Shown: positions 1 to 64,000 of the stretch, one piece after another | Layout: each line of letters opens with the position of its first letter | Position numbering within the stretch: position 1 is the first letter of the stretch | Assembly (NCBI GenBank): GCA_001896725.1 | Contig: MPPA01000033.1 | Location: 62,001-126,000, forward strand | Length of the DNA: 64,000 nt | Reading direction: 5' to 3' | DNA from: Methanococcoides sp. EBM-47 | Lineage (GTDB): Archaea > Halobacteriota > Methanosarcinia > Methanosarcinales > Methanosarcinaceae | Notes under the pieces: model-generated | What the model was told of the DNA's origin: nothing | What the model saw: the letters and a program-made list of their open reading frames with translations, nothing else | Databases searched by the model: none | Translations under genes and position numbers: made by a program

Positions 1-785
1 ACTATCTTGGCGATATTGGCAAGCGCAACTCCAAATATCATAAATAATATCGGCACCGAAATATTCATGCTTAAAGCTATGAAATAAAGAGTGAATATTT
101 CGAAAAACCAGATAAGTAACGATAATAGAACAGACTTACTCAACAAAAGGAAGCTGGAAAACAGATCAATTAGGCCAACGTGCATTCCTTTTCCAATAAC
201 AATGAAACTTTTTGTAAATTTAAGTGTGGTACTATTTTCAATAATGTTTAAAATACGGGAAAAAAGAGATATTTTCTTGAAAAATATCAGTCCCATAAAA
301 AAAATTAAACAACCTCCTATCAACATTGATGCATACTTATTAATGGTTGGCACTTTGAACCCAATAAATATGAAGGACATTGCAAACACTCCTGCAGCAA
401 TTAGATCCAGTATCCTAGTGAACACAATTGAAGAGAGAGATTCCTCAATTTTCATACCATATAATTTCAAATAGAGAACATTAGCTATATCTCCTATTTT
501 AGCTGGAAGTAGTACATTGAGTGCATAACTTGAAATATGTAATAAAAAAAGATCTTTTGACTTAATGTTTGCTTTGAAGTGAGCAGTTACATATTGTAAC
601 CTAAACACCCTCAAAACCCATGAAATAGAGTAAATGAATATAGCCAGTGCAAATATTTTCTTGGACATAGTAGATATCAAGAGTAAAAAGTGATCAATAT
701 TTCCATAGTGAATCATGGTCCCTAAGATACACAGTCCAAATAAGAATGAAATAATATGTTTGACATATTGTTTTGTGGATGACAT
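1..785 (-). CDS. Flippase-like integral membrane protein, UPF0104/LPG_synthase_TM family (partial, C-terminus beyond window)
   Basis: A minus-strand frame opens with ATG at 785-783 and stays open to the left edge, so the C-terminus is missing. The translation starts MSSTKQYVKHIISFLFG and is rich in hydrophobic segments. After the second segment comes PAKIGDIANVLYLK, the PAK/R-x-G-E/D signature of the lysylphosphatidylglycerol-synthase transmembrane family (UPF0104; AglD-like relatives occur in archaea). Such proteins are flippases or lipid-linked-sugar partners in envelope biogenesis; the substrate here cannot be told. The start lies immediately after the glycosyltransferase stop (gap of one base), so the two are very likely co-transcribed and work on the same surface glycan. 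Family call good, function inferred. Confidence 0.8.
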   Translation of the reverse strand, partial: MSSTKQYVKHIISFLFGLCILGTMIHYGNIDHFLLLISTMSKKIFALAIFIYSISWVLRVFRLQYVTAHFKANIKSKDLFLLHISSYALNVLLPAKIGDIANVLYLKLYGMKIEESLSSIVFTRILDLIAAGVFAMSFIFIGFKVPTINKYASMLIGGCLIFFMGLIFFKKISLFSRILNIIENSTTLKFTKSFIVIGKGMHVGLIDLFSSFLLLSKSVLLSLLIWFFEIFTLYFIALSMNISVPILFMIFGVALANIAKI

Positions 786-786
786 G

Positions 787-1680
787 TTAATTTTTCCACA
801 ATTTTTCTTCTATGCGATCTAATTTCTTAGTTAGGTAATCCATGATAAGCCCAATGGAGATCAATTGTATTGCAATAAAAAGAAACAATAACGTGAGTAA
901 AGGATAATATGCATGTTCCAGAACACCAAATATTATTTTTTCATATAATGAAGTTATTCCAAAAAAGGCACCTGTGATAATTAAAAATATGCTTGAAAGC
1001 ATAATTGTCTTTGCCAGCAGGGATGTTTCACGATAAGCGATCGACATTAGACCTCTAAACATTTTAGCGCCGTCTCTCATTGGCCTGAGTTTAGAGGTAC
1101 CAACCCTGCTGCGATATCTTATAGGGATTTCCACTATCCTGTAACCAAGTTTTGCGGCTCTGACCGTCATTTTAGTTTCATATTCCAGACTAACAGCACG
1201 CACATCTAATTTCTCAAAATATTCTTTTTTAAAAGCCCTGTAACCAGTCTGACCATCAGTAATATTAATGCAACTGATATATGCTGCCAGAAGCGAAAAT
1301 AACCTGTTTCCGATCATATTCAGGAAAGGCATATTATTAATTCCATCCATGAACCGGGAGCCCAGCACAAGGTCTGCACCTTTTTCGATCTCATTGACAA
1401 ACAGAGGCACATATTCAGCTGGATAAGTACAATCAGCATCTGAAAAAATGATTATATCTCCAGCAGCATGTTCTACACCTGTGCGCAATGCTGATACTTT
1501 CCCTTTGTTTACCTCGTGTTTGTAGACAATAACGCTGCAGTTTTTAGCAACGTTATAAGTATTATCTGAAGAGCCATCGTCTACAACAATGATCTCATCG
1601 ACCTTGTCAATATATTCTTTGATGACTAAAGGTAATGCCTTTTCCTCATTCCATGCCGGAAGAATTAAAGATGTCTTCAT
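787..1680 (-). CDS. Family 2 glycosyltransferase, dolichyl-phosphate sugar synthase type, with two C-terminal TM helices
   Basis: The protein begins MKTSLILPAWNEEKALP, the classic GT-A N-terminus, followed by DDGSSD and a DADCTYPAEY motif for nucleotide-sugar and metal binding. Around residues 150-190 it carries the TDGQTGYRAFKKEYFEKL and EIPIRYRSRVGTSKL signatures typical of DPM1/dolichyl-phosphate glucosyltransferase-like enzymes. Two hydrophobic helices close the C-terminus. It probably transfers a sugar from UDP- or GDP-sugar to dolichyl phosphate or a related lipid at the inner membrane face. The frame is open from 1704, but ATG at 1680 is preceded by a GGAAAGTGA Shine-Dalgarno-like stretch and gives the family's normal start. 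It lies one base upstream of the flippase-like gene. Confidence 0.88.
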   Translation of the reverse strand: MKTSLILPAWNEEKALPLVIKEYIDKVDEIIVVDDGSSDNTYNVAKNCSVIVYKHEVNKGKVSALRTGVEHAAGDIIIFSDADCTYPAEYVPLFVNEIEKGADLVLGSRFMDGINNMPFLNMIGNRLFSLLAAYISCINITDGQTGYRAFKKEYFEKLDVRAVSLEYETKMTVRAAKLGYRIVEIPIRYRSRVGTSKLRPMRDGAKMFRGLMSIAYRETSLLAKTIMLSSIFLIITGAFFGITSLYEKIIFGVLEHAYYPLLTLLFLFIAIQLISIGLIMDYLTKKLDRIEEKLWKN

Positions 1681-1704
1681 CAAATCACTTTCCTTACTTC
1701 TCAC

Positions 1705-1945
1705 TGAAACTTTTTATTGTATGTTCAAGCTCTTCACGCAGGTCTACAACAGGTTCTCATCCCAGGACTTCTTTTGCTTTGTCAATACTTGTTCTTTCAG
1801 TGCATGATTACTGAAATTAGGTATCCCTCTTCGATTACCAGCTCTACTCCTCTTGGTCCGATGAGGTCAACATTTCCAGTAACTTTCAGGTTGCGGGTTA
1901 ACAAGGGGTTGCCATAGAACTCGGATGTAAATCAAGAACCGTACA
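1705..1945 (-). pseudogene. Decayed NAD-dependent epimerase/UDP-glucuronate decarboxylase-like SDR gene
   Basis: Fragments of an SDR sugar-nucleotide enzyme can be read on the minus strand in shifting frames: TSEFYGNP, then LVNPQPESYW, then GNVDLIGPRG, then after an internal deletion RTSIDKAKEVLG and EPVVDLREELEHTIKSF. These match conserved blocks of UDP-glucuronate decarboxylase/dTDP-glucose dehydratase relatives (catalytic Y region and C-terminal helix). There are at least two frameshifts, one deletion of most of the middle, and a TGA where the usual Trp of LGWEP stands (around 1757). It is dead. It probably belonged to the same glycan locus as the glycosyltransferase downstream. Confidence 0.7.
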
Positions 1946-2610
1946 CCCTAATCCTTTGTAAGGTTCAGAATATTCCTTAAGTTCTAATTCATTCCCCTTC
2001 CTTCCAACCTTTAAGATTAACTACAATTCTATAGATAAGGTTATATATAGTTAAGCTGCTGGAACTTTCCTGAACTTAAACATTTAAAACTAAAACCTTA
2101 ATTCATACATTAATGTAGAGACTATAAATATATTTTATATATTGATATTTTCATGTGGCTGGAACAAAAAGGAGGTTCAGGAATCCCAACCACGTGATTT
2201 ATAGCCCCCGGAGGGAGCAACTGATTCAATGCAACTCCATTTTATTACTTTCATCCTGCTCCAACAATCTATAAAACCTTTGACTTTTACTGATTGAGGA
2301 GGCATGTCCATGATTGGAGCAAACTATCCAGATTGTCGAGATCTGGATAATAGGTAATCATGATGAAGCTATTTGCGCCAACAAATAACACCATGCCCTA
2401 TAGTAAAAATGCTATGGTCTTATTTAACGGTTATTAATTGAATCAGTGATTTCAAATGAGTGATATATGAATATTAGAACTCCATAGCTGAAAAAAGTAA
2501 TAAAATGCCATTAACTGTAAAGTATCCTTTTTGTCAATTGCATCTAATACATTTATTAACAGTTATTTGGTATGTAATTAAAAGCATCAAATACCATTAG
2601 GCTATAGGAC
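1946..2610. other. Non-coding stretch containing a candidate att site
   Basis: No convincing gene. A short coding-like minus-strand run (LKEYSEPYKGLGCTVLDL) near 1930-1990 may be another decayed fragment of the glycan locus. The rest is AT-rich. The notable element is the 14-bp match to the tRNA-Thr 3' end at 2203-2216, listed separately. Confidence 0.5.
2203..2216 (+). other. Candidate distal attachment site: 14-bp direct copy of the tRNA-Thr 3' end
   Basis: AGCCCCCGGAGGGA occurs here and again at 12762-12775, where it is the acceptor/T-arm 3' end of tRNA-Thr(CGU) plus one flanking base. Both copies have the same orientation. The integrase gene at 11511-12671 lies directly inside the tRNA-proximal copy. 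This is the geometry expected for an element integrated into a tRNA 3' end, with the displaced end left at the far side. The match is short, so chance or older decay cannot be excluded. Confidence 0.5.
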
Positions 2611-3030
2611 TTATGATAAGTGTCCATTCTTCCAGAAAAAGGGTTTTTCCGGATTTCGTTCGAACCTTTCAAATACACTCGCGTAAAGAGCAGGGTATTT
2701 TGCTTCGGCAAGTGGAATAGAGAACATTCTTTCTGGATGGTCAGGACTTCCGCCCAAGCCGATCACAACAAAGAAATGAAGATTTGTTTCCCGTTCATAT
2801 TCCCTGTATCTCTCTAACTGGTCAGGATTTGTCCAGTCGAGTTTGTTCTGATACAAGTCCGATCTAAACTTGCACTCTACACAGAAAAGTTCCTCTCTAC
2901 CCTTATAGCGGTATCTCATCACCAGGTCGGGATTACAATCTGATTCAACGAAACGGTCATGTTTCCGTGCGATATTCGTTGTCCATTGTACAATTGAGAA
3001 GTAATTCTCATCAAAAAGGTCCACAAACAT
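2611..3030 (-). CDS. Small PD-(D/E)XK nuclease-fold protein
   Basis: About 139 residues from ATG at 3030; GTG at 3036 is also in frame, but GGAG sits five bases before the ATG. The core NPDLVMRYRYKG followed by LFCVECKFRS gives a D...E-x-K arrangement (D about 36, E-C-K about 53-55) typical of the PD-(D/E)XK phosphodiesterase fold. The tail LHFFVVIGLGGSPDHPE and FFWKNGHLS is shared by an uncharacterised family of stand-alone proteins of this type. It could be a nuclease, or a fold relative with another role. It lies just inside the candidate att site, as cargo of the 2.2-12.8 kb island, with no visible cognate methylase beside it. Confidence 0.7.
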   Translation of the reverse strand: MFVDLFDENYFSIVQWTTNIARKHDRFVESDCNPDLVMRYRYKGREELFCVECKFRSDLYQNKLDWTNPDQLERYREYERETNLHFFVVIGLGGSPDHPERMFSIPLAEAKYPALYASVFERFERNPEKPFFWKNGHLS

Positions 3031-3038
3031 GACCACTC

Positions 3039-3182
3039 CGGCAAACCCTCATCCTCGAAGTCCAGGCCATCACCAAGAATAAATGGGGCTTCTATAATTT
3101 CCTGCCCAGATCCTACTTCTTTGATGTCTCGCAGGTTCTGGACCTCTATGACACCTCCGAAGAACTTGACCCTTTAACCTGA
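3039..3182 (+). pseudogene. Orphan C-terminal coding fragment
   Basis: A 47-codon plus-strand frame ending in TGA at 3180-3182 reads like real protein (LEVQAITKNKWGFYNF, then SQVLDLYDTSEELDPL) but has no start and begins next to the divergent nuclease-fold gene. I do not recognise the family. It is most likely the leftover end of a gene cut by island rearrangement. Confidence 0.3.
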
Positions 3183-3689
3183 TTTACCGTTTCGCCCGCT
3201 TCGCCCATCATGGCAAGCGACCCAGGCCGCCCGCCTGATGGCGGCGGCAGGTAAGTACGGTGAACTGAAGAAATAAATTAGGAGAAACATTATTGGAACA
3301 CTGACTTCACTTCTACTTAGAGTCTACTAGCTTTAATGGGTCTGTAATGATGGATCTGCGCCTACCTGAAAAGGCCGTCTGCAAATTGAGAAATAAGCAC
3401 AGAGAAGAAACAAGCTTACTACATGAGTGAAAAGGAATCAGATAAATTTATCTTATTGATTTGATATATAATATAATGTAAGTGGGGATAATATGACGAA
3501 CATAAATTTAAAAATGGAATTAGTGTGAAGAATGTATTGGTGTCTATAGTTGGATGTACAAAACCGACAGATGAGCAGAGCTTTTCTTTTGTTTGGTAAA
3601 ACAAAAAAACCAATCAGCAGGATAACCAAGCTACCCGAAAGTAGGGTGAGATTACTGCTCAGTTTCAAAAAATTGAAAGGAGAAAAATC
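3183..3689. other. Intergenic stretch, nothing recognised
   Basis: About 500 bases with GC-rich debris near 3190-3250 and AT-rich sequence after it. No gene, RNA or repeat seen. The last 15 bases hold GGAG, the ribosome-binding site of the LGFP-repeat gene. Confidence 0.5.
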
Positions 3690-4601
3690 ATGACCACGAT
3701 AGAAATGAAGTATTCGCAACTTGGCGAAGCTAGTGGCTTCTTAGGGGAACCATTAACTACAGAATTAATGTGTTCAGATGCAGTCGGGCGTTACAACCAC
3801 TTCAAAGGTGGTTCTATCTATTGGCATCCTGACCTGGGAGCATTCGAAGTGCATGGGAAAATTCGTGAGAAATGGGCTAGCCTGGGATGGGAAAAAAGTC
3901 ATCTCGGATATCCAACGACAGATGAATGCATAACTCCTGACGGAATTGGGCGTTACAACCACTTCCAAGGTGGTTCTATCTATTGGCATCCTGATCTGGG
4001 AGCATTCGAAGTGCATGGGAAAATTCGTGAGAAATGGGCTAGCCTGGGATGGGAGAAAAGTTATCTCGGATATCCTAAAAGCGATGAAAATATCGAACTA
4101 GACGGAATCTGTCGTTGTAGTTACTTCCAAAGAGGATTTATTTATTCTCATCCTGATTTGGGGGCATTTGCCATGGCTGACAACAGCTTGGCACAACCTC
4201 AAAAGCCTTTCGGTGGATCATGGGATCCTACTTACGGATGCCAATGGCCCGGTGTGTGGAGGTCTAACTGGTATTCTCCAACAGGGTGGTATTGGGGCAA
4301 TATAGAAGTTGAAGTTGGAACCGGGAAGGCTCTTTTGAGGCACGATGGCCCATCAGGCGACTACAGTACGATGATGGGCTATGGTAGCCTTGTTTATGAT
4401 ACGTTTGGAAATCCTATTGCCTACCGTTGGGCTGGGCAATGGCAGCGAGAGAAGGGGCAATCAGGTGGCTCTAAGCAATATGGCCAGTTTGTTTTGGATC
4501 TAAGCTACGATTATAATAACTGCAAATTTGTGGGATTCTGGACCTATGGAGATGAAAATCCATTGACATCCAAAAATAAGTATGTTTGGCAAGGATTTTG
4601 A
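3690..4601 (+). CDS. LGFP-repeat protein with an aromatic-rich C-terminal domain
   Basis: 303 aa. Residues about 10-165 hold three LGFP-type repeats of 54 aa (motifs LGYP, GRYNHF, GGSIYWHPDLGAFEVHG, WASLGWEKS). The first two full units are nearly identical even at DNA level. LGFP repeats are found in cell-wall-associated proteins and esterases of actinobacteria and in scattered archaea and are thought to mediate surface or glycan contact. Residues about 175-303 form a Trp/Tyr/Gly-rich domain I do not recognise, probably beta-rich. No signal peptide is visible, which is odd for an envelope protein. ATG is preceded by AAAGGAGAAAAATC. It sits alone as island cargo. Confidence 0.8.
   Translation: MTTIEMKYSQLGEASGFLGEPLTTELMCSDAVGRYNHFKGGSIYWHPDLGAFEVHGKIREKWASLGWEKSHLGYPTTDECITPDGIGRYNHFQGGSIYWHPDLGAFEVHGKIREKWASLGWEKSYLGYPKSDENIELDGICRCSYFQRGFIYSHPDLGAFAMADNSLAQPQKPFGGSWDPTYGCQWPGVWRSNWYSPTGWYWGNIEVEVGTGKALLRHDGPSGDYSTMMGYGSLVYDTFGNPIAYRWAGQWQREKGQSGGSKQYGQFVLDLSYDYNNCKFVGFWTYGDENPLTSKNKYVWQGF
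3786..4075 (+). repeat. Tandem 162-bp coding repeat (two near-identical copies)
   Basis: Bases 3786-3913 and 3948-4075 are direct repeats at a 162-bp offset with about four mismatches over 128 bp. They encode LGFP units 1 and 2 of the gene above. The near-identity implies a recent duplication, or gene conversion, within the gene. Confidence 0.9.
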
Positions 4602-4749
4602 TTTCTGGTTGGCAGTAAGAGCTACCCCGACAGGGGGAAAAGACTGTTTGGTGGAATCATCAAACCCTATCGGGCAATGCTTCAGCATCGGTCATCTATG
4701 AGACGTTATAGCAGGCCAAAAACATTTCTTCATCTGGTCTGCTGTCTCA

Positions 4750-5107
4750 ATAGAATCCAATTGGGCTCGCAAGGAAGCGGTTGAAGGCGATTGAGGACAT
4801 ATTAATAAAGAGCAGATACGGCTTTACCACGATATTGGCCTTGAGATCCTGGACCGTCAGAACCAGCCGGGCTGGGTGCCAAGGTGATCCAACGGCTCTC
4901 CATGGATCTGCGGGAAGCTTTTCCAGATATGAAAGGCTTGTCCTCGAACAATCTCAAATACATGCGGTTCTTTGCCCAGAACTGTCCTGATCTTAGATTT
5001 GGTCAGCAGTCTGCTGACCAATTACCCTGGTTGCACATCGTGACACTGGTTACCAAAATGGGAACTTCTGAATTACAGGAATGGTATGGCAGGGAAACTA
5101 TCCAATA
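4750..5107 (+). pseudogene. Broken YhcG/DUF1016-family nuclease gene, N-terminal part only
   Basis: Two overlapping frames together read like the DUF1016 N-terminal domain: NKEQIRLYHDIGLEILDRQ in one frame, then from about 4875 GAKVIQRLSMDLREAFPDMKG, NNLKYMRFFAQ and QQSADQLPWLH, ending EWYGRETIQ and a TAG. The frame change falls at TGGGTGCC (about 4873-4880), where the family needs TGGGGTGCC, so one G has been lost. The expected continuation NGWSR and the whole C-terminal PD-(D/E)XK domain are absent. These genes usually accompany type I R-M loci, which fits the hsd operon 0.7 kb away. Confidence 0.75.
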
Positions 5108-5175
5108 GACAGTCTCTGCTGAAATCCTGTGAAATGTGAAACATTGTATGATGAAGATACAGCCGAATAGAGTAA

Positions 5176-5754
5176 TCAATCCAGTTTGTTCTCAATTTCA
5201 AGCAGTTTTTCGTATTCGTCTATCAAAGGATGGTCCCATGTTTCTCTGAGCATCCGCAACACTTCTTTTTCAAACCATAATTTCTGATCTTTTCCCCGAT
5301 TGAATTTTGTCCATATACCGGGTCCCTGCTCGGCATAGGCAACAAGGAGACTTTCAATGTTATGGATCTTATCCGCTACTGCTACAGCCTTTGCTCCTTC
5401 GGGACCATTTAGGACCGTTTCCACATACTTCTTTTTCTTTTCTTCCCACGAAAGACTGTCATCATTGGTTACAGCTTTGACGATCTCATATACCTCATTT
5501 CCAAGTTCAGCCTTCAACTGCTCGTGAGTACATGTGGTATCTTCAAGAACGTCATGTGTCAGAGCAGCAGCTACCACTGAATCAGAAAAGCCGTGTTTTG
5601 AAAGCTTCAAAGCCACCATGAACGGATGAATGATGTATGGCAAGCCGTCAACCTTTCTTTTTTGTCCCTCATGCGCTACCACAGCCAAACGAGTAGCCTT
5701 TTCAACAAGACCTATCTCAAAACCATTCTCAACGGTCGTATCATTCAACCTCAA
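5176..5754 (-). CDS. HD-domain hydrolase, MESH1/SpoT-hydrolase-like
   Basis: 192 aa with the (p)ppGpp-hydrolase style HD signature in order: ATRLAVVAHEGQKRKVDG, then YIIHPFMVA, then AALTHDVLEDT (the HD pair, near residues 67-68), then VAVADKIHNIESLL. This is the metal-dependent HD core of SpoT/RelA hydrolase domains and of small MESH1-type enzymes; no synthetase domain is present. Known relatives hydrolyse (p)ppGpp or NADPH phosphate; the substrate here is unknown. It starts 34 bases after the hsdS stop on the same strand, so it is probably the last gene of the type I R-M operon. That position suggests a nucleotide-signal role tied to defence, but this is inference. Confidence 0.82.
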   Translation of the reverse strand: MRLNDTTVENGFEIGLVEKATRLAVVAHEGQKRKVDGLPYIIHPFMVALKLSKHGFSDSVVAAALTHDVLEDTTCTHEQLKAELGNEVYEIVKAVTNDDSLSWEEKKKKYVETVLNGPEGAKAVAVADKIHNIESLLVAYAEQGPGIWTKFNRGKDQKLWFEKEVLRMLRETWDHPLIDEYEKLLEIENKLD

Positions 5755-5788
5755 AACCCCCTCTTTAATTCAAGCATCCCACGAGCAT

Positions 5789-7249
5789 TTATTTTTTGCC
5801 ACTTTTCCCCTCAGCTTTTATCCTCTTAAGCAGCACCTCAGCCGACTCATACTCCCTGCCCTCCTGCCTGGCAAGCTCAGCCTCTGTGGGCACAAGTTCC
5901 CCCGAAAATGCCTTTGCAAGAATGGACTGCCTCAATCTCTCCGTCTTCTCCCTTGCCACCGCCACCTTCGCTTCAATGGAATCAGCAAAAGCAAAGAGTG
6001 CATCGACCCGCCGGACTATTTCCTGCTGTTCGGGAAGGGGAGGGAGAATAAGAGGCCATTCACGAACAATTTTATTGGTTAAATTAGGTTGTGCTCCACC
6101 TTGACCTGCTTTTATTAATTCTTCTCTTTGAGATAGAAGGTAATAAAACAAAAACATACGGTTTATTACAACTGGGTTAACTTGACAATTAGCACAAGCC
6201 TGATTCGTTGCAGCATCAATATTTAAAACTCCAAGTTTTCCAATTGTTGCACCATATAATGCAATGGAAATAAAACCTGCTGGTAATAGCTTCGCTGAAC
6301 AATTATCCAATCCTTCTTGAGTTATTTTTTCTTCAGTATCTGTTACAATACCATCATTTAAATCTCCACTTTTGACCCATGAAATATTACCGCCAAAGTA
6401 TTCCTTTTTCTTTCGTGAAGGTGTGCTGCCTGTACTCCATTCGCCTATTTGTTCAAGTGCAGAATAAGCCCACCCCTCCGGCAGCTTCGGCAATTCTACA
6501 ATCTCCTCTTCTGTGAGAGGTTTTACAGGCTTTATTTTCTTACCGAAAGCCTTTGCAGCTTCTTCTCTCTCCTTGCGGATTTGTTCTAGCAATTCCCTTG
6601 CATCCGGCAAATCTTTCTGCTCCTCCCTCCAATCCTCCGTCAGCCTCCCATCGCACGCAGCAGCCAGCACCGCCTGCCTGAAAGCCTTCATGATCCCGGG
6701 CACCCTGTCAAGCCGCTCATTAGTCGCATCCAGCCGCGCGAAAAGTGCTTCGATGGCTGTAACTATGCGGTGCTGTTCGGGGAGGGGAGGGAGAGGAATT
6801 TGTGCAGCTTTGACTACTGTATCACTGGTTGCAGGGTACTGAGAGCCACGTTGTTGTGGAGTAACCGAGTCAATAAACTCATCAGTTTGCACAAAAATGA
6901 ACAAATATTTAGGTAAAACTCCTATAGAAGGCCGTAAAACCGTGAATCCCGTAGAACAAAGTTGATTCGTATATTCTTCTCCAACGATTGCTATATTTTT
7001 GAGATAGGTTCTAACGTTAGAGAATAGAACATCATTAGCCTTAATGGGACGGCGTGCTCTAGAAGGTGCATCTCTTCCTTTGAACTCCTTATATTCTGAG
7101 ATTACAAACCTACGATTATCTATGGATGAAATGTCAATGTACTTGAAATCTCTATCAGGCTCATTTTCAGGTTTCACGTTCTTAACATCGAGTGTAATAT
7201 CAAATAATCGAGTATTAGCCCACCCCTCCGGCAGTTCATTCTGCTGCAT
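5789..7249 (-). CDS. hsdS: Type I restriction-modification specificity subunit HsdS
   Basis: 486 aa with the standard two-TRD layout. TRD1 starts at LPEGWANTRLFDI and ends in the first conserved helix (LPPLPEQHRIV, then LFARLDATNERLD). TRD2 starts at LPEGWAYSALEQIG and ends in the second helix (LPPLPEQQEIVRRVDALF, then SILAKAFSGELVP). HsdS recognises a bipartite site and holds two HsdM copies. Its start overlaps the hsdM end by 14 bases. DNA coding for both TRDs (about 6070-6450 and 6840-7215) is distinctly AT-richer than the conserved helices, the usual mark of TRD exchange. Intact, no frame problems seen. Confidence 0.95.
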   Translation of the reverse strand: MQQNELPEGWANTRLFDITLDVKNVKPENEPDRDFKYIDISSIDNRRFVISEYKEFKGRDAPSRARRPIKANDVLFSNVRTYLKNIAIVGEEYTNQLCSTGFTVLRPSIGVLPKYLFIFVQTDEFIDSVTPQQRGSQYPATSDTVVKAAQIPLPPLPEQHRIVTAIEALFARLDATNERLDRVPGIMKAFRQAVLAAACDGRLTEDWREEQKDLPDARELLEQIRKEREEAAKAFGKKIKPVKPLTEEEIVELPKLPEGWAYSALEQIGEWSTGSTPSRKKKEYFGGNISWVKSGDLNDGIVTDTEEKITQEGLDNCSAKLLPAGFISIALYGATIGKLGVLNIDAATNQACANCQVNPVVINRMFLFYYLLSQREELIKAGQGGAQPNLTNKIVREWPLILPPLPEQQEIVRRVDALFAFADSIEAKVAVAREKTERLRQSILAKAFSGELVPTEAELARQEGREYESAEVLLKRIKAEGKSGKK

Positions 7250-8657
7250 ACCCGTTCCCCATCAGATCCAGAATAGCATTCAGTTCACCCACAGCGGCCT
7301 CAAGCTCATCGATGGCCTCTGCAGCAAGTTCCACAGGATCAGGCATATCATCAGTATCGCTCAGGGATTCATCCCTCAACCACCTGAGAGAATCTACCTT
7401 GTAATCCCGCTCCTTAAGTTCAGAGATATGGAACTTACGCCAGCGGTCTTCCGGTGAATCCTTCTCGTCACGCTTTGCCCTGCCGTTAGGATCATCACCA
7501 AAACATTTCTCGAACTCTGCGAAATGCTCCCGCGTAAGCGGACGGTCCTTCTTGGTGATCTTGGGCACGTTTGTCCGGCAGTCATACACCCACGTCTGGT
7601 CCGTGGGAATACCCTTGGTAAAGAAGATCACATTGGTTTTAGTACCCGGGGAATACGGGGTAAAAGTGCCATCAGGCAGCCTCAGCACAGTATGCAGATC
7701 GCAATCCTCGCACAGCACCTTGAACACCTCTCCTGCCTGATCGGCAAACAGCACATTATCAGGCACCACAATGGCAGCCCTGCCACCGGGTTTAAGGATG
7801 GTCATCACATGCTGGATAAAATTGAGCTGCTTGTTGGAAGTCTCCACTACGAAATCCTCACGTCCCGGAGACTGGTTCGCACCCTTCGTCCCAAATGGAG
7901 GATTGGTAAGCACCACATCGAACTTCTTAGATTCCGGGATCTCATAGATGGAATCACCCAGCTTTATCTCAGGCTCAATGCCATGTAAATACAGGTTCAT
8001 CAAAGCCAGTCTGCGAGGGCGTTCCACAAGCTCCTGTCCAAAATACGTGCTGTGGCGGATAAGCTTCGCCAGATCACGATCCAGTGCTCCACCTGCGGTC
8101 ATCTCCTTGAGCCATTCATAAGCACACACCAGAAAACCACCCGTACCACATGCCGGGTCCATGATAGAGAAATCCCTGTGACCCCGGGGATCAGGCTGCA
8201 TACATCTCACGATCATCTGGATAACAATACGCGGAGTGAAATACTGTCCTGCACCTTTCTTACCCTCGCTTGCAGCCTTCTCCAGCAACCCCTCAAAAGC
8301 CATAGCCTTAACATCAATATCCAGGCCCGTCCACTCAGTCTCATCAATAAGTGAGATCATCTTCTTCAGGCTCACAGGGTTATGGAAACGTGAAAGAGCA
8401 CCCGCAAAGATATCTCCCAGCAGGCCATCCTGCTTACCCAGGGTACGCAGTGCATCCGTATAATGCTCTATAAGCTCGGTCCCAGATTGCTCTTTCAGGG
8501 ATCTCCAGTCGCATTTCTCAGGAAGTGGAATTCCCCGCTCATCAGCCATCTTCAGGAACAGCAGGTACGTGATCTGTTCGATATAATCCCCGTAATCAAT
8601 ACCTTCATGCCGTAAAGTATGGCAAAAACCCCATAATTTCTGTACTATATCGCTCAT
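7236..8657 (-). CDS. hsdM: Type I restriction-modification methyltransferase subunit HsdM
   Basis: 473 aa. An HsdM N-terminal helical domain (about 1-130) is followed by the N6-adenine methyltransferase domain with motif I DPACGTGGF at 167-175 and motif IV TNPPFG at 251-256. The sequence GAGQYFTP at 136-142 is typical of the family. It transfers the methyl group of SAM to adenine in the HsdS target and forms the M2S core and R2M2S2 complex. Its ATG overlaps the hsdR stop by four bases (ATGA-type coupling), and its end overlaps hsdS. The C-terminal helical region (about 430-470) is as expected for HsdS contact. Confidence 0.96.
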   Translation of the reverse strand: MSDIVQKLWGFCHTLRHEGIDYGDYIEQITYLLFLKMADERGIPLPEKCDWRSLKEQSGTELIEHYTDALRTLGKQDGLLGDIFAGALSRFHNPVSLKKMISLIDETEWTGLDIDVKAMAFEGLLEKAASEGKKGAGQYFTPRIVIQMIVRCMQPDPRGHRDFSIMDPACGTGGFLVCAYEWLKEMTAGGALDRDLAKLIRHSTYFGQELVERPRRLALMNLYLHGIEPEIKLGDSIYEIPESKKFDVVLTNPPFGTKGANQSPGREDFVVETSNKQLNFIQHVMTILKPGGRAAIVVPDNVLFADQAGEVFKVLCEDCDLHTVLRLPDGTFTPYSPGTKTNVIFFTKGIPTDQTWVYDCRTNVPKITKKDRPLTREHFAEFEKCFGDDPNGRAKRDEKDSPEDRWRKFHISELKERDYKVDSLRWLRDESLSDTDDMPDPVELAAEAIDELEAAVGELNAILDLMGNGYAAE

Positions 8658-11332
8658 GCTGCAACCGCGCTGTTAAATTCTGAGATCAGGTCCGGAAGTG
8701 TACCCGCAAAAACACGGTTGGCCTTGTTCCAACCGCCATAATCGGCAAACACCGGAATATAATCAAAGTCCTCTTTATCAATGGAAAGGTTAGCCACCAG
8801 ATGTGACCTGATACGCTCAAGCCATAGCTGCTGATCTGAAGTAAAGCTTTTGCCCATGGTCACTTTATCGAAAGCCCGGCTGACCCGCTCCTCAGCCGTA
8901 AGCAATGACTCTTCTTCCCGCGCAGCATGCTTGATCATGGAAATAATGTCCACAAGAGCTTTGTTGTACTTCACTTTATGAGCTCTTTGCAGATTCTCAA
9001 TAGTAAAACGCTGCTGGGATGATGTCAGTTTATGTTTCAGCTCGTCAAGCGCTTCCGTGTTCCACTCCTGAGGCCGGTCCAGAAGAATACTGATCGCAGC
9101 GATCTTTTCAGGATTCTCTTTCACAAATTCCGAGAACATGGTCAGATAATCATCAGGCTTGTATTCGTTACCCGAAGCACCTCTTATGATAAAGGTGGAT
9201 GATACCTCATCCACGGTCTCATAGTCAACAATGAAAGTTCGCGGCGGACGTGGATAATTTTCAAGCAGGTTCAGGAAATCCTTGTCTCTTAAAATCGCCA
9301 TTGTGCCGGTGAAATCCTCGGAAAGCCGCCTTTCGAGAGAGACAGCGAACCGCTTCAGATCACCTTTTTCTATAAATGCGCTGAACATATCCCGCGCTTC
9401 TCCGCTCATCTCCTTATCGATCCTGTTAAGCCGCTTTGTCAGAATGCGGACATTATAGGCACGGTCCCGGTTATTCCAGATATCATCGATGACCCTGGCA
9501 ATGGGCTTTACTTCCCTTGCAGGCGGTTCAGCCGTGACACCTGTAACCGACCTGAAATATTCAATAAGACTACCTGCAAAACAATCAAAGACCATAAAAT
9601 GAGATTTATCAGGATAATGCTCACCCTTGCGCGTACCCCGTCCCATCATCTGCTCAAAGAGGATACGGGATTTGACCGAGCGTAAAAATACGATATACTC
9701 CAGATCAGGTATATCGACCCCTGTGGAGAGCAGATCAACGGTCACAGCAATGCCAGGCTCTTTCCTGTTCCTGAACTCCCTGATCCTCTGCAAAGGCCGG
9801 TCAACCTTACCTGTGATCTTCTGGACAAAGGCATCTCCCCTGCCAAAAACATCCCTGGCAAGGTCAACGATCTGATCAGCATGAGAAGTGTGTGGCAGGT
9901 CCTGTACAGCAAAGATAAGGGTCTTGGGAAAACGCCCGTATCTTTCTTCATGCTCATCTGCATACCGCTTGATCTCCTCCAGGATCTTCCTGTTGGAATC
10001 AACGGACGTGATCTCTTTTTCTATTTTTTCAGCAGAGAACTCACGTTCATCTTCAAGCATATCGATCTCCCGCTGGCCAGTCTCAGGATCGATGACCTCT
10101 ACGGTCTCCCCTTCATGCAGGAATATGCCATTCATACGCACCCCGGATTCCAGCGCCACGATATCATAATCTACCAGATATCCATCCCTTACAGCCTGTT
10201 CATATCCGTACTTGAACACAATATCCCTGAAATATGCAGATGTATGAGCCGCCGGTGTAGCTGTAAGCCCTACTTTGATGGCATCGAAATGATCAAGGGT
10301 CTTTCTCCATGTAGAGATCTCCTGTGCAGAATAACCTCTATGGCATTCATCAGCGATTATAAGATCAAAGGCATGAATGGGAATATTGAGTTGCGTTGCA
10401 TCCTCTTCCTCAGCCTCGTCACAGCTTGAGAACACTGAAGTTTTACCGAAGAGGTTGATGGTCATCCTCTGGATAGTGGAAACATATACGAAACTGTGCT
10501 CTCTCTTTGGATTTTCAAGGTAAGAACCTGGCATCACACTTACATCGAAGGATTCACCTTCATCAAGATCTCCCTTCTGGAAACGCTGACTGTAAACCTC
10601 ATAGGTTTTATCGAATTTCAATCCCTGCTCGGTCTCAAAGGATGAAAAAGCGCGGACAGCCTGTGCTGCAAGTGCCCTTCTGTCAACCAGGAACAAAACC
10701 CTCTTTGCCACACCCGCTTTCATCAGGCGGTAGATGAGGTTGACGATCATAAACGTCTTCCCGGTCCCTGTGGCCATTGCGATCATCATTGTCCGTTTCC
10801 TGTTAGTGATGGCCCTGCCTATGGCATCACATGCATCCGCCTGATAAGGTCTCATCCTTTCGTTATCAGGCACTTCGAAGAATTTATCTTTGATATTTTC
10901 AAAATCGTAACTCAGCCTTTCCAGCAAAGCTTCAGGGGTATGAAATCCCGATATCCTCCTTGAACGGTTAAGAGGATGCCGGACATCATGATGCCAGATC
11001 TCTTTTCCATTTGTCGAATACAAAAACGGAACCCGACAACCATCATAGTTAAAGGGATTTTCAGGAAGCCCGCGTGCATACCTCTCTGCCTGGGTCAGCA
11101 CGTTCTGAGGACCCAGAGTAACTTTTTTTGCCTCCACAACTCCAAGTATTTTCCCATCCACACACAGAGCATAATCAGCAGGACCATTATCAGTAGGATA
11201 TTCCTCGATTGCACATTTATTGTGATCCTTCAGCCCTTTGATATCAGCATAGTGTACAATATCCCAACCAGCAGTAACCAGCAAAGGATCGATAAGTTGT
11301 TTCCTTGTCTTGAATTCGTTGAGATTATGCAT
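8654..11332 (-). CDS. hsdR: Type I restriction endonuclease subunit HsdR (EcoEI-like)
   Basis: 892 aa. The N-terminal nuclease domain shows D53 and E67-A-K69 (PD-(D/E)XK). The SF2 translocase follows, with Walker A ATGTGKT at 187-193, DECH in IIADECHRGYS, an SAT-like LTATP, and motif VI MMGRGTR. The end IPVFADYGGWNKANRVF is characteristic of the EcoEI (type IB) R-subunit C-terminal domain. It cuts unmodified DNA after ATP-driven translocation. First gene of the operon; a TATA box lies about 55 bases upstream. All catalytic motifs are intact, so the system looks active. Confidence 0.95.
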   Translation of the reverse strand: MHNLNEFKTRKQLIDPLLVTAGWDIVHYADIKGLKDHNKCAIEEYPTDNGPADYALCVDGKILGVVEAKKVTLGPQNVLTQAERYARGLPENPFNYDGCRVPFLYSTNGKEIWHHDVRHPLNRSRRISGFHTPEALLERLSYDFENIKDKFFEVPDNERMRPYQADACDAIGRAITNRKRTMMIAMATGTGKTFMIVNLIYRLMKAGVAKRVLFLVDRRALAAQAVRAFSSFETEQGLKFDKTYEVYSQRFQKGDLDEGESFDVSVMPGSYLENPKREHSFVYVSTIQRMTINLFGKTSVFSSCDEAEEEDATQLNIPIHAFDLIIADECHRGYSAQEISTWRKTLDHFDAIKVGLTATPAAHTSAYFRDIVFKYGYEQAVRDGYLVDYDIVALESGVRMNGIFLHEGETVEVIDPETGQREIDMLEDEREFSAEKIEKEITSVDSNRKILEEIKRYADEHEERYGRFPKTLIFAVQDLPHTSHADQIVDLARDVFGRGDAFVQKITGKVDRPLQRIREFRNRKEPGIAVTVDLLSTGVDIPDLEYIVFLRSVKSRILFEQMMGRGTRKGEHYPDKSHFMVFDCFAGSLIEYFRSVTGVTAEPPAREVKPIARVIDDIWNNRDRAYNVRILTKRLNRIDKEMSGEARDMFSAFIEKGDLKRFAVSLERRLSEDFTGTMAILRDKDFLNLLENYPRPPRTFIVDYETVDEVSSTFIIRGASGNEYKPDDYLTMFSEFVKENPEKIAAISILLDRPQEWNTEALDELKHKLTSSQQRFTIENLQRAHKVKYNKALVDIISMIKHAAREEESLLTAEERVSRAFDKVTMGKSFTSDQQLWLERIRSHLVANLSIDKEDFDYIPVFADYGGWNKANRVFAGTLPDLISEFNSAVAA

Positions 11333-11385
11333 CAGGAATCCCCAATAATCAGAATTGATGAACTTTAAAATGTATAGTTTATTGA

Positions 11386-11393
11386 TATAAATA
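11386..11393 (-). promoter_or_regulatory. TATA box of the hsd operon
   Basis: On the minus strand the sequence reads TATTTATA, a good archaeal TATA element. A start site about 25 bases downstream would leave a leader of about 30 nt before the hsdR ATG. Confidence 0.5.
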
Positions 11394-11510
11394 AGTTAAG
11401 AATGAAGGTCAATAATGTTTATGAAGTTTTAACTAACTTCATCTAATGTATAAGAACCTGAAAGTATAAAACCAAAAAAATGTCAATAAAAAGTAGTGAG
11501 GAGCATCCCC

Positions 11511-12671
11511 TCACACACTCTCCCTCAATATCTTCGCGATCTCCGGCTCCTTCTCCACAAGCTCCATCAAGGCCATGGCAATATCAGACCGCTTCTTCTC
11601 GATATCAACGGCAACATCAACCCTCAAGGCCATACCACACCGGGAACAAAAAGTCGAAGTAGGCCCGTTCACCTGTCCGCACCTGGGACATGCCGTACTT
11701 GTAAGCTGTGGCATTGTGTCCTCTTCCTTTATGATCCCGTGGATCTTCAGGATAGCTTCATCGATCTGCTTACCTGACAGGTGCACATAGGTCTGAGGCA
11801 TGTTAGAACCCTGCACCCATCCCAGATGTTCCTTCATCTGGGATTCAGTCAGGTATTGTGCAAGATCTGTGCTCCGGGAGTGGCGGAAAAGGTGATTATA
11901 AACCCTTTTCTCAACCCCTGCCTTTTCAGCAGCACTCTTGATCACCTTTCTCAAAGATTCATATTTAAGTTGTTTTCCAATCTCTTTACCTTCAAGCCTG
12001 GTCCATAGGTAAACATTAGGGTCATGTTTTTGAGGATGGATATCCAGCCAGGCAGCCAGGTAAGGCACACTGAACACAAGCCTGACCCTTCTCATTCCTG
12101 TCTTTCCATCTTCCTTCCCGATCAGAACATAAGCTCCGTACTTATCAAAAGAAACATGCTTGATCTTGACGTTCCCGTTCTCTCCCACCCTGGCACCGTT
12201 ATCGTACCATATCGCTATAATGGCCTTATCCCTGGGATGGGTCTTTGACTCGATCATCCTGACTATATCTTCCTCTGTAAGCAGTTCTTCAGGCAGCATC
12301 TTGCTTTGCCTGATCCTCAAGGATATCCAGCTGGTGATCTTAGGTTCCTCTTCATCGTTGAGCCACTTGTAGAACCTTTTGATACACTGCTTGTAATCAT
12401 GCTTGGTCCAATCCTTCTTATTGGAACGCTCCAGCTTTGCAACGTAGTACTCGATATCATCCTTTGCAGCATCTCTAAAATTGATCCCCAGATCCTGGGA
12501 GATGATATGCAATTGCTGCAAGTACTTCAAAACGCGAGGAGTAGACAGACCCTGTGCGAACAGGAAATTCTCGAACCTGATAATAAGTCTCTTATTTTCC
12601 TCAGAATAAGCAGCATTCTCTATCCTCTCTTCAGTTCTTTCCAACGCTCTCTCGTGGTTGTAAATAGACAT
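11511..12671 (-). CDS. Tyrosine recombinase/integrase with C-terminal zinc ribbon
   Basis: About 386 aa from MSIYNHERALER; the frame is open nine codons further. The N-terminal half is a SAM-like core-binding domain. The catalytic residues are visible: Arg in NGARVGE, H-x-x-R in NHLFRHSRSTDLA, His in KEHLGW, and Tyr in QTYVHLSG. A Zn ribbon CPRCGQVNGPTSTFCSRCG sits near the C-terminus, as in many archaeal integrases. It lies 91 bases from the 3' end of tRNA-Thr(CGU), with its N-terminus facing the tRNA. It most likely catalyses integration and excision of the 2.2-12.8 kb island. Confidence 0.93.
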   Translation of the reverse strand: MSIYNHERALERTEERIENAAYSEENKRLIIRFENFLFAQGLSTPRVLKYLQQLHIISQDLGINFRDAAKDDIEYYVAKLERSNKKDWTKHDYKQCIKRFYKWLNDEEEPKITSWISLRIRQSKMLPEELLTEEDIVRMIESKTHPRDKAIIAIWYDNGARVGENGNVKIKHVSFDKYGAYVLIGKEDGKTGMRRVRLVFSVPYLAAWLDIHPQKHDPNVYLWTRLEGKEIGKQLKYESLRKVIKSAAEKAGVEKRVYNHLFRHSRSTDLAQYLTESQMKEHLGWVQGSNMPQTYVHLSGKQIDEAILKIHGIIKEEDTMPQLTSTACPRCGQVNGPTSTFCSRCGMALRVDVAVDIEKKRSDIAMALMELVEKEPEIAKILRESV

Positions 12672-12761
12672 AGTTCCAACATCCCTACTTTTGAACATAT
12701 CTTACATCCGAGCAGGATGAAAGTAAAATCTGTAATGAGGGAATTGGACTGAAAATACAAA

Positions 12762-12775
12762 GCCCCCGGAGGGAT
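12762..12775 (+). other. Candidate tRNA-proximal attachment site
   Basis: This 14-bp segment covers the last 13 bases of tRNA-Thr plus one flanking base and is repeated in direct orientation at 2203-2216. The tRNA remains complete, as expected when the element brings in a replacement 3' end. Confidence 0.5.
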
Positions 12776-12833
12776 TTGAACCCTCGACCTGCTGATTACG
12801 AATCAGCCGCTATACCGCTAAGCCACAGAGGCA
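12763..12833 (-). tRNA. tRNA-Thr (anticodon CGU)
   Basis: 71-nt cloverleaf on the minus strand. Acceptor GCCTCTG pairs with CGGGGGC, with G-U pairs. The anticodon arm is GCTGA-TTCGTAA-TCAGC with CGT in the loop, and the T arm is GAGGG-TTCAAAT-CCCTC. No CCA is encoded, usual in archaea. A TTATATAA element lies upstream at 12850-12857. It is the probable integration target of the neighbouring recombinase. Confidence 0.95.
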
Positions 12834-12967
12834 ATTGATTCATTAAAGATTATATAAGAATTTAATTATTTCGCTTAGCCTGCAATTCTTACTTCAACGC
12901 AGACATGGAACCAGTGTAGAGAATATTAATGTAATTAGGTTCTAACAGAAGCAACATTAATAAATTC

Positions 12968-13180
12968 TCATTTCAGTTTTATTACACAGATGTTACCGAT
13001 CTTCTCCATGAATAATTTATCTTCCCTTGCAAGCCAACCAATGGCCATTAAAACCGTTTCCGAATCATAACCGCTTTTTTTAAGCGCTCTCTTCACTTTA
13101 GATATAGTTGACTCGTCTTTTTCAAGTAATCTATAAACATGCCCAGCTGCCTCTCCTATATGAAAACATACATCGCTCAT
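12968..13180 (-). CDS. Small winged helix-turn-helix protein (PF10771/DUF2582-like)
   Basis: 70 aa, MSDVCFHIGEAAGHVYRLL then STISKVKRALKKSG and VLMAIGWLAREDKL. This pattern (GxxAGxVWxxL, then a recognition helix and AIGWLAREDK) is that of the small winged-helix family found in archaea and Bacteroidetes. Probably a DNA-binding regulator, target unknown. Preceded by GAGGGAAAA and starting 7 bases after the stop of a tiny zinc-ribbon gene, so the two form a micro-operon. Confidence 0.8.
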   Translation of the reverse strand: MSDVCFHIGEAAGHVYRLLEKDESTISKVKRALKKSGYDSETVLMAIGWLAREDKLFMEKIGNICVIKLK

Positions 13181-13187
13181 TTTTCCC

Positions 13188-13343
13188 TCACTCTTCTAGT
13201 ATAATTGAGTCATATAGCACTAATGGTTCAAGTCGTACTGTACCTGTCCTTGTCCAGTATCCACAAACTTTGCAAACTTGTATATTCTTTTGGGTCATCT
13301 GTAATTTGGCATAGCATTCCGGACAGTTCTTCAACAATCTCAT
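13188..13343 (-). CDS. 51-aa zinc-ribbon protein
   Basis: Reads MRLLKNCPECYAKLQ then NIQVCKVCGYW, i.e. two C-x2-C knuckles 16 residues apart, the minimal treble-clef/zinc-ribbon layout. The stop is directly followed by the ribosome-binding site of the wHTH gene. Likely a nucleic-acid-binding or partner protein of that regulator. Confidence 0.65.
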   Translation of the reverse strand: MRLLKNCPECYAKLQMTQKNIQVCKVCGYWTRTGTVRLEPLVLYDSIILEE

Positions 13344-15823
<2,480 letters not shown>

Positions 15824-15833
15824 GGTGTAGCAC

Positions 15834-18329
15834 ATGGCAGATGATAACAAAGAAAACAATAATACCGAAAAGAACCCTCTGGATATCCAGCCCACAGAGA
15901 CCGGTGAAAAGGTGGTTCCAGTCCTTATAGAGGACGAGATGAAGAACTCCTACATCGATTATGCCATGAGCGTGATCGTGGGGCGTGCACTGCCTGATGC
16001 TAGGGACGGTTTAAAACCCGTGCACAGACGGATCCTTTACTCTATGTATGAGGCAGGTATCACCCATGACAAGCCTTACAAGAAGTCTGCACGTGTAGTG
16101 GGAGATGTGCTGGGTAAATACCATCCTCATGGTGATTCTGCTGTGTATGAAAGTATCGTAAGGATGGTACAGGAGTTCTCATTGCGCTATCCTTTGATAG
16201 ACGGTCAGGGTAACTTTGGTTCCATCGATGGTGACTCAGCTGCTGCTATGCGTTACACAGAAGCACGCATGAGCAGGATCTCTGATGAGATGCTCCATGA
16301 CCTGGAGAAAGAAACGGTCCAGATGAGCCCGAACTACGATGGTTCTCTGGAAGAGCCTACGGTGCTGCCGGCAAAACTTCCTAACCTGCTGATCAATGGT
16401 TCCACTGGTATTGCAGTGGGTATGGCCACGAACATGGCTCCCCATAACCTGGGAGAAGTAGTGGATGCAACCCTTATGCTTATCAATGATCCATCATCCA
16501 CTGTACATGATCTGATGACGGTCCTCAAGGGTCCTGATTTTCCAACCGGGGGGATCATCCTGGGCATTCACGGCATACGAGAAGCCTATGAGACCGGCAG
16601 AGGCAGGATACAATTGCGGGCTGTAGCCACCATAGAGGAAATAAGGAAGGATAAGAACGCTATTATTGTCACAGAGATACCTTATCAAGTGAATAAAGCC
16701 AAGCTCATAGAGAACATCGCATTGCTTGTAAGAGAGAAAAGGATAATAGGTATCTCTGATATAAGAGATGAGTCCGATCGCGATGGTATTCGGGTTGTTA
16801 TAGAGATCAGCAGAGGCACTGATGCGAATGTGGTGCTGAACCAATTGTACAAGCACACACAGATGCAGACCACATTTGGTATCATCAATTTGGCATTGGT
16901 GGAGAATGTGCCTTTGGAACTCGATCTTAAACGCATCATACAGATCTATCTGGAACACAGGATGGATATCATCCAGAAGCGTACACAGTTCCAGCTAAAG
17001 AAAGCTGAGGAACGTACACACATACTGCGGGGTCTGAAAATCGCTCTTGACAACCTCGATGCTATCATCTCTCTTATCCGTGCTTCTCGGACAGTGGATG
17101 AGGCAAGGTCTGGTCTGATGGCAAACTTTGGACTAGATGAGATACAGACAAAGGCTATTCTTGATATGCGTCTGCAGAAGCTCACCGGTCTTGAAAGACA
17201 GAAAGTGGAAGATGAGTATGAGGAACTGATGAAGCTCATTGCAGAGTATATTTCTATTATAGGAAGTGATGAGAAGAAATATGATATTATCAGGTCAGAA
17301 CTCATCGAGCTCAAGCAAAAGTATAACAATGAGCGCAGAACGCAGATAAAGGCTTCACATGTGGACTTTGATCTTGAGGACCTCATACCGCAGGAGGAAG
17401 TAGTAGTTACTATTACCAACAGCGGTTATATCAAACGCCTTCCAGTGAACACATATTCACAGCAGCGCCGGGGCGGTAAGGGTGTGATCGGTATGGAAAC
17501 CAAGGAAGAGGACTTTGTGGAGAATATCTTCATAGCTTCCAGTCATGAATATATCCTGTTCTTCACTAATAAGGGAAGATTGTACTGGGAAAAGGTATAT
17601 GAGATCCCCGAGGGGAGCAGGCAGTCCAAAGGCAAGGCCATAGTCAATCTGCTGGAGCTGGGTGAGGGTGAATATATCACAGCCATGATCCCAGTGAAGG
17701 AGTTCCTGGATGACGAATATCTCTTCATGGCCACACGTTCAGGAACTGTTAAAAAGTCATTGCTGTCTGATTTTAGCAATCCGCGTAAGGCTGGTATCAT
17801 AGCCATTACATTACAGGAAGATGATGAGCTTGTGAACGTAGCCCTTACAGACGGGTCAAAAGATGTGGTATTGGTATCAAGACATGGTAAAGCCATTCGT
17901 TTCTCAGAGAACGATGTTCGTCCCATGGGCAGGAGTGCACAAGGTGTGCGGGGTATCAAACTCGGGCAAGGGGACAAAGTAGTAAGCTTGGATGTAGTGG
18001 ATGAGAGCTCGACCTTGCTGACCATAACCGAGAACGGATTTGGAAAGCGTACTGAATTCACAGAATATCCAACCAAACGCAGGGGAGGTAAAGGTGTGAT
18101 CACTATAGTGACAAGCCTGCGCAATGGTCCGGTGGTCAATGTTAAAGCTGTACGGGAAGAAGATGATGTGATGATCACCAGCTCCGAAGGTATAGTTATC
18201 CGTGTTCCTGTTACTGGTATTAATGTGCAGGGCAGGAATACCCAGGGTGTTAAAATCATGGATGTGCGCCAGGGTGATAAGGTCGTAGGTGTAGCCCGTA
18301 TAGAACCAGAGGACAGGGAGGATGAGTAA
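15834..18329 (+). CDS. gyrA: DNA gyrase subunit A
   Basis: 831 aa. The breakage-reunion domain opens with [19 protein letters not shown], and the catalytic tyrosine is Y141 in [13 protein letters not shown] coiled coil follows (about 380-480). The C-terminal beta-pinwheel carries the GyrA box QRRGGKG in [13 protein letters not shown] (about 540), which distinguishes gyrase from topoisomerase IV because it wraps DNA. The quinolone-region residues GDSAVYE (101-107) are wild-type-like. GAGGTG precedes ATG. Confidence 0.98.
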
Positions 18330-18416
18330 TGCTTATAAGCATTATCTCCAATTAAGAACATTTATATTACACCTTAACGCGTAGGATGTCCAAGATAGAA
18401 TAATAGGATGATAATT

Positions 18417-19313
18417 ATGGAACTTGAGAAACTGAGACATGGTACTGAAGTGATAAAGTGCGGTTTTGATAGCATGCAAAAAGGAGGTGTCATAATGGAT
18501 GTGACAAATCCCGAGCAGGCAAAGATAGCAGAAGATGCGGGGGCAGTTGCTGTCATGGCACTTCAGGCAGTACCTGCTGATATAAGAAAAGCAGGAGGTG
18601 TTGCAAGAATGGCAGACCCCCAGATAATAACGGATATTATCGAAAGTGTTACCATTCCCGTTATGGCAAAGGCACGTATAGGGCATTTCGTAGAAGCTGA
18701 GATCTTGCAGGCTCTTGGTGTTGATATGGTGGATGAGTCCGAGGTGCTTACTCCTGCAGATGACAGATTCCATATAGACAAGACACAGTTCACTGTTCCT
18801 TTTGTGTGCGGGGCCCGAAACCTGGGAGAAGCGCTGCGCAGGATCAATGAAGGTGCTGCAATGATACGCACCAAAGGCGAAGCTGGTACCGGGGATGTAA
18901 GAGAGGCAGTGCGCCACATGAAACAGATCACTGGTGAAATAAGGACCCTCGCAGGTAAGACCAAAGAAGAACTGATGTTCACAGCCCGTGAGATCGAGGC
19001 CCCTATTGAGCTCGTTATCGAAACCGCACAGCTGCAGAGGTTACCTGTGATCAACTTTGCAGCAGGCGGTATAGCAACACCTGCAGATGCAGCCCTTATG
19101 ATGCGGTTAGGTGCCGATGGAGTGTTCGTGGGTTCAGGTATCTTTAAAGCTGAGAATCCTGAACTTATGGCAAAGGCCATAGTTGAGGCGGTCAATAATT
19201 ATGATAACCCGGAAAAGCTTGCAGAGATATCCAAGGGCATTGGTGAGGGAATGAAAGGTATCAGTACTGATACCATCCCTCCGGAACACGCCTTACAGAC
19301 CAGGGGCTGGTAA
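18417..19313 (+). CDS. pdxS: Pyridoxal 5'-phosphate synthase lyase subunit PdxS
   Basis: 298 aa from [20 protein letters not shown] sits 6 bases before this ATG, better than the upstream in-frame ATG at 18408. Signatures: [35 protein letters not shown] (first catalytic lysine), [16 protein letters not shown] (second lysine and phosphate loop), and [18 protein letters not shown]. It condenses ribose 5-phosphate, glyceraldehyde 3-phosphate and ammonia to PLP. The glutaminase partner PdxT is not in this window. At residue 15 a Cys (KCGF) replaces the usual Arg of KRGF. Confidence 0.97.
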
Positions 19314-19548
19314 GTCCCTCTTCTTTTCTTAAGGTAAGGTACCATTGCAGTTATGTCTGTATGAGGAAATTAATGACCGCTGAACAAGCAAATCTGCTCT
19401 TTATGGCATTGCACCAGGAGCTGATTCTAGATGCCCGGATGCATTAATATTCCCTTGATAAGGTATGTACTTATGATATGTGATCAATAGAAGGTTCATT
19501 TTTTATACTTTGTTTTATGACAATTATGATGTCAAAGAGGTAATATAT

Positions 19549-19956
19549 ATGGTAAAGCTCAATTCAGAGATGAAAAATGCATTTTCAAAAATGAGAATAT
19601 TCCCGCTGGCAACAGCTTCAAAGGATGGTGTTCCGAACGTTATACCCATTGGCTTCTGTAAATTGCAGGATGACGATGAAACTGTCTGGATCGCAGATAA
19701 CTTTTTCCTTAAGACCCTTGATAACCTCAGGGAAAATCCCAGGGTAGCTCTCTACGTATGGGGACCAGAAACACAGGGATGTTTCCAGATAAAGGGGCCT
19801 ATTGAGATAAAAACGAGTGGTGAGGATTACGAAAAAATGTACAAGATGGTCAAGTCCATGGGTGACAGGTTCCCTGCCAAAAGCCTTGTGGTCATGAAGA
19901 TTACCGAAGTATACGAGTGTGTATCCGGGCCAGATGCAGGTAAAAAACTGCTCTGA
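19549..19956 (+). CDS. Pyridoxamine 5'-phosphate oxidase-fold flavin-binding protein
   Basis: 135 aa from MVKLNSEMKNAFSKMRIF; AGAGGT lies 8 bases before this ATG, so the longer frame from 19480 is not used. The body (PLATASKDGVPNVIPIGF, VWIADNFFLKTLDNLRENP, VALYVWG, FQIKGPIEI) is the split beta-barrel PPOX family common in methanogens. These bind FMN or related cofactors; the substrate is unknown. Lying next to pdxS is suggestive, but this family usually does not make PLP. Confidence 0.85.
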   Translation: MVKLNSEMKNAFSKMRIFPLATASKDGVPNVIPIGFCKLQDDDETVWIADNFFLKTLDNLRENPRVALYVWGPETQGCFQIKGPIEIKTSGEDYEKMYKMVKSMGDRFPAKSLVVMKITEVYECVSGPDAGKKLL

Positions 19957-20166
19957 TCCATTAATCCTTTTTTGTTTTGAACGATGACATCCCATTTTTC
20001 AAAGCTGGTCCTGACCATCGTTCATCTCTTTGAGTGACAGGTTTTTCCATATTATAAGGCCTCGAGTTAAGCGCAGATGAAGATCTGTGCAACTGCCATG
20101 TCTTAACTATGAAAACCTTTGCTTCGTATTCTGTAACCTTCAGGTTCCTTAGTAAAGCTGTTACAG

Positions 20167-21252
20167 TCACTCTTTATCCATCTTTGATTGTTTTTGTTTC
20201 TTGTGGATCAAGAACCCGCCCATTGCAATGGCCACTATGACGATCATCATGAAAATCCTTTTGTTATCTGACAGTGTTTCACTAAAAGAACGAGCAGGCA
20301 GTGTTTCGATCCTTATCTTTATGGTATCCGATATCTGGCTGTGCCCATCCTCATCCTCGTACTTGATCTCACTGTTGATGGAATAGGCTTTTGCGACTGC
20401 CATTTCATCGACCTTCAGCTTGAACAGGGCATCTGCTGTCTGTCCGGGTTCTAATGTACCCAGGAAGGCCTGATCATCTGTAGTACTGAACGGATCATTA
20501 ACACTGATCCTGACAGTGGCATCTTTTGCTGTCATCTCACCTATGTTCTTGTAGGTAACACGTAACATCCCATCTGCATTTGAATGCAGTGTACCTATGG
20601 CATTGACAACTTCGAATTTAGCTTCATTACCCACTCGGATGTTGATCGTCTGGTTCTGCTGACCCATAGAATACCAGAGTCCTACTTCCATGTTAGTGAT
20701 CCCCAGGTCCGTCACATCATCACCAGTGATCTGTACATCCTGCTGATAGCCATAATACAACTGCAGGTCTAGCGGATATATACCGGCTGGAGCATTTTTG
20801 GAGATCTGTATATTGAACTGTACCGGGTCGTCGGTCTGTTGTCCTGAAGGAAGTGAGCCTGCTTCCTGAGGACCCGACCTGACCTTTATATAGGGACTTT
20901 CAGAATTGAGGATAGCCACTATACCAATAGCGGTCGTCCGCTGGGCTTCATAGTTCATCTCTGTCATCTGTATCTTCTGCTCAAGGTCATCCAGATCCTT
21001 TTTATCAGTTCCGACCTTAAAACCGCTGATAACACCTTTGTTCATCAGGTTCAGATGAATGGTAACCGTATCACCACGGGAATACTCATTATCACCTATC
21101 AAAGTAGCAGTTACATTCGGTCCCCCGTAGACCATATAGTAGTTCTCATCAAAGTTGAAGAACTCTGGTAATTGTGCATATGCAGGTGTTGTAATACATA
21201 TTATCGTAAACAGAAATATAAGGATATTAGTAATATTTTTAAGGCGGTTCAT
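20167..21252 (-). CDS. Secreted, C-terminally membrane-anchored COG1361-type S-layer-like protein
   Basis: 361 aa with an N-terminal signal peptide (hydrophobic IFLFTIICITTPAYA), beta-sandwich repeats with the COG1361 phrases DTVTIHLNLMNKG, ISKNAPAGIYPLDLQL and LRVTYKNIGEMTAKDA, and one TM helix (about 332-350) before a lysine-rich tail. It follows a paralogue by 8 bases, which in turn overlaps an RND transporter. The outside-facing beta domains probably assist the transporter's substrate capture or envelope contact. GAGGGAT precedes ATG. Confidence 0.85.
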   Translation of the reverse strand: MNRLKNITNILIFLFTIICITTPAYAQLPEFFNFDENYYMVYGGPNVTATLIGDNEYSRGDTVTIHLNLMNKGVISGFKVGTDKKDLDDLEQKIQMTEMNYEAQRTTAIGIVAILNSESPYIKVRSGPQEAGSLPSGQQTDDPVQFNIQISKNAPAGIYPLDLQLYYGYQQDVQITGDDVTDLGITNMEVGLWYSMGQQNQTINIRVGNEAKFEVVNAIGTLHSNADGMLRVTYKNIGEMTAKDATVRISVNDPFSTTDDQAFLGTLEPGQTADALFKLKVDEMAVAKAYSINSEIKYEDEDGHSQISDTIKIRIETLPARSFSETLSDNKRIFMMIVIVAIAMGGFLIHKKQKQSKMDKE

Positions 21253-21260
21253 TCTATCCC

Positions 21261-22364
21261 TCAGTTCTTTTGGTTCTTACTCCTTATCATATTGCCAGAT
21301 ATCAATACTATTAATGCAATAACTAAACCGATGATCACAATGTCGATTATGCTCAGTTTGTCTTCAGCAGGTATGACCGCTACATTCACTTTCATGTTCC
21401 CCGAATAGGCGGTCTCACCATCTGTATCGGTATATTTGATCTCGCTGTCAAGCCCATACGTCTTTACCACGGCTGCATGCTCAGCAGAGATCACAAAGGA
21501 AGCTGTTTTACTGAAACCTGGGCCTATGGTACCAATGGATTGTATAGGCCTGTCACAAGAGAGCGGTTTCATGGCAACGATCCTGGCAACAGCATCTATG
21601 GCTGGAAGTTCCCCGGTGTTCATGTAAGTGACATTTATAGTACCTGTACCCCCTGCTGAAAGATGCCCAGAGACATCAACAACATCTAATACAGGTTCAG
21701 GTTCTATGAACATTGGAATTGTAAGGGTCTTATTTGTTGTCTGGTAATAGGTCGCATGATCCATATCAGGCCGGCCAAGCGCAGCTCCGCTGCCTACTGT
21801 CATCCGTGTGTCTTTTTTGAATTCATATGTCAGAGGCAGGGTCAGCATGTACACACCTGCAGGTGCTTTTTTTGAAATGGTTATTGTAAAGATCAGAGGA
21901 TCATCAGGCAATTGACCCGGAAATACTTCTTCAAGGGTCTGACTGCTTGTGGCAGGGTCCACATCTATATATTCCGAGTTGGTTATCAGGGTGGATTTCA
22001 CACCATAAGCAACGGTACGAAGGGACTCATATTCCAGTTCCTTTATAGCAAGAGCCTGTTTCATTTCAGAAGTACCCACACCTTGTGCGCTCTTTACACC
22101 GTAGAATACACCTCTGTTGGAAACTATGATCTTTAGGTCCCTTGTTTCCCCTCTTTTCAGCTCCATGTCTCCCAGCAACGAAACATACAGGTCCGGTTCT
22201 CCATAGCCTGTGTAAAAATTTGTCGTGTGCTGATATGCAGCTGGCAGGAACTCCTTTGCTGAAGCAGGACATATCTCTGCAATCGAGAACGTGCTGAACA
22301 CAACCACAGATATCATAACAAGAGCAAAACGTATGAAAACCTTTTTTCCTAATGTCTGTTTCAT
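21261..22364 (-). CDS. COG1361-type envelope protein, paralogue of the downstream gene
   Basis: 367 aa; signal segment FALVMISVVVFSTFSIAEICPA, then the same domain plan: GETRDLKIIVSNRGV, ISKKAPAGVYMLTLPLTYEF, GTINVTYMNTGELPAIDA. One C-terminal TM helix (IDIVIIGLVIALIVLISG) and a short basic tail close it. Its ATG overlaps the stop of the RND gene by four bases, so translation is coupled. Together with the next gene it forms a pair of anchored extracytoplasmic partners, replacing the periplasmic adaptor seen in bacterial RND systems (inference). Confidence 0.85.
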   Translation of the reverse strand: MKQTLGKKVFIRFALVMISVVVFSTFSIAEICPASAKEFLPAAYQHTTNFYTGYGEPDLYVSLLGDMELKRGETRDLKIIVSNRGVFYGVKSAQGVGTSEMKQALAIKELEYESLRTVAYGVKSTLITNSEYIDVDPATSSQTLEEVFPGQLPDDPLIFTITISKKAPAGVYMLTLPLTYEFKKDTRMTVGSGAALGRPDMDHATYYQTTNKTLTIPMFIEPEPVLDVVDVSGHLSAGGTGTINVTYMNTGELPAIDAVARIVAMKPLSCDRPIQSIGTIGPGFSKTASFVISAEHAAVVKTYGLDSEIKYTDTDGETAYSGNMKVNVAVIPAEDKLSIIDIVIIGLVIALIVLISGNMIRSKNQKN

Positions 22365-24697
22365 GTGGAGCTGACCTCCAGTGACCTGACCTGGTCAATA
22401 TGCATGTTTTTCATTCTTTTCTTCAATGTCCTCTGTTCCCGGCGTTTGTCCAGTAAGACCAGTACAGGCGGGAACACAACGAACGTGGCGAACAATGCCA
22501 GTGCTATATCGATGACTGTAATGAAACCAAAATTGCTGGTAATGCTAAAAGGAGAAGCTATCAATGCAGCAAAACCAAAGACCGTGGTAAGCCCAGAACT
22601 TACAATGGCTTTTCCCATCTTGATACTTGCTTCATGCATGGCTTCTTCAGGGGTAGCACCTTTTCCTTTCTCTTCAAAATATCTCTCCATCATAAGGATA
22701 GCATATTCCGAGCCTACCCCAAGGATAAGAGCTCCAAGGGTTGCTGTCATGGGGGTGTACTCAAGACCTGTATAATACATGATACCTCCGGACCATCCCA
22801 CAACTATCAGCATCGTAATGACCGGAGTGAGTGCCTTCAGGTGGTCCCTGTAAATTATCAGGAGCCCTATGAACACGAAGGATATACCCAGCATTGTCAT
22901 TAGCATGCGACCTGAGGTGAGTGCATCTATCACCTCAAAGAACACCACTGAACTACCGGTGATCGTAACGGTGGTACCTGGGGGTGGCGGGAACCATCTT
23001 AGGTCCTCTTCAACTATATCAGTAAGTTCTGATATACCCTCAAGACCTAATTCCTTCATGGCGTTACCAATGTTGAGATTGAGCACCATTATGTTCCAAC
23101 CGTGGATATATCGTTCTTTTTGGGTATCTGACATCTGTGCATACAGATGCCGGACCTTCTCTTCACTGCCTGGGATCTCCCCTCCATTCATTTCCTTCAC
23201 GATGGACACTATGCTGCTGGACCCATAGATATGGGACCTGCCTTCAACTTCATGCTTTGAAAATTCATCCATCCAGTTCAAAAGGTTCGGATCAGCACAG
23301 TTGTCTGTTTTGATCACAAGATTGATCTCCTCATTACTACCCAGTATGCTGCCCAGAAGTTTCAGGTCCAGTAAAGCTGGCATGTCCTGTGGGACAAATG
23401 TTAGCACGTCGGTCTGCAGTGGAACCATGGAGTCTACATACATACCTCCCATGCAGGTCAAGCTTGCAACAGCAAGAATGACCCATGGATATTTTAGTGT
23501 GAAAGCAGTGGTTTTTCCAAGCATAATGTCCAGCATGTCTGGCTGTGACCTGTTGCTAGGATGATCATGCTTCTTGAGAAGATCCCCATTTTTCAACTGT
23601 TTTTTCACATCTGAACGGTGTAGGTAATAGATCACCGTCACCCCCATAAAAATGGATGATATAAAACACATCACTATACCTATAAGCAGGAGCTTTCCAA
23701 AATCTTGTATCATCGGTACTGCAGATGTGAACAGGGAAATGAACCCTAAAGCTGTGATGATCAAAGCTATCAATACTGCGGGACCGATATGTTTGATGGT
23801 TTGTACTACAGCCTCTGCAGCATCCCCTCCTTTACCAAGTTCTTCCTCTATACGACTGTGGAATTGAATTGCATAGTCTATCCCAAGGCCGATGAGCACA
23901 GGAAAAGCTGCCATGGATACCATTGTCATAGGTATGTGCAAAAAGCCCATTGCGCCGAAGGTGAATACAATGCCAAGCAGCACAATAGGGAGAGGGAGCA
24001 GCCTCCATCTGACATGACTGAACACCATATAGAGTACCAGCACCATAAGTATGGCAGATATGCCAAGTAAAGGTCCCATACTTGAGTTCATCTCATGGTT
24101 GAGCGCTATGTAAAAAGCAGGATCTCCGGTCACGATTATATCGTAGTCCGGGGGAAACTCAGCGAAAGCGACAGATGTTTTTGTTTCCTTCAGTATTTCC
24201 TCCTGCATCTGATCTGTGGTACTGCTTTCTATTATCACTGACATGAAAGCATGGGTCTCATCAGGCATAAGAGCAGAAGGCATATATAAATCGACTATGT
24301 TTTTTATTGTGGCTTCATCATCAGGTATTTCTAACTTTCCTGTCATTTGATAGTTTGCTTCTTTTATTACTGTAGTTGGAGAAGCTACTTCAATGACCCC
24401 GGGTATCGTCCCGGTAGACCTTTGAGCTCTATCAAGAGCTTTGAGAAGTTCAGGATTTGTGATATCCTTACCCTCGATCATTACAACAATAGACTGGGTA
24501 CTGAAGAGTTTCAGATAGAGATGGTCAAAATCCTGATAAAGCTTGGAGGTCTTTTCCACAAAAGTGTCAGTCCCTGATTTCATTTCAATGAACTGGGCCT
24601 CCTGCAGTGAGAGGACTATTAAAAGCAATGTAATTAATACTATAGCAGCCGAGTTATCCTCTATAAAGAACCCGAGCTTTTCAAATTTGTCTTTTAT
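22361..24697 (-). CDS. RND-superfamily transporter, HAE3/MMPL type
   Basis: About 778 aa. The twofold RND plan is clear: TM1, a large extracytoplasmic loop, TM2-6 (PLLGISAILMVLVLYMVF, PVLIGLGIDYAIQFHSR), then a second half with the matching ALILGVGSEYAILMMERY. These two GxGxxYA motifs mark the archaeal hydrophobe/amphiphile efflux-3 family. The substrate is unknown (lipid or amphiphile likely). Start choice: TTG at 24712 has no ribosome-binding site, whereas GAGAGGT stands 6 bases before ATA at 24697-24695 and that ATA gives KDKFEKLGFF as the N-terminus. The ATA start is unusual and discussed in the findings. Confidence 0.9.
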   Translation of the reverse strand: MKDKFEKLGFFIEDNSAAIVLITLLLIVLSLQEAQFIEMKSGTDTFVEKTSKLYQDFDHLYLKLFSTQSIVVMIEGKDITNPELLKALDRAQRSTGTIPGVIEVASPTTVIKEANYQMTGKLEIPDDEATIKNIVDLYMPSALMPDETHAFMSVIIESSTTDQMQEEILKETKTSVAFAEFPPDYDIIVTGDPAFYIALNHEMNSSMGPLLGISAILMVLVLYMVFSHVRWRLLPLPIVLLGIVFTFGAMGFLHIPMTMVSMAAFPVLIGLGIDYAIQFHSRIEEELGKGGDAAEAVVQTIKHIGPAVLIALIITALGFISLFTSAVPMIQDFGKLLLIGIVMCFISSIFMGVTVIYYLHRSDVKKQLKNGDLLKKHDHPSNRSQPDMLDIMLGKTTAFTLKYPWVILAVASLTCMGGMYVDSMVPLQTDVLTFVPQDMPALLDLKLLGSILGSNEEINLVIKTDNCADPNLLNWMDEFSKHEVEGRSHIYGSSSIVSIVKEMNGGEIPGSEEKVRHLYAQMSDTQKERYIHGWNIMVLNLNIGNAMKELGLEGISELTDIVEEDLRWFPPPPGTTVTITGSSVVFFEVIDALTSGRMLMTMLGISFVFIGLLIIYRDHLKALTPVITMLIVVGWSGGIMYYTGLEYTPMTATLGALILGVGSEYAILMMERYFEEKGKGATPEEAMHEASIKMGKAIVSSGLTTVFGFAALIASPFSITSNFGFITVIDIALALFATFVVFPPVLVLLDKRREQRTLKKRMKNMHIDQVRSLEVSST

Positions 24698-24880
24698 AAC
24701 GATACCTCTCAACTGTTTTAATTTTCTCTCAGGATATGGGCCCTATGTAAGCGACTGATATTTATAGTTATTTGAAAATTACAATTTTGTTGTTATTTTC
24801 ATAACAACTAAAACCACAATAAATAGTTGCATCTAAGGTACTATATATTTGAGGTGTGAAGTAAAAACATACGGGAAAGT

Positions 24881-24901
24881 GAGAACAAATATATTGTTCT
24901 C
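24881..24901. promoter_or_regulatory. Perfect 8-bp dyad with 5-base loop
   Basis: GAGAACAA-ATATA-TTGTTCTC lies in the gap between the divergently placed end of BREX and the RND gene start (184 bases upstream of the latter). It could be an operator or a hairpin; no T-run follows strongly enough to call a terminator. Confidence 0.4.
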
Positions 24902-25012
24902 GTTCAGGTTTTTCACCACATTGCATGCATAATTGGTAAAGCCGATATTAGGACTTAAAGTTCCAATAGAGCTTTTTCGTTTGAAAATGTCTGGTAAGTT
25001 TCAAAGACCTTG

Positions 25013-25204
25013 TTAAACTTCTTTTACTTTATCCTTTTTTATTTGGTTTAAAAAGAATTCTATATCCCTCCAGTTCCTAAGCGCTTCTTGATACTCGAAT
25101 TTGCAGTGGTGGCAGCAGTACAGCTCTACATTGATCAAGGAGGTCAGCACCCCATCACATAAACGTTCCAGGCCGCCATAACAATGATATTGGTCTTCTT
25201 GCAC
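25013..25204 (-). CDS. Possible 63-aa cysteine-rich protein
   Basis: GTG-started frame between brxL and the RND gene. It carries YHCYGGLERLC and ELYCCHHCKFEY, a spacing that could form a zinc ribbon, and a polar helical tail WRDIEFFLNQIKK. No clear ribosome-binding site and no family recognised. It follows brxL on the non-overlapping side (downstream of it) and could be a BREX-linked small gene or a chance frame. Confidence 0.35.
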   Translation of the reverse strand: MQEDQYHCYGGLERLCDGVLTSLINVELYCCHHCKFEYQEALRNWRDIEFFLNQIKKDKVKEV

Positions 25205-25322
25205 TAAGAAAGTTGTACTTGTTTAATGAATGCCTTTGGCACCCTATAATTTCTAAGTAATTATGCCTTTACACACTGAGTGCTGCCGCATCAGATAAAT
25301 AGGCTGCCATCTTTTCTATCCA

Positions 25323-27365
25323 TCACAATGAAAAATACAGCGCCTTATGTACTGCATCCATGGGATCGGCATAGAAGGATAGCTGGAACTTGCTCAGCAG
25401 GTCTGAAGGCACAGTACCTAGTTTAGATGTGGATGAAGCTGGTATTAACACCCTTTTGGCTCCTGCATCAAGGGATACTTGCAAAAGTTCCGACAGATTC
25501 TCTATGTTCAGTATCGAACCTCCTATGGTCATTGTTCCGATGATAACAGTTTGCTCCAGGACTGGCCGTTCTATAGCTCCTGAACACAGACTAATGAAAC
25601 CTGCAAGGGCCAGACCATCAGATACACCGACCCCATAAAGGTCCTGTATATCCATGAAATAGTCTTTTTCCTTTGTGGAGATCGATTGGCTTATGGACCT
25701 TGCATTAGCTTTGAAGTAGTTGATAGCAGTCCTTATGGACTCTCTGGCCTTTGAATTGGAACTTAAACCCGAGGGTTCGTATTTCCCAGTGCCTGAAACA
25801 ATCTGCAGTTCTGTCTTATAGACTCCTATCTTCCCAAAATCTGTCGCTGATACAGCATAGACCTGACCGGGTTTTGTAAGACCTGGAGGAATTATCTTAT
25901 TACCACCTATTTCAGGTACATTGACGAAGTGCTCTTCCATGTCATCATTGTCGATGTAGGAAAAATTAACATCGAAGAATTCCATGCCTCCTATCCTCTT
26001 AAGTTGCTCTTTGACCCTTCTTCTTCCCACAAGTGCGTATTCGAGAACCTCACAGGCATCCTCTTTTGTGATGTTCTCATCTGGATAGATGAGCTTGGCA
26101 AGGCCTGAGAATGTTTTCTTGACAGCGATAACATCTCTCTGGTTCAGATTGTTACCAAGTTTATAGTATTTGAAAAGAACATCACTGAATGACCGTTTTC
26201 TCATCTCCCTCAGGAACTCTGCCAGATAATCTACTATGAACCCATATCTGTCAGTGAAGTGTTCGGGTCTGAACTTGGGAATTTCCCAGCCTGGAAGGTA
26301 GTAGTGCATCCTGTCGAAAAAAGCACTATCATTGCTCATCTCTTCAGGGAAGGGAGAGAACAGGTGTGAGGTCTTGAGCATGGAAGGGACGCTCTGATTA
26401 ATATTCCCTACGAACGCAATGGAAGCATTGGCATTTATCTGGTCCTTGCCACGGGCAAAGGAACCTGATGCCATGTAATCCTTCATGATCTGGATACCAT
26501 CCTTATCCTTGAACTTGATACCTGCAACTTCGTCAAAGGCCACAACATCCCACATACCTACAAGACCTACCTGACGTGTGCTCATATTGTAGAAGAGATT
26601 GGCAACGGTCGTCTGGCCGCCTGAGATAAGGATGGAGTTAGGGGATATCTCTTTGAACACATGGGATTTGCCTGTGCTCCTTGGGCCAAGCTCACAGAGG
26701 TTGTAGTTATTTTCAATAAGAGGAACGAGCCTTTCCAGCAAATGCCATTTTGCGGGAGCTTCCAGTTGAGTGGGCTCCATACCTATGGACCGCAGGAGCA
26801 CATCTATCCATTCGTCCTTTGTAAAGTTCTTCCGTTGGTCAATGATTTCTGAGATATTGATGTTGGGGATCTGTATGGGTTTGAGGGTTGCAATGACAAA
26901 GGGGGAAGGCAGCATCTCAGCGCTGTATTCCATCTTAATGATACACCAGATGCCACCACCCAGGAGTTTATCGTACTTTGTGACATACTCAGGGTCTACC
27001 TGCACCCTGGAAAGACCAAGGTTCGAGAAGACAGCCTCGTAAATGTCCCTTTTTTCATTTAGCCTTACAGAGACCTTATCGATGATGGTATAGTAACCTG
27101 TTTCCCTTATCTTGGATTTTATCTTCTCTGCTTCATCAGGACGCACGTAGTTCTCTGAAAGGATGTTCTTGACCTTTCTTACACCTTGCTCTATAAGTTC
27201 TTCGTCATTTGTGGCACAATTTGCACCCAGCAGGTATTCCAGGACATATACAGGGACATTGTGTCCTACCTTTACAAGCTTTGTCAGGTCTTTCCTGACC
27301 ACCCTGCCCTGAAAATATGTGTTCAGTTTCCTGTCAGTTGTTATGTCTGTGTCTGCTTCTGGCAT
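25323..27365 (-). CDS. brxL: BREX Lon-like protease/AAA protein BrxL
   Basis: 680 aa. A long N-terminal domain (about 1-200) is followed by an AAA core with Walker A GPRSTGKS at 227-234 and Walker B VVAFDEVAG, then a Lon-type C-terminal domain with GVSDG (S582) and GAKRVLIP (K637), the Ser-Lys dyad positions. In type 1 BREX, BrxL is the last gene and assembles as a DNA-associated AAA ring needed for phage exclusion. It lies 29 bases after pglZ on the same strand. The sequence looks complete with no missing motif. Confidence 0.95.
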   Translation of the reverse strand: MPEADTDITTDRKLNTYFQGRVVRKDLTKLVKVGHNVPVYVLEYLLGANCATNDEELIEQGVRKVKNILSENYVRPDEAEKIKSKIRETGYYTIIDKVSVRLNEKRDIYEAVFSNLGLSRVQVDPEYVTKYDKLLGGGIWCIIKMEYSAEMLPSPFVIATLKPIQIPNINISEIIDQRKNFTKDEWIDVLLRSIGMEPTQLEAPAKWHLLERLVPLIENNYNLCELGPRSTGKSHVFKEISPNSILISGGQTTVANLFYNMSTRQVGLVGMWDVVAFDEVAGIKFKDKDGIQIMKDYMASGSFARGKDQINANASIAFVGNINQSVPSMLKTSHLFSPFPEEMSNDSAFFDRMHYYLPGWEIPKFRPEHFTDRYGFIVDYLAEFLREMRKRSFSDVLFKYYKLGNNLNQRDVIAVKKTFSGLAKLIYPDENITKEDACEVLEYALVGRRRVKEQLKRIGGMEFFDVNFSYIDNDDMEEHFVNVPEIGGNKIIPPGLTKPGQVYAVSATDFGKIGVYKTELQIVSGTGKYEPSGLSSNSKARESIRTAINYFKANARSISQSISTKEKDYFMDIQDLYGVGVSDGLALAGFISLCSGAIERPVLEQTVIIGTMTIGGSILNIENLSELLQVSLDAGAKRVLIPASSTSKLGTVPSDLLSKFQLSFYADPMDAVHKALYFSL

Positions 27366-27394
27366 GGATGTCCACCGGTGTTATTTGGTTCTGA

Positions 27395-30025
27395 TCAGAA
27401 GTCATCTACTATCAAGAGGTCCACTTCAAAGGGTATAGGGTCGATAATGTCCTTGTTGATCTCTGTGGTGTCTTCGTCTAGCAGGCGTATGTAGTAGAAC
27501 TTGTTCTCTACGTCTGCGGTCAAGGTGAGTGTGACCTTGTATTGTCTTTCTGCTGGGTCATCAGATGAGCTTTCAGCAATAACAAGCTTTTCATCACTTA
27601 CTTTGAATTCGTTCCCTTCCATGTTCCAGAGAGCTACTTTGAACCATCTGGGCTGAAGTTTATCTGTCACTTTTTCGGTCTGCAGGATATTTACAGAGAA
27701 TGGGCTGCTTGTGATCTTCCGGCTTGCATTGGTGACTGTCAGACCGACCTTACCGTACTTTATTCCCTTTCTTTCAAGATCTGCTGTCTTGTTATAAGAG
27801 TATTTGAGTACAGGGATGACTATTTCCTGGGGTGAGGCTCCACCATGCACGAAGTTCTTGTTGCTTCCCTGCATCTTGAACCTGAGGTCTGCCTGGGGCA
27901 CATATGCGAATATTGTTTGCCCGGACCTGATCACGTAATCCATGCTGAACTTATGTACGTTCATGAGATCAACGTCCTGCTCGCTCAGGATGAAACGTTT
28001 ACTGGATGCAATGGTCTTCTGTTTATCGAAACTTCCTGTCTCGACCTTATCAACGTTTTTCAGTTCATCTCTCTGGTATATGAAACCGTGATCTGATGTG
28101 ACCAGGATGTTATTCAATATCTGGAAATTTGTGAGCTTTTCAATGACCTTCTTGATATCCGAGATTGTATCCTCGGCCGCATCGAAGACTTCATGCTCTG
28201 AGGCTGGATTATCTCCTCTAGCGTCGATCTTGTCGTGATAGATATAGAAGAGCCGTGTGCCTTTGAACCTTTCACGGGCTTCGTCTCTTTTGATATTCAT
28301 CAGTTCATCATAATCTATGACAATGGAGTCTGATGTTGCTTTTTCCAGTATCTTCCTTCTGTTCGTTATGCCTTCGGTACTGATGCCATCTGCAAATACT
28401 AGCTGATTGTTGTATTCCAGTATTTCATGGGGAAGCAGGCTTGCCATACCGAGCTTTGTGTAAGAGGGGAGAGAGCCTGTCATATACTTTAGTTCAACTG
28501 TGCCCCGTGTGTCCTTGTTCAGGACCTCCTGCAGCTCCACTGCCACTTCATAACGCATGGCATCAGAAATGATGACAGCGATCTTATCTTTATCATTACG
28601 GGTGATGATGTTCTTCACGTAGAGCTTATAGAACTCGTCCTGCCGGTCGATGAGCTCTATGTTCCATCTGCCGCTCATCTCACTTGTGATAAGCTGGCTC
28701 CAGCGTGTGAGCAGTTTGTCAAGGAGCCTGTTGTTGTACAGTTTTTCCACAAGGTCTTTGGTATGTTTGAGGAAGTCTTTCTCCTTGTCCTTGTCGTAGT
28801 GATAGTAGAACTTGCGGTAGTACTGGTCCATCAGGTAATAGCGTTCGGTGTAACCCCTGAAGAGGTCCGTGAGATCCTGCTCGCTTATGTTAGTGGTATC
28901 GAGCTCCTTTGAGAACCGGTGCAGCTTCAATGCATATTCCAGGGCATTGTAGATGTTCTGGAACCTGGGGTACCAGTGTTTTGTCTTGCGGTTGGTGATC
29001 CAGCCAAGATATTTATCGAAGTCTTCTTTGTCGTTCTGGAGTGCTTCGGTTATCTTTTGTATGATGCCTTTATCAAAGAGGTCAAGGGATTCTGCTTCGA
29101 TGTATTTGGAGACGTCATGTTTTTGTATCTCCTTTTCAAGATATTTAGGTAACTGGTCATCGTTATGTAACTGGTCATCGCTTGCAAACAGTAGCTTGCA
29201 GTATTCTTCGAACATCGTGGAGTCCCTGGAATTGTCCATCCAGCTTCTGATGAAGATCTCGCATTCATTGCTCAGGGAATTGTTGTATGCTTTATATTTC
29301 TTGAGGTCAAGGTTCGTGTTCCTTACTATATGGGTTATGATGAAGCTTAGGAACAGTTTTTTTAGTGTTGGCTCTTCTGGCCGGTATCCGAAGTACCTGT
29401 GCATCAAGTTCCAGAAATCATCAGTAAGCCCGAACTTCGTGATCTCATCCCATGCCGTATTGGTGCTTTCCTCAAGGGAGATGATAAGGACCTTGCGTAC
29501 TATCTCTTTGAGGTCCGTGGTCTGAGAAGCGGAGAACACTGCCAGGAAACCAAGCAAGAACTCTTCTTCCTTCCAGTCCGGCTGGTACATTCTCCTGAAA
29601 GGTGCGACCCTTTTCTTGCTTGCGAAGAACTGCTGGTGCTTGTCCAGGAACCTGTCCAGGTCATAGCCCTCTATCCCGAGCTCGCTCTTGATCTCTGATA
29701 TCCTGCTGTTCTCGAACCGCGATGAATAGAGCTGTATGTCCAGCAGCCAGTTGGCTTCAGGGTCTCTTTCAGCCTCATTTGAATAGATAAGATAGCTGGA
29801 AGTCGTATCATCTGCTTCCAGCAGCTTCTTCGTGGCAAAGAAATTATTGTGCAGGATGTGCAGCTTTATCCCCTTTTCTGCCAGAGCATCGCGTATGTGT
29901 GCAAGACCTTCCTCATCTGCAGTCCTGTCCTTATCATACCAGAAAACGATCTTCCTTTTCTCGAAATCACTGAGGGTCTCGAATTTCTTAAGTATGCTCT
30001 GGGTGGTCTTTTCGGGGTTTAACAT
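27395..30025 (-). CDS. pglZ: BREX alkaline-phosphatase-fold protein PglZ (type A)
   Basis: 876 aa from MLNPEKTTQSILKKFE. The frame is open 23 codons further, but that would overlap rloB and lacks the family N-terminus. The opening KIVFWYDKDRTADEEGL is typical of PglZ type A. The PglZ domain lies at about 470-760, with KIAVIISDAMRYEVAVEL and NILVTSDHGFIYQRDEL supplying the phosphatase-superfamily metal positions. PglZ is required in all BREX types, where it acts with BrxB. It lies 34 bases downstream of rloB and 29 bases before brxL, so the accessory genes are inserted between it and pglX. Confidence 0.95.
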   Translation of the reverse strand: MLNPEKTTQSILKKFETLSDFEKRKIVFWYDKDRTADEEGLAHIRDALAEKGIKLHILHNNFFATKKLLEADDTTSSYLIYSNEAERDPEANWLLDIQLYSSRFENSRISEIKSELGIEGYDLDRFLDKHQQFFASKKRVAPFRRMYQPDWKEEEFLLGFLAVFSASQTTDLKEIVRKVLIISLEESTNTAWDEITKFGLTDDFWNLMHRYFGYRPEEPTLKKLFLSFIITHIVRNTNLDLKKYKAYNNSLSNECEIFIRSWMDNSRDSTMFEEYCKLLFASDDQLHNDDQLPKYLEKEIQKHDVSKYIEAESLDLFDKGIIQKITEALQNDKEDFDKYLGWITNRKTKHWYPRFQNIYNALEYALKLHRFSKELDTTNISEQDLTDLFRGYTERYYLMDQYYRKFYYHYDKDKEKDFLKHTKDLVEKLYNNRLLDKLLTRWSQLITSEMSGRWNIELIDRQDEFYKLYVKNIITRNDKDKIAVIISDAMRYEVAVELQEVLNKDTRGTVELKYMTGSLPSYTKLGMASLLPHEILEYNNQLVFADGISTEGITNRRKILEKATSDSIVIDYDELMNIKRDEARERFKGTRLFYIYHDKIDARGDNPASEHEVFDAAEDTISDIKKVIEKLTNFQILNNILVTSDHGFIYQRDELKNVDKVETGSFDKQKTIASSKRFILSEQDVDLMNVHKFSMDYVIRSGQTIFAYVPQADLRFKMQGSNKNFVHGGASPQEIVIPVLKYSYNKTADLERKGIKYGKVGLTVTNASRKITSSPFSVNILQTEKVTDKLQPRWFKVALWNMEGNEFKVSDEKLVIAESSSDDPAERQYKVTLTLTADVENKFYYIRLLDEDTTEINKDIIDPIPFEVDLLIVDDF

Positions 30026-30059
30026 GATTGGGCTTCCATAATTGCAGTATATAGGGAAA

Positions 30060-30674
30060 TTACTTTTTTTCAGAGGAACTATTGAACTGTTCAATTACCT
30101 CGATTATTTTATATACTTGTGTTGAAGGATTACTTTTTGTACTGTTTAGTTCTGTACCATTATCAATATGAAGTTGTTCCAGCTTTTTGGAGTTTCTGAT
30201 CGCTGTGTCTGTCAGGGGACGAAGTATCCGGTAGCAATCGTTGTTCTTACTATAATCTGGTATATGTTTTTTTAAATGTCTGAGCAGCCCATCGTTTTGA
30301 AGTGATGTTTCTATGTAGCTGAAATGCAGAAGGAACCAGAGTTCAAACGAAGGATTTGATAAGCACATGTTGATAGACCTTCCGGCATTCCTGTATGCGA
30401 TCGATATCTTTTCATCTGTGTTTTTGTCACAGTCAAAGACACACCAGATGAGATCACCACCTTTGATATCCAGATCTTTCATCTTCTTTTTGCCAAATTC
30501 AACAATACTACCGACATCTTTACGGCTTGAGGGAATGGGGATCACATCCAGGTTGTTCTGTGGTGTCCTGTAGTTTTCAAAGTACATGGGTTCGGTTTTA
30601 TCGCCTTCACAGATAATGAGCATTTTATTCCTGGTAGGTCTTTGACCGCGTTTTCTCCGGTTGTAGTCTGACAT
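30060..30674 (-). CDS. rloB: RloB-family TOPRIM-like protein
   Basis: 204 aa. The basic N-terminus (NRRKRGQRPTRNK) precedes MLIICEGDKTEPMYFENY with E23, and WCVFDCDK gives D81-x-D83: a TOPRIM-like acidic constellation. NPSFELWFLLHF near 110 is the RloB-family signature. RloB genes pair with an RloA AAA/ABC-type ATPase in type I R-M loci (the R-linked ORFs) and related pairs are counted among abortive-infection systems (AbiL-like) in defence catalogues. It is 12 bases downstream of rloA. Likely effector nuclease of the pair, activated by the ATPase (inference by analogy with PARIS and Gabija). Confidence 0.88.
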   Translation of the reverse strand: MSDYNRRKRGQRPTRNKMLIICEGDKTEPMYFENYRTPQNNLDVIPIPSSRKDVGSIVEFGKKKMKDLDIKGGDLIWCVFDCDKNTDEKISIAYRNAGRSINMCLSNPSFELWFLLHFSYIETSLQNDGLLRHLKKHIPDYSKNNDCYRILRPLTDTAIRNSKKLEQLHIDNGTELNSTKSNPSTQVYKIIEVIEQFNSSSEKK

Positions 30675-30686
30675 GTCAAAAACCTC

Positions 30687-31949
30687 TCAGGATGAGATGA
30701 AGGGTATCGCTCCGTATCTTCCCATCAGGTAGCCTTTCAGGATATTCTGGTCTCTACGGACCTGGAATTCCAGCAATGAGTAAAGATTTGTGTTCCCCAC
30801 ATCTGCATCTTTTTCAGTGAACCATATCTGGTCCCTTCTGAAGAGCTCATCATTGAGCAAGTTGGTGTTGTGGGTAGTTATTATCAGCTGGGAGTTGTTC
30901 TGATTGAAGTTCCGGTCGTGGAAGAGTTTGACCAGATGTTCGCTCAGCATTGGGTGCAGCTTTAGTTCCAGTTCATCTACAAACAAGACCTGTCCTTTAC
31001 TGAGGGCTTTCAGCCAGGGACCTATCAGAGAAAAGAATCTTTTTGTCCCTTCGGATTCCTCGGTATTGAAATCAAATGGGATATTGTATTCCTTGCCGTC
31101 TTTATCCTTTGCAAGATGGAAGGTATTGATGTTTATCTCTTGTATTTTTCCACTGTCTATGTTGAAAGTTCTAGGAAGGGATTTCCTTATTGTGATGGGA
31201 AGATCAGATAGGTCCACATCTTCTATACTTGCTGTTACGTCAACAAGACCCAGGTCTGCTCTTTCAAGTGATCTAAGAATGACTTCTTTTGATCCAGCGT
31301 CCTGGTTAAGCATCCTTATTGTAAGCTCTCCATATTCTGATAATGTGCTTGCACCTATTATTCTCAGTTCTTCCCTGAACCATTTGAAAGCTTCCAGAGT
31401 CTGATCATAATTCTGCTGCGCGGAATTTGAGAGGTAAAGAACATTATCCAGGGTCCTTTTTGATATATCGTTCTGGATTCTTTTATCGGTTGTGAATTTG
31501 AACTCGGTAGTGTTCCTTCTTTCGAAGATGAGCGCTTCCCTGTTGTTCGGATAATAGTAAAGGTCCTCATCAATGACTTTGGTACTATCAAAGGATACAG
31601 TATATTTATATCTGATATTCTTCCTGACAAAGAACACACTGAACCTGGTAGGCTGTGATCTGCACTGCGGTGTGAGCTTGAACGGTTCAAAAGGAAGAAA
31701 GTCCCCAACCTGATTCCTGACCGATGTCAGCACTAATTTCTGCAAGTTGAACATTGCTAAAAGTACATTACTTTTTCCGGATGCATTAGCTCCGTAAATA
31801 ACGGCACTTCTCAACAGCCTGTCGTTCTTTCTCAGTGCATCCAGCTCGATCAAATTCCCATCAAGCGATCTGTCAGATGATGCTAACAAACTAAAAGTGA
31901 CCTCATCCCTTATCGAACGGAAATTCTCAGCTTTGAATTCGATCAACAT
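30687..31949 (-). CDS. rloA: RloA-like AAA/ABC-type ATPase
   Basis: 420 aa. MLIEFKAENFRSIRDEV is the usual SMC/RecF-like opening. Walker A GANASGKS is at 53-60, Walker B VLFVDELELKLHP about 320, and an H-loop ITTHNTNLL follows, with the signature-like EGTKRFFSLIG before it. Such stand-alone ATPases partner RloB, AriB or OLD-type nucleases as invasion sensors. It starts 165 bases downstream of gajB, the largest gap in the whole cluster, and a TATA-like box lies there, so rloAB-pglZ-brxL may have its own promoter. AGGTTG precedes ATG. Confidence 0.88.
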   Translation of the reverse strand: MLIEFKAENFRSIRDEVTFSLLASSDRSLDGNLIELDALRKNDRLLRSAVIYGANASGKSNVLLAMFNLQKLVLTSVRNQVGDFLPFEPFKLTPQCRSQPTRFSVFFVRKNIRYKYTVSFDSTKVIDEDLYYYPNNREALIFERRNTTEFKFTTDKRIQNDISKRTLDNVLYLSNSAQQNYDQTLEAFKWFREELRIIGASTLSEYGELTIRMLNQDAGSKEVILRSLERADLGLVDVTASIEDVDLSDLPITIRKSLPRTFNIDSGKIQEININTFHLAKDKDGKEYNIPFDFNTEESEGTKRFFSLIGPWLKALSKGQVLFVDELELKLHPMLSEHLVKLFHDRNFNQNNSQLIITTHNTNLLNDELFRRDQIWFTEKDADVGNTNLYSLLEFQVRRDQNILKGYLMGRYGAIPFISS

Positions 31950-32027
31950 GTTGATAACAACCTATTATGCAGATTTAATTGTGATTTTTGTGATATTTTC
32001 ACTTATATTATAGATAAAACTCTATTA

Positions 32028-32035
32028 TATTTAAA
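32028..32035 (-). promoter_or_regulatory. TATA box candidate for rloA-rloB-pglZ-brxL
   Basis: TTTAAATA on the minus strand, about 80 bases before the rloA ATG, in the only sizeable gap of the cluster. A start about 25 bases downstream leaves a leader near 55 nt. Confidence 0.4.
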
Positions 32036-32113
32036 TTAATTGCTGGATGGAATGTTAATTAAAACTTGGAGTGAGGAGAATGATTGAAGCTTACTTAGTT
32101 TGATGATCTTGAT

Positions 32114-34015
32114 TTAGCGTTGTTGGACTCCCTCTTCAATATACCTAATTTCCCATCCATTTCTCTGCAGATAATCAATTTTATCTTTAACACCATCTTG
32201 ATGGACCGCTACACACAACAAATGAGTGGGTCTTGTCATGCCAACAAAGCACATTTTTAATGACGTAGATTCTAGACTATTGGGAGAGCACCTTTCCTTT
32301 TGCAAATAGTTCAAAGTTCTTTGAACATCATAGTATTTGTTATAATAAGTTTCCAAATAAAGGGTTGCAGAATGAGTTTCTCCTTTAACACTATGAACTG
32401 TAGCTATTTCTATTTCAAGACCCGAATTATCTTCATAAATATTAGGTTTGCTTTCACAGTATTCTTCAGTTTCAATAGTAGGTTCATTTTCAATGAAGGG
32501 TTTTAGTCTATCGATGTTTCTAATATTGAAGATGCGGATAAAATCGGTTTCAATAAAGTTCTGTAATTCATCTCTAATATCAATCCCATTGTGAATGTCT
32601 AAACACCACTTAGCTAAAAGTAAATTAAATTGTTCATATAAATGATTGTCTTTTTCTTTTAAATAATTAAAAAAGGAATTCACCGTGAAATAGCGAGAGT
32701 TTTCATTTTTAATATTACATTCTCGAAGAATTTTAATTAAAGCTTCAACTATACTTTTACGGTAGTAATTAACACCTTTTATGCTAATTCGCTCATCACT
32801 TACCTTTTTTATATAGTCTCTAAGAGTTTCATGATTGGGTATGTCCTTCTGTTTTTTTTGATATGAAGGAAAATACGAAGGTATTGTCCTTTTTCCGTCT
32901 TTTATTTGAGCAACCCATCCTACTGCTTTGAAAACATTTTTCTCAGTTTGTAGACCTTTTTCTACAATTATTTTTGAAAACAAAGGTATTACATTCTCTA
33001 TTGAGTTTTCGTCATAAATAATAACTATTGGTGGGATATCTTTTACTGAATTATTTCCTATTATTTCTTGCGGGATTAGACAGAAATGCTTAACACATGA
33101 AGCAATTTTATTTGAAAACCTTTTACTGCCATTAATGCATAGACAGCTTTCATTTACATTCCAATAGTCTTCCTCATTTGCTGCACCTTCATAATATATT
33201 GATTGATTTAAATCACCATATTTTTGTATAATCATCTTAGAATCATCAAAGATTAAATCAAGTAATTCGTTTTGGTAATTTCCTGTATCTTGCATTTCAT
33301 CAATGAAAACAAAGGCAAAACGTTCTGAAAATAATTTCGTTAAAAGTTCTTCGTAGTTATGAATGTACCAAGATGCTAATGCGTATGCATCATCATAGCA
33401 AAGAACCCCAGTTTTTAACATATCATATTTTAGCCCATAAAGATTTTTATAAGTGACTTTTGTTTTGTCTTTTAGATTACCTATGTTTACCAAATCCTCA
33501 GGATTTGAAAAACTAAACCTAATGGATTGTATAAATTTTACAGGATTACTACGCTTGTCAACCCATAGTTTTGTTCCATAATTTAAACATAAGTATTTCT
33601 TGTAAATGATTTCATTGTATACTTCATCATCAATTATGTAAGGTTTTGTACCGAAAAGTTCTATATACTCAGGAATAGACAAAAATTTGTCTACAAATGA
33701 TTGAATTGTTCCAAAAAAATTAGGGTATTCAAATAATACTTTTCCTTTTGAGCCTAGTTTATCCTTTATTTCGTTTATAGCTACATTCGTATGCGTTAAT
33801 ACACATATTCCTTTATTACCTTCTAAAGGCATTTTTTGAGCTAAAATTGCCAATTTAGCCAATAATGTAGTTGTTTTTCCACTTCCAGGACAAGCTTGAA
33901 TATCCTTTGATTCCATACATTTTATGACAGTTACTCTTTCGGTATCAAATGAAGTTCCTTTGGGTAAGAATATTCTTTCTGCATATTTGATGTCTTCGTC
34001 TAAAATAGTAATCAT
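32114..34015 (-). CDS. gajB: Gabija UvrD-like helicase GajB
   Basis: 633 aa from MITILDEDIKYAERIF. GGAGAA, inside the gajA stop region, stands 7 bases before this ATG; the longer frame to 34054 is not needed. Walker A ACPGSGKTTT at 41-50, SF1 motif II FVFIDEMQD, motif III-like KYGDLNQSIY and a C-terminal VHSVKGETHSATLYLE motif V match GajB. GajB senses DNA ends or nucleotide state and works in a large complex with GajA tetramers. It begins 4 bases after gajA. The gene is much AT-richer than the BREX genes around it. Confidence 0.93.
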   Translation of the reverse strand: MITILDEDIKYAERIFLPKGTSFDTERVTVIKCMESKDIQACPGSGKTTTLLAKLAILAQKMPLEGNKGICVLTHTNVAINEIKDKLGSKGKVLFEYPNFFGTIQSFVDKFLSIPEYIELFGTKPYIIDDEVYNEIIYKKYLCLNYGTKLWVDKRSNPVKFIQSIRFSFSNPEDLVNIGNLKDKTKVTYKNLYGLKYDMLKTGVLCYDDAYALASWYIHNYEELLTKLFSERFAFVFIDEMQDTGNYQNELLDLIFDDSKMIIQKYGDLNQSIYYEGAANEEDYWNVNESCLCINGSKRFSNKIASCVKHFCLIPQEIIGNNSVKDIPPIVIIYDENSIENVIPLFSKIIVEKGLQTEKNVFKAVGWVAQIKDGKRTIPSYFPSYQKKQKDIPNHETLRDYIKKVSDERISIKGVNYYRKSIVEALIKILRECNIKNENSRYFTVNSFFNYLKEKDNHLYEQFNLLLAKWCLDIHNGIDIRDELQNFIETDFIRIFNIRNIDRLKPFIENEPTIETEEYCESKPNIYEDNSGLEIEIATVHSVKGETHSATLYLETYYNKYYDVQRTLNYLQKERCSPNSLESTSLKMCFVGMTRPTHLLCVAVHQDGVKDKIDYLQRNGWEIRYIEEGVQQR

Positions 34016-34019
34016 TAAA

Positions 34020-36065
34020 TTATTCTCCATGAGGAACTTTTTGTGATGTTGCATATTTTATTGCATCGACTAGATATTTCAAATAAGTTTTATCTTCAAT
34101 CAATATCTTTTTGATATCTTCTTTAGGGGATTCGGCTATGATTTTAGCGAAACATTGAGCTACAATAGCTTTAGATGTTGGTTTTGAGTTTGCATTTGAT
34201 TTCCTTAACATTATATTGTAATAGATCTCAAATGCCATTTTCTCATCAGTCCAACTTTGATCTTCCCATGCCTTTAGGTTTGATTCAACTTCTGAATTAA
34301 CATCTGTTATTTTTTCTGTTGTCAAACCAAAGGATTCGCTATTCTCAATTTTTTGAGCATACAGCACTGCTGTATAAAATTCTTTTCTCAACTCACTTAA
34401 AGCAATTACATACTCCAACGTCCAAAATGGTGATACAAAAGGTTCCACAGGTTTCTCTCTGTAATAATTTTCTTTACTCTTAATACCCGCTTCATTCCTT
34501 TCTGAATACTCTACATCTGGTAGATCTTTTCTGGCAGAATTATAAAATATATCTGGTCTAACATCACAATCGGTAATTATGGATACTGGAGTCTCCATAA
34601 TATTATCAGGATTTTTTCTCTGAAAGATTCTAGAATACCTCAAAAAAGCAGTGCTTCCTACATTAACAACAGAAACTCCGTATCGTGACAATGGTAAATC
34701 TATTATTTTTGCGATTGTAGGAATCAATATGTTTTCAGCATCACCTTCTACAAGAATAACTCCTTCTGCAAAAAACAAATTGGCTTTGGTAACATCTAAG
34801 AACCTTTCCAAAAACAGGTAATCTCCTTCTTCTAAGTTGGTATATGTTAAACCCATGTTGAAAACTTTGCCATTTTTACAAATTATGAGATTCTCAAGTT
34901 TTATTTTTGAAGCAAGGTTTGGACTATGAGTTGTTAAGAGCAGCTGAATATTTTCACCATTTTCTTGCATTTCTGCCTGCAGAAAATCGATTAATCTAAG
35001 TTGGGCCTGAGGATGTAAATGAGCTTCAACTTCTTCAATTAAAGTCAGCTTTAACCCATCATATTTTTCTTTTTGCAACAGTAGTAATTCTGTTGCAATA
35101 AATAATAAGTTGTTAGAACCCAATCCTACTTTATTGCTATCTACAGCTAAACTTAGTTTCTCTAAAATAGCCTTTAAACTCATATCAGAAATAGAAATAT
35201 TGGACTTTAGAGCTCTATTTTTACTTGAAAAGTGTTCTAGCAAATAGTTTATCTGGCTAAGTACTTGAGTTTTAGGTGCTTCTACAGAATTTTGGTGAGT
35301 ATCATCTCTTATTGCTTCTTCATCTCCTTCATCGGTTGAAGAAGCTGTTATGGGTTGTGACTGATCATCACCTCTAGTTGCCTGTTCCTCATTAACTTTT
35401 GCTTCTTCAGTTGAAGGAACTATAGATTCACTATTAAAAAATTCTTTTATCAAACAATTCGCTTCGTTTATGGCCTTTTTCAGTGGATGATTTTCTTTAT
35501 CTGCAAAATCTTTATGTGAATGTAGAACTTGTGATAATCTTGAATTTTTTCTAGGATTCAATTCCAACTCTGCATCTCTCAGTGGTTTTAAATAGACGAC
35601 TCTTAGTAAATCACGAGCTTTTTCATTCAATAATGACCCTTGTTCTTCATGTCCTGCTCTAATGTCACGATAGATTCGACCATTTTCTCTTCGAGCTTTT
35701 AGGACGACTCTCAGATAATATATAGATGAACCAACCTCATCTTTCTCAAAGCTCAACCACTCTAAAAAGTTTGCAGCTTCTGTTGTAGTAAACCCTCTAA
35801 AAATGCACTCTATTCTTAATTCTGTTGCTCTTTCATCTTCTCCGACATTAGCAGGAATATGAAAATCTTCATCTTCTAATCTGTAATATTCATAACTTTG
35901 TGTGAGAAGAACAAATTTAATGGCATCAACTATTGCGGTTTTTCCAGAATCATTTTCCCCTACTAGTAAATTTAACCCTGGATTTAATTTAATGTGCAAT
36001 CCCGGTTCTTTTCCATCTCCACCAAATTTTCTGAAATTCCAAATCTTTAATTCGGATAAATAAAT
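34020..36065 (-). CDS. gajA: Gabija OLD-family nuclease GajA (ATT start proposed)
   Basis: About 681 aa. From the proposed start the N-terminus reads YLSELKIWNFRKFGGDGKEP, the first strand of the RecF/OLD ATPase fold, so TTG at 35999 would cut the domain. Counting from that TTG, Walker A GENDSGKT is 14-21, Walker B LTLIEEVEAHLHP about 319-330, H-loop TTHSPN 356-361, and the TOPRIM acids are E418 (ILVEGD) and D477-x-D479. A low-complexity acidic insert occupies about 195-240. Upstream of ATT (36065-36063) is GGAGG with 7-base spacing, and an in-frame TAA lies just before. GajA nicks phage DNA at specific sites when nucleotide levels fall. It lies 25 bases after pglX-C. Confidence 0.92.
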   Translation of the reverse strand: MYLSELKIWNFRKFGGDGKEPGLHIKLNPGLNLLVGENDSGKTAIVDAIKFVLLTQSYEYYRLEDEDFHIPANVGEDERATELRIECIFRGFTTTEAANFLEWLSFEKDEVGSSIYYLRVVLKARRENGRIYRDIRAGHEEQGSLLNEKARDLLRVVYLKPLRDAELELNPRKNSRLSQVLHSHKDFADKENHPLKKAINEANCLIKEFFNSESIVPSTEEAKVNEEQATRGDDQSQPITASSTDEGDEEAIRDDTHQNSVEAPKTQVLSQINYLLEHFSSKNRALKSNISISDMSLKAILEKLSLAVDSNKVGLGSNNLLFIATELLLLQKEKYDGLKLTLIEEVEAHLHPQAQLRLIDFLQAEMQENGENIQLLLTTHSPNLASKIKLENLIICKNGKVFNMGLTYTNLEEGDYLFLERFLDVTKANLFFAEGVILVEGDAENILIPTIAKIIDLPLSRYGVSVVNVGSTAFLRYSRIFQRKNPDNIMETPVSIITDCDVRPDIFYNSARKDLPDVEYSERNEAGIKSKENYYREKPVEPFVSPFWTLEYVIALSELRKEFYTAVLYAQKIENSESFGLTTEKITDVNSEVESNLKAWEDQSWTDEKMAFEIYYNIMLRKSNANSKPTSKAIVAQCFAKIIAESPKEDIKKILIEDKTYLKYLVDAIKYATSQKVPHGE

Positions 36066-36090
36066 GAGTTTCCCTCCTTTTTATATTCAC

Positions 36091-37785
36091 TCATATCTTC
36101 TCCACCAGCCCCTCGAACTTCGCGTAGTTCACCACGACCCCGTCGTCCAGATCGGTCTCAATATATGCATCGGCCTTGTTCTTCAGCACTTCATCATAAG
36201 CCATGAGCTCATCGATCATTTTCCTAAGACGTGCCTTCTCCTGCGCATCCTTTCCTATATCCGAACCGATCATCTCCTTCTTGGCGTCCAGCTTGCCCTC
36301 AAGCTCCAGCAGGTGATCCGTTCTCATCTTGGCAAGCGTCTCCCTGTTGTACCTGTGCATGTAAACAAGGGCATTGAAAGCCCTGCCCTTGCCTGAAGTG
36401 AACAGCCAGTAGATGGGTCTTTTCTTGTACGTCTTCAGATGGTCCTTGTAGAACGACCTCAGGAAATATTCCCGTATCACGGTCTCAGAGGATTTGCTGC
36501 TTTTACCCCCCAGGGCCTCGGCAATGAAATCCAGGTTCTCTGAAAGCTGCTCCTTTCCAAAGGTCACATTGAGGAATTCCTTGAACCTGTCCACAATACC
36601 GTTCTCTAGGTAGTCGTCCTCAAGTATGGGTATGATGTTATCCTCATCCGGCATGAAGCTCGGCTCCGGCACTTGCTTCAGATAATCCCCTATCTTCTCG
36701 CCCTGGTTTGCAAGCACCAGCCCTGGCTTGTCCAGTGAATACCTCCCGAACATGCACCCCACAGCATAGGAGATGAACTCCTTGATCGTATCCGCAAGCA
36801 GCAGAGCTTCCAGCTCTTCCTCGCTCTTATTCCCTTTATACCTGTAATGCGGATTGCATGTCAGCGTGATCTCTGACAGCGGCACATCCGGTGTAAGCTC
36901 ATCCTGCAAACCATACGCCTCAATGAAAATACGGTTGTTCTCCTCCTCCAGCCGCTGCATCTCCAGTGTCATCTCCTTCCAGTGAGCCCGAAGTTTGGCG
37001 TAGGTTTCCCGAAGGGTCGGCTGGCGGTATTCGGGTTGGAGCAGAGGAAGGGTGGTGAAATCCCAGGAAGTTTCGTAGGAATCCCAGTCTTTTTGAGATA
37101 TGTCAATTAAAGTATTTATTAACTCTAAATTTAATTTTGGAATTAACACTAATGGAATATTACCAACAGAAGTTGTTGAGTAATCCAATGTAGGGCTACT
37201 AATCTCTATGTATTTTTGAGCTACTTTACTATTTAATAGCCCATTAGCATAATCCAATAGGGTTCTTGTCTCTGAAAAACATGCTGATCCTTTGGTATCG
37301 AAAATACCATTTTCTGGCATATAACGAAAGGACATTAAGCCAGTGGAGAGTGTAGACCAAGTTATCCCTTCGCAAAAATAATAGTTTTGATTTTTAACTG
37401 TTCTCGTAGGTGATCGATATAAATTTGTAGCATATTGAATAACTTCTTTCCCGTTGTTTTCCCAATTTATAACGAGTTCTCTATTACCATACCAACGCCT
37501 AAATGAGCCACCCTTATAATAAGGAAACCATTTTTGTCCTCTTGAGAACGAACTTTTATTTTTTTCAACTTCATGCCAAATTCTTAAAAAGCGCTCGTTG
37601 TCACTTGTTTGGCATCCCACTCTAGGAAGAGCAATATCTGCTACTTTTTTACCTAAAGAATAGTACTTCAAAAAATTTTTACTTACCCAATACGCGATCG
37701 GACTGCCGGGGATCTTCTTGAAATCAGCCGCAGAGGCGCGGTAGAAGTTGGGAACGGGGTTGGTTGATGAAGTGTTATTGGTCAT
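36091..37785 (-). CDS. pglX: BREX methyltransferase PglX, C-terminal half (TRD and tail) as a separate gene
   Basis: 564 aa. After a short non-homologous leader ([12 protein letters not shown]) it opens with [22 protein letters not shown], an internal PglX sequence that normally follows the methyltransferase domain. Target-recognition segments follow (about 60-230; the DNA here, about 37080-37690, is AT-rich), then the conserved C-terminal region with [36 protein letters not shown] and [19 protein letters not shown]. No catalytic motif is present; these are in pglX-N. The two halves sum to about 1180 aa, the normal PglX length. Its ATG overlaps the end of the AlbA_2 gene by 11 bases, arguing for coupled translation and a split but working subunit. 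Confidence 0.92.
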
Positions 37786-39271
37786 GTTTTGCTACCTCTT
37801 TAGCAAGGAAAATCTTGCCTTTGTCTGTCAGGCGGTATTTCTGCAATCTGCTGCTTGGTTTTTCTGGGATCGTCATTTCTATCAATTCTTCATCAAGAGC
37901 TGGATGGAGATAGTTATCCCTGAAGGTTGGTCGGTGCTTGATATTCAAAATGTCGCGAAGTTCTCCTGAAGATTTTTCTCTGTCTTGGAGTGATAGTACT
38001 AATTTTAGAATAGGATTATCTGACTGGGTCGGTGACTGGGTCGGTGACTGGGTCGGTGACTGGGTCGGTGACTGGACACCGGGTTCTTCTTTGGCTAAAT
38101 AGCTTTCTGTGGGTACTTCTATGGCTTCCGCTAAGTAGACAATGAACCACATCCGCATTCCTATTTCTATGATCTCCGGCTGGGGGAGTCCTAGCTCTTC
38201 AGCATCCTTAAGGATACGACGGAAACCACTGCCCCACTGCTCGATAATGTCAAGTTCCCTGAAAACTCGCGCAATAACCCGGTTTCTGATCCTTGAGACT
38301 CCCTGCTTAATATCGTCGATGGTCATGCCGGGAAGGAGGATGCCGGGATTCTCTATCTCAATCCTGTCATCAAAGAAGGACACTCTGATAGGTGCACCCC
38401 TTTGAGAATAATCTGCATGGACGATGGCATTCACAAGAGCCTCACGCAGGATCGTAAGGGGAATACTCCACACGTCCTTACGTCTTATCTCAGAGAAATC
38501 GGCGCTTCTGAAAGCATGTTTCTTCAAAAAGAGCATTACGGATTCAACAGACCCCGGAAGGTCTTCATATATCTCGGTATGGTCAAAAATAAATGCCTTA
38601 TCCTTTCCCTTGAAGCGCCCGCACTGTATCCATGCATCCGGGAAATGAAAATCCCTCTGTTTTCCAAAAAGCAGCATAGCGCCTGTGGTCGGAACCAGTC
38701 TGCCCTGCTCCCTGGATAGAAGCTTAAGCGTGATCAATTCCTCTTCGTTCAGCTCCCGTACTCCCTTAAAGCGTTTTTTAGCAACATCAATATCAAGGTC
38801 AGCGGAAGACAGGTCAGACATCGGCATCTCATCGAATGAACTACCTGAAGAGCTTCTCTGAAGCTCGGCAATAAGCTCCCTGTCAGCTTTCCGGTTAGTT
38901 GAACCAAGCCTTACATAAACACCATCAAGATGACCTTCATTCTTGACCCAATGAGGACGTGAACTACTAGGATAGACCTCAACACCCAAGAGGGTCTTAC
39001 CCTCCACTGTCATCAATTCAACATTAGGAACAAGCCTTGGAGCAATATGATCCGCAATTATACTGGACAGCCTCTCTTCCTCATCAAGCGGATTTGGGAC
39101 ACCTATGATCTCCTTTGTCCCATCCTCCACTCCTATCATCAAACGCCCTCCGGCAGTGTTGGCAAACGCTACAAGCGTCTTGATAATGTTCTTTGGTGAC
39201 GAGATATCCCGCTTGAACTCCAGCGTCTTGCCCTCAGGCATGCTGATGAGCCGGGAAATGGGAGGCTTCAT
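37775..39271 (-). CDS. AlbA_2 (Schlafen-like) plus HATPase_c_4 DNA-binding/regulatory protein inserted within PglX
   Basis: 498 aa. Residues about 12-125 form an AlbA_2/Schlafen-type domain ([10 protein letters not shown], then [20 protein letters not shown]). Residues about 265-380 match the ATP-binding domain of RecG-related regulators ([44 protein letters not shown]). An SPTQ tetrapeptide is repeated four times at 401-416. A C-terminal winged helix (about 425-495) follows. Such proteins are usually transcription regulators or putative nucleases of defence loci. It starts inside the last codons of pglX-N (ATGA overlap) and its stop overlaps the pglX-C start. It could regulate BREX, act as its own effector, or bridge the two PglX halves. 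Confidence 0.88.
38021..38075 (+). repeat. 12-bp tandem repeat encoding SPTQ
   Basis: Four full copies of TGACTGGGTCGG plus a partial fifth (plus-strand reading) encode the SPTQ linker of the AlbA_2 protein. Because the unit is 12 bp, copy-number change alters linker length without a frameshift. Confidence 0.95.
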
Positions 39272-41124
39272 TGAGCCTCCGTTTGCTGGGCGCTGTTTCT
39301 CACCTGCATGATAGCCTCACGCAGCCATGTATCCTTTTCTGCCTCCGAGTTTCCATCCACAAGACGGATATAAGCTCCCTTATACTCAGGACGCTGTGCA
39401 TTCTCAATAACAAAAGCCGTAGTAGAGACAACCTCGCCGCCGATACTGTCAAAGGCCCGTGGTCCCAGATGTGCCATTGACAGAATGGTATGATCGTCCA
39501 GAATACCCTCCCGCAGTTTCTCATAGGAAGAAAGGAACATCCAGCTCTGCATAGTGATCATTGCCACCGTGCCTTTCTGCATCGCAAGGTCAAGGTTACG
39601 CTCAATGAACATGGCAAAGAAATCAGATTTACTGTCAGGATAATTATCCTTCGCAAAAGTGCTTAGCCTTGCATTCATCCCCTTGCCGCCCATATATGGC
39701 GGATTGGCGACCACCACATGGTACTTGGGGATGAGGTAATCTGCCTGCTTCAGAACTTGCAGGACCTTCTGATGAGTTGATAATAGGTAAAGGTTATCTG
39801 AAAGGTTCTTTGATTCCAGTACTTTCAAGATGCTTGATACATCTGAGGCTTTCGGACGTATGAGAGAACCGAAGTTGTCTGCTTCATTGAACTGGAGCAG
39901 TGTATCCCGGATATCATCTGTGAACAGCTCATGTCCGATAGCATCCATATAGGCATTGAGCTCATCCTCCTCAAAAGCAACACTTTCCAGCACACATATA
40001 TTGGGCTGCACAGGCTTGCGGAAGAAGTTACGGTTCTTTCCCCTTGCCTTCATGGTAAGCGCAAAGGCCGCCAGCTGCCCGGCACGCTTATCGATCTCCA
40101 CACCAAAGAGATTATGGGTCAGGATCATCTCCGATATCTCGGAATGGTCATAACCCTCCTCCTCATAGATGGCATACAGCAGGTCAAAAGCGTACACCAG
40201 CATATGTCCTGAACCGCAGGCAGGGTCACATACCCTGATATCCTCCGGGGAATTTATTCTCAGAAAGTCCGTTTCATTCCCCTCGGATCTGATATAATAG
40301 TCCATCTGCCCGCACAGCCGTGAATTAGGACGGTTGAGCATCCATAAACGCCCCAGTGAGTTCTCCACCAGATAACGTACGATCCAGTGAGGTGTGAACA
40401 ACTGGGTCGCAGCAGGGATGTTCTCTTTGCTGATCTTGATGTTCTTCTTCAGGTCCTTGAACACCTCATCCTTCCTGGGAGCGATATAATCCTGATATAT
40501 CCAGCCGATCACCTCTACTTCCATCCAGTCATCCTCAAGGATAATGTCATTGATGTCCTTCACAATGGAATCAACACGAAGCAGCTTTTCAGGGAACAAT
40601 AGCTCAGTGTAGTCCTCTATCCTCCCGAACATGAAAGGCATGGTCTTGTGCAGGTAATTGCACAACCGCAGGATAAGGTATTTGTACAGCTCTTCATCCT
40701 CATTCTCAGCCTTCATGTCAAACACTTGATCAGTATCAAGGTCCAGAAAATCAAGTTCAAGGGCGTGTGTGATGATGCCAGGCTCTGTCCTGTCCCCGCT
40801 ATCAGAAGTGAACACCTTCACAGGAAGGTACCCATTGACCTCCATGAACTTCAGGGCAACGAAACGGTTGAACCAGATGTATGTGACCTCATCCATCACT
40901 TGTTGGTATCCCTTACGTTTGATCTCCCTGACCAGTTTCTCCCTCTGGTCCTTGATCCTCTTATTATGGACCTTACCCCCGATGACCATGGAATCCTCAT
41001 GCTCGGAATCCACAGGCAGGATCTCTTTTGGGTGAATGCCATAGAAGGCAGCCCTGCCCGTCACCTCCTGGTGCAGTTTTTCCCGTACTGTATCCGAGAA
41101 CCTGACGATGCGCGCCTTATCCAT
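39268..41124 (-). CDS. pglX: BREX methyltransferase PglX, N-terminal half (catalytic domain) as a separate gene
   Basis: 618 aa from MDKARIVRFSDTVREKL; AAGGTG stands 7 bases before this ATG, which lies one base after the brxC stop. It carries the full gamma-type N6-adenine methyltransferase domain: QLFTPHWIVRYLVENSLG, motif I DPACGSGH at 300-307, motif IV NPPYMGG at 474-480. Its end (IRLVDGNSEAEKDTWL) is the point in intact PglX just before the [16 protein letters not shown] block, which now begins the separate gene at 37785. Alone it would have no target-recognition domain, so activity should need the C-terminal half. Confidence 0.94.
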   Translation of the reverse strand: MDKARIVRFSDTVREKLHQEVTGRAAFYGIHPKEILPVDSEHEDSMVIGGKVHNKRIKDQREKLVREIKRKGYQQVMDEVTYIWFNRFVALKFMEVNGYLPVKVFTSDSGDRTEPGIITHALELDFLDLDTDQVFDMKAENEDEELYKYLILRLCNYLHKTMPFMFGRIEDYTELLFPEKLLRVDSIVKDINDIILEDDWMEVEVIGWIYQDYIAPRKDEVFKDLKKNIKISKENIPAATQLFTPHWIVRYLVENSLGRLWMLNRPNSRLCGQMDYYIRSEGNETDFLRINSPEDIRVCDPACGSGHMLVYAFDLLYAIYEEEGYDHSEISEMILTHNLFGVEIDKRAGQLAAFALTMKARGKNRNFFRKPVQPNICVLESVAFEEDELNAYMDAIGHELFTDDIRDTLLQFNEADNFGSLIRPKASDVSSILKVLESKNLSDNLYLLSTHQKVLQVLKQADYLIPKYHVVVANPPYMGGKGMNARLSTFAKDNYPDSKSDFFAMFIERNLDLAMQKGTVAMITMQSWMFLSSYEKLREGILDDHTILSMAHLGPRAFDSIGGEVVSTTAFVIENAQRPEYKGAYIRLVDGNSEAEKDTWLREAIMQVRNSAQQTEAQ

Positions 41125-41125
41125 A

Positions 41126-44100
41126 TCACAGCACCTTGATATCATCTGCTTCCAGTAATTTCAGCAATTCGGCCTTCAATTCTTTGAGATATTTGTCCAG
41201 TTCCTCTTCAGACCTGATAATATCTTTTGTCCTGAAAACTGACACATCTCTGATGACCCTGGTCGATCTGACCGCAACGGTCTTCTCCTTGCCCTTTTCC
41301 TGTTCCTTCTCCCTGATGGTTTGGAGCTGTTGTTTTATTTTATCATATGCCTGCTCATAGAAAGACTTCAATGTAGCGGACTGTGCCTGCACGAACACAC
41401 AGTCCCCTGCCTGCGTAATGCTCTCCATCAGCTGATTGAAAGGCTTTAGCACCGCATCCCTGAAAGCCTGATCTAACTCTTCATGAGATGCCATATATTT
41501 TTGTAATTCAGTCGTGATAGACCCAATTTCTCCGAAAGCCTCTTCCTTGAGCTTATCAAGAGCAGCAGAAAGAGCATCTTCAATGTTAGCTTCCAGTGGT
41601 GGCAGATGCTTTATCTCGGAATAAGGTTCCTTTGATCCTAGGATAGCTTCAACATCACGTACTTTGGACTTTGTTTCATCGTCCATGAACTGCCTGTCAC
41701 GGTTGAAATAATCGATCTTCTTCAAAAGCCGCCTGAAGATCTCCACCTGCCGCCCCCCGAAGAACGAGATCACAGGTTCAACTTCAGAACGCAATACCAC
41801 AAGCTCTTCCTTATCATCGGATATCTTCTGCAGGAACGCAGGCGGGTCCGTGATATTGAGGACCCTTTTAAGAAAACCTGCATAGACTTTGACCTCATCC
41901 TTTCCTGGGAACCTCTTCTCCTCTTCGTACTTACCTGATATCTGCTCTATCTCGATGAACTCCTCATTGAGCAAAGAATGTGTGAAAGCAAAAAGATCGT
42001 TCTCTTTCTCAGGGATATTGGTCCTATCAAAAACATCCCTCAGGACCGACCTGACCACTCTCATGACCTCTGCATTCGCTTTTTCACGAATCTCCACCAC
42101 AAGCTTATCAGTGTAATCCTTTCTTGTAAGATATCTCACCACTTCTTCAGCATTGGGTTTTTCAAGAACGATATACGTCTTCTGGTATCTTAGCTTGATC
42201 TCATCACTTACGAACAGCGTAGCAACAAGACCCGATACAGTAAGATCCTTCCATCCGTATGGTTTGCGCCTGAACTTATCTTTTATATCCTGCATTACAA
42301 CACTGTCGTTCCTCTGGTGCTTTAAATTCAAATGATCAAGGATTTCCTTAAGAGCAAGCTTATTGGTATCTGATCTTCCGAATCCGAACTTTTCAAGGTC
42401 ATCAGCCTGCAGCATCTTTAATATCTCATTAGTAGATTCGAAATCCTTTGTCACATAACCTGCCTTTTTGTGCACGGTATCATGCAGTAGGTCCAGACCT
42501 TCTTTGATCCTTTCCTTCGGATTTTCCTTTTCAATACTTGTGACCTCCTTGCCATCCACAAAGACCCTTGCCTCGGAAATACTTCTCTCCATGGATTTCT
42601 TTGCAGCCAGACGCAGGTTTTCCTCATCGCTTCTCTTGTTACTGAGGATCTCCCTGACCTCACCGATATTGGTATTGGAAGTGTTCTGCTTGAGGTATTT
42701 GTCGATCTTCAGATAATTACGTATCTGGTCCACGAACTCGGAATCAGCAGGAGTGATAAACAAAAGAGTATCAGTAGAGTCTATATTGCTCAGACTGTCC
42801 CCATACAATGACCGCTGGCTGCTGCCTCTTAGCACATCATCAGAAAGAGGGGTCAGGAACTTAACGATCAGGTCCGCACCAGCCACAGGCTTGGTTTTAT
42901 CATCAATGGACTTGTTGAACTTGTAATCCTTGTATTTTATCGGGCATATCTCATTGGACTCGAACACATAGTCGAATATCTCATCGAGGATCTTATGCTT
43001 CTCAATATCGATATTCTTTATTTCCCTGTTGATCTCCTGTTCCTCATTGGTAAGGAAATAGTATCGATCACCGGATTTGTGTATCAAGGTCTGGCCCTCA
43101 AGCCTTTGCAATGATCCAGCGATCCTGTTCTTCAGATCACGTTTATCCTCATCTACATGGGATACGGACAGTACGACCAGGTTATCAAGGCTTGGCTGCA
43201 GTTCCTTCACATGCCTGATCATAAAAAGTATCTTTAATACATCGCAGTCCCCTTCCTCAAGATGGTCATTGTCCTTTGCCTGCTCGATGGTCCTGGTGAT
43301 TATAGGATCAAGGAAGCTCTCAATGGTGCTGTAGAACGAATAGAATGGTACCAGTGCTCCCATATCATCTTCAGCATATTGCTCAGTGGCCTCTTTGAAG
43401 GCACTGAGCATGGACCGTTCACCTTTTGCCAGATGCTTCCCTGTAAAACCGGTCTGTCTGATCTTGTCGAACACCTTCTGCAAAATAAAGAACTGGTAAG
43501 GCACATAAGGGTACACGTCCACAAAATCATTGTTCCCCTTGTACAACTTCATTTCTGCCCCGCCGGGAGAGAAGGTCAGCAGGTTCTTAAGGATGGTCTT
43601 CTTTTTCTCATACAATGATGACAAGGTTTCCTCATAGATACGTTTCTTAGCAAGTATCCTCTTTTTGATGACCTCGTCCACATTGGCACTGGAAAGGCTC
43701 AGACGTGTATCAAAACGTCCCTGGATCTTAGAAAAATCATAACCTTTAACTTTTTCCTTGGTCACAGCGTCGATATCAGCCTGGGAAGTAACGACCACCC
43801 ATGCTTTGCCTGCAAGCTTTGTACCTAGTTCCTCCACAATGGTCTGCAGGTTCAGCATCAGATCACTGTCCTCACCAATATACTGTCCGATCTCATCGAT
43901 AAGGAAGATCACCTGATGGTCCTTACCCTTGGAATCACAATACTTCTTCACCTTCTCAGCAAACTTTTCCACGCTAAAATGATAGGTGCTGCCATCGGAC
44001 TGGAACAGCCTTTCAAGTGATTCCTTGCTCTGGTAGCCACAATTCACAAGTGCCTCAATGATATGGTCCTGCTCAAAAATATAAGTGTCCCTTTTCTCTT

Positions 44101-44692
44101 CCCAGGATTCTCCATTGAGCTGCCTGAACTCACCCTTGAACCTATCATACAGACCTTTGTTCACAAGGTCCTCTTCCATATCAGCGATCCAGAGCACATC
44201 TCCATAAAAACCCCTTTTCTCATTGAGCACACGCATGAGAATGTTCACTATCAGTTCATCGCTTCTGTTCAATGTGTTAGCCTTTGAGTCAATATTAAAA
44301 AGAATGACATCCTTTGTTCCAAAAGTAACAGCTCTCTCGATAGTGTTCAACAATTGAGGATCATCTATTTTATCCCTGAAGAAGTCCAGTGCTCTCTTGT
44401 CTCTGACTACCTGATTTTCCAACAAGTAGGACAGCATCTTGATAAAATGTGATTTACCTGACCCAAAGAAACCTGAGACCCATACTCCGATCTTATCGGT
44501 AGGCTCGGACATTGCGTGAAGATACTTCTCAAAAAAAATGTCCAGATGCTTTAATGTCTCTTTGGTTACAACATATTCGTCCAGTTCAGTGTATATGCTA
44601 TCTTCATCATATTGATCTACTTTAATGACACCATTGATCTCTCGTCTGATGTCTTTTTGGAATAGATCATGTATCTTTATTGCAGCAGTCAT
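41126..44692 (-). CDS. brxC: BREX P-loop ATPase BrxC
   Basis: 1188 aa from MTAAIKIHDLFQKDI. Walker A GFFGSGKS is at 74-81 and Walker B VIFLIDEIGQYIG follows near 270-285, as in the DUF499-related AAA core of BrxC/PglY. Long helical regions make up the rest. BrxC is the large ATPase of BREX type 1. The ends of this gene and pglX-N are one base apart, and brxB is 26 bases upstream. Length and motifs are normal. Confidence 0.95.
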   Translation of the reverse strand: MTAAIKIHDLFQKDIRREINGVIKVDQYDEDSIYTELDEYVVTKETLKHLDIFFEKYLHAMSEPTDKIGVWVSGFFGSGKSHFIKMLSYLLENQVVRDKRALDFFRDKIDDPQLLNTIERAVTFGTKDVILFNIDSKANTLNRSDELIVNILMRVLNEKRGFYGDVLWIADMEEDLVNKGLYDRFKGEFRQLNGESWEEKRDTYIFEQDHIIEALVNCGYQSKESLERLFQSDGSTYHFSVEKFAEKVKKYCDSKGKDHQVIFLIDEIGQYIGEDSDLMLNLQTIVEELGTKLAGKAWVVVTSQADIDAVTKEKVKGYDFSKIQGRFDTRLSLSSANVDEVIKKRILAKKRIYEETLSSLYEKKKTILKNLLTFSPGGAEMKLYKGNNDFVDVYPYVPYQFFILQKVFDKIRQTGFTGKHLAKGERSMLSAFKEATEQYAEDDMGALVPFYSFYSTIESFLDPIITRTIEQAKDNDHLEEGDCDVLKILFMIRHVKELQPSLDNLVVLSVSHVDEDKRDLKNRIAGSLQRLEGQTLIHKSGDRYYFLTNEEQEINREIKNIDIEKHKILDEIFDYVFESNEICPIKYKDYKFNKSIDDKTKPVAGADLIVKFLTPLSDDVLRGSSQRSLYGDSLSNIDSTDTLLFITPADSEFVDQIRNYLKIDKYLKQNTSNTNIGEVREILSNKRSDEENLRLAAKKSMERSISEARVFVDGKEVTSIEKENPKERIKEGLDLLHDTVHKKAGYVTKDFESTNEILKMLQADDLEKFGFGRSDTNKLALKEILDHLNLKHQRNDSVVMQDIKDKFRRKPYGWKDLTVSGLVATLFVSDEIKLRYQKTYIVLEKPNAEEVVRYLTRKDYTDKLVVEIREKANAEVMRVVRSVLRDVFDRTNIPEKENDLFAFTHSLLNEEFIEIEQISGKYEEEKRFPGKDEVKVYAGFLKRVLNITDPPAFLQKISDDKEELVVLRSEVEPVISFFGGRQVEIFRRLLKKIDYFNRDRQFMDDETKSKVRDVEAILGSKEPYSEIKHLPPLEANIEDALSAALDKLKEEAFGEIGSITTELQKYMASHEELDQAFRDAVLKPFNQLMESITQAGDCVFVQAQSATLKSFYEQAYDKIKQQLQTIREKEQEKGKEKTVAVRSTRVIRDVSVFRTKDIIRSEEELDKYLKELKAELLKLLEADDIKVL

Positions 44693-44718
44693 ATAGATCA
44701 CATTTTAGGTTGAGAAAT

Positions 44719-45300
44719 CTACGGATCAGTTCCTACACTGATCAGCCTGAAGGCACGATAATAGTTCGCATCCTTGAACTTACCGAACAAACTAAGATCA
44801 AAACCACTATACCTTCCGGGATAGAATGCGATAAGAGGAATATTACCTGATACAGGCTGCAGATTATTTAAAATGGAATGTGAACGCACCATCGGCCAGG
44901 CTTTACCAATACCTGTCAGGAAGATCATTTGAAAATTCCCACTACTATCCATTTTGGCCTGAATGGCATATTTCAATATTTCAGGCTTGAGCATGAGCTT
45001 CAATTTCTTGAGCAATTCATCAGGACCCTTTTTCTTTTCGAACTGATCGATCTGTTGTAACTTTATTTTACTCTCTATGAGCTCTAGGCAGATCTCATAC
45101 AAGTCTAATATAAGAACGTTAATGGACCTTTTCTCCAAAGATGAACTGATCTTGAGGATAGTATCCCTTATCAACAATTCCTTATTAGGAGGATAATCGA
45201 ATATCCAGAAAGGAACTTCATTACCAAGTCCCCTGGCTTTGAGAAAATCATCGCTCTGGACCTGTTCTTTCAATTGTTCTAACCTTTCTTCTAGCTTCAT
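44719..45300 (-). CDS. brxB: BREX protein BrxB (DUF1788)
   Basis: About 193 aa from MKLEERLEQLKEQV; ATG at 45306 is also in frame. FWIFDYPPNKELLIRD, SINVLILDLYEICLEL and the C-terminal PLIAFYPGRYSGFDLSLFG are the DUF1788 signatures. BrxB binds PglZ in type 1 systems. Here it is the first gene; the usual upstream brxA is absent. A TATA box sits so close (-34 to -27 from ATG) that the transcript is probably leaderless. Confidence 0.93.
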   Translation of the reverse strand: MKLEERLEQLKEQVQSDDFLKARGLGNEVPFWIFDYPPNKELLIRDTILKISSSLEKRSINVLILDLYEICLELIESKIKLQQIDQFEKKKGPDELLKKLKLMLKPEILKYAIQAKMDSSGNFQMIFLTGIGKAWPMVRSHSILNNLQPVSGNIPLIAFYPGRYSGFDLSLFGKFKDANYYRAFRLISVGTDP

Positions 45301-45326
45301 GAACAATATAGTATGTAACCTAAATT

Positions 45327-45334
45327 TATTTAAA
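45327..45334 (-). promoter_or_regulatory. TATA box of the BREX operon
   Basis: TTTAAATA on the minus strand, 27-34 bases before the brxB ATG at 45300, predicts initiation at or within a few bases of the start codon. No other gene lies upstream on this strand, so this is the main BREX promoter candidate. Confidence 0.55.
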
Positions 45335-45380
45335 CTTGGTCATGTTCCTATTAGCTTGCACATTAATGTATCTGGCTATC

Positions 45381-45399
45381 AGTGACCGTGCTGGTCACT
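45381..45399. promoter_or_regulatory. Perfect 7-bp dyad upstream of the BREX promoter
   Basis: AGTGACC-GTGCT-GGTCACT followed by a pyrimidine-rich run. It lies about 50 bases upstream of the BREX TATA box and could be an operator for a regulator, or a plus-strand terminator although no plus-strand gene precedes it. Confidence 0.4.
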
Positions 45400-46291
45400 C
45401 TTTATTTTCCTTTTATCATTGCTTTTGGGCTAGCATGGGAAGCAAAAGGTCGTTGGTTCCCTGCTTTTGAAAACGCCTGACAGTTATAAGAGTTCTTACT
45501 ATAATGAGGTTGAAAATGGATTTTCAGCAAAATGATTTAGAAAACTTAATAAAAAATTACGAGATTTCCCATACAGTGGGAATGATGGAATTGTCATAAG
45601 GGCCTGCCCTGAATGTTTTTGTCTCTTAACATATGATAGATCCCTTTATGAAGAAATCTTTTCCTCCAAATATGTGGTCCAGGCTGGGATAGAACGGTCT
45701 CACATATGATTTTTCTGAATTGTTTTTGTGAGATATATCAACTATAGTTCAGCTCTTTTATATATAATACAATAGAAAACATAAAATATAATATAATATA
45801 ATATAATATCTATTATTCTATATTTCTATTTTAGCTGTGTGATCAATGTGTCATCTGAATGTTCAATTGAAGGTACTGTGAGAAAGCTATCCTCTTTTGA
45901 CACTGCTAAACAGTTATTTACATCCATACGCAGAGATAACGAAAAAGCATACGGATAGCCCTGAAGCCGAGTTCCAGTATTGATTACATCTATCCTGAAG
46001 TGAGTAAACTTCTCCTGAAAGTAATGTCAGATACGGTCATAGAAGAAGAAAAAAGGAATATATAGACTGCATGGATGGCATATCCAATATCATGAGGACC
46101 ATACCTGCAGAGGAAATGTGCGATATACGGTTCGTTAAGGTCAAGACACTTCTTTTTTCTAAATACCCATAAGGATATTATGGTCAGGTTCCTAAAGTGC
46201 CCTTTACTGAATTCGACAAGTATTTATCTAATGCTCAGACATATGTTTGTAGCATCTTCCTAAAAAGGTGCAATTAAGGAACGTGATACAC
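45400..46291. other. Degenerate region between BREX and the ferredoxin gene
   Basis: No intact gene. Coding-like plus-strand scraps occur (CPECFCLLTYDRSLYEEIF about 45603-45700; SIDYIYPEVSKLLLKVMSD and DGISNIMRTIPAEEM about 45975-46130), none recognised. An ATAAT-type simple repeat lies at about 45780-45815. No trace of a brxA-like sequence was found. Confidence 0.4.
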
Positions 46292-46468
46292 ATGGTAGTT
46301 ATCATTAATAGAGAACTTTGCACAGGATGCGGGCGATGTATTGATTTTTGTCCCGTAGAAGCACTTTCATTGGATTCTGATGATATTGTCGTTGTCGATG
46401 TGAGCCTATGTGTTGATTGTGGACAGTGCGTAGATGAATGCCCGGTCGAAGCGCTGTCAATGGACTGA
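46292..46468 (+). CDS. 2[4Fe-4S] ferredoxin
   Basis: 58 aa from MVVIINRELC. Two C-x2-C-x2-C-x3-C-P clusters: CTGCGRCIDFCP and CVDCGQCVDECP, each followed by VEALS. A typical small clostridial-type electron carrier of methanogens. AAGGAA precedes the ATG; an upstream in-frame GTG at 46268 is less likely. Confidence 0.93.
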   Translation: MVVIINRELCTGCGRCIDFCPVEALSLDSDDIVVVDVSLCVDCGQCVDECPVEALSMD

Positions 46469-46744
46469 GTTGGCTACAATTTTCTAACTTTTATTTTAGA
46501 TCGCGGATTGGTACAAACTCCGCCAAACTCCACATTATGTATTTGATCTCTGTTCAAGGACCTGAATACCAGAATAAAAAGCATGGACCATAGAAAATGA
46601 GAAGACCAAAGAAAATTGAATTATTTTACCATTTGCTCTTTTATCTGAATGGAGTGTCACTTCTGGATCATGGCATTTTTGATCGTATTGACTTAAATAC
46701 CATGCAATTCAAATGCAATTTATACATTTAAGGGGGAATACAGT

Positions 46745-46975
46745 ATAGCAGATATAAACATTAAAGTGTCTGAAAATGTACCAGGCCCATATTATGTTGA
46801 TAATGAATGCATCGCATGTGAACTATGTGTAACTATAGCTTCGGATAATTTTAAAATGGCTAATGACAGACCACAGGCGTATGTCTTTAAACAGCCTGAA
46901 AACGATCAGGAAAAGGATGCCTGTGATGATGCAATGGGTGCTTGTCCTGTTGATGCCATAGGAAATGACGGATAA
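46745..46975 (+). CDS. Single-cluster [4Fe-4S] ferredoxin (ATA start proposed)
   Basis: About 76 aa. CIACELC plus the distal CPVDAI supply one [4Fe-4S] cluster; the missing second cluster and PGPYYVDNECIAC opening fit the methanogen Fer4_15-like ferredoxins. From ATA at 46745 the protein reads ADINIKVSENVPGPYYV, matching the expected N-terminus. AGGGGGA ends 7 bases before this ATA, while GTG at 46766 has no ribosome-binding site. Electron partner unknown. Confidence 0.85.
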   Translation: MADINIKVSENVPGPYYVDNECIACELCVTIASDNFKMANDRPQAYVFKQPENDQEKDACDDAMGACPVDAIGNDG

Positions 46976-47220
46976 GATCATTAGATCATATTGATCTATG
47001 ATGAACGATTTTGTTTTTTCGATCGATCCTGACCATTCTTTTCAGAAATAAGGCAATGTGGGATTTATACAAAAAATTTAATATTTATGTACTATAATTT
47101 AACACAGTACCACCACATAATTATATTCTTTCCTTCATATAATATTATGAATATTTTTATATAGTATCAGTTCTATAATAAGCCTTAACCGAAGTTTAGT
47201 AGGTGAAAAACGGTGGCTTA

Positions 47221-47340
47221 ATGGACAGAGACTCATATACAGATCAAAGGAAAAACAGTTATTCATTAAACATTTTAGCAAATGGGTTTATACAGCCTCA
47301 CTATAGTGGAGCTGTCAAGAAAAACGGTAATCCTTTATAA
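47221..47340 (+). CDS. Possible 39-aa peptide
   Basis: MDRDSYTDQRKNSYSLNI to a TAA at 47340. A GGTGG lies four bases before ATG and TATA-like runs are upstream (about 47140-47165). No family recognised; it may be a chance frame in the 490-base gap between the ferredoxin and yggS. Confidence 0.2.
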   Translation: MDRDSYTDQRKNSYSLNILANGFIQPHYSGAVKKNGNPL

Positions 47341-47462
47341 GCCTCTGCTTTTTGTTTTCTGAAAACTGTTCAGCTTCATCTTTATATGCAGTCCCCTGTC
47401 TATGCCTGAATAATATTTTTTGATGTCCTATAAGTTATTCTAAATACAGTCTATCCCTTTTA

Positions 47463-48110
47463 TTATTCTCTATCTCCAAATATGAAAGAACCGATCCTCA
47501 CCATGGTGGCTCCTTCCTCGATAGCTATCCTGTAGTCTCCGGACATACCCATTGAAAGCTCCAGAATATCGAAGTTTTCCTGACCATTCTGCTGCATTTC
47601 ATCATAAAGGGCTTTCATCCTTTTGAAATAGGACCTTGTTTGCTCAGGTGGACCAAAAGGAGGGATACACATGAGCCCTTCCACGCGAATGTTTTTGAGC
47701 CCGCGGATCACTGTGGCCGTCTGTAATATCTCGTCTTGCATAAAGCCAAATTTCTGGGGTTCTTTTCCAATATTTATCTGCAAGAAGACCCTCTGTACCT
47801 TTCCAATAGCCCCTGCTTTCTTATTGATGTCCTGTATCAGTTTCAGGGAATCCACTGTCTGGATCACATCAAAGAGCTGAACAGCTTTTCTAACTTTATT
47901 TGACTGTAAATGCCCTATCAAATGCCTTTCACAGGGTAGCAGATCATCACATTTGCTTTCATATTCCTGGACTTTGCTCTCCCCTATGATGGTGGCCCCA
48001 GCCCTTATGGACTCATTTATTCTTTGCGCATCAACTGTTTTAGTGACACAGACAAGCTTTGTGTTTCCAAGCTCTTTGAGGATTACCTTTACATTTTGAT
48101 GAACTGACAT
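47463..48110 (-). CDS. yggS: YggS/PLPBP-family pyridoxal phosphate homeostasis protein
   Basis: 215 aa, alanine-racemase-like TIM barrel. PLP lysine K24 in VCVTKTVD, then IGESKVQEYESK, HLIGHLQSNKVRKAV, QINIGKEPQKFGF and LSMGMSGDYRIAIEEGATMVRIG, all family signatures. Binds PLP and buffers it; no catalytic reaction is known. Slightly shorter than bacterial versions at the N-terminus, as usual in archaea. Confidence 0.94.
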   Translation of the reverse strand: MSVHQNVKVILKELGNTKLVCVTKTVDAQRINESIRAGATIIGESKVQEYESKCDDLLPCERHLIGHLQSNKVRKAVQLFDVIQTVDSLKLIQDINKKAGAIGKVQRVFLQINIGKEPQKFGFMQDEILQTATVIRGLKNIRVEGLMCIPPFGPPEQTRSYFKRMKALYDEMQQNGQENFDILELSMGMSGDYRIAIEEGATMVRIGSFIFGDRE

Positions 48111-48171
48111 TTATGCTCCCAAAGAGATCTTAGTTAATGATCCTCTGTATTATATGGGATAAATGCAGAGG

Positions 48172-48357
48172 TCAGATATAAAAAAATCGTTCTTTGTTTT
48201 GTTCCAGCGGTTTTAAGTCTGGGATAAATATTGATTTAAAGAGTCCTGAGATCATACACCTTCCAGCAAGATGCTGAAATAGCTGGTTGCAGAGTATCAA
48301 AATATCTTTGCCGCCATGGGAAGCTTCTTCAAAGCCTGTCACTTCACAGGGCATCAA
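48172..48357 (-). CDS. Possible 61-aa hypothetical protein
   Basis: MMPCEVTGFEEASHGGKDIL then CNQLFQHLAGRCMISGLF. It lies upstream of yggS on the same strand. No family recognised and no clear ribosome-binding site; retained only because the composition looks protein-like. Confidence 0.25.
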   Translation of the reverse strand: MMPCEVTGFEEASHGGKDILILCNQLFQHLAGRCMISGLFKSIFIPDLKPLEQNKERFFYI

Positions 48358-48557
48358 GTGGGAGGATGATCTTGTAAACAGAAGTAGTTAAAGCTTCGGG
48401 CGATATAATTCTAATATATTTATAAATATTATATGATCTAGCCACATACAATGTTGAAGTGATGTTTTTTGCTATTTGTATTTAGGATACTATTTTAAAT
48501 ATAATAGAATAGAATATAAATATATTATAATAACTATACTATAATGGTGGTAATACA

Positions 48558-49304
48558 ATGGACAGCAAAAAGGGAAAGGCCAAATATATATTTATAGTAT
48601 TGTTTGTATTGATCTTGGCTAGTGTATTCTGGACCTATGCAAGTTTTTCATTATTGGGACCTAAAGACCTGGGTGTTAGGTACACTCATGAGGATTATGT
48701 TAGCGCTCTAAAAAAAACCGGTATTCAGGTCGACTATGAAGGCTTGACCGGAGAAGCACTGGAAGAGTATAAAGAACAAAATAAAAGAACTGGCGAAAAG
48801 AAATCGATCCATGATTATAATTTCGAATTCTCAGAATATGAAAGAAAAGAATTCACTTTAACTAATGAGGAGGCCACTGCTTTATTAAACGAGCTTGCTC
48901 CTGGGTTCTGGTGGTTCGATAACCTTCAGGTAAAAGTACTGCCAGATGGTACCATGGAAGGATCGAGCACTGCTGACATTAAAAGACTTAAGGCCGATCT
49001 ATATTCGGATGTTGCAGATGATGTTCCTCTTCCGCTGCCAGATAAAATGAACATCTATAGTAAAGGAAAGATCATTATTACGAACAATAAGTTAAGCGGG
49101 GACCCCGAAACATTCAATGTAGGAGCTGTATCGCTTCCTGATAGATATCTGGAAGAGGATAGCGTAAACACAATGGAGGAATATTTCCCCCGCATCTATA
49201 CAGTTGTCCCTGGGCTTGAAATAACCAGTCTGACATCTAATTCGGAGGGTAATTTCGTATTTGATGGGATCATTCCACAAAAAGTATCCGTAACTGCAAA
49301 GTAA
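48558..49304 (+). CDS. N-terminally anchored extracytoplasmic protein, unknown
   Basis: 248 aa. A basic start (MDSKKGKAKY) and one hydrophobic segment (about 10-32) suggest a membrane anchor with the rest outside. The body is polar, with a beta-rich second half (GKIIITNNKLSGDPETFNVG, ITSLTSNSEGNFVFDG). No family recognised. GGTGG precedes ATG. The radical SAM gene starts 18 bases after its stop, and a hydrolase follows, so the three are likely one operon. Confidence 0.75.
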   Translation: MDSKKGKAKYIFIVLFVLILASVFWTYASFSLLGPKDLGVRYTHEDYVSALKKTGIQVDYEGLTGEALEEYKEQNKRTGEKKSIHDYNFEFSEYERKEFTLTNEEATALLNELAPGFWWFDNLQVKVLPDGTMEGSSTADIKRLKADLYSDVADDVPLPLPDKMNIYSKGKIIITNNKLSGDPETFNVGAVSLPDRYLEEDSVNTMEEYFPRIYTVVPGLEITSLTSNSEGNFVFDGIIPQKVSVTAK

Positions 49305-49322
49305 GTTCTAAGGGGGTTGAAT

Positions 49323-50603
49323 TTGAAATATTTAATGATCAATGGAAAAAGAGAGGAAATACCTCCTTTTCCACATCATAAAGCATACATCTACAGGAGT
49401 AAGCAATTCTTTTTTGCAAAGGGCCTGACAACTCATCTGACCATGGGTAACTTTGTTACTTTGAAAGAACTATATAATGGGTTTAAAAATAAATGTTCTA
49501 TTCCGCGGGTTCTTCTGATAGATCCGACCAGCAACTGTAATCTGAAGTGCAAAGGATGCTGGTCACAAGATTATGAACAAGGTCATAATATTTCATATGA
49601 AAAATTTGATGATATATTGGAACAAGCTGAAAAATTAGGGATCATGGACTGTTTAATGACCGGCGGTGAACCTCTACTCCGGAAAGCTGATATTCTAAAA
49701 TTATGTAAAAAACATAACAAAATGACATTTGGTGCATTCACTAATGCAACTTTGATCGATGAACAGTTCGCTGATGAAATGGCTGAACTGGGAAATTTGA
49801 ATGTTTTTATAAGTATCGAAGGGACAAAAGAAGAAACCGATTTCAGAAGAGGAACCGGTGTTTATGATAAAGCGATCAAGGCTATGGATATTTTAAGGTC
49901 CAGAGGTATTGCTTTTGCTTTTTCATCCTGCTATCATTCAAAGAACTACAGGACAATAGCCAGTGATGAATTCCTTGATCATATGCGTCAAAAAGGCGCA
50001 TGGTTCGGCTGGCTGTTCCAGTATATCCCGGTCGGAAGTAATGCCGATACTTCTTTAGTATGTACCGCAGAGCAAAGGGCATACGTACAGAAAAAGATCA
50101 TGGACTACTGTATAAAACATGACTATGTGATCATAGATTTCTGGAACAACGGTCATCTGTCTTTTGGTTGTATTGGCGCAGGTATTGGTTTTGCCCATAT
50201 AAATGCTAAAGGTGATGTGGAACCCTGTGCCTTCTGTCATTATTCTGATTCGAACATATACGAAGTATCGCTTGCAGAAGCTCTCAGATCTAAATTCTTC
50301 ACTGCTTTTAGAAATGCACAGCCATTCTCACAAAATCCATTAAGGCCCTGCCCGTTGATAGATAATCCACAGGCCATCATCGAAGTGGTCAATGCAGGGG
50401 GGGCAAGGTCAACACATCTGGCCAGCCCGGAATCTGCTGAAGCTCTCGCAATGAAAAGTATCGAGAGGGCCAGAGAGTGGGAAGGAATGTCAGAGGAGCT
50501 GTTCAAAAAAATGCCGGAGCACGTTCGGAAAAACTTCCCCAGATTCTTGAAGTATCATGCTTTTAAGAAAGGAATCACAGATGGCAGAAGAAGAGATCTT
50601 TGA
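49323..50603 (+). CDS. Radical SAM protein
   Basis: 426 aa. Radical SAM cluster motif C72-x3-C76-x2-C79 (SNCNLKCKGCW), GGEPLL for SAM amino-group contact, SIEG in strand 4. A possible auxiliary cysteine set follows (FGCIGAG, CAFCHYSD and RPCPL), resembling SPASM/HpnH-like enzymes. The annotated frame reaches TTG at 49317, but AGGGGG ends at 49316, so TTG at 49323 with a 6-base spacer is the start. Substrate unknown; co-operonic with a membrane-anchored protein and an alpha/beta hydrolase whose start lies inside its end, which points to lipid or surface-molecule modification (inference). Confidence 0.9.
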   Translation: MKYLMINGKREEIPPFPHHKAYIYRSKQFFFAKGLTTHLTMGNFVTLKELYNGFKNKCSIPRVLLIDPTSNCNLKCKGCWSQDYEQGHNISYEKFDDILEQAEKLGIMDCLMTGGEPLLRKADILKLCKKHNKMTFGAFTNATLIDEQFADEMAELGNLNVFISIEGTKEETDFRRGTGVYDKAIKAMDILRSRGIAFAFSSCYHSKNYRTIASDEFLDHMRQKGAWFGWLFQYIPVGSNADTSLVCTAEQRAYVQKKIMDYCIKHDYVIIDFWNNGHLSFGCIGAGIGFAHINAKGDVEPCAFCHYSDSNIYEVSLAEALRSKFFTAFRNAQPFSQNPLRPCPLIDNPQAIIEVVNAGGARSTHLASPESAEALAMKSIERAREWEGMSEELFKKMPEHVRKNFPRFLKYHAFKKGITDGRRRDL

Positions 50604-51354
50604 TGCCGAAGTTTATTATAAGAACGATCCAGCCAAATGGCTCATATTGGTCCATGGCTTTGGGGGTAGTGCAAGAACATGGAAAAAACAAATAGATTTC
50701 TTTTCAAAGCACTATAATCTGCTTGTGCTGGAAATGCATAAGAGGAATGGAAATGAAGACCTGGACCTGGATAAGATCTGTAAGCTTATGAATAATACAT
50801 TAGATCATTATAATATCGAACAAGCTCATTTTCTAAGCTTTTCTTTCAGTTCACTGATATGCTTACGATTTGCCGTACTATATCCAGAAAAAGTGGATTC
50901 ACTGATCATGGGTGGGGGAATACTCAAATTCAATTTGAAAACAAGGTTTTTGCTTTTTCTGGCAATCACCTTTAAGGGATTTGTCCATTACATGGTCCTT
51001 TACAGGTTTTTTGCTTATATCATAATGCCTAAAAAGAATCATATGAGATCACGAGCTATCTTTGTGAATGAAGCGAGAAAATTAGGTTATGAAGAGTTTT
51101 GCAAATGGCTGGATGTCATCCCGCAAACAACAAAGAGTTTAAGCTGGTTAAATGAGTTAAATGATAATATTAAAGTTCTGTATGTGTCAGGAAATGAGGA
51201 CTATCTTTTTTTAAAAGATACATTGAAGCACAGTAAGAAAATACGCAATTCCCAGATGGAAATAATTGATAATTGCGGACATGTGTGCTCTATTGAACAG
51301 TATGATAAATTTAATAAGATAGTTTTTAAATATCTGACCTCGATGTCCCTTTAA
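50581..51354 (+). CDS. Alpha/beta hydrolase
   Basis: 257 aa from MAEEEIFDAEVYYKND (AAAGGAA before ATG), overlapping the radical SAM gene by 23 bases. LILVHGFGGSARTW gives the oxyanion loop, and the nucleophile elbow is LSFSFSS (S-x-S-x-S in place of G-x-S-x-G). Asp in SGNEDYLF and His in NCGHVCSIEQ complete a triad. A hydrophobic lid lies at about 120-150 (FLLFLAITFKGFVHYMVLY). Likely an esterase or lipase acting on the product or substrate of the radical SAM enzyme. Confidence 0.88.
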   Translation: MAEEEIFDAEVYYKNDPAKWLILVHGFGGSARTWKKQIDFFSKHYNLLVLEMHKRNGNEDLDLDKICKLMNNTLDHYNIEQAHFLSFSFSSLICLRFAVLYPEKVDSLIMGGGILKFNLKTRFLLFLAITFKGFVHYMVLYRFFAYIIMPKKNHMRSRAIFVNEARKLGYEEFCKWLDVIPQTTKSLSWLNELNDNIKVLYVSGNEDYLFLKDTLKHSKKIRNSQMEIIDNCGHVCSIEQYDKFNKIVFKYLTSMSL

Positions 51355-51550
51355 TTCTATGCTGATAGCTGCCACTTGAAATTTGAATCCAGCTGACAGT
51401 AACACGCAATGAAACCAAAAAATCCAATACTGTATATGTTATATTTCTTTAAAAGGTCTCACTTTTTTGAAAGATTTTTGCAAAAAGGTCTTTCAAGTAA
51501 AATAAGAAAGATTTATATATGTATATAGAATGGTTTTAATTGTGGTAGGT

Positions 51551-51649
51551 ATGCAAAATAAAAACCGGGTGAAGCGGGTGACCGTTGTCTTGGTCACTTA
51601 TTTGCTTATGATCGTTGCTCTTGTATTGGTTTCAGGTCTGATAATATGA
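51551..51649 (+). CDS. 32-aa single-TM peptide
   Basis: MQNKNRVKRVTVVLVTYL then a hydrophobic run to VSGLII. A basic start and one helix are what small membrane proteins show. GGTAGGT directly precedes ATG and TTTATATA lies at about 51508-51515. Function unknown. Confidence 0.4.
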   Translation: MQNKNRVKRVTVVLVTYLLMIVALVLVSGLII

Positions 51650-52185
51650 AATAACTGTTAAAAGGACCACCTGATGGATCGCAGCGAGTATAACAGAAAA
51701 GGCCATTCGGATCTTTTCCTTCTGCTTGTAGTTGACCCCAGTTCAGAGCATAAACAGTCCCACAGATCACCCTGAACTGGAGTTCCTACTTTCATCCTTT
51801 GTTTTCTCGTGCATTATTGGTGCATGCCCCATAGGAGGTTATGTTTTTGCAATGCAGCAATTCCGGAATGCAACTAAAAATATGCCCTTCTTATATTTAA
51901 TTACTTCCACATAAAATATTAAATGATTGAACTAGCAATAAGTGATCAGATATTTTTAATATCATCTATATACTGTCAAAATAGAATAAAAATTTTTACA
52001 TTGATATCTGCTTCATGCTTTCTGCAGAAATACATGTCCAGCATCCTTTGATATGCAAGTCATTGGATGTGATTTTTTCATAGTGAAGTTCATGTGTGCT
52101 GCCCATATGATTACGTTTTTAATGAACAACAGTAAAAAAAAGCTGACAGGATATTGTTCTGCCTGTCATAACACAAAAATCAGAT
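51650..52185. other. Gene-poor stretch
   Basis: A 60-codon plus-strand frame (51732-51914) contains FVFSCIIGACPIGGYVFAMQ, which looks like part of a membrane protein, but it lacks a proper start and is probably a remnant. The rest is AT-rich with nothing recognised. Confidence 0.35.
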
Positions 52186-52389
52186 TTAGTTGCTGACCTC
52201 AGCAAATGCGAACTTGCGCATTACTTTTGTGACCTTTATGGTCACTTCATCGCCTACGGAAGTACCTGGCACGAATATTACAAAACCGCTTACTCTGGCA
52301 ATGCCATCTCCCTCTCTGGCGATGTCCTCTATCTTTACTTCATATTCCTTTCCAGCATCCACTGGAGCAGTTGGTTCATTTCCGAACAT
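52186..52389 (-). CDS. TRAM-domain small RNA-binding protein
   Basis: 67 aa. A short leader followed by EYEVKIEDIAREGDGIARVS, GFVIFVPGTSVGDEVTIKV and KFAFAEV: a stand-alone TRAM/OB domain. These are abundant in methanogens and halophiles and act as RNA chaperones, with cold-related roles reported in Methanosarcinales relatives. Complete. Confidence 0.95.
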   Translation of the reverse strand: MFGNEPTAPVDAGKEYEVKIEDIAREGDGIARVSGFVIFVPGTSVGDEVTIKVTKVMRKFAFAEVSN

Positions 52390-52676
52390 ACATTCACGTC
52401 CTTATGTTAAAGCTTAAGAGACCCAACTATAATGAAAACATAACGGAAAAACAGCATATACAAAAAAGTAACACTATTTAAGGCCAATACGTCATCTGAA
52501 CAGTTTATATCTTAAAGCACTGAGAACTGTATTTGATACTATATATATTTTATGGCTGTATCCAGAAGAGGGACTAACGGTCAACAGAAAGTTCAAATAT
52601 CAGTGTCTATGGCTGGATGGGCCAAACCAAAAGGTCTTGCACTGTTCAACTTCATAAAATGAAGTGCACAAACCAA
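52390..52676. other. Intergenic, TRAM promoter region
   Basis: AT-rich, with TATA-like runs upstream of the TRAM gene. No gene seen. Confidence 0.4.
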
Positions 52677-53387
52677 TTAATCCCCAGGCTGAAAAGCTTT
52701 ACAGATGGCTTCTTTATCTACCTGTATATTTTTTTTCTTTTTGCACATGCCCTTCCTGTAAAAATTACATCTCTCACAACAGAACTCTTTACTTGCAAGC
52801 TTAGAAGCTACCTTCTCCCTCTGTTCATCGGTAATCCCAAAGTTCCTGCGATGTTTGTACAAATGCCAATCTTTGTAATACATTATGTTCGCAAGTGTGG
52901 ATATGGTAGGAGGGTCCCAGGAACTGTATCTCTTCTCTTTTTTTAAAGTACTATAGGCAGCCTGCTTTTCTCTTTCAGCCTGTCGTCTGTATTTTTCATC
53001 AACTATATCTTGAAGTTCTTTCCTTATTGCTCCAGCCTGCGGGTTTTTGGGATCAAAGGTCAAAGCTTTAGTAATGTAATTAAGTGCAGCCTCGTATTCC
53101 CTCAATTCTTTCAAGACCATGCTCTTATTGAAATAGATAGGATATAGGTTCTGCACTTTCCCAGAGCCGATCACAGCATCAAAGAACCGGATAGCTTCCC
53201 GGAACTTTCCGCAATGATAAGATAGAAGGCCCATTTTATTGAGAGCAGATACATTTTTCGGTTCCACTTCAAGGGCCATTCTGTAATAGTGCTCTTTTTT
53301 CTTCGGGTCTGTTTCTTTATCACCCATCAGCACATATCTATTAGAGACTGCTGCAGTTTCCTTTTTGAGAACTTCCTTTGAGTTCAT
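52677..53387 (-). CDS. TPR protein with C-terminal cysteine cluster
   Basis: 236 aa. Three TPR units (about 25-135: YRMALEVEPKNVSALNKMG, AIRFFDAVIG, ALNYITKALTFDPKNPQAG) then a basic linker and a cysteine-rich end, CCERCNFYRKGMC, with one more Cys near the end (AICKAF), which could bind zinc or an Fe-S cluster. Fourteen bases after the DUF2284 gene on the same strand, so probably co-transcribed with it. Function unknown; a protein-interaction role is likely. Confidence 0.8.
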   Translation of the reverse strand: MNSKEVLKKETAAVSNRYVLMGDKETDPKKKEHYYRMALEVEPKNVSALNKMGLLSYHCGKFREAIRFFDAVIGSGKVQNLYPIYFNKSMVLKELREYEAALNYITKALTFDPKNPQAGAIRKELQDIVDEKYRRQAEREKQAAYSTLKKEKRYSSWDPPTISTLANIMYYKDWHLYKHRRNFGITDEQREKVASKLASKEFCCERCNFYRKGMCKKKKNIQVDKEAICKAFQPGD

Positions 53388-53401
53388 TTCTCAGAATATC
53401 C

Positions 53402-53938
53402 TTATTCAATGAGCAGGATCCCAACACACTTGATGTCAGGAGGATCACAAAAAACTAAAGTTCCACCTACTGCTTCAATGATCTTTCCCACGTTGATACC
53501 AACAGCTTCCGGCGGGAATCTGCGCAGTTCCGGCTTTCTGCATTGTTCGGAGCACACATCACACTCGTTGCATGCACCAGGCCGCAACAACTGAGCATAG
53601 ATAAAACCTTTCCTGAAGGCAAGGTATTCCAGCTCCAGCATTTTATGGAAAGAGCCCCTGCGCAAAAGAGACCAAGTCCTTAAAATATCGCCCTCATGGG
53701 ACATATCATGCTCTTCGATCAGCAGCAGGGCATTATCGTATTCAAGAAGGATCTTTCTGAACTCATCGATATCCATGATATGGGGAGGACAGCTTAAGCG
53801 CTTACCATAACCTCTGCATCCATATTCACACTTTATACGTGCCCTGTTCTCCACAGGTATATCCGCTGTTTTTACAGGGTATGCTCTTAATCCGAGTTCC
53901 AAAGCCCTTCTAATGATCATTTCCTGCTTTTCACTCAT
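53402..53938 (-). CDS. DUF2284 metal-binding protein
   Basis: 178 aa. CEYGCRGYGKRLSCPPH (residues about 38-54) and CNECDVCSEQCRKPELRR (about 124-141) are the cysteine signatures of DUF2284, predicted to bind a metal or Fe-S cluster. It ends TLVFCDPPDIKCVGILLIE as usual. Between the nifSU-like pair and the TPR gene, on the same strand 22 bases after nifU, which suggests a role in Fe-S handling, but no activity is known. Confidence 0.9.
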   Translation of the reverse strand: MSEKQEMIIRRALELGLRAYPVKTADIPVENRARIKCEYGCRGYGKRLSCPPHIMDIDEFRKILLEYDNALLLIEEHDMSHEGDILRTWSLLRRGSFHKMLELEYLAFRKGFIYAQLLRPGACNECDVCSEQCRKPELRRFPPEAVGINVGKIIEAVGGTLVFCDPPDIKCVGILLIE

Positions 53939-53960
53939 GACCGCACCTGTCTTCTTTGTT

Positions 53961-54599
53961 CTAGCCTTCGGTAAAGACCACCTTTACCTCTTTGATATCC
54001 CAGAGGGTTTCCAGTTTTTCTACGAGGTCCTCCTTTATGGCATTTGCGAACTGGTGACCGGATGGCAGATCAAGGAGAACACGGACAATACCTTCTTTGA
54101 CCTCGATCTTTGTTACGAGTTCCGTACGAACTATATCAAGCCCTGCCATGGGATTCATGACATGCTTAAGCCTGCTTCTTACAACCTCTTCAGTGGTTGG
54201 TTCCTGCTCACTTACAAGGCCATGCTTTTCCTCATAGTCCCGTATCGCAGATCTCAAACCTTCTACAGCCAGCACTGAGCAATGCCTTTTTACGGGAGGC
54301 AAACCCCCCAGTTCTTCAGTGGCCTCCTGCCACGTGATCTTCTTTGCATCAGCTATGGTCTTTCCTTTTGCCATCTCGGTAATAATAGATGCAGTTGCTA
54401 TATTGGAGGCGCATCCATAGGATTCGAACTTTATATCATCTATCACAGTGGTCTTAGGGTCCACTTTCAGATATATTGCAACCATATCCCCACAGGCAGG
54501 GCTGCCTTCAAGACCTTTTCCATCAGCATCTTCCAGCTTGCCCACGTTCTTTGGGTCGCGGAAATGCTCCAAGACCTTCTCAGTATAAGGAAACTTCAA
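53961..54599 (-). CDS. nifU: Fe-S scaffold: IscU/NifU_N domain fused to a MIP18 (DUF59) domain
   Basis: 212 aa from TTG at 54599: AGGTGAT, inside the nifS stop region, is spaced about 5 bases before it and the protein then opens KFPYTEKVLEHFRDPKNVG. Scaffold cysteines: SPACGD, YGCASNIA and KRHCSVLAVEGL, with the usual Asp. After a linker (about 125-150) a second domain DIVRTELVTKIEVKEGIVRV and DLPSGHQFANAI matches DUF59/MIP18. Scaffold plus carrier-like domain in one chain suggests assembly and delivery by the same protein. It follows nifS by 4 bases. Confidence 0.88.
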   Translation of the reverse strand: MKFPYTEKVLEHFRDPKNVGKLEDADGKGLEGSPACGDMVAIYLKVDPKTTVIDDIKFESYGCASNIATASIITEMAKGKTIADAKKITWQEATEELGGLPPVKRHCSVLAVEGLRSAIRDYEEKHGLVSEQEPTTEEVVRSRLKHVMNPMAGLDIVRTELVTKIEVKEGIVRVLLDLPSGHQFANAIKEDLVEKLETLWDIKEVKVVFTEG

Positions 54600-54603
54600 A
54601 TTA

Positions 54604-55776
54604 TCACCTGCTATTAGCATATAACGGACTGATCTCTCTAAGTTTTTCCACGATCTCCTTCAGGGCACTCAGAACTGCATCCACATCTTCCATTGTGTTA
54701 TACCTTCCAAAAGTGAATCTTAAAGAACCATGCGCCCTTTCATGATCACCACCGATACCCAGGATCACATGGCTGGCTTCCAGTGACCTGCTAAAACATG
54801 CAGATCCGGTACTCACCGCAAAACCTCGCATATCCAGATGCAGTGTCATAGATTCTCCTTCCACGTAATGGAATGTGAGGTTGGCGTTCTGCGGTGTGCG
54901 ATCGATGCGGCTACCATTAAGGGTTACGTGGGGAATGTCCTCCAGGGCTTTGGTGATAATATGGTCACGCATTCTGGCAAGGGAGGCATTTTCTTCGGGG
55001 GTTACAAGTTCCACGGCCTTTGCAAAACCCACTGCTCCCGGAATATTTTCCGGACCAGCTCTGCGGTTTGATTCCTGGTAGCCTCCATCCATCCATTTTT
55101 CCAGAGGTGTACCTTCACGTATATAGAGGGCACCAACTCCCCTTGGGCCGTGTATAGTGTGTGCGGATATCGTTACCAGGTCCACAGGGACCTTTTTCAT
55201 GTCCAGCGGTACACGGGTGAACGTGTGTGTAGCATCAGTATGCAGAAGTACATCTTTATCACTGCACACTTCTGCAATCGCCTTGATATCCTGTATCGTA
55301 CCTATCTCCTGGTTGGCATGCTGTATGGATACCAACGCTGTTCCTTTTGTAATAAGGCTGTCAAGCTGCTCCAGATCCACAGCCCCCTCATTATCCACAT
55401 TCAGGTAGTCGACCTTCGACCCTTGTCTTTCCAGACCCTTTGCGGTATTGAGCACCGGGAAATCCTCTATTCTGGATATTATTAAATGTGAGCCTTTTTT
55501 CTTCTTTAGGGCACCTATAACGCCCTTGAGGGCCATGTTGCTGGATTCGGTCTCTCCTGAAGTGAACACCAGTTCTTCTGCCGACGCTCCCAGGGTCCTT
55601 GCTATGGACCCTCTGGCAGCCATAAGCCCTTCTTTGGCATCTATTCCCATGGAGTAGCCAAACTCTGAGGTTGCCACTGCATAGGTATCAAAGAAATATG
55701 GTTTCATAGCTTTCAGGACACGTTCATCCAGACGAGTGCTGGCTGCGTTGTCCAGATAGGTTATCTTGTCAAGCAT
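54604..55776 (-). CDS. nifS: NifS/IscS-like protein lacking the PLP lysine
   Basis: 390 aa, class V aminotransferase fold: YLDNAASTRLD, FTSGETESSNMALKG, HTDATHTF (D181) and the cysteine loop STGSACFSRSLEASH with the sulfur-carrying Cys. But the lysine that forms the Schiff base in SAHK-x-x-GPKG is Thr207 (SAHTIHGPRG), the PLP-stacking His of the usual S-x-x-EH motif is Asp (RIEDFPVLN), and the Gln two residues after the cofactor Asp is His. A. fulgidus IscS is known to lack this lysine (Asp) and to have no desulfurase activity. Here too desulfuration is doubtful; the protein may act as an IscU partner using external sulfide. Confidence 0.9.
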   Translation of the reverse strand: MLDKITYLDNAASTRLDERVLKAMKPYFFDTYAVATSEFGYSMGIDAKEGLMAARGSIARTLGASAEELVFTSGETESSNMALKGVIGALKKKKGSHLIISRIEDFPVLNTAKGLERQGSKVDYLNVDNEGAVDLEQLDSLITKGTALVSIQHANQEIGTIQDIKAIAEVCSDKDVLLHTDATHTFTRVPLDMKKVPVDLVTISAHTIHGPRGVGALYIREGTPLEKWMDGGYQESNRRAGPENIPGAVGFAKAVELVTPEENASLARMRDHIITKALEDIPHVTLNGSRIDRTPQNANLTFHYVEGESMTLHLDMRGFAVSTGSACFSRSLEASHVILGIGGDHERAHGSLRFTFGRYNTMEDVDAVLSALKEIVEKLREISPLYANSR

Positions 55777-55911
55777 ATTATGTCTCCGTTAAATGAAAAG
55801 AATAATACTGGCATCTTTTGTTTCATGATATATGTGCCTACTGCCCCATGCTCATCTATCCGGTCCGTGTTTGATGCCTGATGTGTGCCGATCACTATGA
55901 TTTCATCTTAT

Positions 55912-57378
55912 TTACTGGTCATTGCTCTTCAGTATCCTTATTATATAAAGCAATCCTATTAGATTGATCAATATTATCAAAAAAGCCCCTATCATATATC
56001 TAGGTCTTTGATAATCTGCCCCAGCAGAATCAGTGATATCCATAGTGAAAACGACGATCTGGTCAAAACCCGGTTCTATTTCCTGTTCCAGTATCAAAGA
56101 TCCTGTATCATCAGGGATGAACTTCACAACATATCGTTTCTCTCTGTCAAGTCCTATGAACAGGTAATCATCATCATTGGAGGCCCGTTGTATCGTTTCT
56201 CCCCCGCTCCAAAGTTCAACTGTGCCTGTAGATGGTCCCCGAACTCCCAGTGTCGTATGTGCCTTTACAGGGATCTGGCAGCCACGAGAGTTCTTCAATC
56301 CATTCGGCAGGTTCAATATGCTCAGAACAGTAGGAGCAATATCCTCCTGTCCATGTGCTTCATAGAACACTTTTGCAGGCACATCCGGCGCATGTACTAA
56401 AAAAGGGACCATTTGGGTTTCATCCATGCCTGAATAAGTATCTGACTGATGACCTCCTTTGCTGTCAGACGATGTAAAACCCATTCCATGGTCTGCTGTA
56501 AATATGAATGCAACGTTGTTCGCTGTGCATGTCCTGTATAGTGACATGATATCCTTATCCAGTCCCTGGATGGTCCCTATATAGCCTTTGTATTTTCTGT
56601 AGTGGCCAGCAGCATCGACCGCTCCGACATTTACCGTCAGGATGTATTTCTGTTCAGGAGCTTCTTCAGCCATATGTTCAACAACCTCTGCAGCAGCTGT
56701 CAGGGCCCATCTGTTATACGTGTCATATCTTTCCTGAGAAGCCTGTTTGGATTCCTGCAGCTGGGCAGGCAGTTTCAGAGCTTGTTCCTGCATGATCTCC
56801 TTTATGTCAAAACAAATGGGATCATATGGAGCAGATGATGTTGATTGCACTATCATGCCGGGTTTGTTCATAGAGTTAGAGGTATCATGGACTATCACAT
56901 CATGTTTATCACACATACTGGCAAAATCTCCTTTTTCCATGATTCCAAACGCCAGATGATCATAGTCATGAGCAACATCATAGATAGTAGACATCGGCAT
57001 TCTCAAGGTCTTTGATAATGCCTTCGGATCACCTGTAACAAGTACAGAATGACCTGCTTCAGTGTATGTTTGTGGAGCTCTTACCACCGAGACCTTGGCC
57101 CCGGTATTACCTAACATTGATAGATTATGGAATATAGGTACATCCAAAGGGGTACCATCAAGGGCATGTGGAATGTGTTCCGGGTAGATATATGGTGCGC
57201 CTAATCCATCCACGATCACAATGACCAGACCTGCAGGCACAGGAATAGGATCGACCATGATCTCAGTATATGCACTTCCAGGACTTACTGAACAAAGGCA
57301 ATACATAAAAACCATGAACAAAAAAAAGCCTGAACTTATTTTGTTTTTGTTCATTTGTGCTATTATATGGCTGACCAT
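55912..57378 (-). CDS. Exported alkaline-phosphatase-superfamily phosphodiesterase or sulfatase-like protein
   Basis: 488 aa (ATG at 57354 gives a start eight codons in; a TATA-like run about 20-30 bases before 57378 would allow a leaderless message from the outer ATG). Signal peptide about 12-36, metal motif VIVIVDGLGAPYIY, a Thr-based nucleophile region PQTYTEAGHSVLVTG, then VGAVDAAGHY and FIFTADHGMGF for the remaining metal ligands, then GGHQSDTYSG. A late beta domain and a C-terminal TM helix (MIGAFLIILINLIGLLYII) anchor it outside the cell. Substrate unknown; phosphonate or phosphodiester hydrolysis is plausible. Confidence 0.85.
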   Translation of the reverse strand: MVSHIIAQMNKNKISSGFFLFMVFMYCLCSVSPGSAYTEIMVDPIPVPAGLVIVIVDGLGAPYIYPEHIPHALDGTPLDVPIFHNLSMLGNTGAKVSVVRAPQTYTEAGHSVLVTGDPKALSKTLRMPMSTIYDVAHDYDHLAFGIMEKGDFASMCDKHDVIVHDTSNSMNKPGMIVQSTSSAPYDPICFDIKEIMQEQALKLPAQLQESKQASQERYDTYNRWALTAAAEVVEHMAEEAPEQKYILTVNVGAVDAAGHYRKYKGYIGTIQGLDKDIMSLYRTCTANNVAFIFTADHGMGFTSSDSKGGHQSDTYSGMDETQMVPFLVHAPDVPAKVFYEAHGQEDIAPTVLSILNLPNGLKNSRGCQIPVKAHTTLGVRGPSTGTVELWSGGETIQRASNDDDYLFIGLDREKRYVVKFIPDDTGSLILEQEIEPGFDQIVVFTMDITDSAGADYQRPRYMIGAFLIILINLIGLLYIIRILKSNDQ

Positions 57379-57632
57379 ACACTTAAATCAATTATTTAAT
57401 ATAATAAATTTTCTATTTTTCTTATATAGGAAGTAGAGATAAAAGGACAATTGTACCGTAAATACGATAGGTTTCTGTAGGACAGTCCTGTACCTCAGTA
57501 GAGTATTGTGAACAACTATGAAGGTTAGAGAATTTCTTTTCAACCCAATCATATATTGACTAAATAGTAAAATATAGATAATATTAGAGATATATTGTTT
57601 ATAGTTTACTTAAATTTCACGAGTATGTTACT

Positions 57633-60600
57633 ATGAGCAAGCTTGAAGACCTCCAACCCAATGCTGCAGTACTTGGCATTCTCCCGGATGCATTAGTAAC
57701 CGTAGTGAGTGTAAAGTGGTCAGGCTCAGATGCGCTTGAGCTCATCTACAAGACTCCTGAAGGTAAGCCTGCTTCTGAACTTCTTTTCCGTTCAGATGAA
57801 TCAAGGTTAGAGGTCGTTGAGCACGGGAGACCATGGAGCTTTGATGGAGATGGAACTCTCTTCAGACTAGTATCCGAAGCCCACCGTATTCGTCTAGCAC
57901 ATTTGTTTGACCCTGTTCTTGCGGTCCACACATCCATGGTGGAGCCACTTCCACATCAGATCACTGCTGTTTATGATGCAATGCTGCCACGCCAGCCGCT
58001 GCGCTTCCTGTTGGCTGATGACCCTGGGGCAGGTAAGACCATAATGGCAGGTCTGTTGATGAAAGAGCTGGTAGCTCGTGGGGACCTGCATCGCTGCCTT
58101 GTGGTATGCCCCGGCAGCCTTGCGGAGCAATGGCAGGACGAACTCTCTAACCGTTTCCACTTACCTTTTGAGATACTAACTAATGACAAGCTGGAAGCTG
58201 CACGTACGGGTAATTGGTTCATGGAAAACGACCTTGTAATAGCGCGGCTGGATAAGTTATCACGCAATGAAGATGTGCAGGAAAAACTCAAAGCTCCGGA
58301 ATGTAACTGGGACCTCATTGTGTGTGACGAAGCACATAAAATGTCTGCCACGTTCTTTGGTGGTGAAATCAAATACACTAAACGTTACAAGCTCGGACAG
58401 TTACTTTCTACCCTTACCAGGCACTTTCTGCTGATGACAGCAACACCTCATAACGGTAAAGAGGAGGATTTCCAGCTGTTCATGGCACTGCTTGATGGTG
58501 ATCGTTTTGAAGGTCGTTTCAGAGATGGTACGCATACTGTAGATGTGTCGGACATGATGCGAAGGATGGTAAAAGAGAACCTGTTCAAGTTCGATGCCAC
58601 ACCTCTTTTTCCTGAAAGGATCGCTACAACCGTTCCATATAAACTATCAAACAAAGAGGCTTTGCTCTATAAAGAAGTTACTGAGTATGTGCGAGAGGAA
58701 TTCAACCGGGCGGAAGCATTACAGAATGATAAACGTGCGGGCACTGTGGGCTTTGCACTCACTATATTACAACGTCGTTTAGCGTCATCTCCTGAAGCCA
58801 TAGCTCAGTCATTAAGGCGTCGTCGTGAACGCCTTGAGAGCAGGCTGAACGAATTAAAGTTACTACAACACGGGTCCCAGATTAATCAGATATATGAGTT
58901 ACCAGATGCCATAATAATGGATACTGAAGATGTAGAGGACCTTGAAGAAGCGCCTGATAATGAGATTCAAGCTGTTGAAGAGGAAGTTCTTGACCAGGCA
59001 ACCGCAGCCCGTACCATTGATGAACTGAAGGCTGAGCTTGAGACCCTGAGAAGACTGGAAGCTCTTGCCGGGGATGTATTTCACAGTGGTGAGGACAGGA
59101 AATGGCGTGAACTTGCAACGCTGCTTGATGAAATATTCACATATATACCCAGTGATAACAGCTCGTCTAAGATCTCAACTTCACAGGCGGTTCCAATGCC
59201 TGCCTCGTCACCACGTCAGAAAATCGTCATTTTTACAGAACACCGTGATACTCTTACGTATCTGGAGAAACGTATCACTACCTTTCTTGGTCGGAAAGAA
59301 GCTGTTGTCATGATACATGGTGCCATGGGACGTGAAGAAAGGGCAAGAGCACAGGATGCTTTCAAGTATGATCCAGAAGTACAGGTGCTGTTGGCTACTG
59401 ATGCGGCTGGTGAGGGTATAAACCTCCAGCGTGCTCATCTTATGGTAAATTATGACCTTCCATGGAACCCTAATCGTATAGAACAGCGTTTCGGACGTAT
59501 CCACCGTATAGGACAAACCGAGGTGTGTCATTTGTGGAACCTTGTGGCCGAGGAGACCAGGGAGGGAGATGTATATCGTACGTTACTGGAGAAACTTGAA
59601 AAAGCACGTGAAGCTCTGGGCGGACAGGTATTCGATGTGCTGGGCAAGCTCCAGTTCGAAGGCAGGCCATTAAGGGATCTGCTCATAGAAGCGATCCGCT
59701 ATGGTGAGAAGGAAGAGGTACGTGCACGGCTTACTCAAGTCGTATCTAACGTCTTTGACCGGGAAAATCTACAAGACCTGCTAGAAGAAAGAGCACTGGC
59801 TCGTGATTCTATGGATGCAGGCAGGGTGTATCGCATAAGAGAAGAGATGGAACGTGCAGAGGCCAGAAGACTACAACCTCACTATGTTGAGGCGTTCTTC
59901 CTGAAGGCTTTTCAGCTTCTGGGCGGCTCAATAAAACAACGTGAACCTCGCCGTTATGAGATTACTTACGTGCCCTCTGTTATCCGTAACCGTGACCGAT
60001 CGATAGGCAGAGGGGAGTATGTGACCCGAAGGTATGAACGCATTGCCTTTGAGAAGTCGCTGGTATCGCCACAGGGACAGGCTCCGGCGGCCTTTGTATG
60101 CCCGGGTAATCCATTACTTGATGCTGTTATAGACCTCACGCTTGAACGTAACCGTGACCTTTTGCGCCGGGGTACTATACTGGTGGACGAGCGTGATCAT
60201 GGAACTAAACCCCGTGTTCTTTTCTATCTTGAACATGCCATTCAGGATGCCAGTATCACCCGTTTGGGTGAGAGGCGTGTTATCTCCAAGCAGATGCTAT
60301 ATGTTGAGATGGATGAAGCTGGTAATACCAGACATCTGCATTATGCGCCATATCTGGACTATAGACCTCTTGCTGCGGATGAGCCGGGTGTTGATGAGTT
60401 CCTTTCCAGGCCGGAATGTGCATGGATAAAAAGTGAGCTTGAGCAGAAAGCACAGGAATATGCTATTACACATGTAGTTCAGGAACATCTGAACGAAGTG
60501 CGTGCGCGTAAGGTCGAACTTATAGATAAGACCGAGGCTGCTGTGAAGGACAGGCTTACCAAGGAGATCAGTTACTGGGACCATCGTGCAGAGGAGCTGA

Positions 60601-61199
60601 AGCTGCAGGAGCAGGCAGGCAGGATCAATGCTAAACTGAACTCCGGGGAAGCTCGCAAGCGTGCAGATGTATTGGAGGGACGTCTGCAGAGGCGTATGAA
60701 GGAACTTAAACTTGAGAGGCATATCTCATCATTGCCTCCCGTGGTCTTGGGTGGTCTATTGGTAGTACCGATAGGTCTGATATCCAAGATGACCGGGAAA
60801 CCACTGCCTTCAATTGTGGATACCAATGAGATCGGTGCTCGTGCCCGTGCCATAATTATGGATGTTGAACGCAGTCTGGGCTTTGAGCCAATCGACAGAG
60901 AATATGAGAAGATCGGATACGATATCGAAAGCAGAGTTCCTGGCACCGGGAAGCTACGTTTTATTGAGGTAAAAGGGAGAGTATCAGGGGCTGATACGGT
61001 CACTGTGTCCACAAATGAAATATTGTATTCACTGAACAAGCCGGATGATTTCATTCTTGCTATTGTGGAATTTATGCAGGATGGCACGCATCAGGTCCAT
61101 TATATACGCCAGCCTTTCAAGCGTGAGCCTGATTTTGATGTGATCAGCGTGAATTATAGTTTTGCTAAATTACTTGCCCGTGGGGAGGCACCGGGATGA
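57633..61199 (+). CDS. SNF2/helicase-family ATPase with DUF3883-like C-terminal domain
   Basis: 1188 aa. Walker A DDPGAGKTIMAG at 129-140, DEAH box CDEAHKM, motif III-like LMTATPHNG, then helicase C with LATDAAGEGINLQRAHLMVN and FGRIHRIGQ (motif VI). A long helical region (about 830-1050) leads to a C-terminal block about 1080-1160 (DIESRVPGTGKLRFIEVKGR) with E-x-K in a DUF3883/PD-(D/E)XK-like setting. Such helicases precede DUF1156 adenine methylases in helicase-methylase-ATPase (Hma) defence loci and are related to DISARM DrmD. The methylase gene starts 45 bases later. The real partner set lies partly beyond the window. Confidence 0.88.
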   Translation: MSKLEDLQPNAAVLGILPDALVTVVSVKWSGSDALELIYKTPEGKPASELLFRSDESRLEVVEHGRPWSFDGDGTLFRLVSEAHRIRLAHLFDPVLAVHTSMVEPLPHQITAVYDAMLPRQPLRFLLADDPGAGKTIMAGLLMKELVARGDLHRCLVVCPGSLAEQWQDELSNRFHLPFEILTNDKLEAARTGNWFMENDLVIARLDKLSRNEDVQEKLKAPECNWDLIVCDEAHKMSATFFGGEIKYTKRYKLGQLLSTLTRHFLLMTATPHNGKEEDFQLFMALLDGDRFEGRFRDGTHTVDVSDMMRRMVKENLFKFDATPLFPERIATTVPYKLSNKEALLYKEVTEYVREEFNRAEALQNDKRAGTVGFALTILQRRLASSPEAIAQSLRRRRERLESRLNELKLLQHGSQINQIYELPDAIIMDTEDVEDLEEAPDNEIQAVEEEVLDQATAARTIDELKAELETLRRLEALAGDVFHSGEDRKWRELATLLDEIFTYIPSDNSSSKISTSQAVPMPASSPRQKIVIFTEHRDTLTYLEKRITTFLGRKEAVVMIHGAMGREERARAQDAFKYDPEVQVLLATDAAGEGINLQRAHLMVNYDLPWNPNRIEQRFGRIHRIGQTEVCHLWNLVAEETREGDVYRTLLEKLEKAREALGGQVFDVLGKLQFEGRPLRDLLIEAIRYGEKEEVRARLTQVVSNVFDRENLQDLLEERALARDSMDAGRVYRIREEMERAEARRLQPHYVEAFFLKAFQLLGGSIKQREPRRYEITYVPSVIRNRDRSIGRGEYVTRRYERIAFEKSLVSPQGQAPAAFVCPGNPLLDAVIDLTLERNRDLLRRGTILVDERDHGTKPRVLFYLEHAIQDASITRLGERRVISKQMLYVEMDEAGNTRHLHYAPYLDYRPLAADEPGVDEFLSRPECAWIKSELEQKAQEYAITHVVQEHLNEVRARKVELIDKTEAAVKDRLTKEISYWDHRAEELKLQEQAGRINAKLNSGEARKRADVLEGRLQRRMKELKLERHISSLPPVVLGGLLVVPIGLISKMTGKPLPSIVDTNEIGARARAIIMDVERSLGFEPIDREYEKIGYDIESRVPGTGKLRFIEVKGRVSGADTVTVSTNEILYSLNKPDDFILAIVEFMQDGTHQVHYIRQPFKREPDFDVISVNYSFAKLLARGEAPG

Positions 61200-61244
61200 T
61201 TTCTGCTATTGTATTTTTGAAAAACACTTAGGAGTTGTTCATTA

Positions 61245-64000
61245 ATGAAAAAGAAACTTATCGAGGTCGCTTTACCACTTGAAGCCATCAATAAGGCTTC
61301 TGCCAGGGAGAAATCCATTCGTCATGGACACCCGAGCACATTGCATCTTTGGTGGGCAAGGCGTCCTCTTGCTGCTGCCCGAGCTGTTATTTTTGCTCAG
61401 ATGGTAGATGACCCATCAGCCCATCCCGAGTTGTTCCCCACTGAGGAAGAGCAGGAAAAAGAGCGTCAGAGACTGTTCCGGCTGATAGAGGAACTGGTAC
61501 TGTGGGAGAATACCACTAATGAGCATGTGCTCAATCAGGCGAGGAAGGAAATACGTAAAAGCTGGCGCTATACATGTGAAGAGAACAAAGACCATCCGCG
61601 TGCAGCAGAACTGTTCGACCCGGACAAACTGCCAGCCTTCCATGACCCGTTTGCTGGTGGTGGTGCCTTGCCGTTGGAGGCGCAGAGGCTCGGACTTGAG
61701 GCTTATGCATCAGACCTTAACCCTGTGGCTGTGCTCATCAATAAGGCCATGATAGAGATACCACCGAAGTTTGCGAACATGCCACCAATGAACCCCGAGT
61801 CCCGCAAACAGAAAGGGATAACTGCTGATGGCTGGAAGGGAGCACAGGGGCTTGCCGAGGATGTCCGCTATTATGGCAAATGGATGAGGGATGAAGCAGA
61901 GAAGCGTATTGGTCATCTGTATCCGAAGATAGAGATCACTGAAGAGATGGCTCAGGAAAGACCTGATCTTGAACAGTACATCGGGCAAAAGCTTACTGTC
62001 ATTGCCTGGCTGTGGGCACGTACCGTGAAAAGTCCAAACCCTGCCTTTAAACATGTGGATGTACCGTTGGTGTCCACTTTTATGCTTGCTACTAAAGCTG
62101 GCAAGGAGGCTTATGTAGAGCCAGTGATAGAAGGTGATAGTTATAGATTCACTGTGAAAGTGGGAAAACCAAAGGATATTGAGGCCGTGAAGAATGGCAC
62201 TAAACTCTCACGTGGTGCAAATTTCAAGTGCTTGATGTCAGGAACTCCAATTAAAGGAGATTATATCAAAGCTGAGGGAGTTGCCGACCACATGGGTTCA
62301 CGATTGATGGCTATTGTTGCAGAGGGGAAAAAGGGACGCTTCTATCTTACACCAACTTTGGAACACGAGGAAGTTGCACTCCAAGCTAAGCCTGAGTGGA
62401 AACCTGAAAACGAACTAATCGGTAAATGTCGTGACCAATTACCACTTTACGGGATTAACACATTTGGTGAAATATTCACCCCCCGCCAGCTCGTGGCACT
62501 GACAACGCTTTCCGACTTGGTGATGGAAGCACGTGAGCGGGTAAAAATTGATGCATTGACCACCGGGATGGATGATGGAGAACTCAGTTTGGATGCAGGA
62601 GGAAAAGGAGCACAGGCGTATGCGGATGCTGTGGCTGTTTATTTGGCATTTCAAGTTGACCAGCTAAGCAATCATCTCTCCATGAATTGTGCATGGCACG
62701 TAAACAATGAGCAACTTAAGAATACATTTGCTAGACAGGCTTTAGCTATGACTTGGGACTATGCTGAAACGAATCCATTCTCAAATTCAACTGGCAGTCT
62801 AGGAAATCTACAGGAAAGACAAGTAAAAGGGATTAAGTCACTTGCACCTTATAACTTCGGTTTTGCTACTCAATCTGATGCTTCAATCCAAGAGATAACA
62901 GCAAACAAGATTGTTGCCACAGACCCTCCTTATTATGACAACATTGGTTACGCCGATTTATCTGACTTTTTCTACGTGTGGTTGCGCCGCTCTCTAAGAC
63001 TCATCTATCCCAATATCTTCGGAACCCTTGCAGTGCCAAAAGCAGAGGAGTTGGTGGCTACTCCATACAGACATGGTAGTAAGGAAAAGGCTGAGGCATT
63101 TTTCCTAAATGGCATGACTCAAGCAATGCACAGGCTGGCTGAGCAAGCACATCCCGCCTTTCCAGTTACTATCTACTACGCTTTCAAACAGTCAGAAACT
63201 GAGAAAGAAGGCACGGTATCCACGGGCTGGGAAACTTTTCTAGAAGCAGTTATTCATGCAGGTTTTGCGCTCACTGGAACATGGCCAATGCGAACAGAAC
63301 AGACTTCTGCAATGAAGACAGGTACTAACGCCCTTGCATCCAGTACTGTTCTCGTCTGCCGTCCACAAGATGAAGAGGCCTACATTGTCACTCGTCGTGA
63401 GTTTTTAACTACTCTCAAAAACGAGCTCCCAAAAGCCCTCAAACATCTGCAGTATGGTAATATTGCTCCTGTGGACCTCGCACAGGCTGCCATTGGTCCG
63501 GGAATGGCGGTTTACACACGTTATTCTAAGGTACTGGATGCCGAAGGTAAGGCCATGACAGTACGCGAAGCCCTTGCACTCATCAACCAGACCCTGGATG
63601 AGGTACTGACCGAACAGGAAGGGGATTTCGATGCTGACAGCCGCTGGGCCCTTGCATGGTTCGAGCAGTATGGGTTCGATACGGGTGAATATGGTGTTGC
63701 TGAAACACTTTCCAAGGCCAAGAACACCAGTGTTTCAGGAATGGTAGAGGCAGGTATACTGGAATCACGTGGTGGAAAGGTGCGTGTGCTTAGACCCGCT
63801 GAACTGCCTGCAGATTGGGACCCTGCTCAGAACGGACGTCTGACGGTATGGGAAATAGTACACCATCTCATCCGTGTACTGGAATCAGGCGGCGAGACCG
63901 CTGCTGCAGAGCTTGTGGCAAAGCTTGGTAGTAAGGCCGATACTGCCAGAGAACTCGCTTATCGTCTTTATGTGTCCTGTGAGCGCAATAAAAGGTCATC
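61245..64000 (+). CDS. DUF1156 (COG1743) adenine-specific DNA methyltransferase, partial
   Basis: ATG at 61245-61247 (GGAG 11 bases earlier) opens a frame that runs uninterrupted to the right edge, at least 918 codons. N-terminus [20 protein letters not shown] and [20 protein letters not shown] is the DUF1156 signature. Motif I-like [18 protein letters not shown] with ASDLNPVA, and motif [21 protein letters not shown], indicate an N6-adenine methylase; an intervening region of about 400 aa probably holds the Zn-binding insert and recognition parts. The C-terminal portion (from about residue 780) is helical with [15 protein letters not shown]. Likely self-protecting methylase of the helicase system; a DUF499-type ATPase is expected next. 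Confidence 0.9.

Follow-up and report, generated by a model that had tools for sequence, protein, structure and literature searches.

The 64-kb window analysed here, a stretch of contig C22 in a 2.18-Mb Methanomethylovorans genome, raises the question of whether the accessory genes that accumulate beside its tRNA-Thr gene constitute a mobile element and, if so, what controls the movement of such an element. The original prediction was of a type I restriction-modification (R-M) island of about 10.6 kb, integrated at this tRNA and bounded by a directly oriented 14-bp repeat of the tRNA 3′ end at 2203-2216. The features that define its boundaries are the following:

12761-12832, minus strand: tRNA-Thr(CGT), whose 3′ end is the integration site (ARAGORN, Rfam)
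12761-12774, no strand: att core on the tRNA side (repeat search of window and genome)
2203-2216, no strand: att core on the far side, a fragment of the tRNA 3′ end (repeat search of window and genome)
2147-2201, minus strand: ancestral flank beyond the far repeat, resembling the DNA right behind the tRNA-Thr of congener G002 (local alignment)

This tRNA-Thr(CGT) gene was the sole tRNA called by ARAGORN in the window. The 14-bp core AGCCCCCGGAGGGA (plus strand) corresponds to its last 14 bases, and its two directly oriented copies delimit an island of 10,558 bp, counting one core copy plus the interval. Genome-wide counts were obtained by pattern searches, which found AGCCCCCGGAGGGA twice in the 2.18-Mb genome, at the two island boundaries, against no match for the reversed control; no third copy was detected in the 64-kb window when up to two mismatches were allowed. 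The predicted repeat is therefore a genome-unique pair and not a sequence scattered over many unrelated places.

An empty site, proposed earlier as a check, was searched for with the tRNA sequence as the query. In the congener G002, the DNA following the tRNA matched the far flank of the island over 55 bp, at the same offset from the tRNA end (local score 33, with none of 1000 shuffles scoring as high), and the island-internal flank gave no match at this same place. The homology expected of an empty site was thus found over 55 bp in a single congener. This same genome holds a decayed copy of the element 930 bp farther along, with 93% DNA identity at the integrase start and 93% in the HD gene. 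Given this flank match and the decayed elements in G002 and G004, the ancestral site in this lineage was probably free of the island. Two other guides to an empty site were dropped: gyrB synteny, as the tRNA was not beside gyrB in any relative, and the left flank, as its glycosyltransferase gene (787-1704) was found only in G001 and without the tRNA. The genome-unique repeat, the G002 flank match and the related integrases located 3′ of tRNAs in elements whose right ends match (see below) make it almost certain that a mobile island was inserted at tRNA-Thr, as had been predicted.

The gene adjacent to the tRNA encodes the enzyme presumably responsible:

11511-12671, minus strand: tyrosine integrase with a C-terminal zinc ribbon (Pfam, alignment)

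The integrase is full length, and its alignment with relatives shows the conserved catalytic residues (R161, K190, HxxR at 260-263, W285 and Y295), in agreement with the earlier statement that its motifs are intact. Comparison with relatives suggests that translation starts at MSIYNHE (12671) and not at 12698, which places the integrase start some 90 bp away from the tRNA. Plausibly, the island is still able to excise. The last 38 residues were identical or nearly so in some congeneric elements and the remaining residues 52-63% identical, and this near-identical C-terminal stretch suggests that parts have been swapped between elements. A scan of IMG/VR with the integrase returned no match, and phage and plasmid collections yielded distant integrases only, with a best full-length match of 36% identity; among viruses, Geoglobus pleomorphic virus 1 has the nearest integrase (36%).

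The cargo between the integrase and the far repeat comprises:

8654-11332, minus strand: hsdR, type I restriction subunit (domain searches)
7236-8657, minus strand: hsdM, type I methyltransferase (domain searches; 89% identical protein in G012)
5789-7249, minus strand: hsdS, type I specificity subunit (domain searches)
5176-5754, minus strand: HD_4 phosphohydrolase (domain search; 91% identical protein in the G002 element)
4793-5109, plus strand: YhcG (DUF1016_N) relic with in-frame stops (domain search)
3690-4601, plus strand: LGFP-repeat protein (domain search)
2611-3036, minus strand: possible PD-(D/E)XK nuclease, 141 aa (weak Pfam; 50% identical homologue in the G009 element)

The genes hsdR, hsdM and hsdS are intact, overlapping ORFs of a single operon that is predicted to encode a type I R-M system, with an HsdR C-terminal domain of the EcoEI type. 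The presence of hsdRMS, of the HD hydrolase and of the LGFP protein, all named in the original prediction, was upheld by ORFs and domains, and YhcG is indeed broken, its DUF1016_N domain being interrupted by in-frame stops. Some similarity supports the PD-(D/E)XK protein, but this label is weak, as its match to Pfam PDDEXK_13 (E=0.009) falls under the cut-off of that profile. The type I R-M operon justifies the term defence island, although the remaining cargo is partly decayed. A DUF7845 replication initiator was not found among the scanned island ORFs. A close relative of hsdRMS (HsdM 89%, HsdR 79%) was also seen in another genus, at 8902-14286 of G012:C121 (L332), with no copy of this integrase near it, and the R-M operon thus appears to have been exchanged recently.

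Integrases of the same group were located directly 3′ of tRNA-Thr(CGT), Ser(TGA), Ser(CGA), Asp(GTC) and Met in several genera, and the right ends of four other elements could be identified. One element (G003:C55) is bounded by 26-bp direct repeats about 14 kb apart; the far boundary of the G009 element is a fragment of the tRNA-Thr end, that of the G002:C84 element a fragment like the tRNA-Ser end (12 bases, p 0.003) and that of the G003:C109 element one like the tRNA-Asp end (18 bases, 0/1000 shuffles as good). By these comparisons, the island is a member of a Methanosarcinaceae element family that uses varied tRNAs with one integrase group and one end design. Cargo pieces also appear to be common to different elements (G002, G004), and a decayed element at tRNA-Ser(CGA) in G004 holds pieces of the hsdS and the integrase tail of the island. 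The right end itself carries a conserved feature:

2244-2446, plus strand: right-end module, consisting of a promoter and a short predicted transcript (88-95% identical in three other elements)

The module contains two tiny ORFs (2304-2357 and 2360-2437) or else encodes a structured RNA; a structure test gave z -1.46 and three pairs with double changes, with an unfavourable covariation term, and no Rfam match to the transcript was obtained.

Two sister elements that share the integrase group and end design of the island (G003:C55 and G009) carry DUF7845, which work from 2026 established as the initiator of Rep-Arvir rolling-circle replication (PMC13107129), and in this they resemble Rep-Arvir viruses, proviruses and plasmids such as SNJ2 (PMC13107129). 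The island, unlike Rep-Arvir elements, has a restriction operon and no replication gene among the scanned ORFs. As DUF7845 is missing from these ORFs, the island is read as a non-replicating relative, which would have descended from a replicating Rep-Arvir element by losing the replication gene.

Other arrangements of integrases and tRNAs were observed in these genomes. In G009 (L131/L155), two head-to-head integrases flank a tRNA-Thr 3′ fragment, and two tandem elements lie behind one tRNA, one of them with Rep-Arvir and virus-like small genes. In the genome of the island, a second decayed family element with an intact copy of the promoter box described below is found at tRNA-Ser (G000:C33, 9121-10179, L146), and a lone 3′ end of an integrase gene lies about 42 kb before the window (10203-10514 in G000:C22:10001-30000, L145), with 87.5% protein identity, an in-frame TGA in the wider match and, about 3 kb away, a piece matching window positions 3108-3279. 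In G005:C2 (L126), two identical complete tRNA-Thr(CGT) genes (7038-7109 and 13299-13370) are separated by about 6.3 kb, and a different integrase (46%) lies next to the far one, as for an element duplicating the whole tRNA; a similar tRNA-Thr pair is present in G010 (L130).

Both ends of the island also bear a promoter-like box:

12711-12726, minus strand: promoter box TTACTTTCATCCTGCT upstream of the integrase (motif search)
2245-2260, plus strand: promoter box TTACTTTCATCCTGCT at the right end, inward-facing (motif search)
2270-2277, plus strand: right-end TATA box TATAAAAC, 9 nt past the promoter box (sequence; conserved at other right ends)

The 14-bp consensus of this box, ACTTTCAYYYYGCT, is perfect and faces inward at both ends and has no further match of at least 13/14 in the 64-kb window. 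The left box precedes the integrase and is followed by a weak TATA-like stretch in this genome and by a better TATA in relatives, and the right box precedes the conserved short predicted transcript. In the reconstructed attP, they form a perfect 17-bp inverted repeat with ACTTTCAYYYYGCT as its 14-bp centre part, one copy on each side about 30 bp (28-34 bp) from the att core. The box upstream of the integrase was perfect in 14 of the 15 members of the integrase group, three of which had been found via the box itself, and matched at 12/14 in the remaining one, whereas the 19 integrases from outside the group, of which several are also next to a tRNA, had no such box. On the integrase tree, the box requires 2 changes compared to 8.9 in shuffles and is strongly clustered. 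The original description of a mobile island is supported; it missed the end boxes, the right-end module and the Rep-Arvir link.

It could be argued that the island is fixed and that an element now immobile left behind both the boundary repeat and the boxes, as YhcG is broken, no replication gene was found in the island and relatives often hold decayed copies. However, the perfect att repeat, the full-length integrase with its catalytic residues, the intact hsdRMS and the perfection of both boxes make a dead remnant unlikely.

The box is not restricted to these elements, being present in 50 of 60 Methanosarcinales genomes, with matches far above those of the reversed control (a handful only). 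In host radA promoters across Methanosarcinales it lies 9-11 nt upstream of TATA, and 22 of 28 radA promoters had a box of at least 13/14, mostly at a near-fixed distance to the start; none of 26 gyrB promoters used as a control had it. Among 114 distinct sites, 80 had a TATA-like sequence 5-22 nt downstream, compared to 6.7% of random positions, with a spacing peak at 9-10 nt; the other 34 had none at the expected distance, and some sites are inside genes or ahead of genes unrelated to repair. According to NCBIfam, the 67 proteins encoded downstream of the box included RPA (11), RadA (8), XerA-type recombinase (6), RecQ (5), rSAM_link_UDG (4), Hef (2), MCM (2), XseA (2), UvrA (1) and RecJ (1). 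Of the exact matches in six Methanomethylovorans genomes (n=18), 8 fall at starts or relics of integrases, 3 at right ends of elements and 3 at radA, and the sites in the genome of the island include both island ends, the relic integrase at tRNA-Ser (C33), radA and hef.

A comparable signal is known from Halobacterium, where UV-B-induced genes, radA1 first, have TTTCACTTTCA upstream of TATA, a motif also found in the Methanospirillum radA promoter (PMC2556686). As with the box, this motif has an ACTTTCA core and is placed upstream of TATA at radA (PMC2556686), whereas the Methanosarcinales box extends 3′ with YYYYGCT, is without the doubled TTTCA and spans more repair genes as well as integrase promoters. 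A near-match, TTTTACTTTCA, is located ahead of a Halobacterium transposase gene (PMC2556686), and the integrase box of the island reads TTTTACTTTCA too. Given the UV-B precedent of TTTCACTTTCA and this reading of the integrase box, the box is most likely a longer version, proper to Methanosarcinales, of a damage-responsive promoter element. In Saccharolobus, ANTTTC is the DNA damage response element bound by Orc1-2 (PMC9738581); it is similar to the core ACTTTC and acts there as a damage-responsive promoter element, but it consists of 6 bp only. The element family has most likely placed a damage-type box at both ends.

The box could instead be a replication- or growth-linked host signal that an ordinary tRNA-targeted island uses for its integrase promoter, without damage induction. 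MCM and RPA are replication genes, and the open-access literature searched yielded no damage experiment on Methanosarcinales; nevertheless, recQ, hef, uvrA, recJ, xseA and radA belong to repair, and in Halobacterium it is UV-B-induced genes that bear the similar motif (PMC2556686), so that this alternative seems quite improbable. Least probable is our first reading, in which the boxes are purely arm-type sites for the integrase or a directionality factor, comparable to those of phage lambda attP, and the likeness to repair promoters is coincidental or secondary. It is favoured by their inverted, symmetric placement some 28-34 bp off the core, with boxes at the two ends of at least three elements. 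It was demoted once the same 14-mer, with the same TATA spacing, was met at radA, RPA, recQ and hef, where an integrase plays no part; the right end moreover has a perfect TATA box 9 nt after its box. Still, as each box is some 30 bp off the core, the two might also, or instead, be sites for the integrase or an accessory protein, and a dual role in promotion and recombination could be envisaged.

We thus favour, as fairly likely, the reading of the island as a replication-deficient Rep-Arvir relative with a defence operon, whose integrase would be tied to the host DNA-damage regulon. The att repeat, the empty-site homology, the intact integrase motifs and the box shared with the same spacing are all seen in the sequence. 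The island most probably entered the 3′ end of tRNA-Thr(CGT) by means of its own tyrosine integrase; upon DNA damage or replication stress, the host regulon would be switched on through a regulator, the integrase would be co-expressed with it through its box promoter and the element would then excise. Damage-type control of the integrase is itself fairly likely, and DNA damage may be the trigger for island movement, as both ends bear the promoter signal of host repair genes. We give about an even chance to the broader proposal of an SOS-like, coordinated Methanosarcinales damage regulon marked by ACTTTCAYYYYGCT, in which elements captured the box at both ends and host damage signalling would drive their excision and the spread of defence genes. 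In either case, the box offers a concrete, testable site that ties radA, RPA and other repair genes to integrase promoters across Methanosarcinales.

In bacteria, SOS-controlled integrative elements and prophages have their mobility under host damage regulation through LexA, and the elements described here would act alike, with a host damage signal governing mobility. Among archaea, the integrase of SSV1 shows UV-induced expression, from a viral early promoter (PMC8371274), and PYG1 of Pyrococcus is described as having no identified replication module and as occurring in circular form (PMC8371274). With tRNA-targeted archaeal islands of the PYG1 type, which have a complete integrase, the island shares the tyrosine integrase, the insertion site and the accessory cargo; it differs from them in the host radA-type box at the integrase promoter and at the far end, and in the shared right-end module that links elements at different tRNAs.

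Box promoters were also observed ahead of small conserved proteins of about 30-48 aa (MEDELWNGLVKR..., MDDFFTELVNRAR...) at L168, L173, L191-L193 and L311, and two of these loci are close to an HTH_20 protein. Such small box-preceded proteins are candidates for damage-induced proteins or for a regulator. Finally, in three genomes (L228, L236 and L224) the box stands before a start reading M(N/D)TRLT(S/R)FKAR, after which the sequences diverge and reach a stop after about 33 codons.

What the first reader, a model, noticed from the sequence alone, without database searches (positions are those of the whole stretch)
54604..55776. NifS-like protein with Thr in place of the PLP lysine, plus two further PLP-site changes
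K to T at residue 207, the stacking His to Asp and Gln to His near the cofactor Asp, while the sulfur-carrying Cys loop is intact. Established: A. fulgidus IscS also lacks the lysine and has no desulfurase activity but still binds IscU. Here it pairs with a NifU-MIP18 fusion. This suggests a sulfide-fed, cysteine-desulfurase-free Fe-S route.
Basis: partly seen in the sequence, partly recalled or inferred. Interest (0 to 1): 0.6.

Follow-up and report, generated by a model that had tools for sequence, protein, structure and literature searches.

The report
Lysine-less NifS with TusA–DsrE partners
This gene makes a relative of the enzyme that pulls sulfur off cysteine, but its chemical machinery has been replaced; its relatives in many oxygen-avoiding microbes sit beside small sulfur-carrier proteins, which suggests that they build iron-sulfur clusters from sulfur handed over by those carriers instead of sulfur cut from cysteine.

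Summary
The Cys loop is intact and a NifU–MIP18 fusion follows. It is the counterpart of Methanosarcina acetivorans IscS1/IscU1, whose missing lysine was published in 2020, so the bare observation is known. Its extent and partners are not described in the papers I could search. The four changes are essentially fixed in 93 distinct homologs from methanogens and other anaerobic archaea and bacteria, nearly all followed by the NifU–MIP18 fusion. In 79 of 87 distinct loci a TusA and/or DsrE2 persulfide-carrier gene is adjacent; the separate A. fulgidus-type Lys→Asp class shows the same (39 of 40); IscS-type proteins that keep the lysine show none. Most likely these proteins are PLP-independent docking/relay partners that pass carrier-borne sulfur to NifU. 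"Sulfide-fed, desulfurase-free" is only partly supported. The window genome has an ordinary NifS with its own NifU, and has itself lost tusA and dsrE2 by deletion, while nifS and nifU stay under purifying selection.

The parts
54604..55776 (-). nifS* : NifS/IscS-fold protein, 390 aa, without the PLP lysine
   Evidence: AlphaFold model mean pLDDT 75.6 aligns to E. coli IscS 3lvm Z 38.2 and A. fulgidus IscS 4eb7 Z 36.0
55156..55158 (-). codon of Thr207, in place of the PLP Schiff-base lysine (E. coli K206)
55462..55464 (-). codon of Asp105, in place of the ring-stacking His (E. coli H104)
55225..55227 (-). codon of His184, in place of E. coli Q183
54796..54798 (-). codon of Cys327, the sulfur-carrying Cys-loop cysteine (E. 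coli C328), intact
53961..54620 (-). nifU-mip18: scaffold with Cys43/70/114 plus C-terminal MIP18 (FeS_assembly_P) domain; likely start TTG at 54599, alternative ATG at 54620
53979..54191 (-). MIP18-like domain of the fusion (residues 144-214)
55789..55868 (-). approximate extent of a frameshifted 3' stub of dsrE2; tusA, most of dsrE2 and a metallophosphatase gene present in sister genomes are missing between here and about 55909

Best explanation
nifS* encodes a PLP-independent descendant of cysteine desulfurase. It has kept the NifS fold, the NifU partner and the Cys loop but no longer makes persulfide from cysteine. In most members, sulfur already present as a persulfide on TusA and/or DsrE2 is passed to the Cys-loop cysteine (Cys327) of the NifS* dimer, or directly to NifU docked on it. 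NifU (three Cys plus Asp) builds the cluster, and the fused MIP18 domain helps deliver it. The carriers could be charged from sulfide or polysulfide, so sulfide may still be the ultimate source. Shown here: loss and fixed replacement of the active-site residues, the conserved NifU–MIP18 partner, the conserved TusA/DsrE2 linkage in two Lys-less classes, strong purifying selection. Inferred: lack of activity, direction of sulfur flow, role of MIP18. In the window species itself, which lost tusA and dsrE2, the pair must draw sulfur elsewhere (free sulfide, or the ordinary NifS in trans).
For: Residues: K206 absent in 93/93, H104→D, N155→Q and Q183→H in 93/93, C328 93/93. Partner: NifU–MIP18 with all three Cys in 92 of 92 scored; in 80 of 80 loci the fusion follows, once cut at a contig end. 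Linkage: TusA and/or DsrE2 on the same strand within 2 kb in 79 of 87 distinct Thr/Leu-class loci with at least 900 nt upstream, 39 of 40 distinct Asp/Glu-class loci, and 3 of 68 Lys-containing loci; those three score only 183–186 bits with the NifS profile, i.e. SufS-type. TusA keeps CPxP in 77/78 and 38/39; the DsrE-type protein keeps a Cys in 77/77 and 27/27. DsrE genes of the two classes fit different Pfam models best in most of those tested, as if recruited separately. Ten of 36 non-Methanosarcinaceae genomes show no other NifS/SufS-class match; in the four checked the next matches are aminotransferases. Selection: dN/dS 0.07 for window versus nearest relative. Precedents seen as passages: in the E. 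coli IscS–TusA crystal Cys19 of TusA lies about 4 Å from IscS Cys328 (PMC2854127); DsrE takes up sulfur from sulfide alone in vitro (PMC3397948).
Against: The window's own genome has no TusA match and no full DsrE2, only a stub, yet nifS*-nifU stays under selection, so the carriers are not strictly required. In the Methanococcoides-like genus the carriers are encoded elsewhere. Linkage is not proof of sulfur flow; flow in the opposite direction or a shared downstream use is possible. E. coli TusA-contact residues W45 and R237 are not conserved in the Thr class, although R55 is. The Lys-less classes may have only one or two origins (AU p 0.294), so the Fisher p of 9e-38 overstates the independent evidence. 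No experiment was done.
Confidence: 0.48

Rival explanations
1. A. fulgidus-like docking protein: NifS* gives only a cysteine ligand and a docking surface for the nascent cluster on NifU, free sulfide is the sulfur source, and TusA/DsrE2 serve another pathway. acetivorans IscS1.
For: Same loss of Lys, same NifU partner, nearest solved relatives by sequence are A. fulgidus IscS 4eb5/4hvk/4r5f; published suggestion (PMC7585200); the window species works without TusA/DsrE2.
Against: Does not explain why TusA/DsrE-type genes are beside Lys-less NifS genes of both classes and not beside Lys-containing IscS; the A. fulgidus gene itself has a DsrE-type gene 4 nt upstream.
Confidence: 0.27
2. The pair is fed in trans by an ordinary desulfurase (NifS of the same genome, or SufS-like) through persulfide exchange.
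For: The window genome has a Lys-containing NifS and a SufS-like protein, and lacks TusA/DsrE2.
Against: 10 of 36 non-Methanosarcinaceae genomes with NifS* show no other NifS/SufS-class match; the normal NifS has its own adjacent NifU.
Confidence: 0.13
3. NifS* is still a PLP or PMP protein with other chemistry, or binds another ligand in a rebuilt pocket.
For: Phosphate-cup residues T76 and H205 (mostly also S203), the Asp180 and Arg354 are kept, and the replaced positions are themselves invariant, which looks like a rebuilt site rather than decay.
Against: K206, H104, Q183, N155 and T243 are all replaced.
Confidence: 0.1
4. A decaying duplicate without function.
For: Paralogs exist in the same genome; tusA and dsrE2 are lost in the window species; NifU–MIP18 dN/dS on window pairs is somewhat raised (0.041 for window–G002 versus 0.023 for the G002–G005 pair).
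Against: dN/dS 0.04–0.08 for NifS* in all 15 pairs; 85–93% identity within the genus and 67–72% across phyla; the M. acetivorans counterpart is reported in the proteome (PMC7585200).
Confidence: 0.02

Closest known systems
Methanosarcina acetivorans IscS1 (MA0808) / IscU1 (MA0807), Deere et al. 2020, PMC7585200 (abstract, outline and passages read)
   Same: Lys-less IscS with STGSACFS loop next to a 24-kDa IscU; a Methanosarcina-like genome here (G035, L051) gives 42.3 kDa with the loop at residue 318 and NifU 24.3 kDa with Cys 46/73/117 against the published 42.2 kDa, 318, 24.2 kDa and Cys 45/72/116
Archaeoglobus fulgidus IscS–IscU (PDB 4eb5, 4eb7, 4hvk, 4r5f)
   Same: Lys-less IscS paired with IscU; DsrE-type gene directly upstream
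   Different: Separate clade (100/99 against 100/100), Lys→Asp, His205→Asn, Gln183→Ala, stacking His kept, Arg354 lost, IscU not fused to MIP18
E. coli IscS–TusA–TusBCD relay (PMC2854127, PMC3397948, passages)
   Same: IscS-fold protein whose Cys loop exchanges sulfur with TusA; DsrE-type proteins in the relay
   Different: There IscS makes the persulfide from cysteine and gives it away for tRNA thiolation; here the proposed flow is inward, to NifU
MIS, the minimal ISC system (PMC12192291, passages)
   Same: Two-component NifS-like plus NifU-like system in anaerobes
   Different: MIS is described there as having a cysteine desulfurase; this lacks the catalytic lysine

Membership tests
Cysteine desulfurase NifS/IscS | Class-V aminotransferase fold and sequence match | tested here: met
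   PF00266 238.9 bits; Z 38.2 to 3lvm
Cysteine desulfurase NifS/IscS | PLP Schiff-base lysine | tested here: not met
   Thr207; no Lys in 93 of 93 distinct homologs
Cysteine desulfurase NifS/IscS | Ring-stacking His | tested here: not met
   Asp105; Asp in 93 of 93
Cysteine desulfurase NifS/IscS | Sulfur-carrying Cys loop | tested here: met
   C328 equivalent in 93 of 93
Cysteine desulfurase NifS/IscS | NCBIfam equivalog cut-off (TIGR03402) | tested here: not met
   430.1 bits against 530.75; the normal NifS of the same genome reaches 550.8
Cysteine desulfurase NifS/IscS | Desulfurase activity | not testable with these tools
   needs an assay
Lys-less IscS1/IscU1 group (M. acetivorans) | Lys-less IscS beside an about 24-kDa IscU | tested here: met
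   sizes and motif positions compared, the MA0808 sequence itself was not in hand
A. fulgidus-type Lys-less IscS | Lys→Asp, His205→Asn, Gln183→Ala | tested here: not met
   Thr, His, His in the window; separate clade
MIS (minimal ISC system) | Active cysteine desulfurase plus scaffold | tested here: inconclusive
   scaffold met; catalytic Lys absent, activity not assayed
IscU/NifU scaffold | Three cluster Cys and Asp | tested here: met
   Cys43, Asp45, Cys70, Cys114 invariant in 21 of 21; three Cys motifs in 92 of 92
MIP18/SufT domain | Pfam FeS_assembly_P match | tested here: met
   47.5 bits, cut-off 23.5
MIP18/SufT domain | Conserved Cys near the TxxxCP position (recalled) | tested here: inconclusive
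   the fusion has His-Gln there (HQ 88, NQ 4, HI 1 of 110 ORFs, 17 unmatched by the pattern); the canonical motif is from recall
TusA–DsrE2–NifS*–NifU operon | tusA and dsrE2 adjacent | tested here: not met
   absent in the window genome, present in the other 5 genus members examined and in 79 of 87 distinct homologous loci (TusA and/or DsrE2)

The most novel reading that the evidence does not exclude
A widespread, cysteine- and PLP-independent Fe–S assembly pathway of anaerobic archaea and bacteria, in which a NifS-fold protein stripped of its enzyme chemistry relays persulfide sulfur from TusA/DsrE carriers to NifU. It arose twice (Thr class with NifU–MIP18; Asp class in Archaeoglobus and other members of the window's phylum). 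It could be the unknown sulfide-linked Fe–S route of Methanosarcina, where deletions of SUF or of IscSU2 have little effect.
Probability: 0.35. Interest if true: 0.85.

Novelty: new variant of a known kind. Interest (0 to 1): 0.66.

Why it matters
Cysteine desulfurase is regarded as the standard entry point of sulfur into Fe–S clusters. Where methanogens and other anaerobes get cluster sulfur is an open question: in M. acetivorans neither SufBC nor IscSU2 is required (PMC10500019 and PMC7585200, passages), and whether IscSU1 matters is untested in the passages I read. The TusA/DsrE2 linkage gives a concrete, testable sulfur donor for Lys-less IscS proteins, including the structurally known but functionally unexplained A. 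fulgidus one, and a gene set to delete.

Tried and rejected
Rejected: sequencing error or local pseudogene (fixed in 93 distinct homologs; dN/dS 0.04–0.08). Rejected: an IscR/Rrf2 regulator upstream, my first guess for the 139-aa neighbour; it is DsrE2. My first neighbour count (62 of 99 loci) was too low because antisense ORFs displaced the real genes; tblastn and HMM scans replaced it. Not resolved: one or two losses of the lysine; the tree puts the classes apart, with a Lys-containing Altiarchaeales paralog beside the Thr class (99/93), but one clade is not rejected (AU p 0.294). A first, 129-row tree had a weak backbone. Not used: pocket geometry, because I had no model coordinates and pLDDT is under 50 at the N-terminus and the Cys loop. 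The Fisher test ignores relatedness and is quoted only as a description. A regular expression for Cys-loop length failed on nearly all rows and nothing is drawn from it. Rows dropped: duplicate NifS sequences (last 300 aa identical) and loci with under 900 nt upstream; the window is not in that table and would add one Thr-class locus without carriers. Of 199 relatives found only the best 80 were held and examined. Literature searches cover CC-licensed PMC text only; three gave no hits. The A. fulgidus paper I asked for and the DOI I gave from memory for the MIS founding paper are not held; what I say of them is recalled or taken from citing papers.

Full report
The ORF at 54604–55776 on the minus strand encodes a 390-residue NifS-type protein. 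Against E. coli IscS (L189) the PLP lysine is Thr207, the stacking histidine Asp105, Gln183 is His184, and, not noted before, Asn155 is Gln156. Thr76, Asp180, His205, Arg354 and Cys328 equivalents are kept. The PLP roles of these residues are recalled. It falls below the NCBIfam NifS cut-off, 430 bits against 530.75, while the ordinary NifS of the same genome passes it. The next gene is a NifU fused to a MIP18-type domain. The predicted structure (mean pLDDT 75.6, weak at the N-terminus and the Cys loop) keeps the IscS fold.

What genome this is. The window lies in a 2.18-Mb, 53-contig genome, 99.97% complete. Same-genus genomes hold contigs of the same length and identity as records titled Methanomethylovorans. 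The genome also holds a Lys-containing NifS with its own small NifU, a SufS-like protein and SufB/D. So the organism as a whole is not desulfurase-free.

Already published part. Deere et al. 2020 (PMC7585200, abstract, outline and passages) report that M. acetivorans IscS1 lacks the catalytic lysine, may act like A. fulgidus IscS, is detected in the proteome, forms inclusion bodies when expressed in E. [quoted passage not shown] A Methanosarcina-like locus here matches the published sizes and motif positions to within one residue or 0.1 kDa, so the window pair is its counterpart; the MA0808 sequence itself was not in hand.

How far it extends. Of 60 genomes searched, the window's included, 21, all of the same family, carry orthologs of 69% identity or more, all with Thr, Asp, His and Gln at the four sites and all followed by the NifU–MIP18 fusion. 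A scan of one genome for each of 84,980 species with two short peptide patterns found 199 relatives, of which the best 80 were kept. Record titles name Methanosarcina, Methanolobus, Methanococcoides, Methanohalophilus, Methanofastidiosum, Altiarchaeales, Heimdallarchaeota, Thermoplasmata, Dehalococcoidia and other Chloroflexota, Atribacteria, Syntrophales and others. Most of those outside the Methanosarcinaceae are MAGs, but two are titled Dehalococcoidales chromosomes. None of the 80 has a Lys: 79 Thr, one Leu. The NifU fusion follows in all 80, once only as a fragment at a contig end. Conservation of 67–72% across phyla and mixed taxa in the tree suggest horizontal spread, though inner branches are weakly supported.

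The neighbours. In most relatives two small genes stand directly upstream on the same strand: TusA (PF01206) and a DsrE2 protein (PF13686). Both families are known sulfur carriers. Counting distinct loci with at least 900 nt of upstream sequence, TusA and/or DsrE2 is adjacent in 79 of 87 Thr/Leu-class loci (76 of them upstream). The eight exceptions are Methanococcoides-type, where in the three genomes tested a tusA–dsrE2 pair lies elsewhere. It is adjacent in 39 of 40 Asp/Glu-class loci, the class of A. fulgidus IscS, and in 3 of 68 Lys-containing loci, all three scoring only 183–186 bits with the NifS profile and so SufS-type; none of the 63 Lys-containing proteins over 400 bits is among them. 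The Asp-class and most Lys loci came from a list ranked by similarity to A. fulgidus IscS and from earlier searches, without regard to neighbours. The Cys motifs of TusA and DsrE are kept nearly everywhere. The Thr-class DsrE proteins fit DrsE_2 far better than DsrE, the Asp-class ones fit both about equally or DsrE better.

Two classes or one. Each Lys-less class is a clade (100/100 and 100/99). The best tree separates them, but a tree with both in one clade is not rejected (AU p 0.294). They lost different residues: the Thr class changed H104, N155, Q183, K206 and T243 and kept H205 and R354; the Asp class changed Q183, H205, K206 and R354 and kept H104 and mostly T243. I lean to two losses but this is not shown. 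With one or two origins the association is strong in maintenance, not in number of independent events.

Is another desulfurase needed. Six of 16 genomes (two Methanofastidiosum, one each of Atribacteria, Methanothrix, Syntrophaceae and Dehalococcoidia) have the Lys-less protein as the only NifS/SufS-class match; in the four I examined the next hit is a phosphoserine or related aminotransferase. In one search, at a stricter threshold (E<=1e-40), 4 of 20 further genomes show a single match. Completeness of these genomes is not given. In the window's family, G007, G020, G026 and G031 (99% complete) and G019 (83%) have no Lys-containing IscS-type match but do have weaker, about 26–30% identical SufS-like ones, whose lysine I did not check. 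One Atribacteria MAG (G067) also lacks SufB/D.

The window species is an exception that limits the model. Its genome has no TusA match and only a weak 29-bit DrsE_2 match elsewhere. Compared with sister genome G002 about 1.45 kb is missing upstream of nifS*; a frameshifted 3' stub of dsrE2 remains at about 55789–55868. Yet nifS* shows dN/dS 0.07 against its nearest relative, like other pairs (0.04–0.08), and nifU-mip18 0.041 against 0.023 for the G002–G005 pair. So the pair still works, or has only lately begun to be released, without the carriers in this species. An assembly fault at this spot is not excluded.

Mechanism. I propose that NifS* is a docking and relay protein: the dimer binds NifU and offers Cys327, which accepts persulfide sulfur from TusA/DsrE2 instead of making it from cysteine. 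Supporting precedents, read as passages: in the E. coli IscS–TusA structure the TusA cysteine sits about 4 Å from IscS Cys328, with the IscU site on a non-overlapping surface (PMC2854127), and A. vinosum DsrE is persulfurated by sulfide alone in vitro (PMC3397948). Against it: some E. coli TusA-contact residues are not kept, and the window species lacks the carriers.

Verdict. The lysine loss itself is known; its fixation as a four-residue signature across anaerobes, the near-universal NifU–MIP18 partner and the link of both Lys-less classes to TusA/DsrE carriers are additions that I did not find in the searches listed (open-licence papers only).

Noticed in passing
L002:2652-3026 (G000 contig C25): The NifU next to the ordinary NifS of the same genome has its first cluster cysteine replaced (NPADGD), while NifU–MIP18 keeps all three.
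   Followed up: no
window 55777-55911: Deletion of tusA, most of dsrE2 and a metallophosphatase gene relative to sister genomes, with a decayed dsrE2 stub left.
   Followed up: partly
window 53402-53938 and 52677-53387 (-): A DUF2284 protein and a TPR protein with a Cys-rich end lie downstream of nifU-mip18; homologs are seen in 18 and 9 of 99 loci.
   Followed up: no
G012: A 99% complete genome of the same family shows neither NifS* nor any IscS-type NifS, no TusA and only a short broken DrsE_2 match, as if all were lost together.
   Followed up: no
L106: In an Altiarchaeales genome the TusA–DsrE2–NifS*–NifU operon is followed within 3 kb by a Lys-containing NifS and a plain NifU; that NifS is the nearest Lys-containing relative of the Thr class in the tree.
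   Followed up: partly
G060, G061: Two genomes whose records are titled Dehalococcoidales chromosome have no SufB/D match at all.
   Followed up: no
window 53979-54191 (-): The fused MIP18 domain has His-Gln where MIP18/SufT proteins carry Cys-Pro (motif from recall), conserved in most homologs.
   Followed up: no
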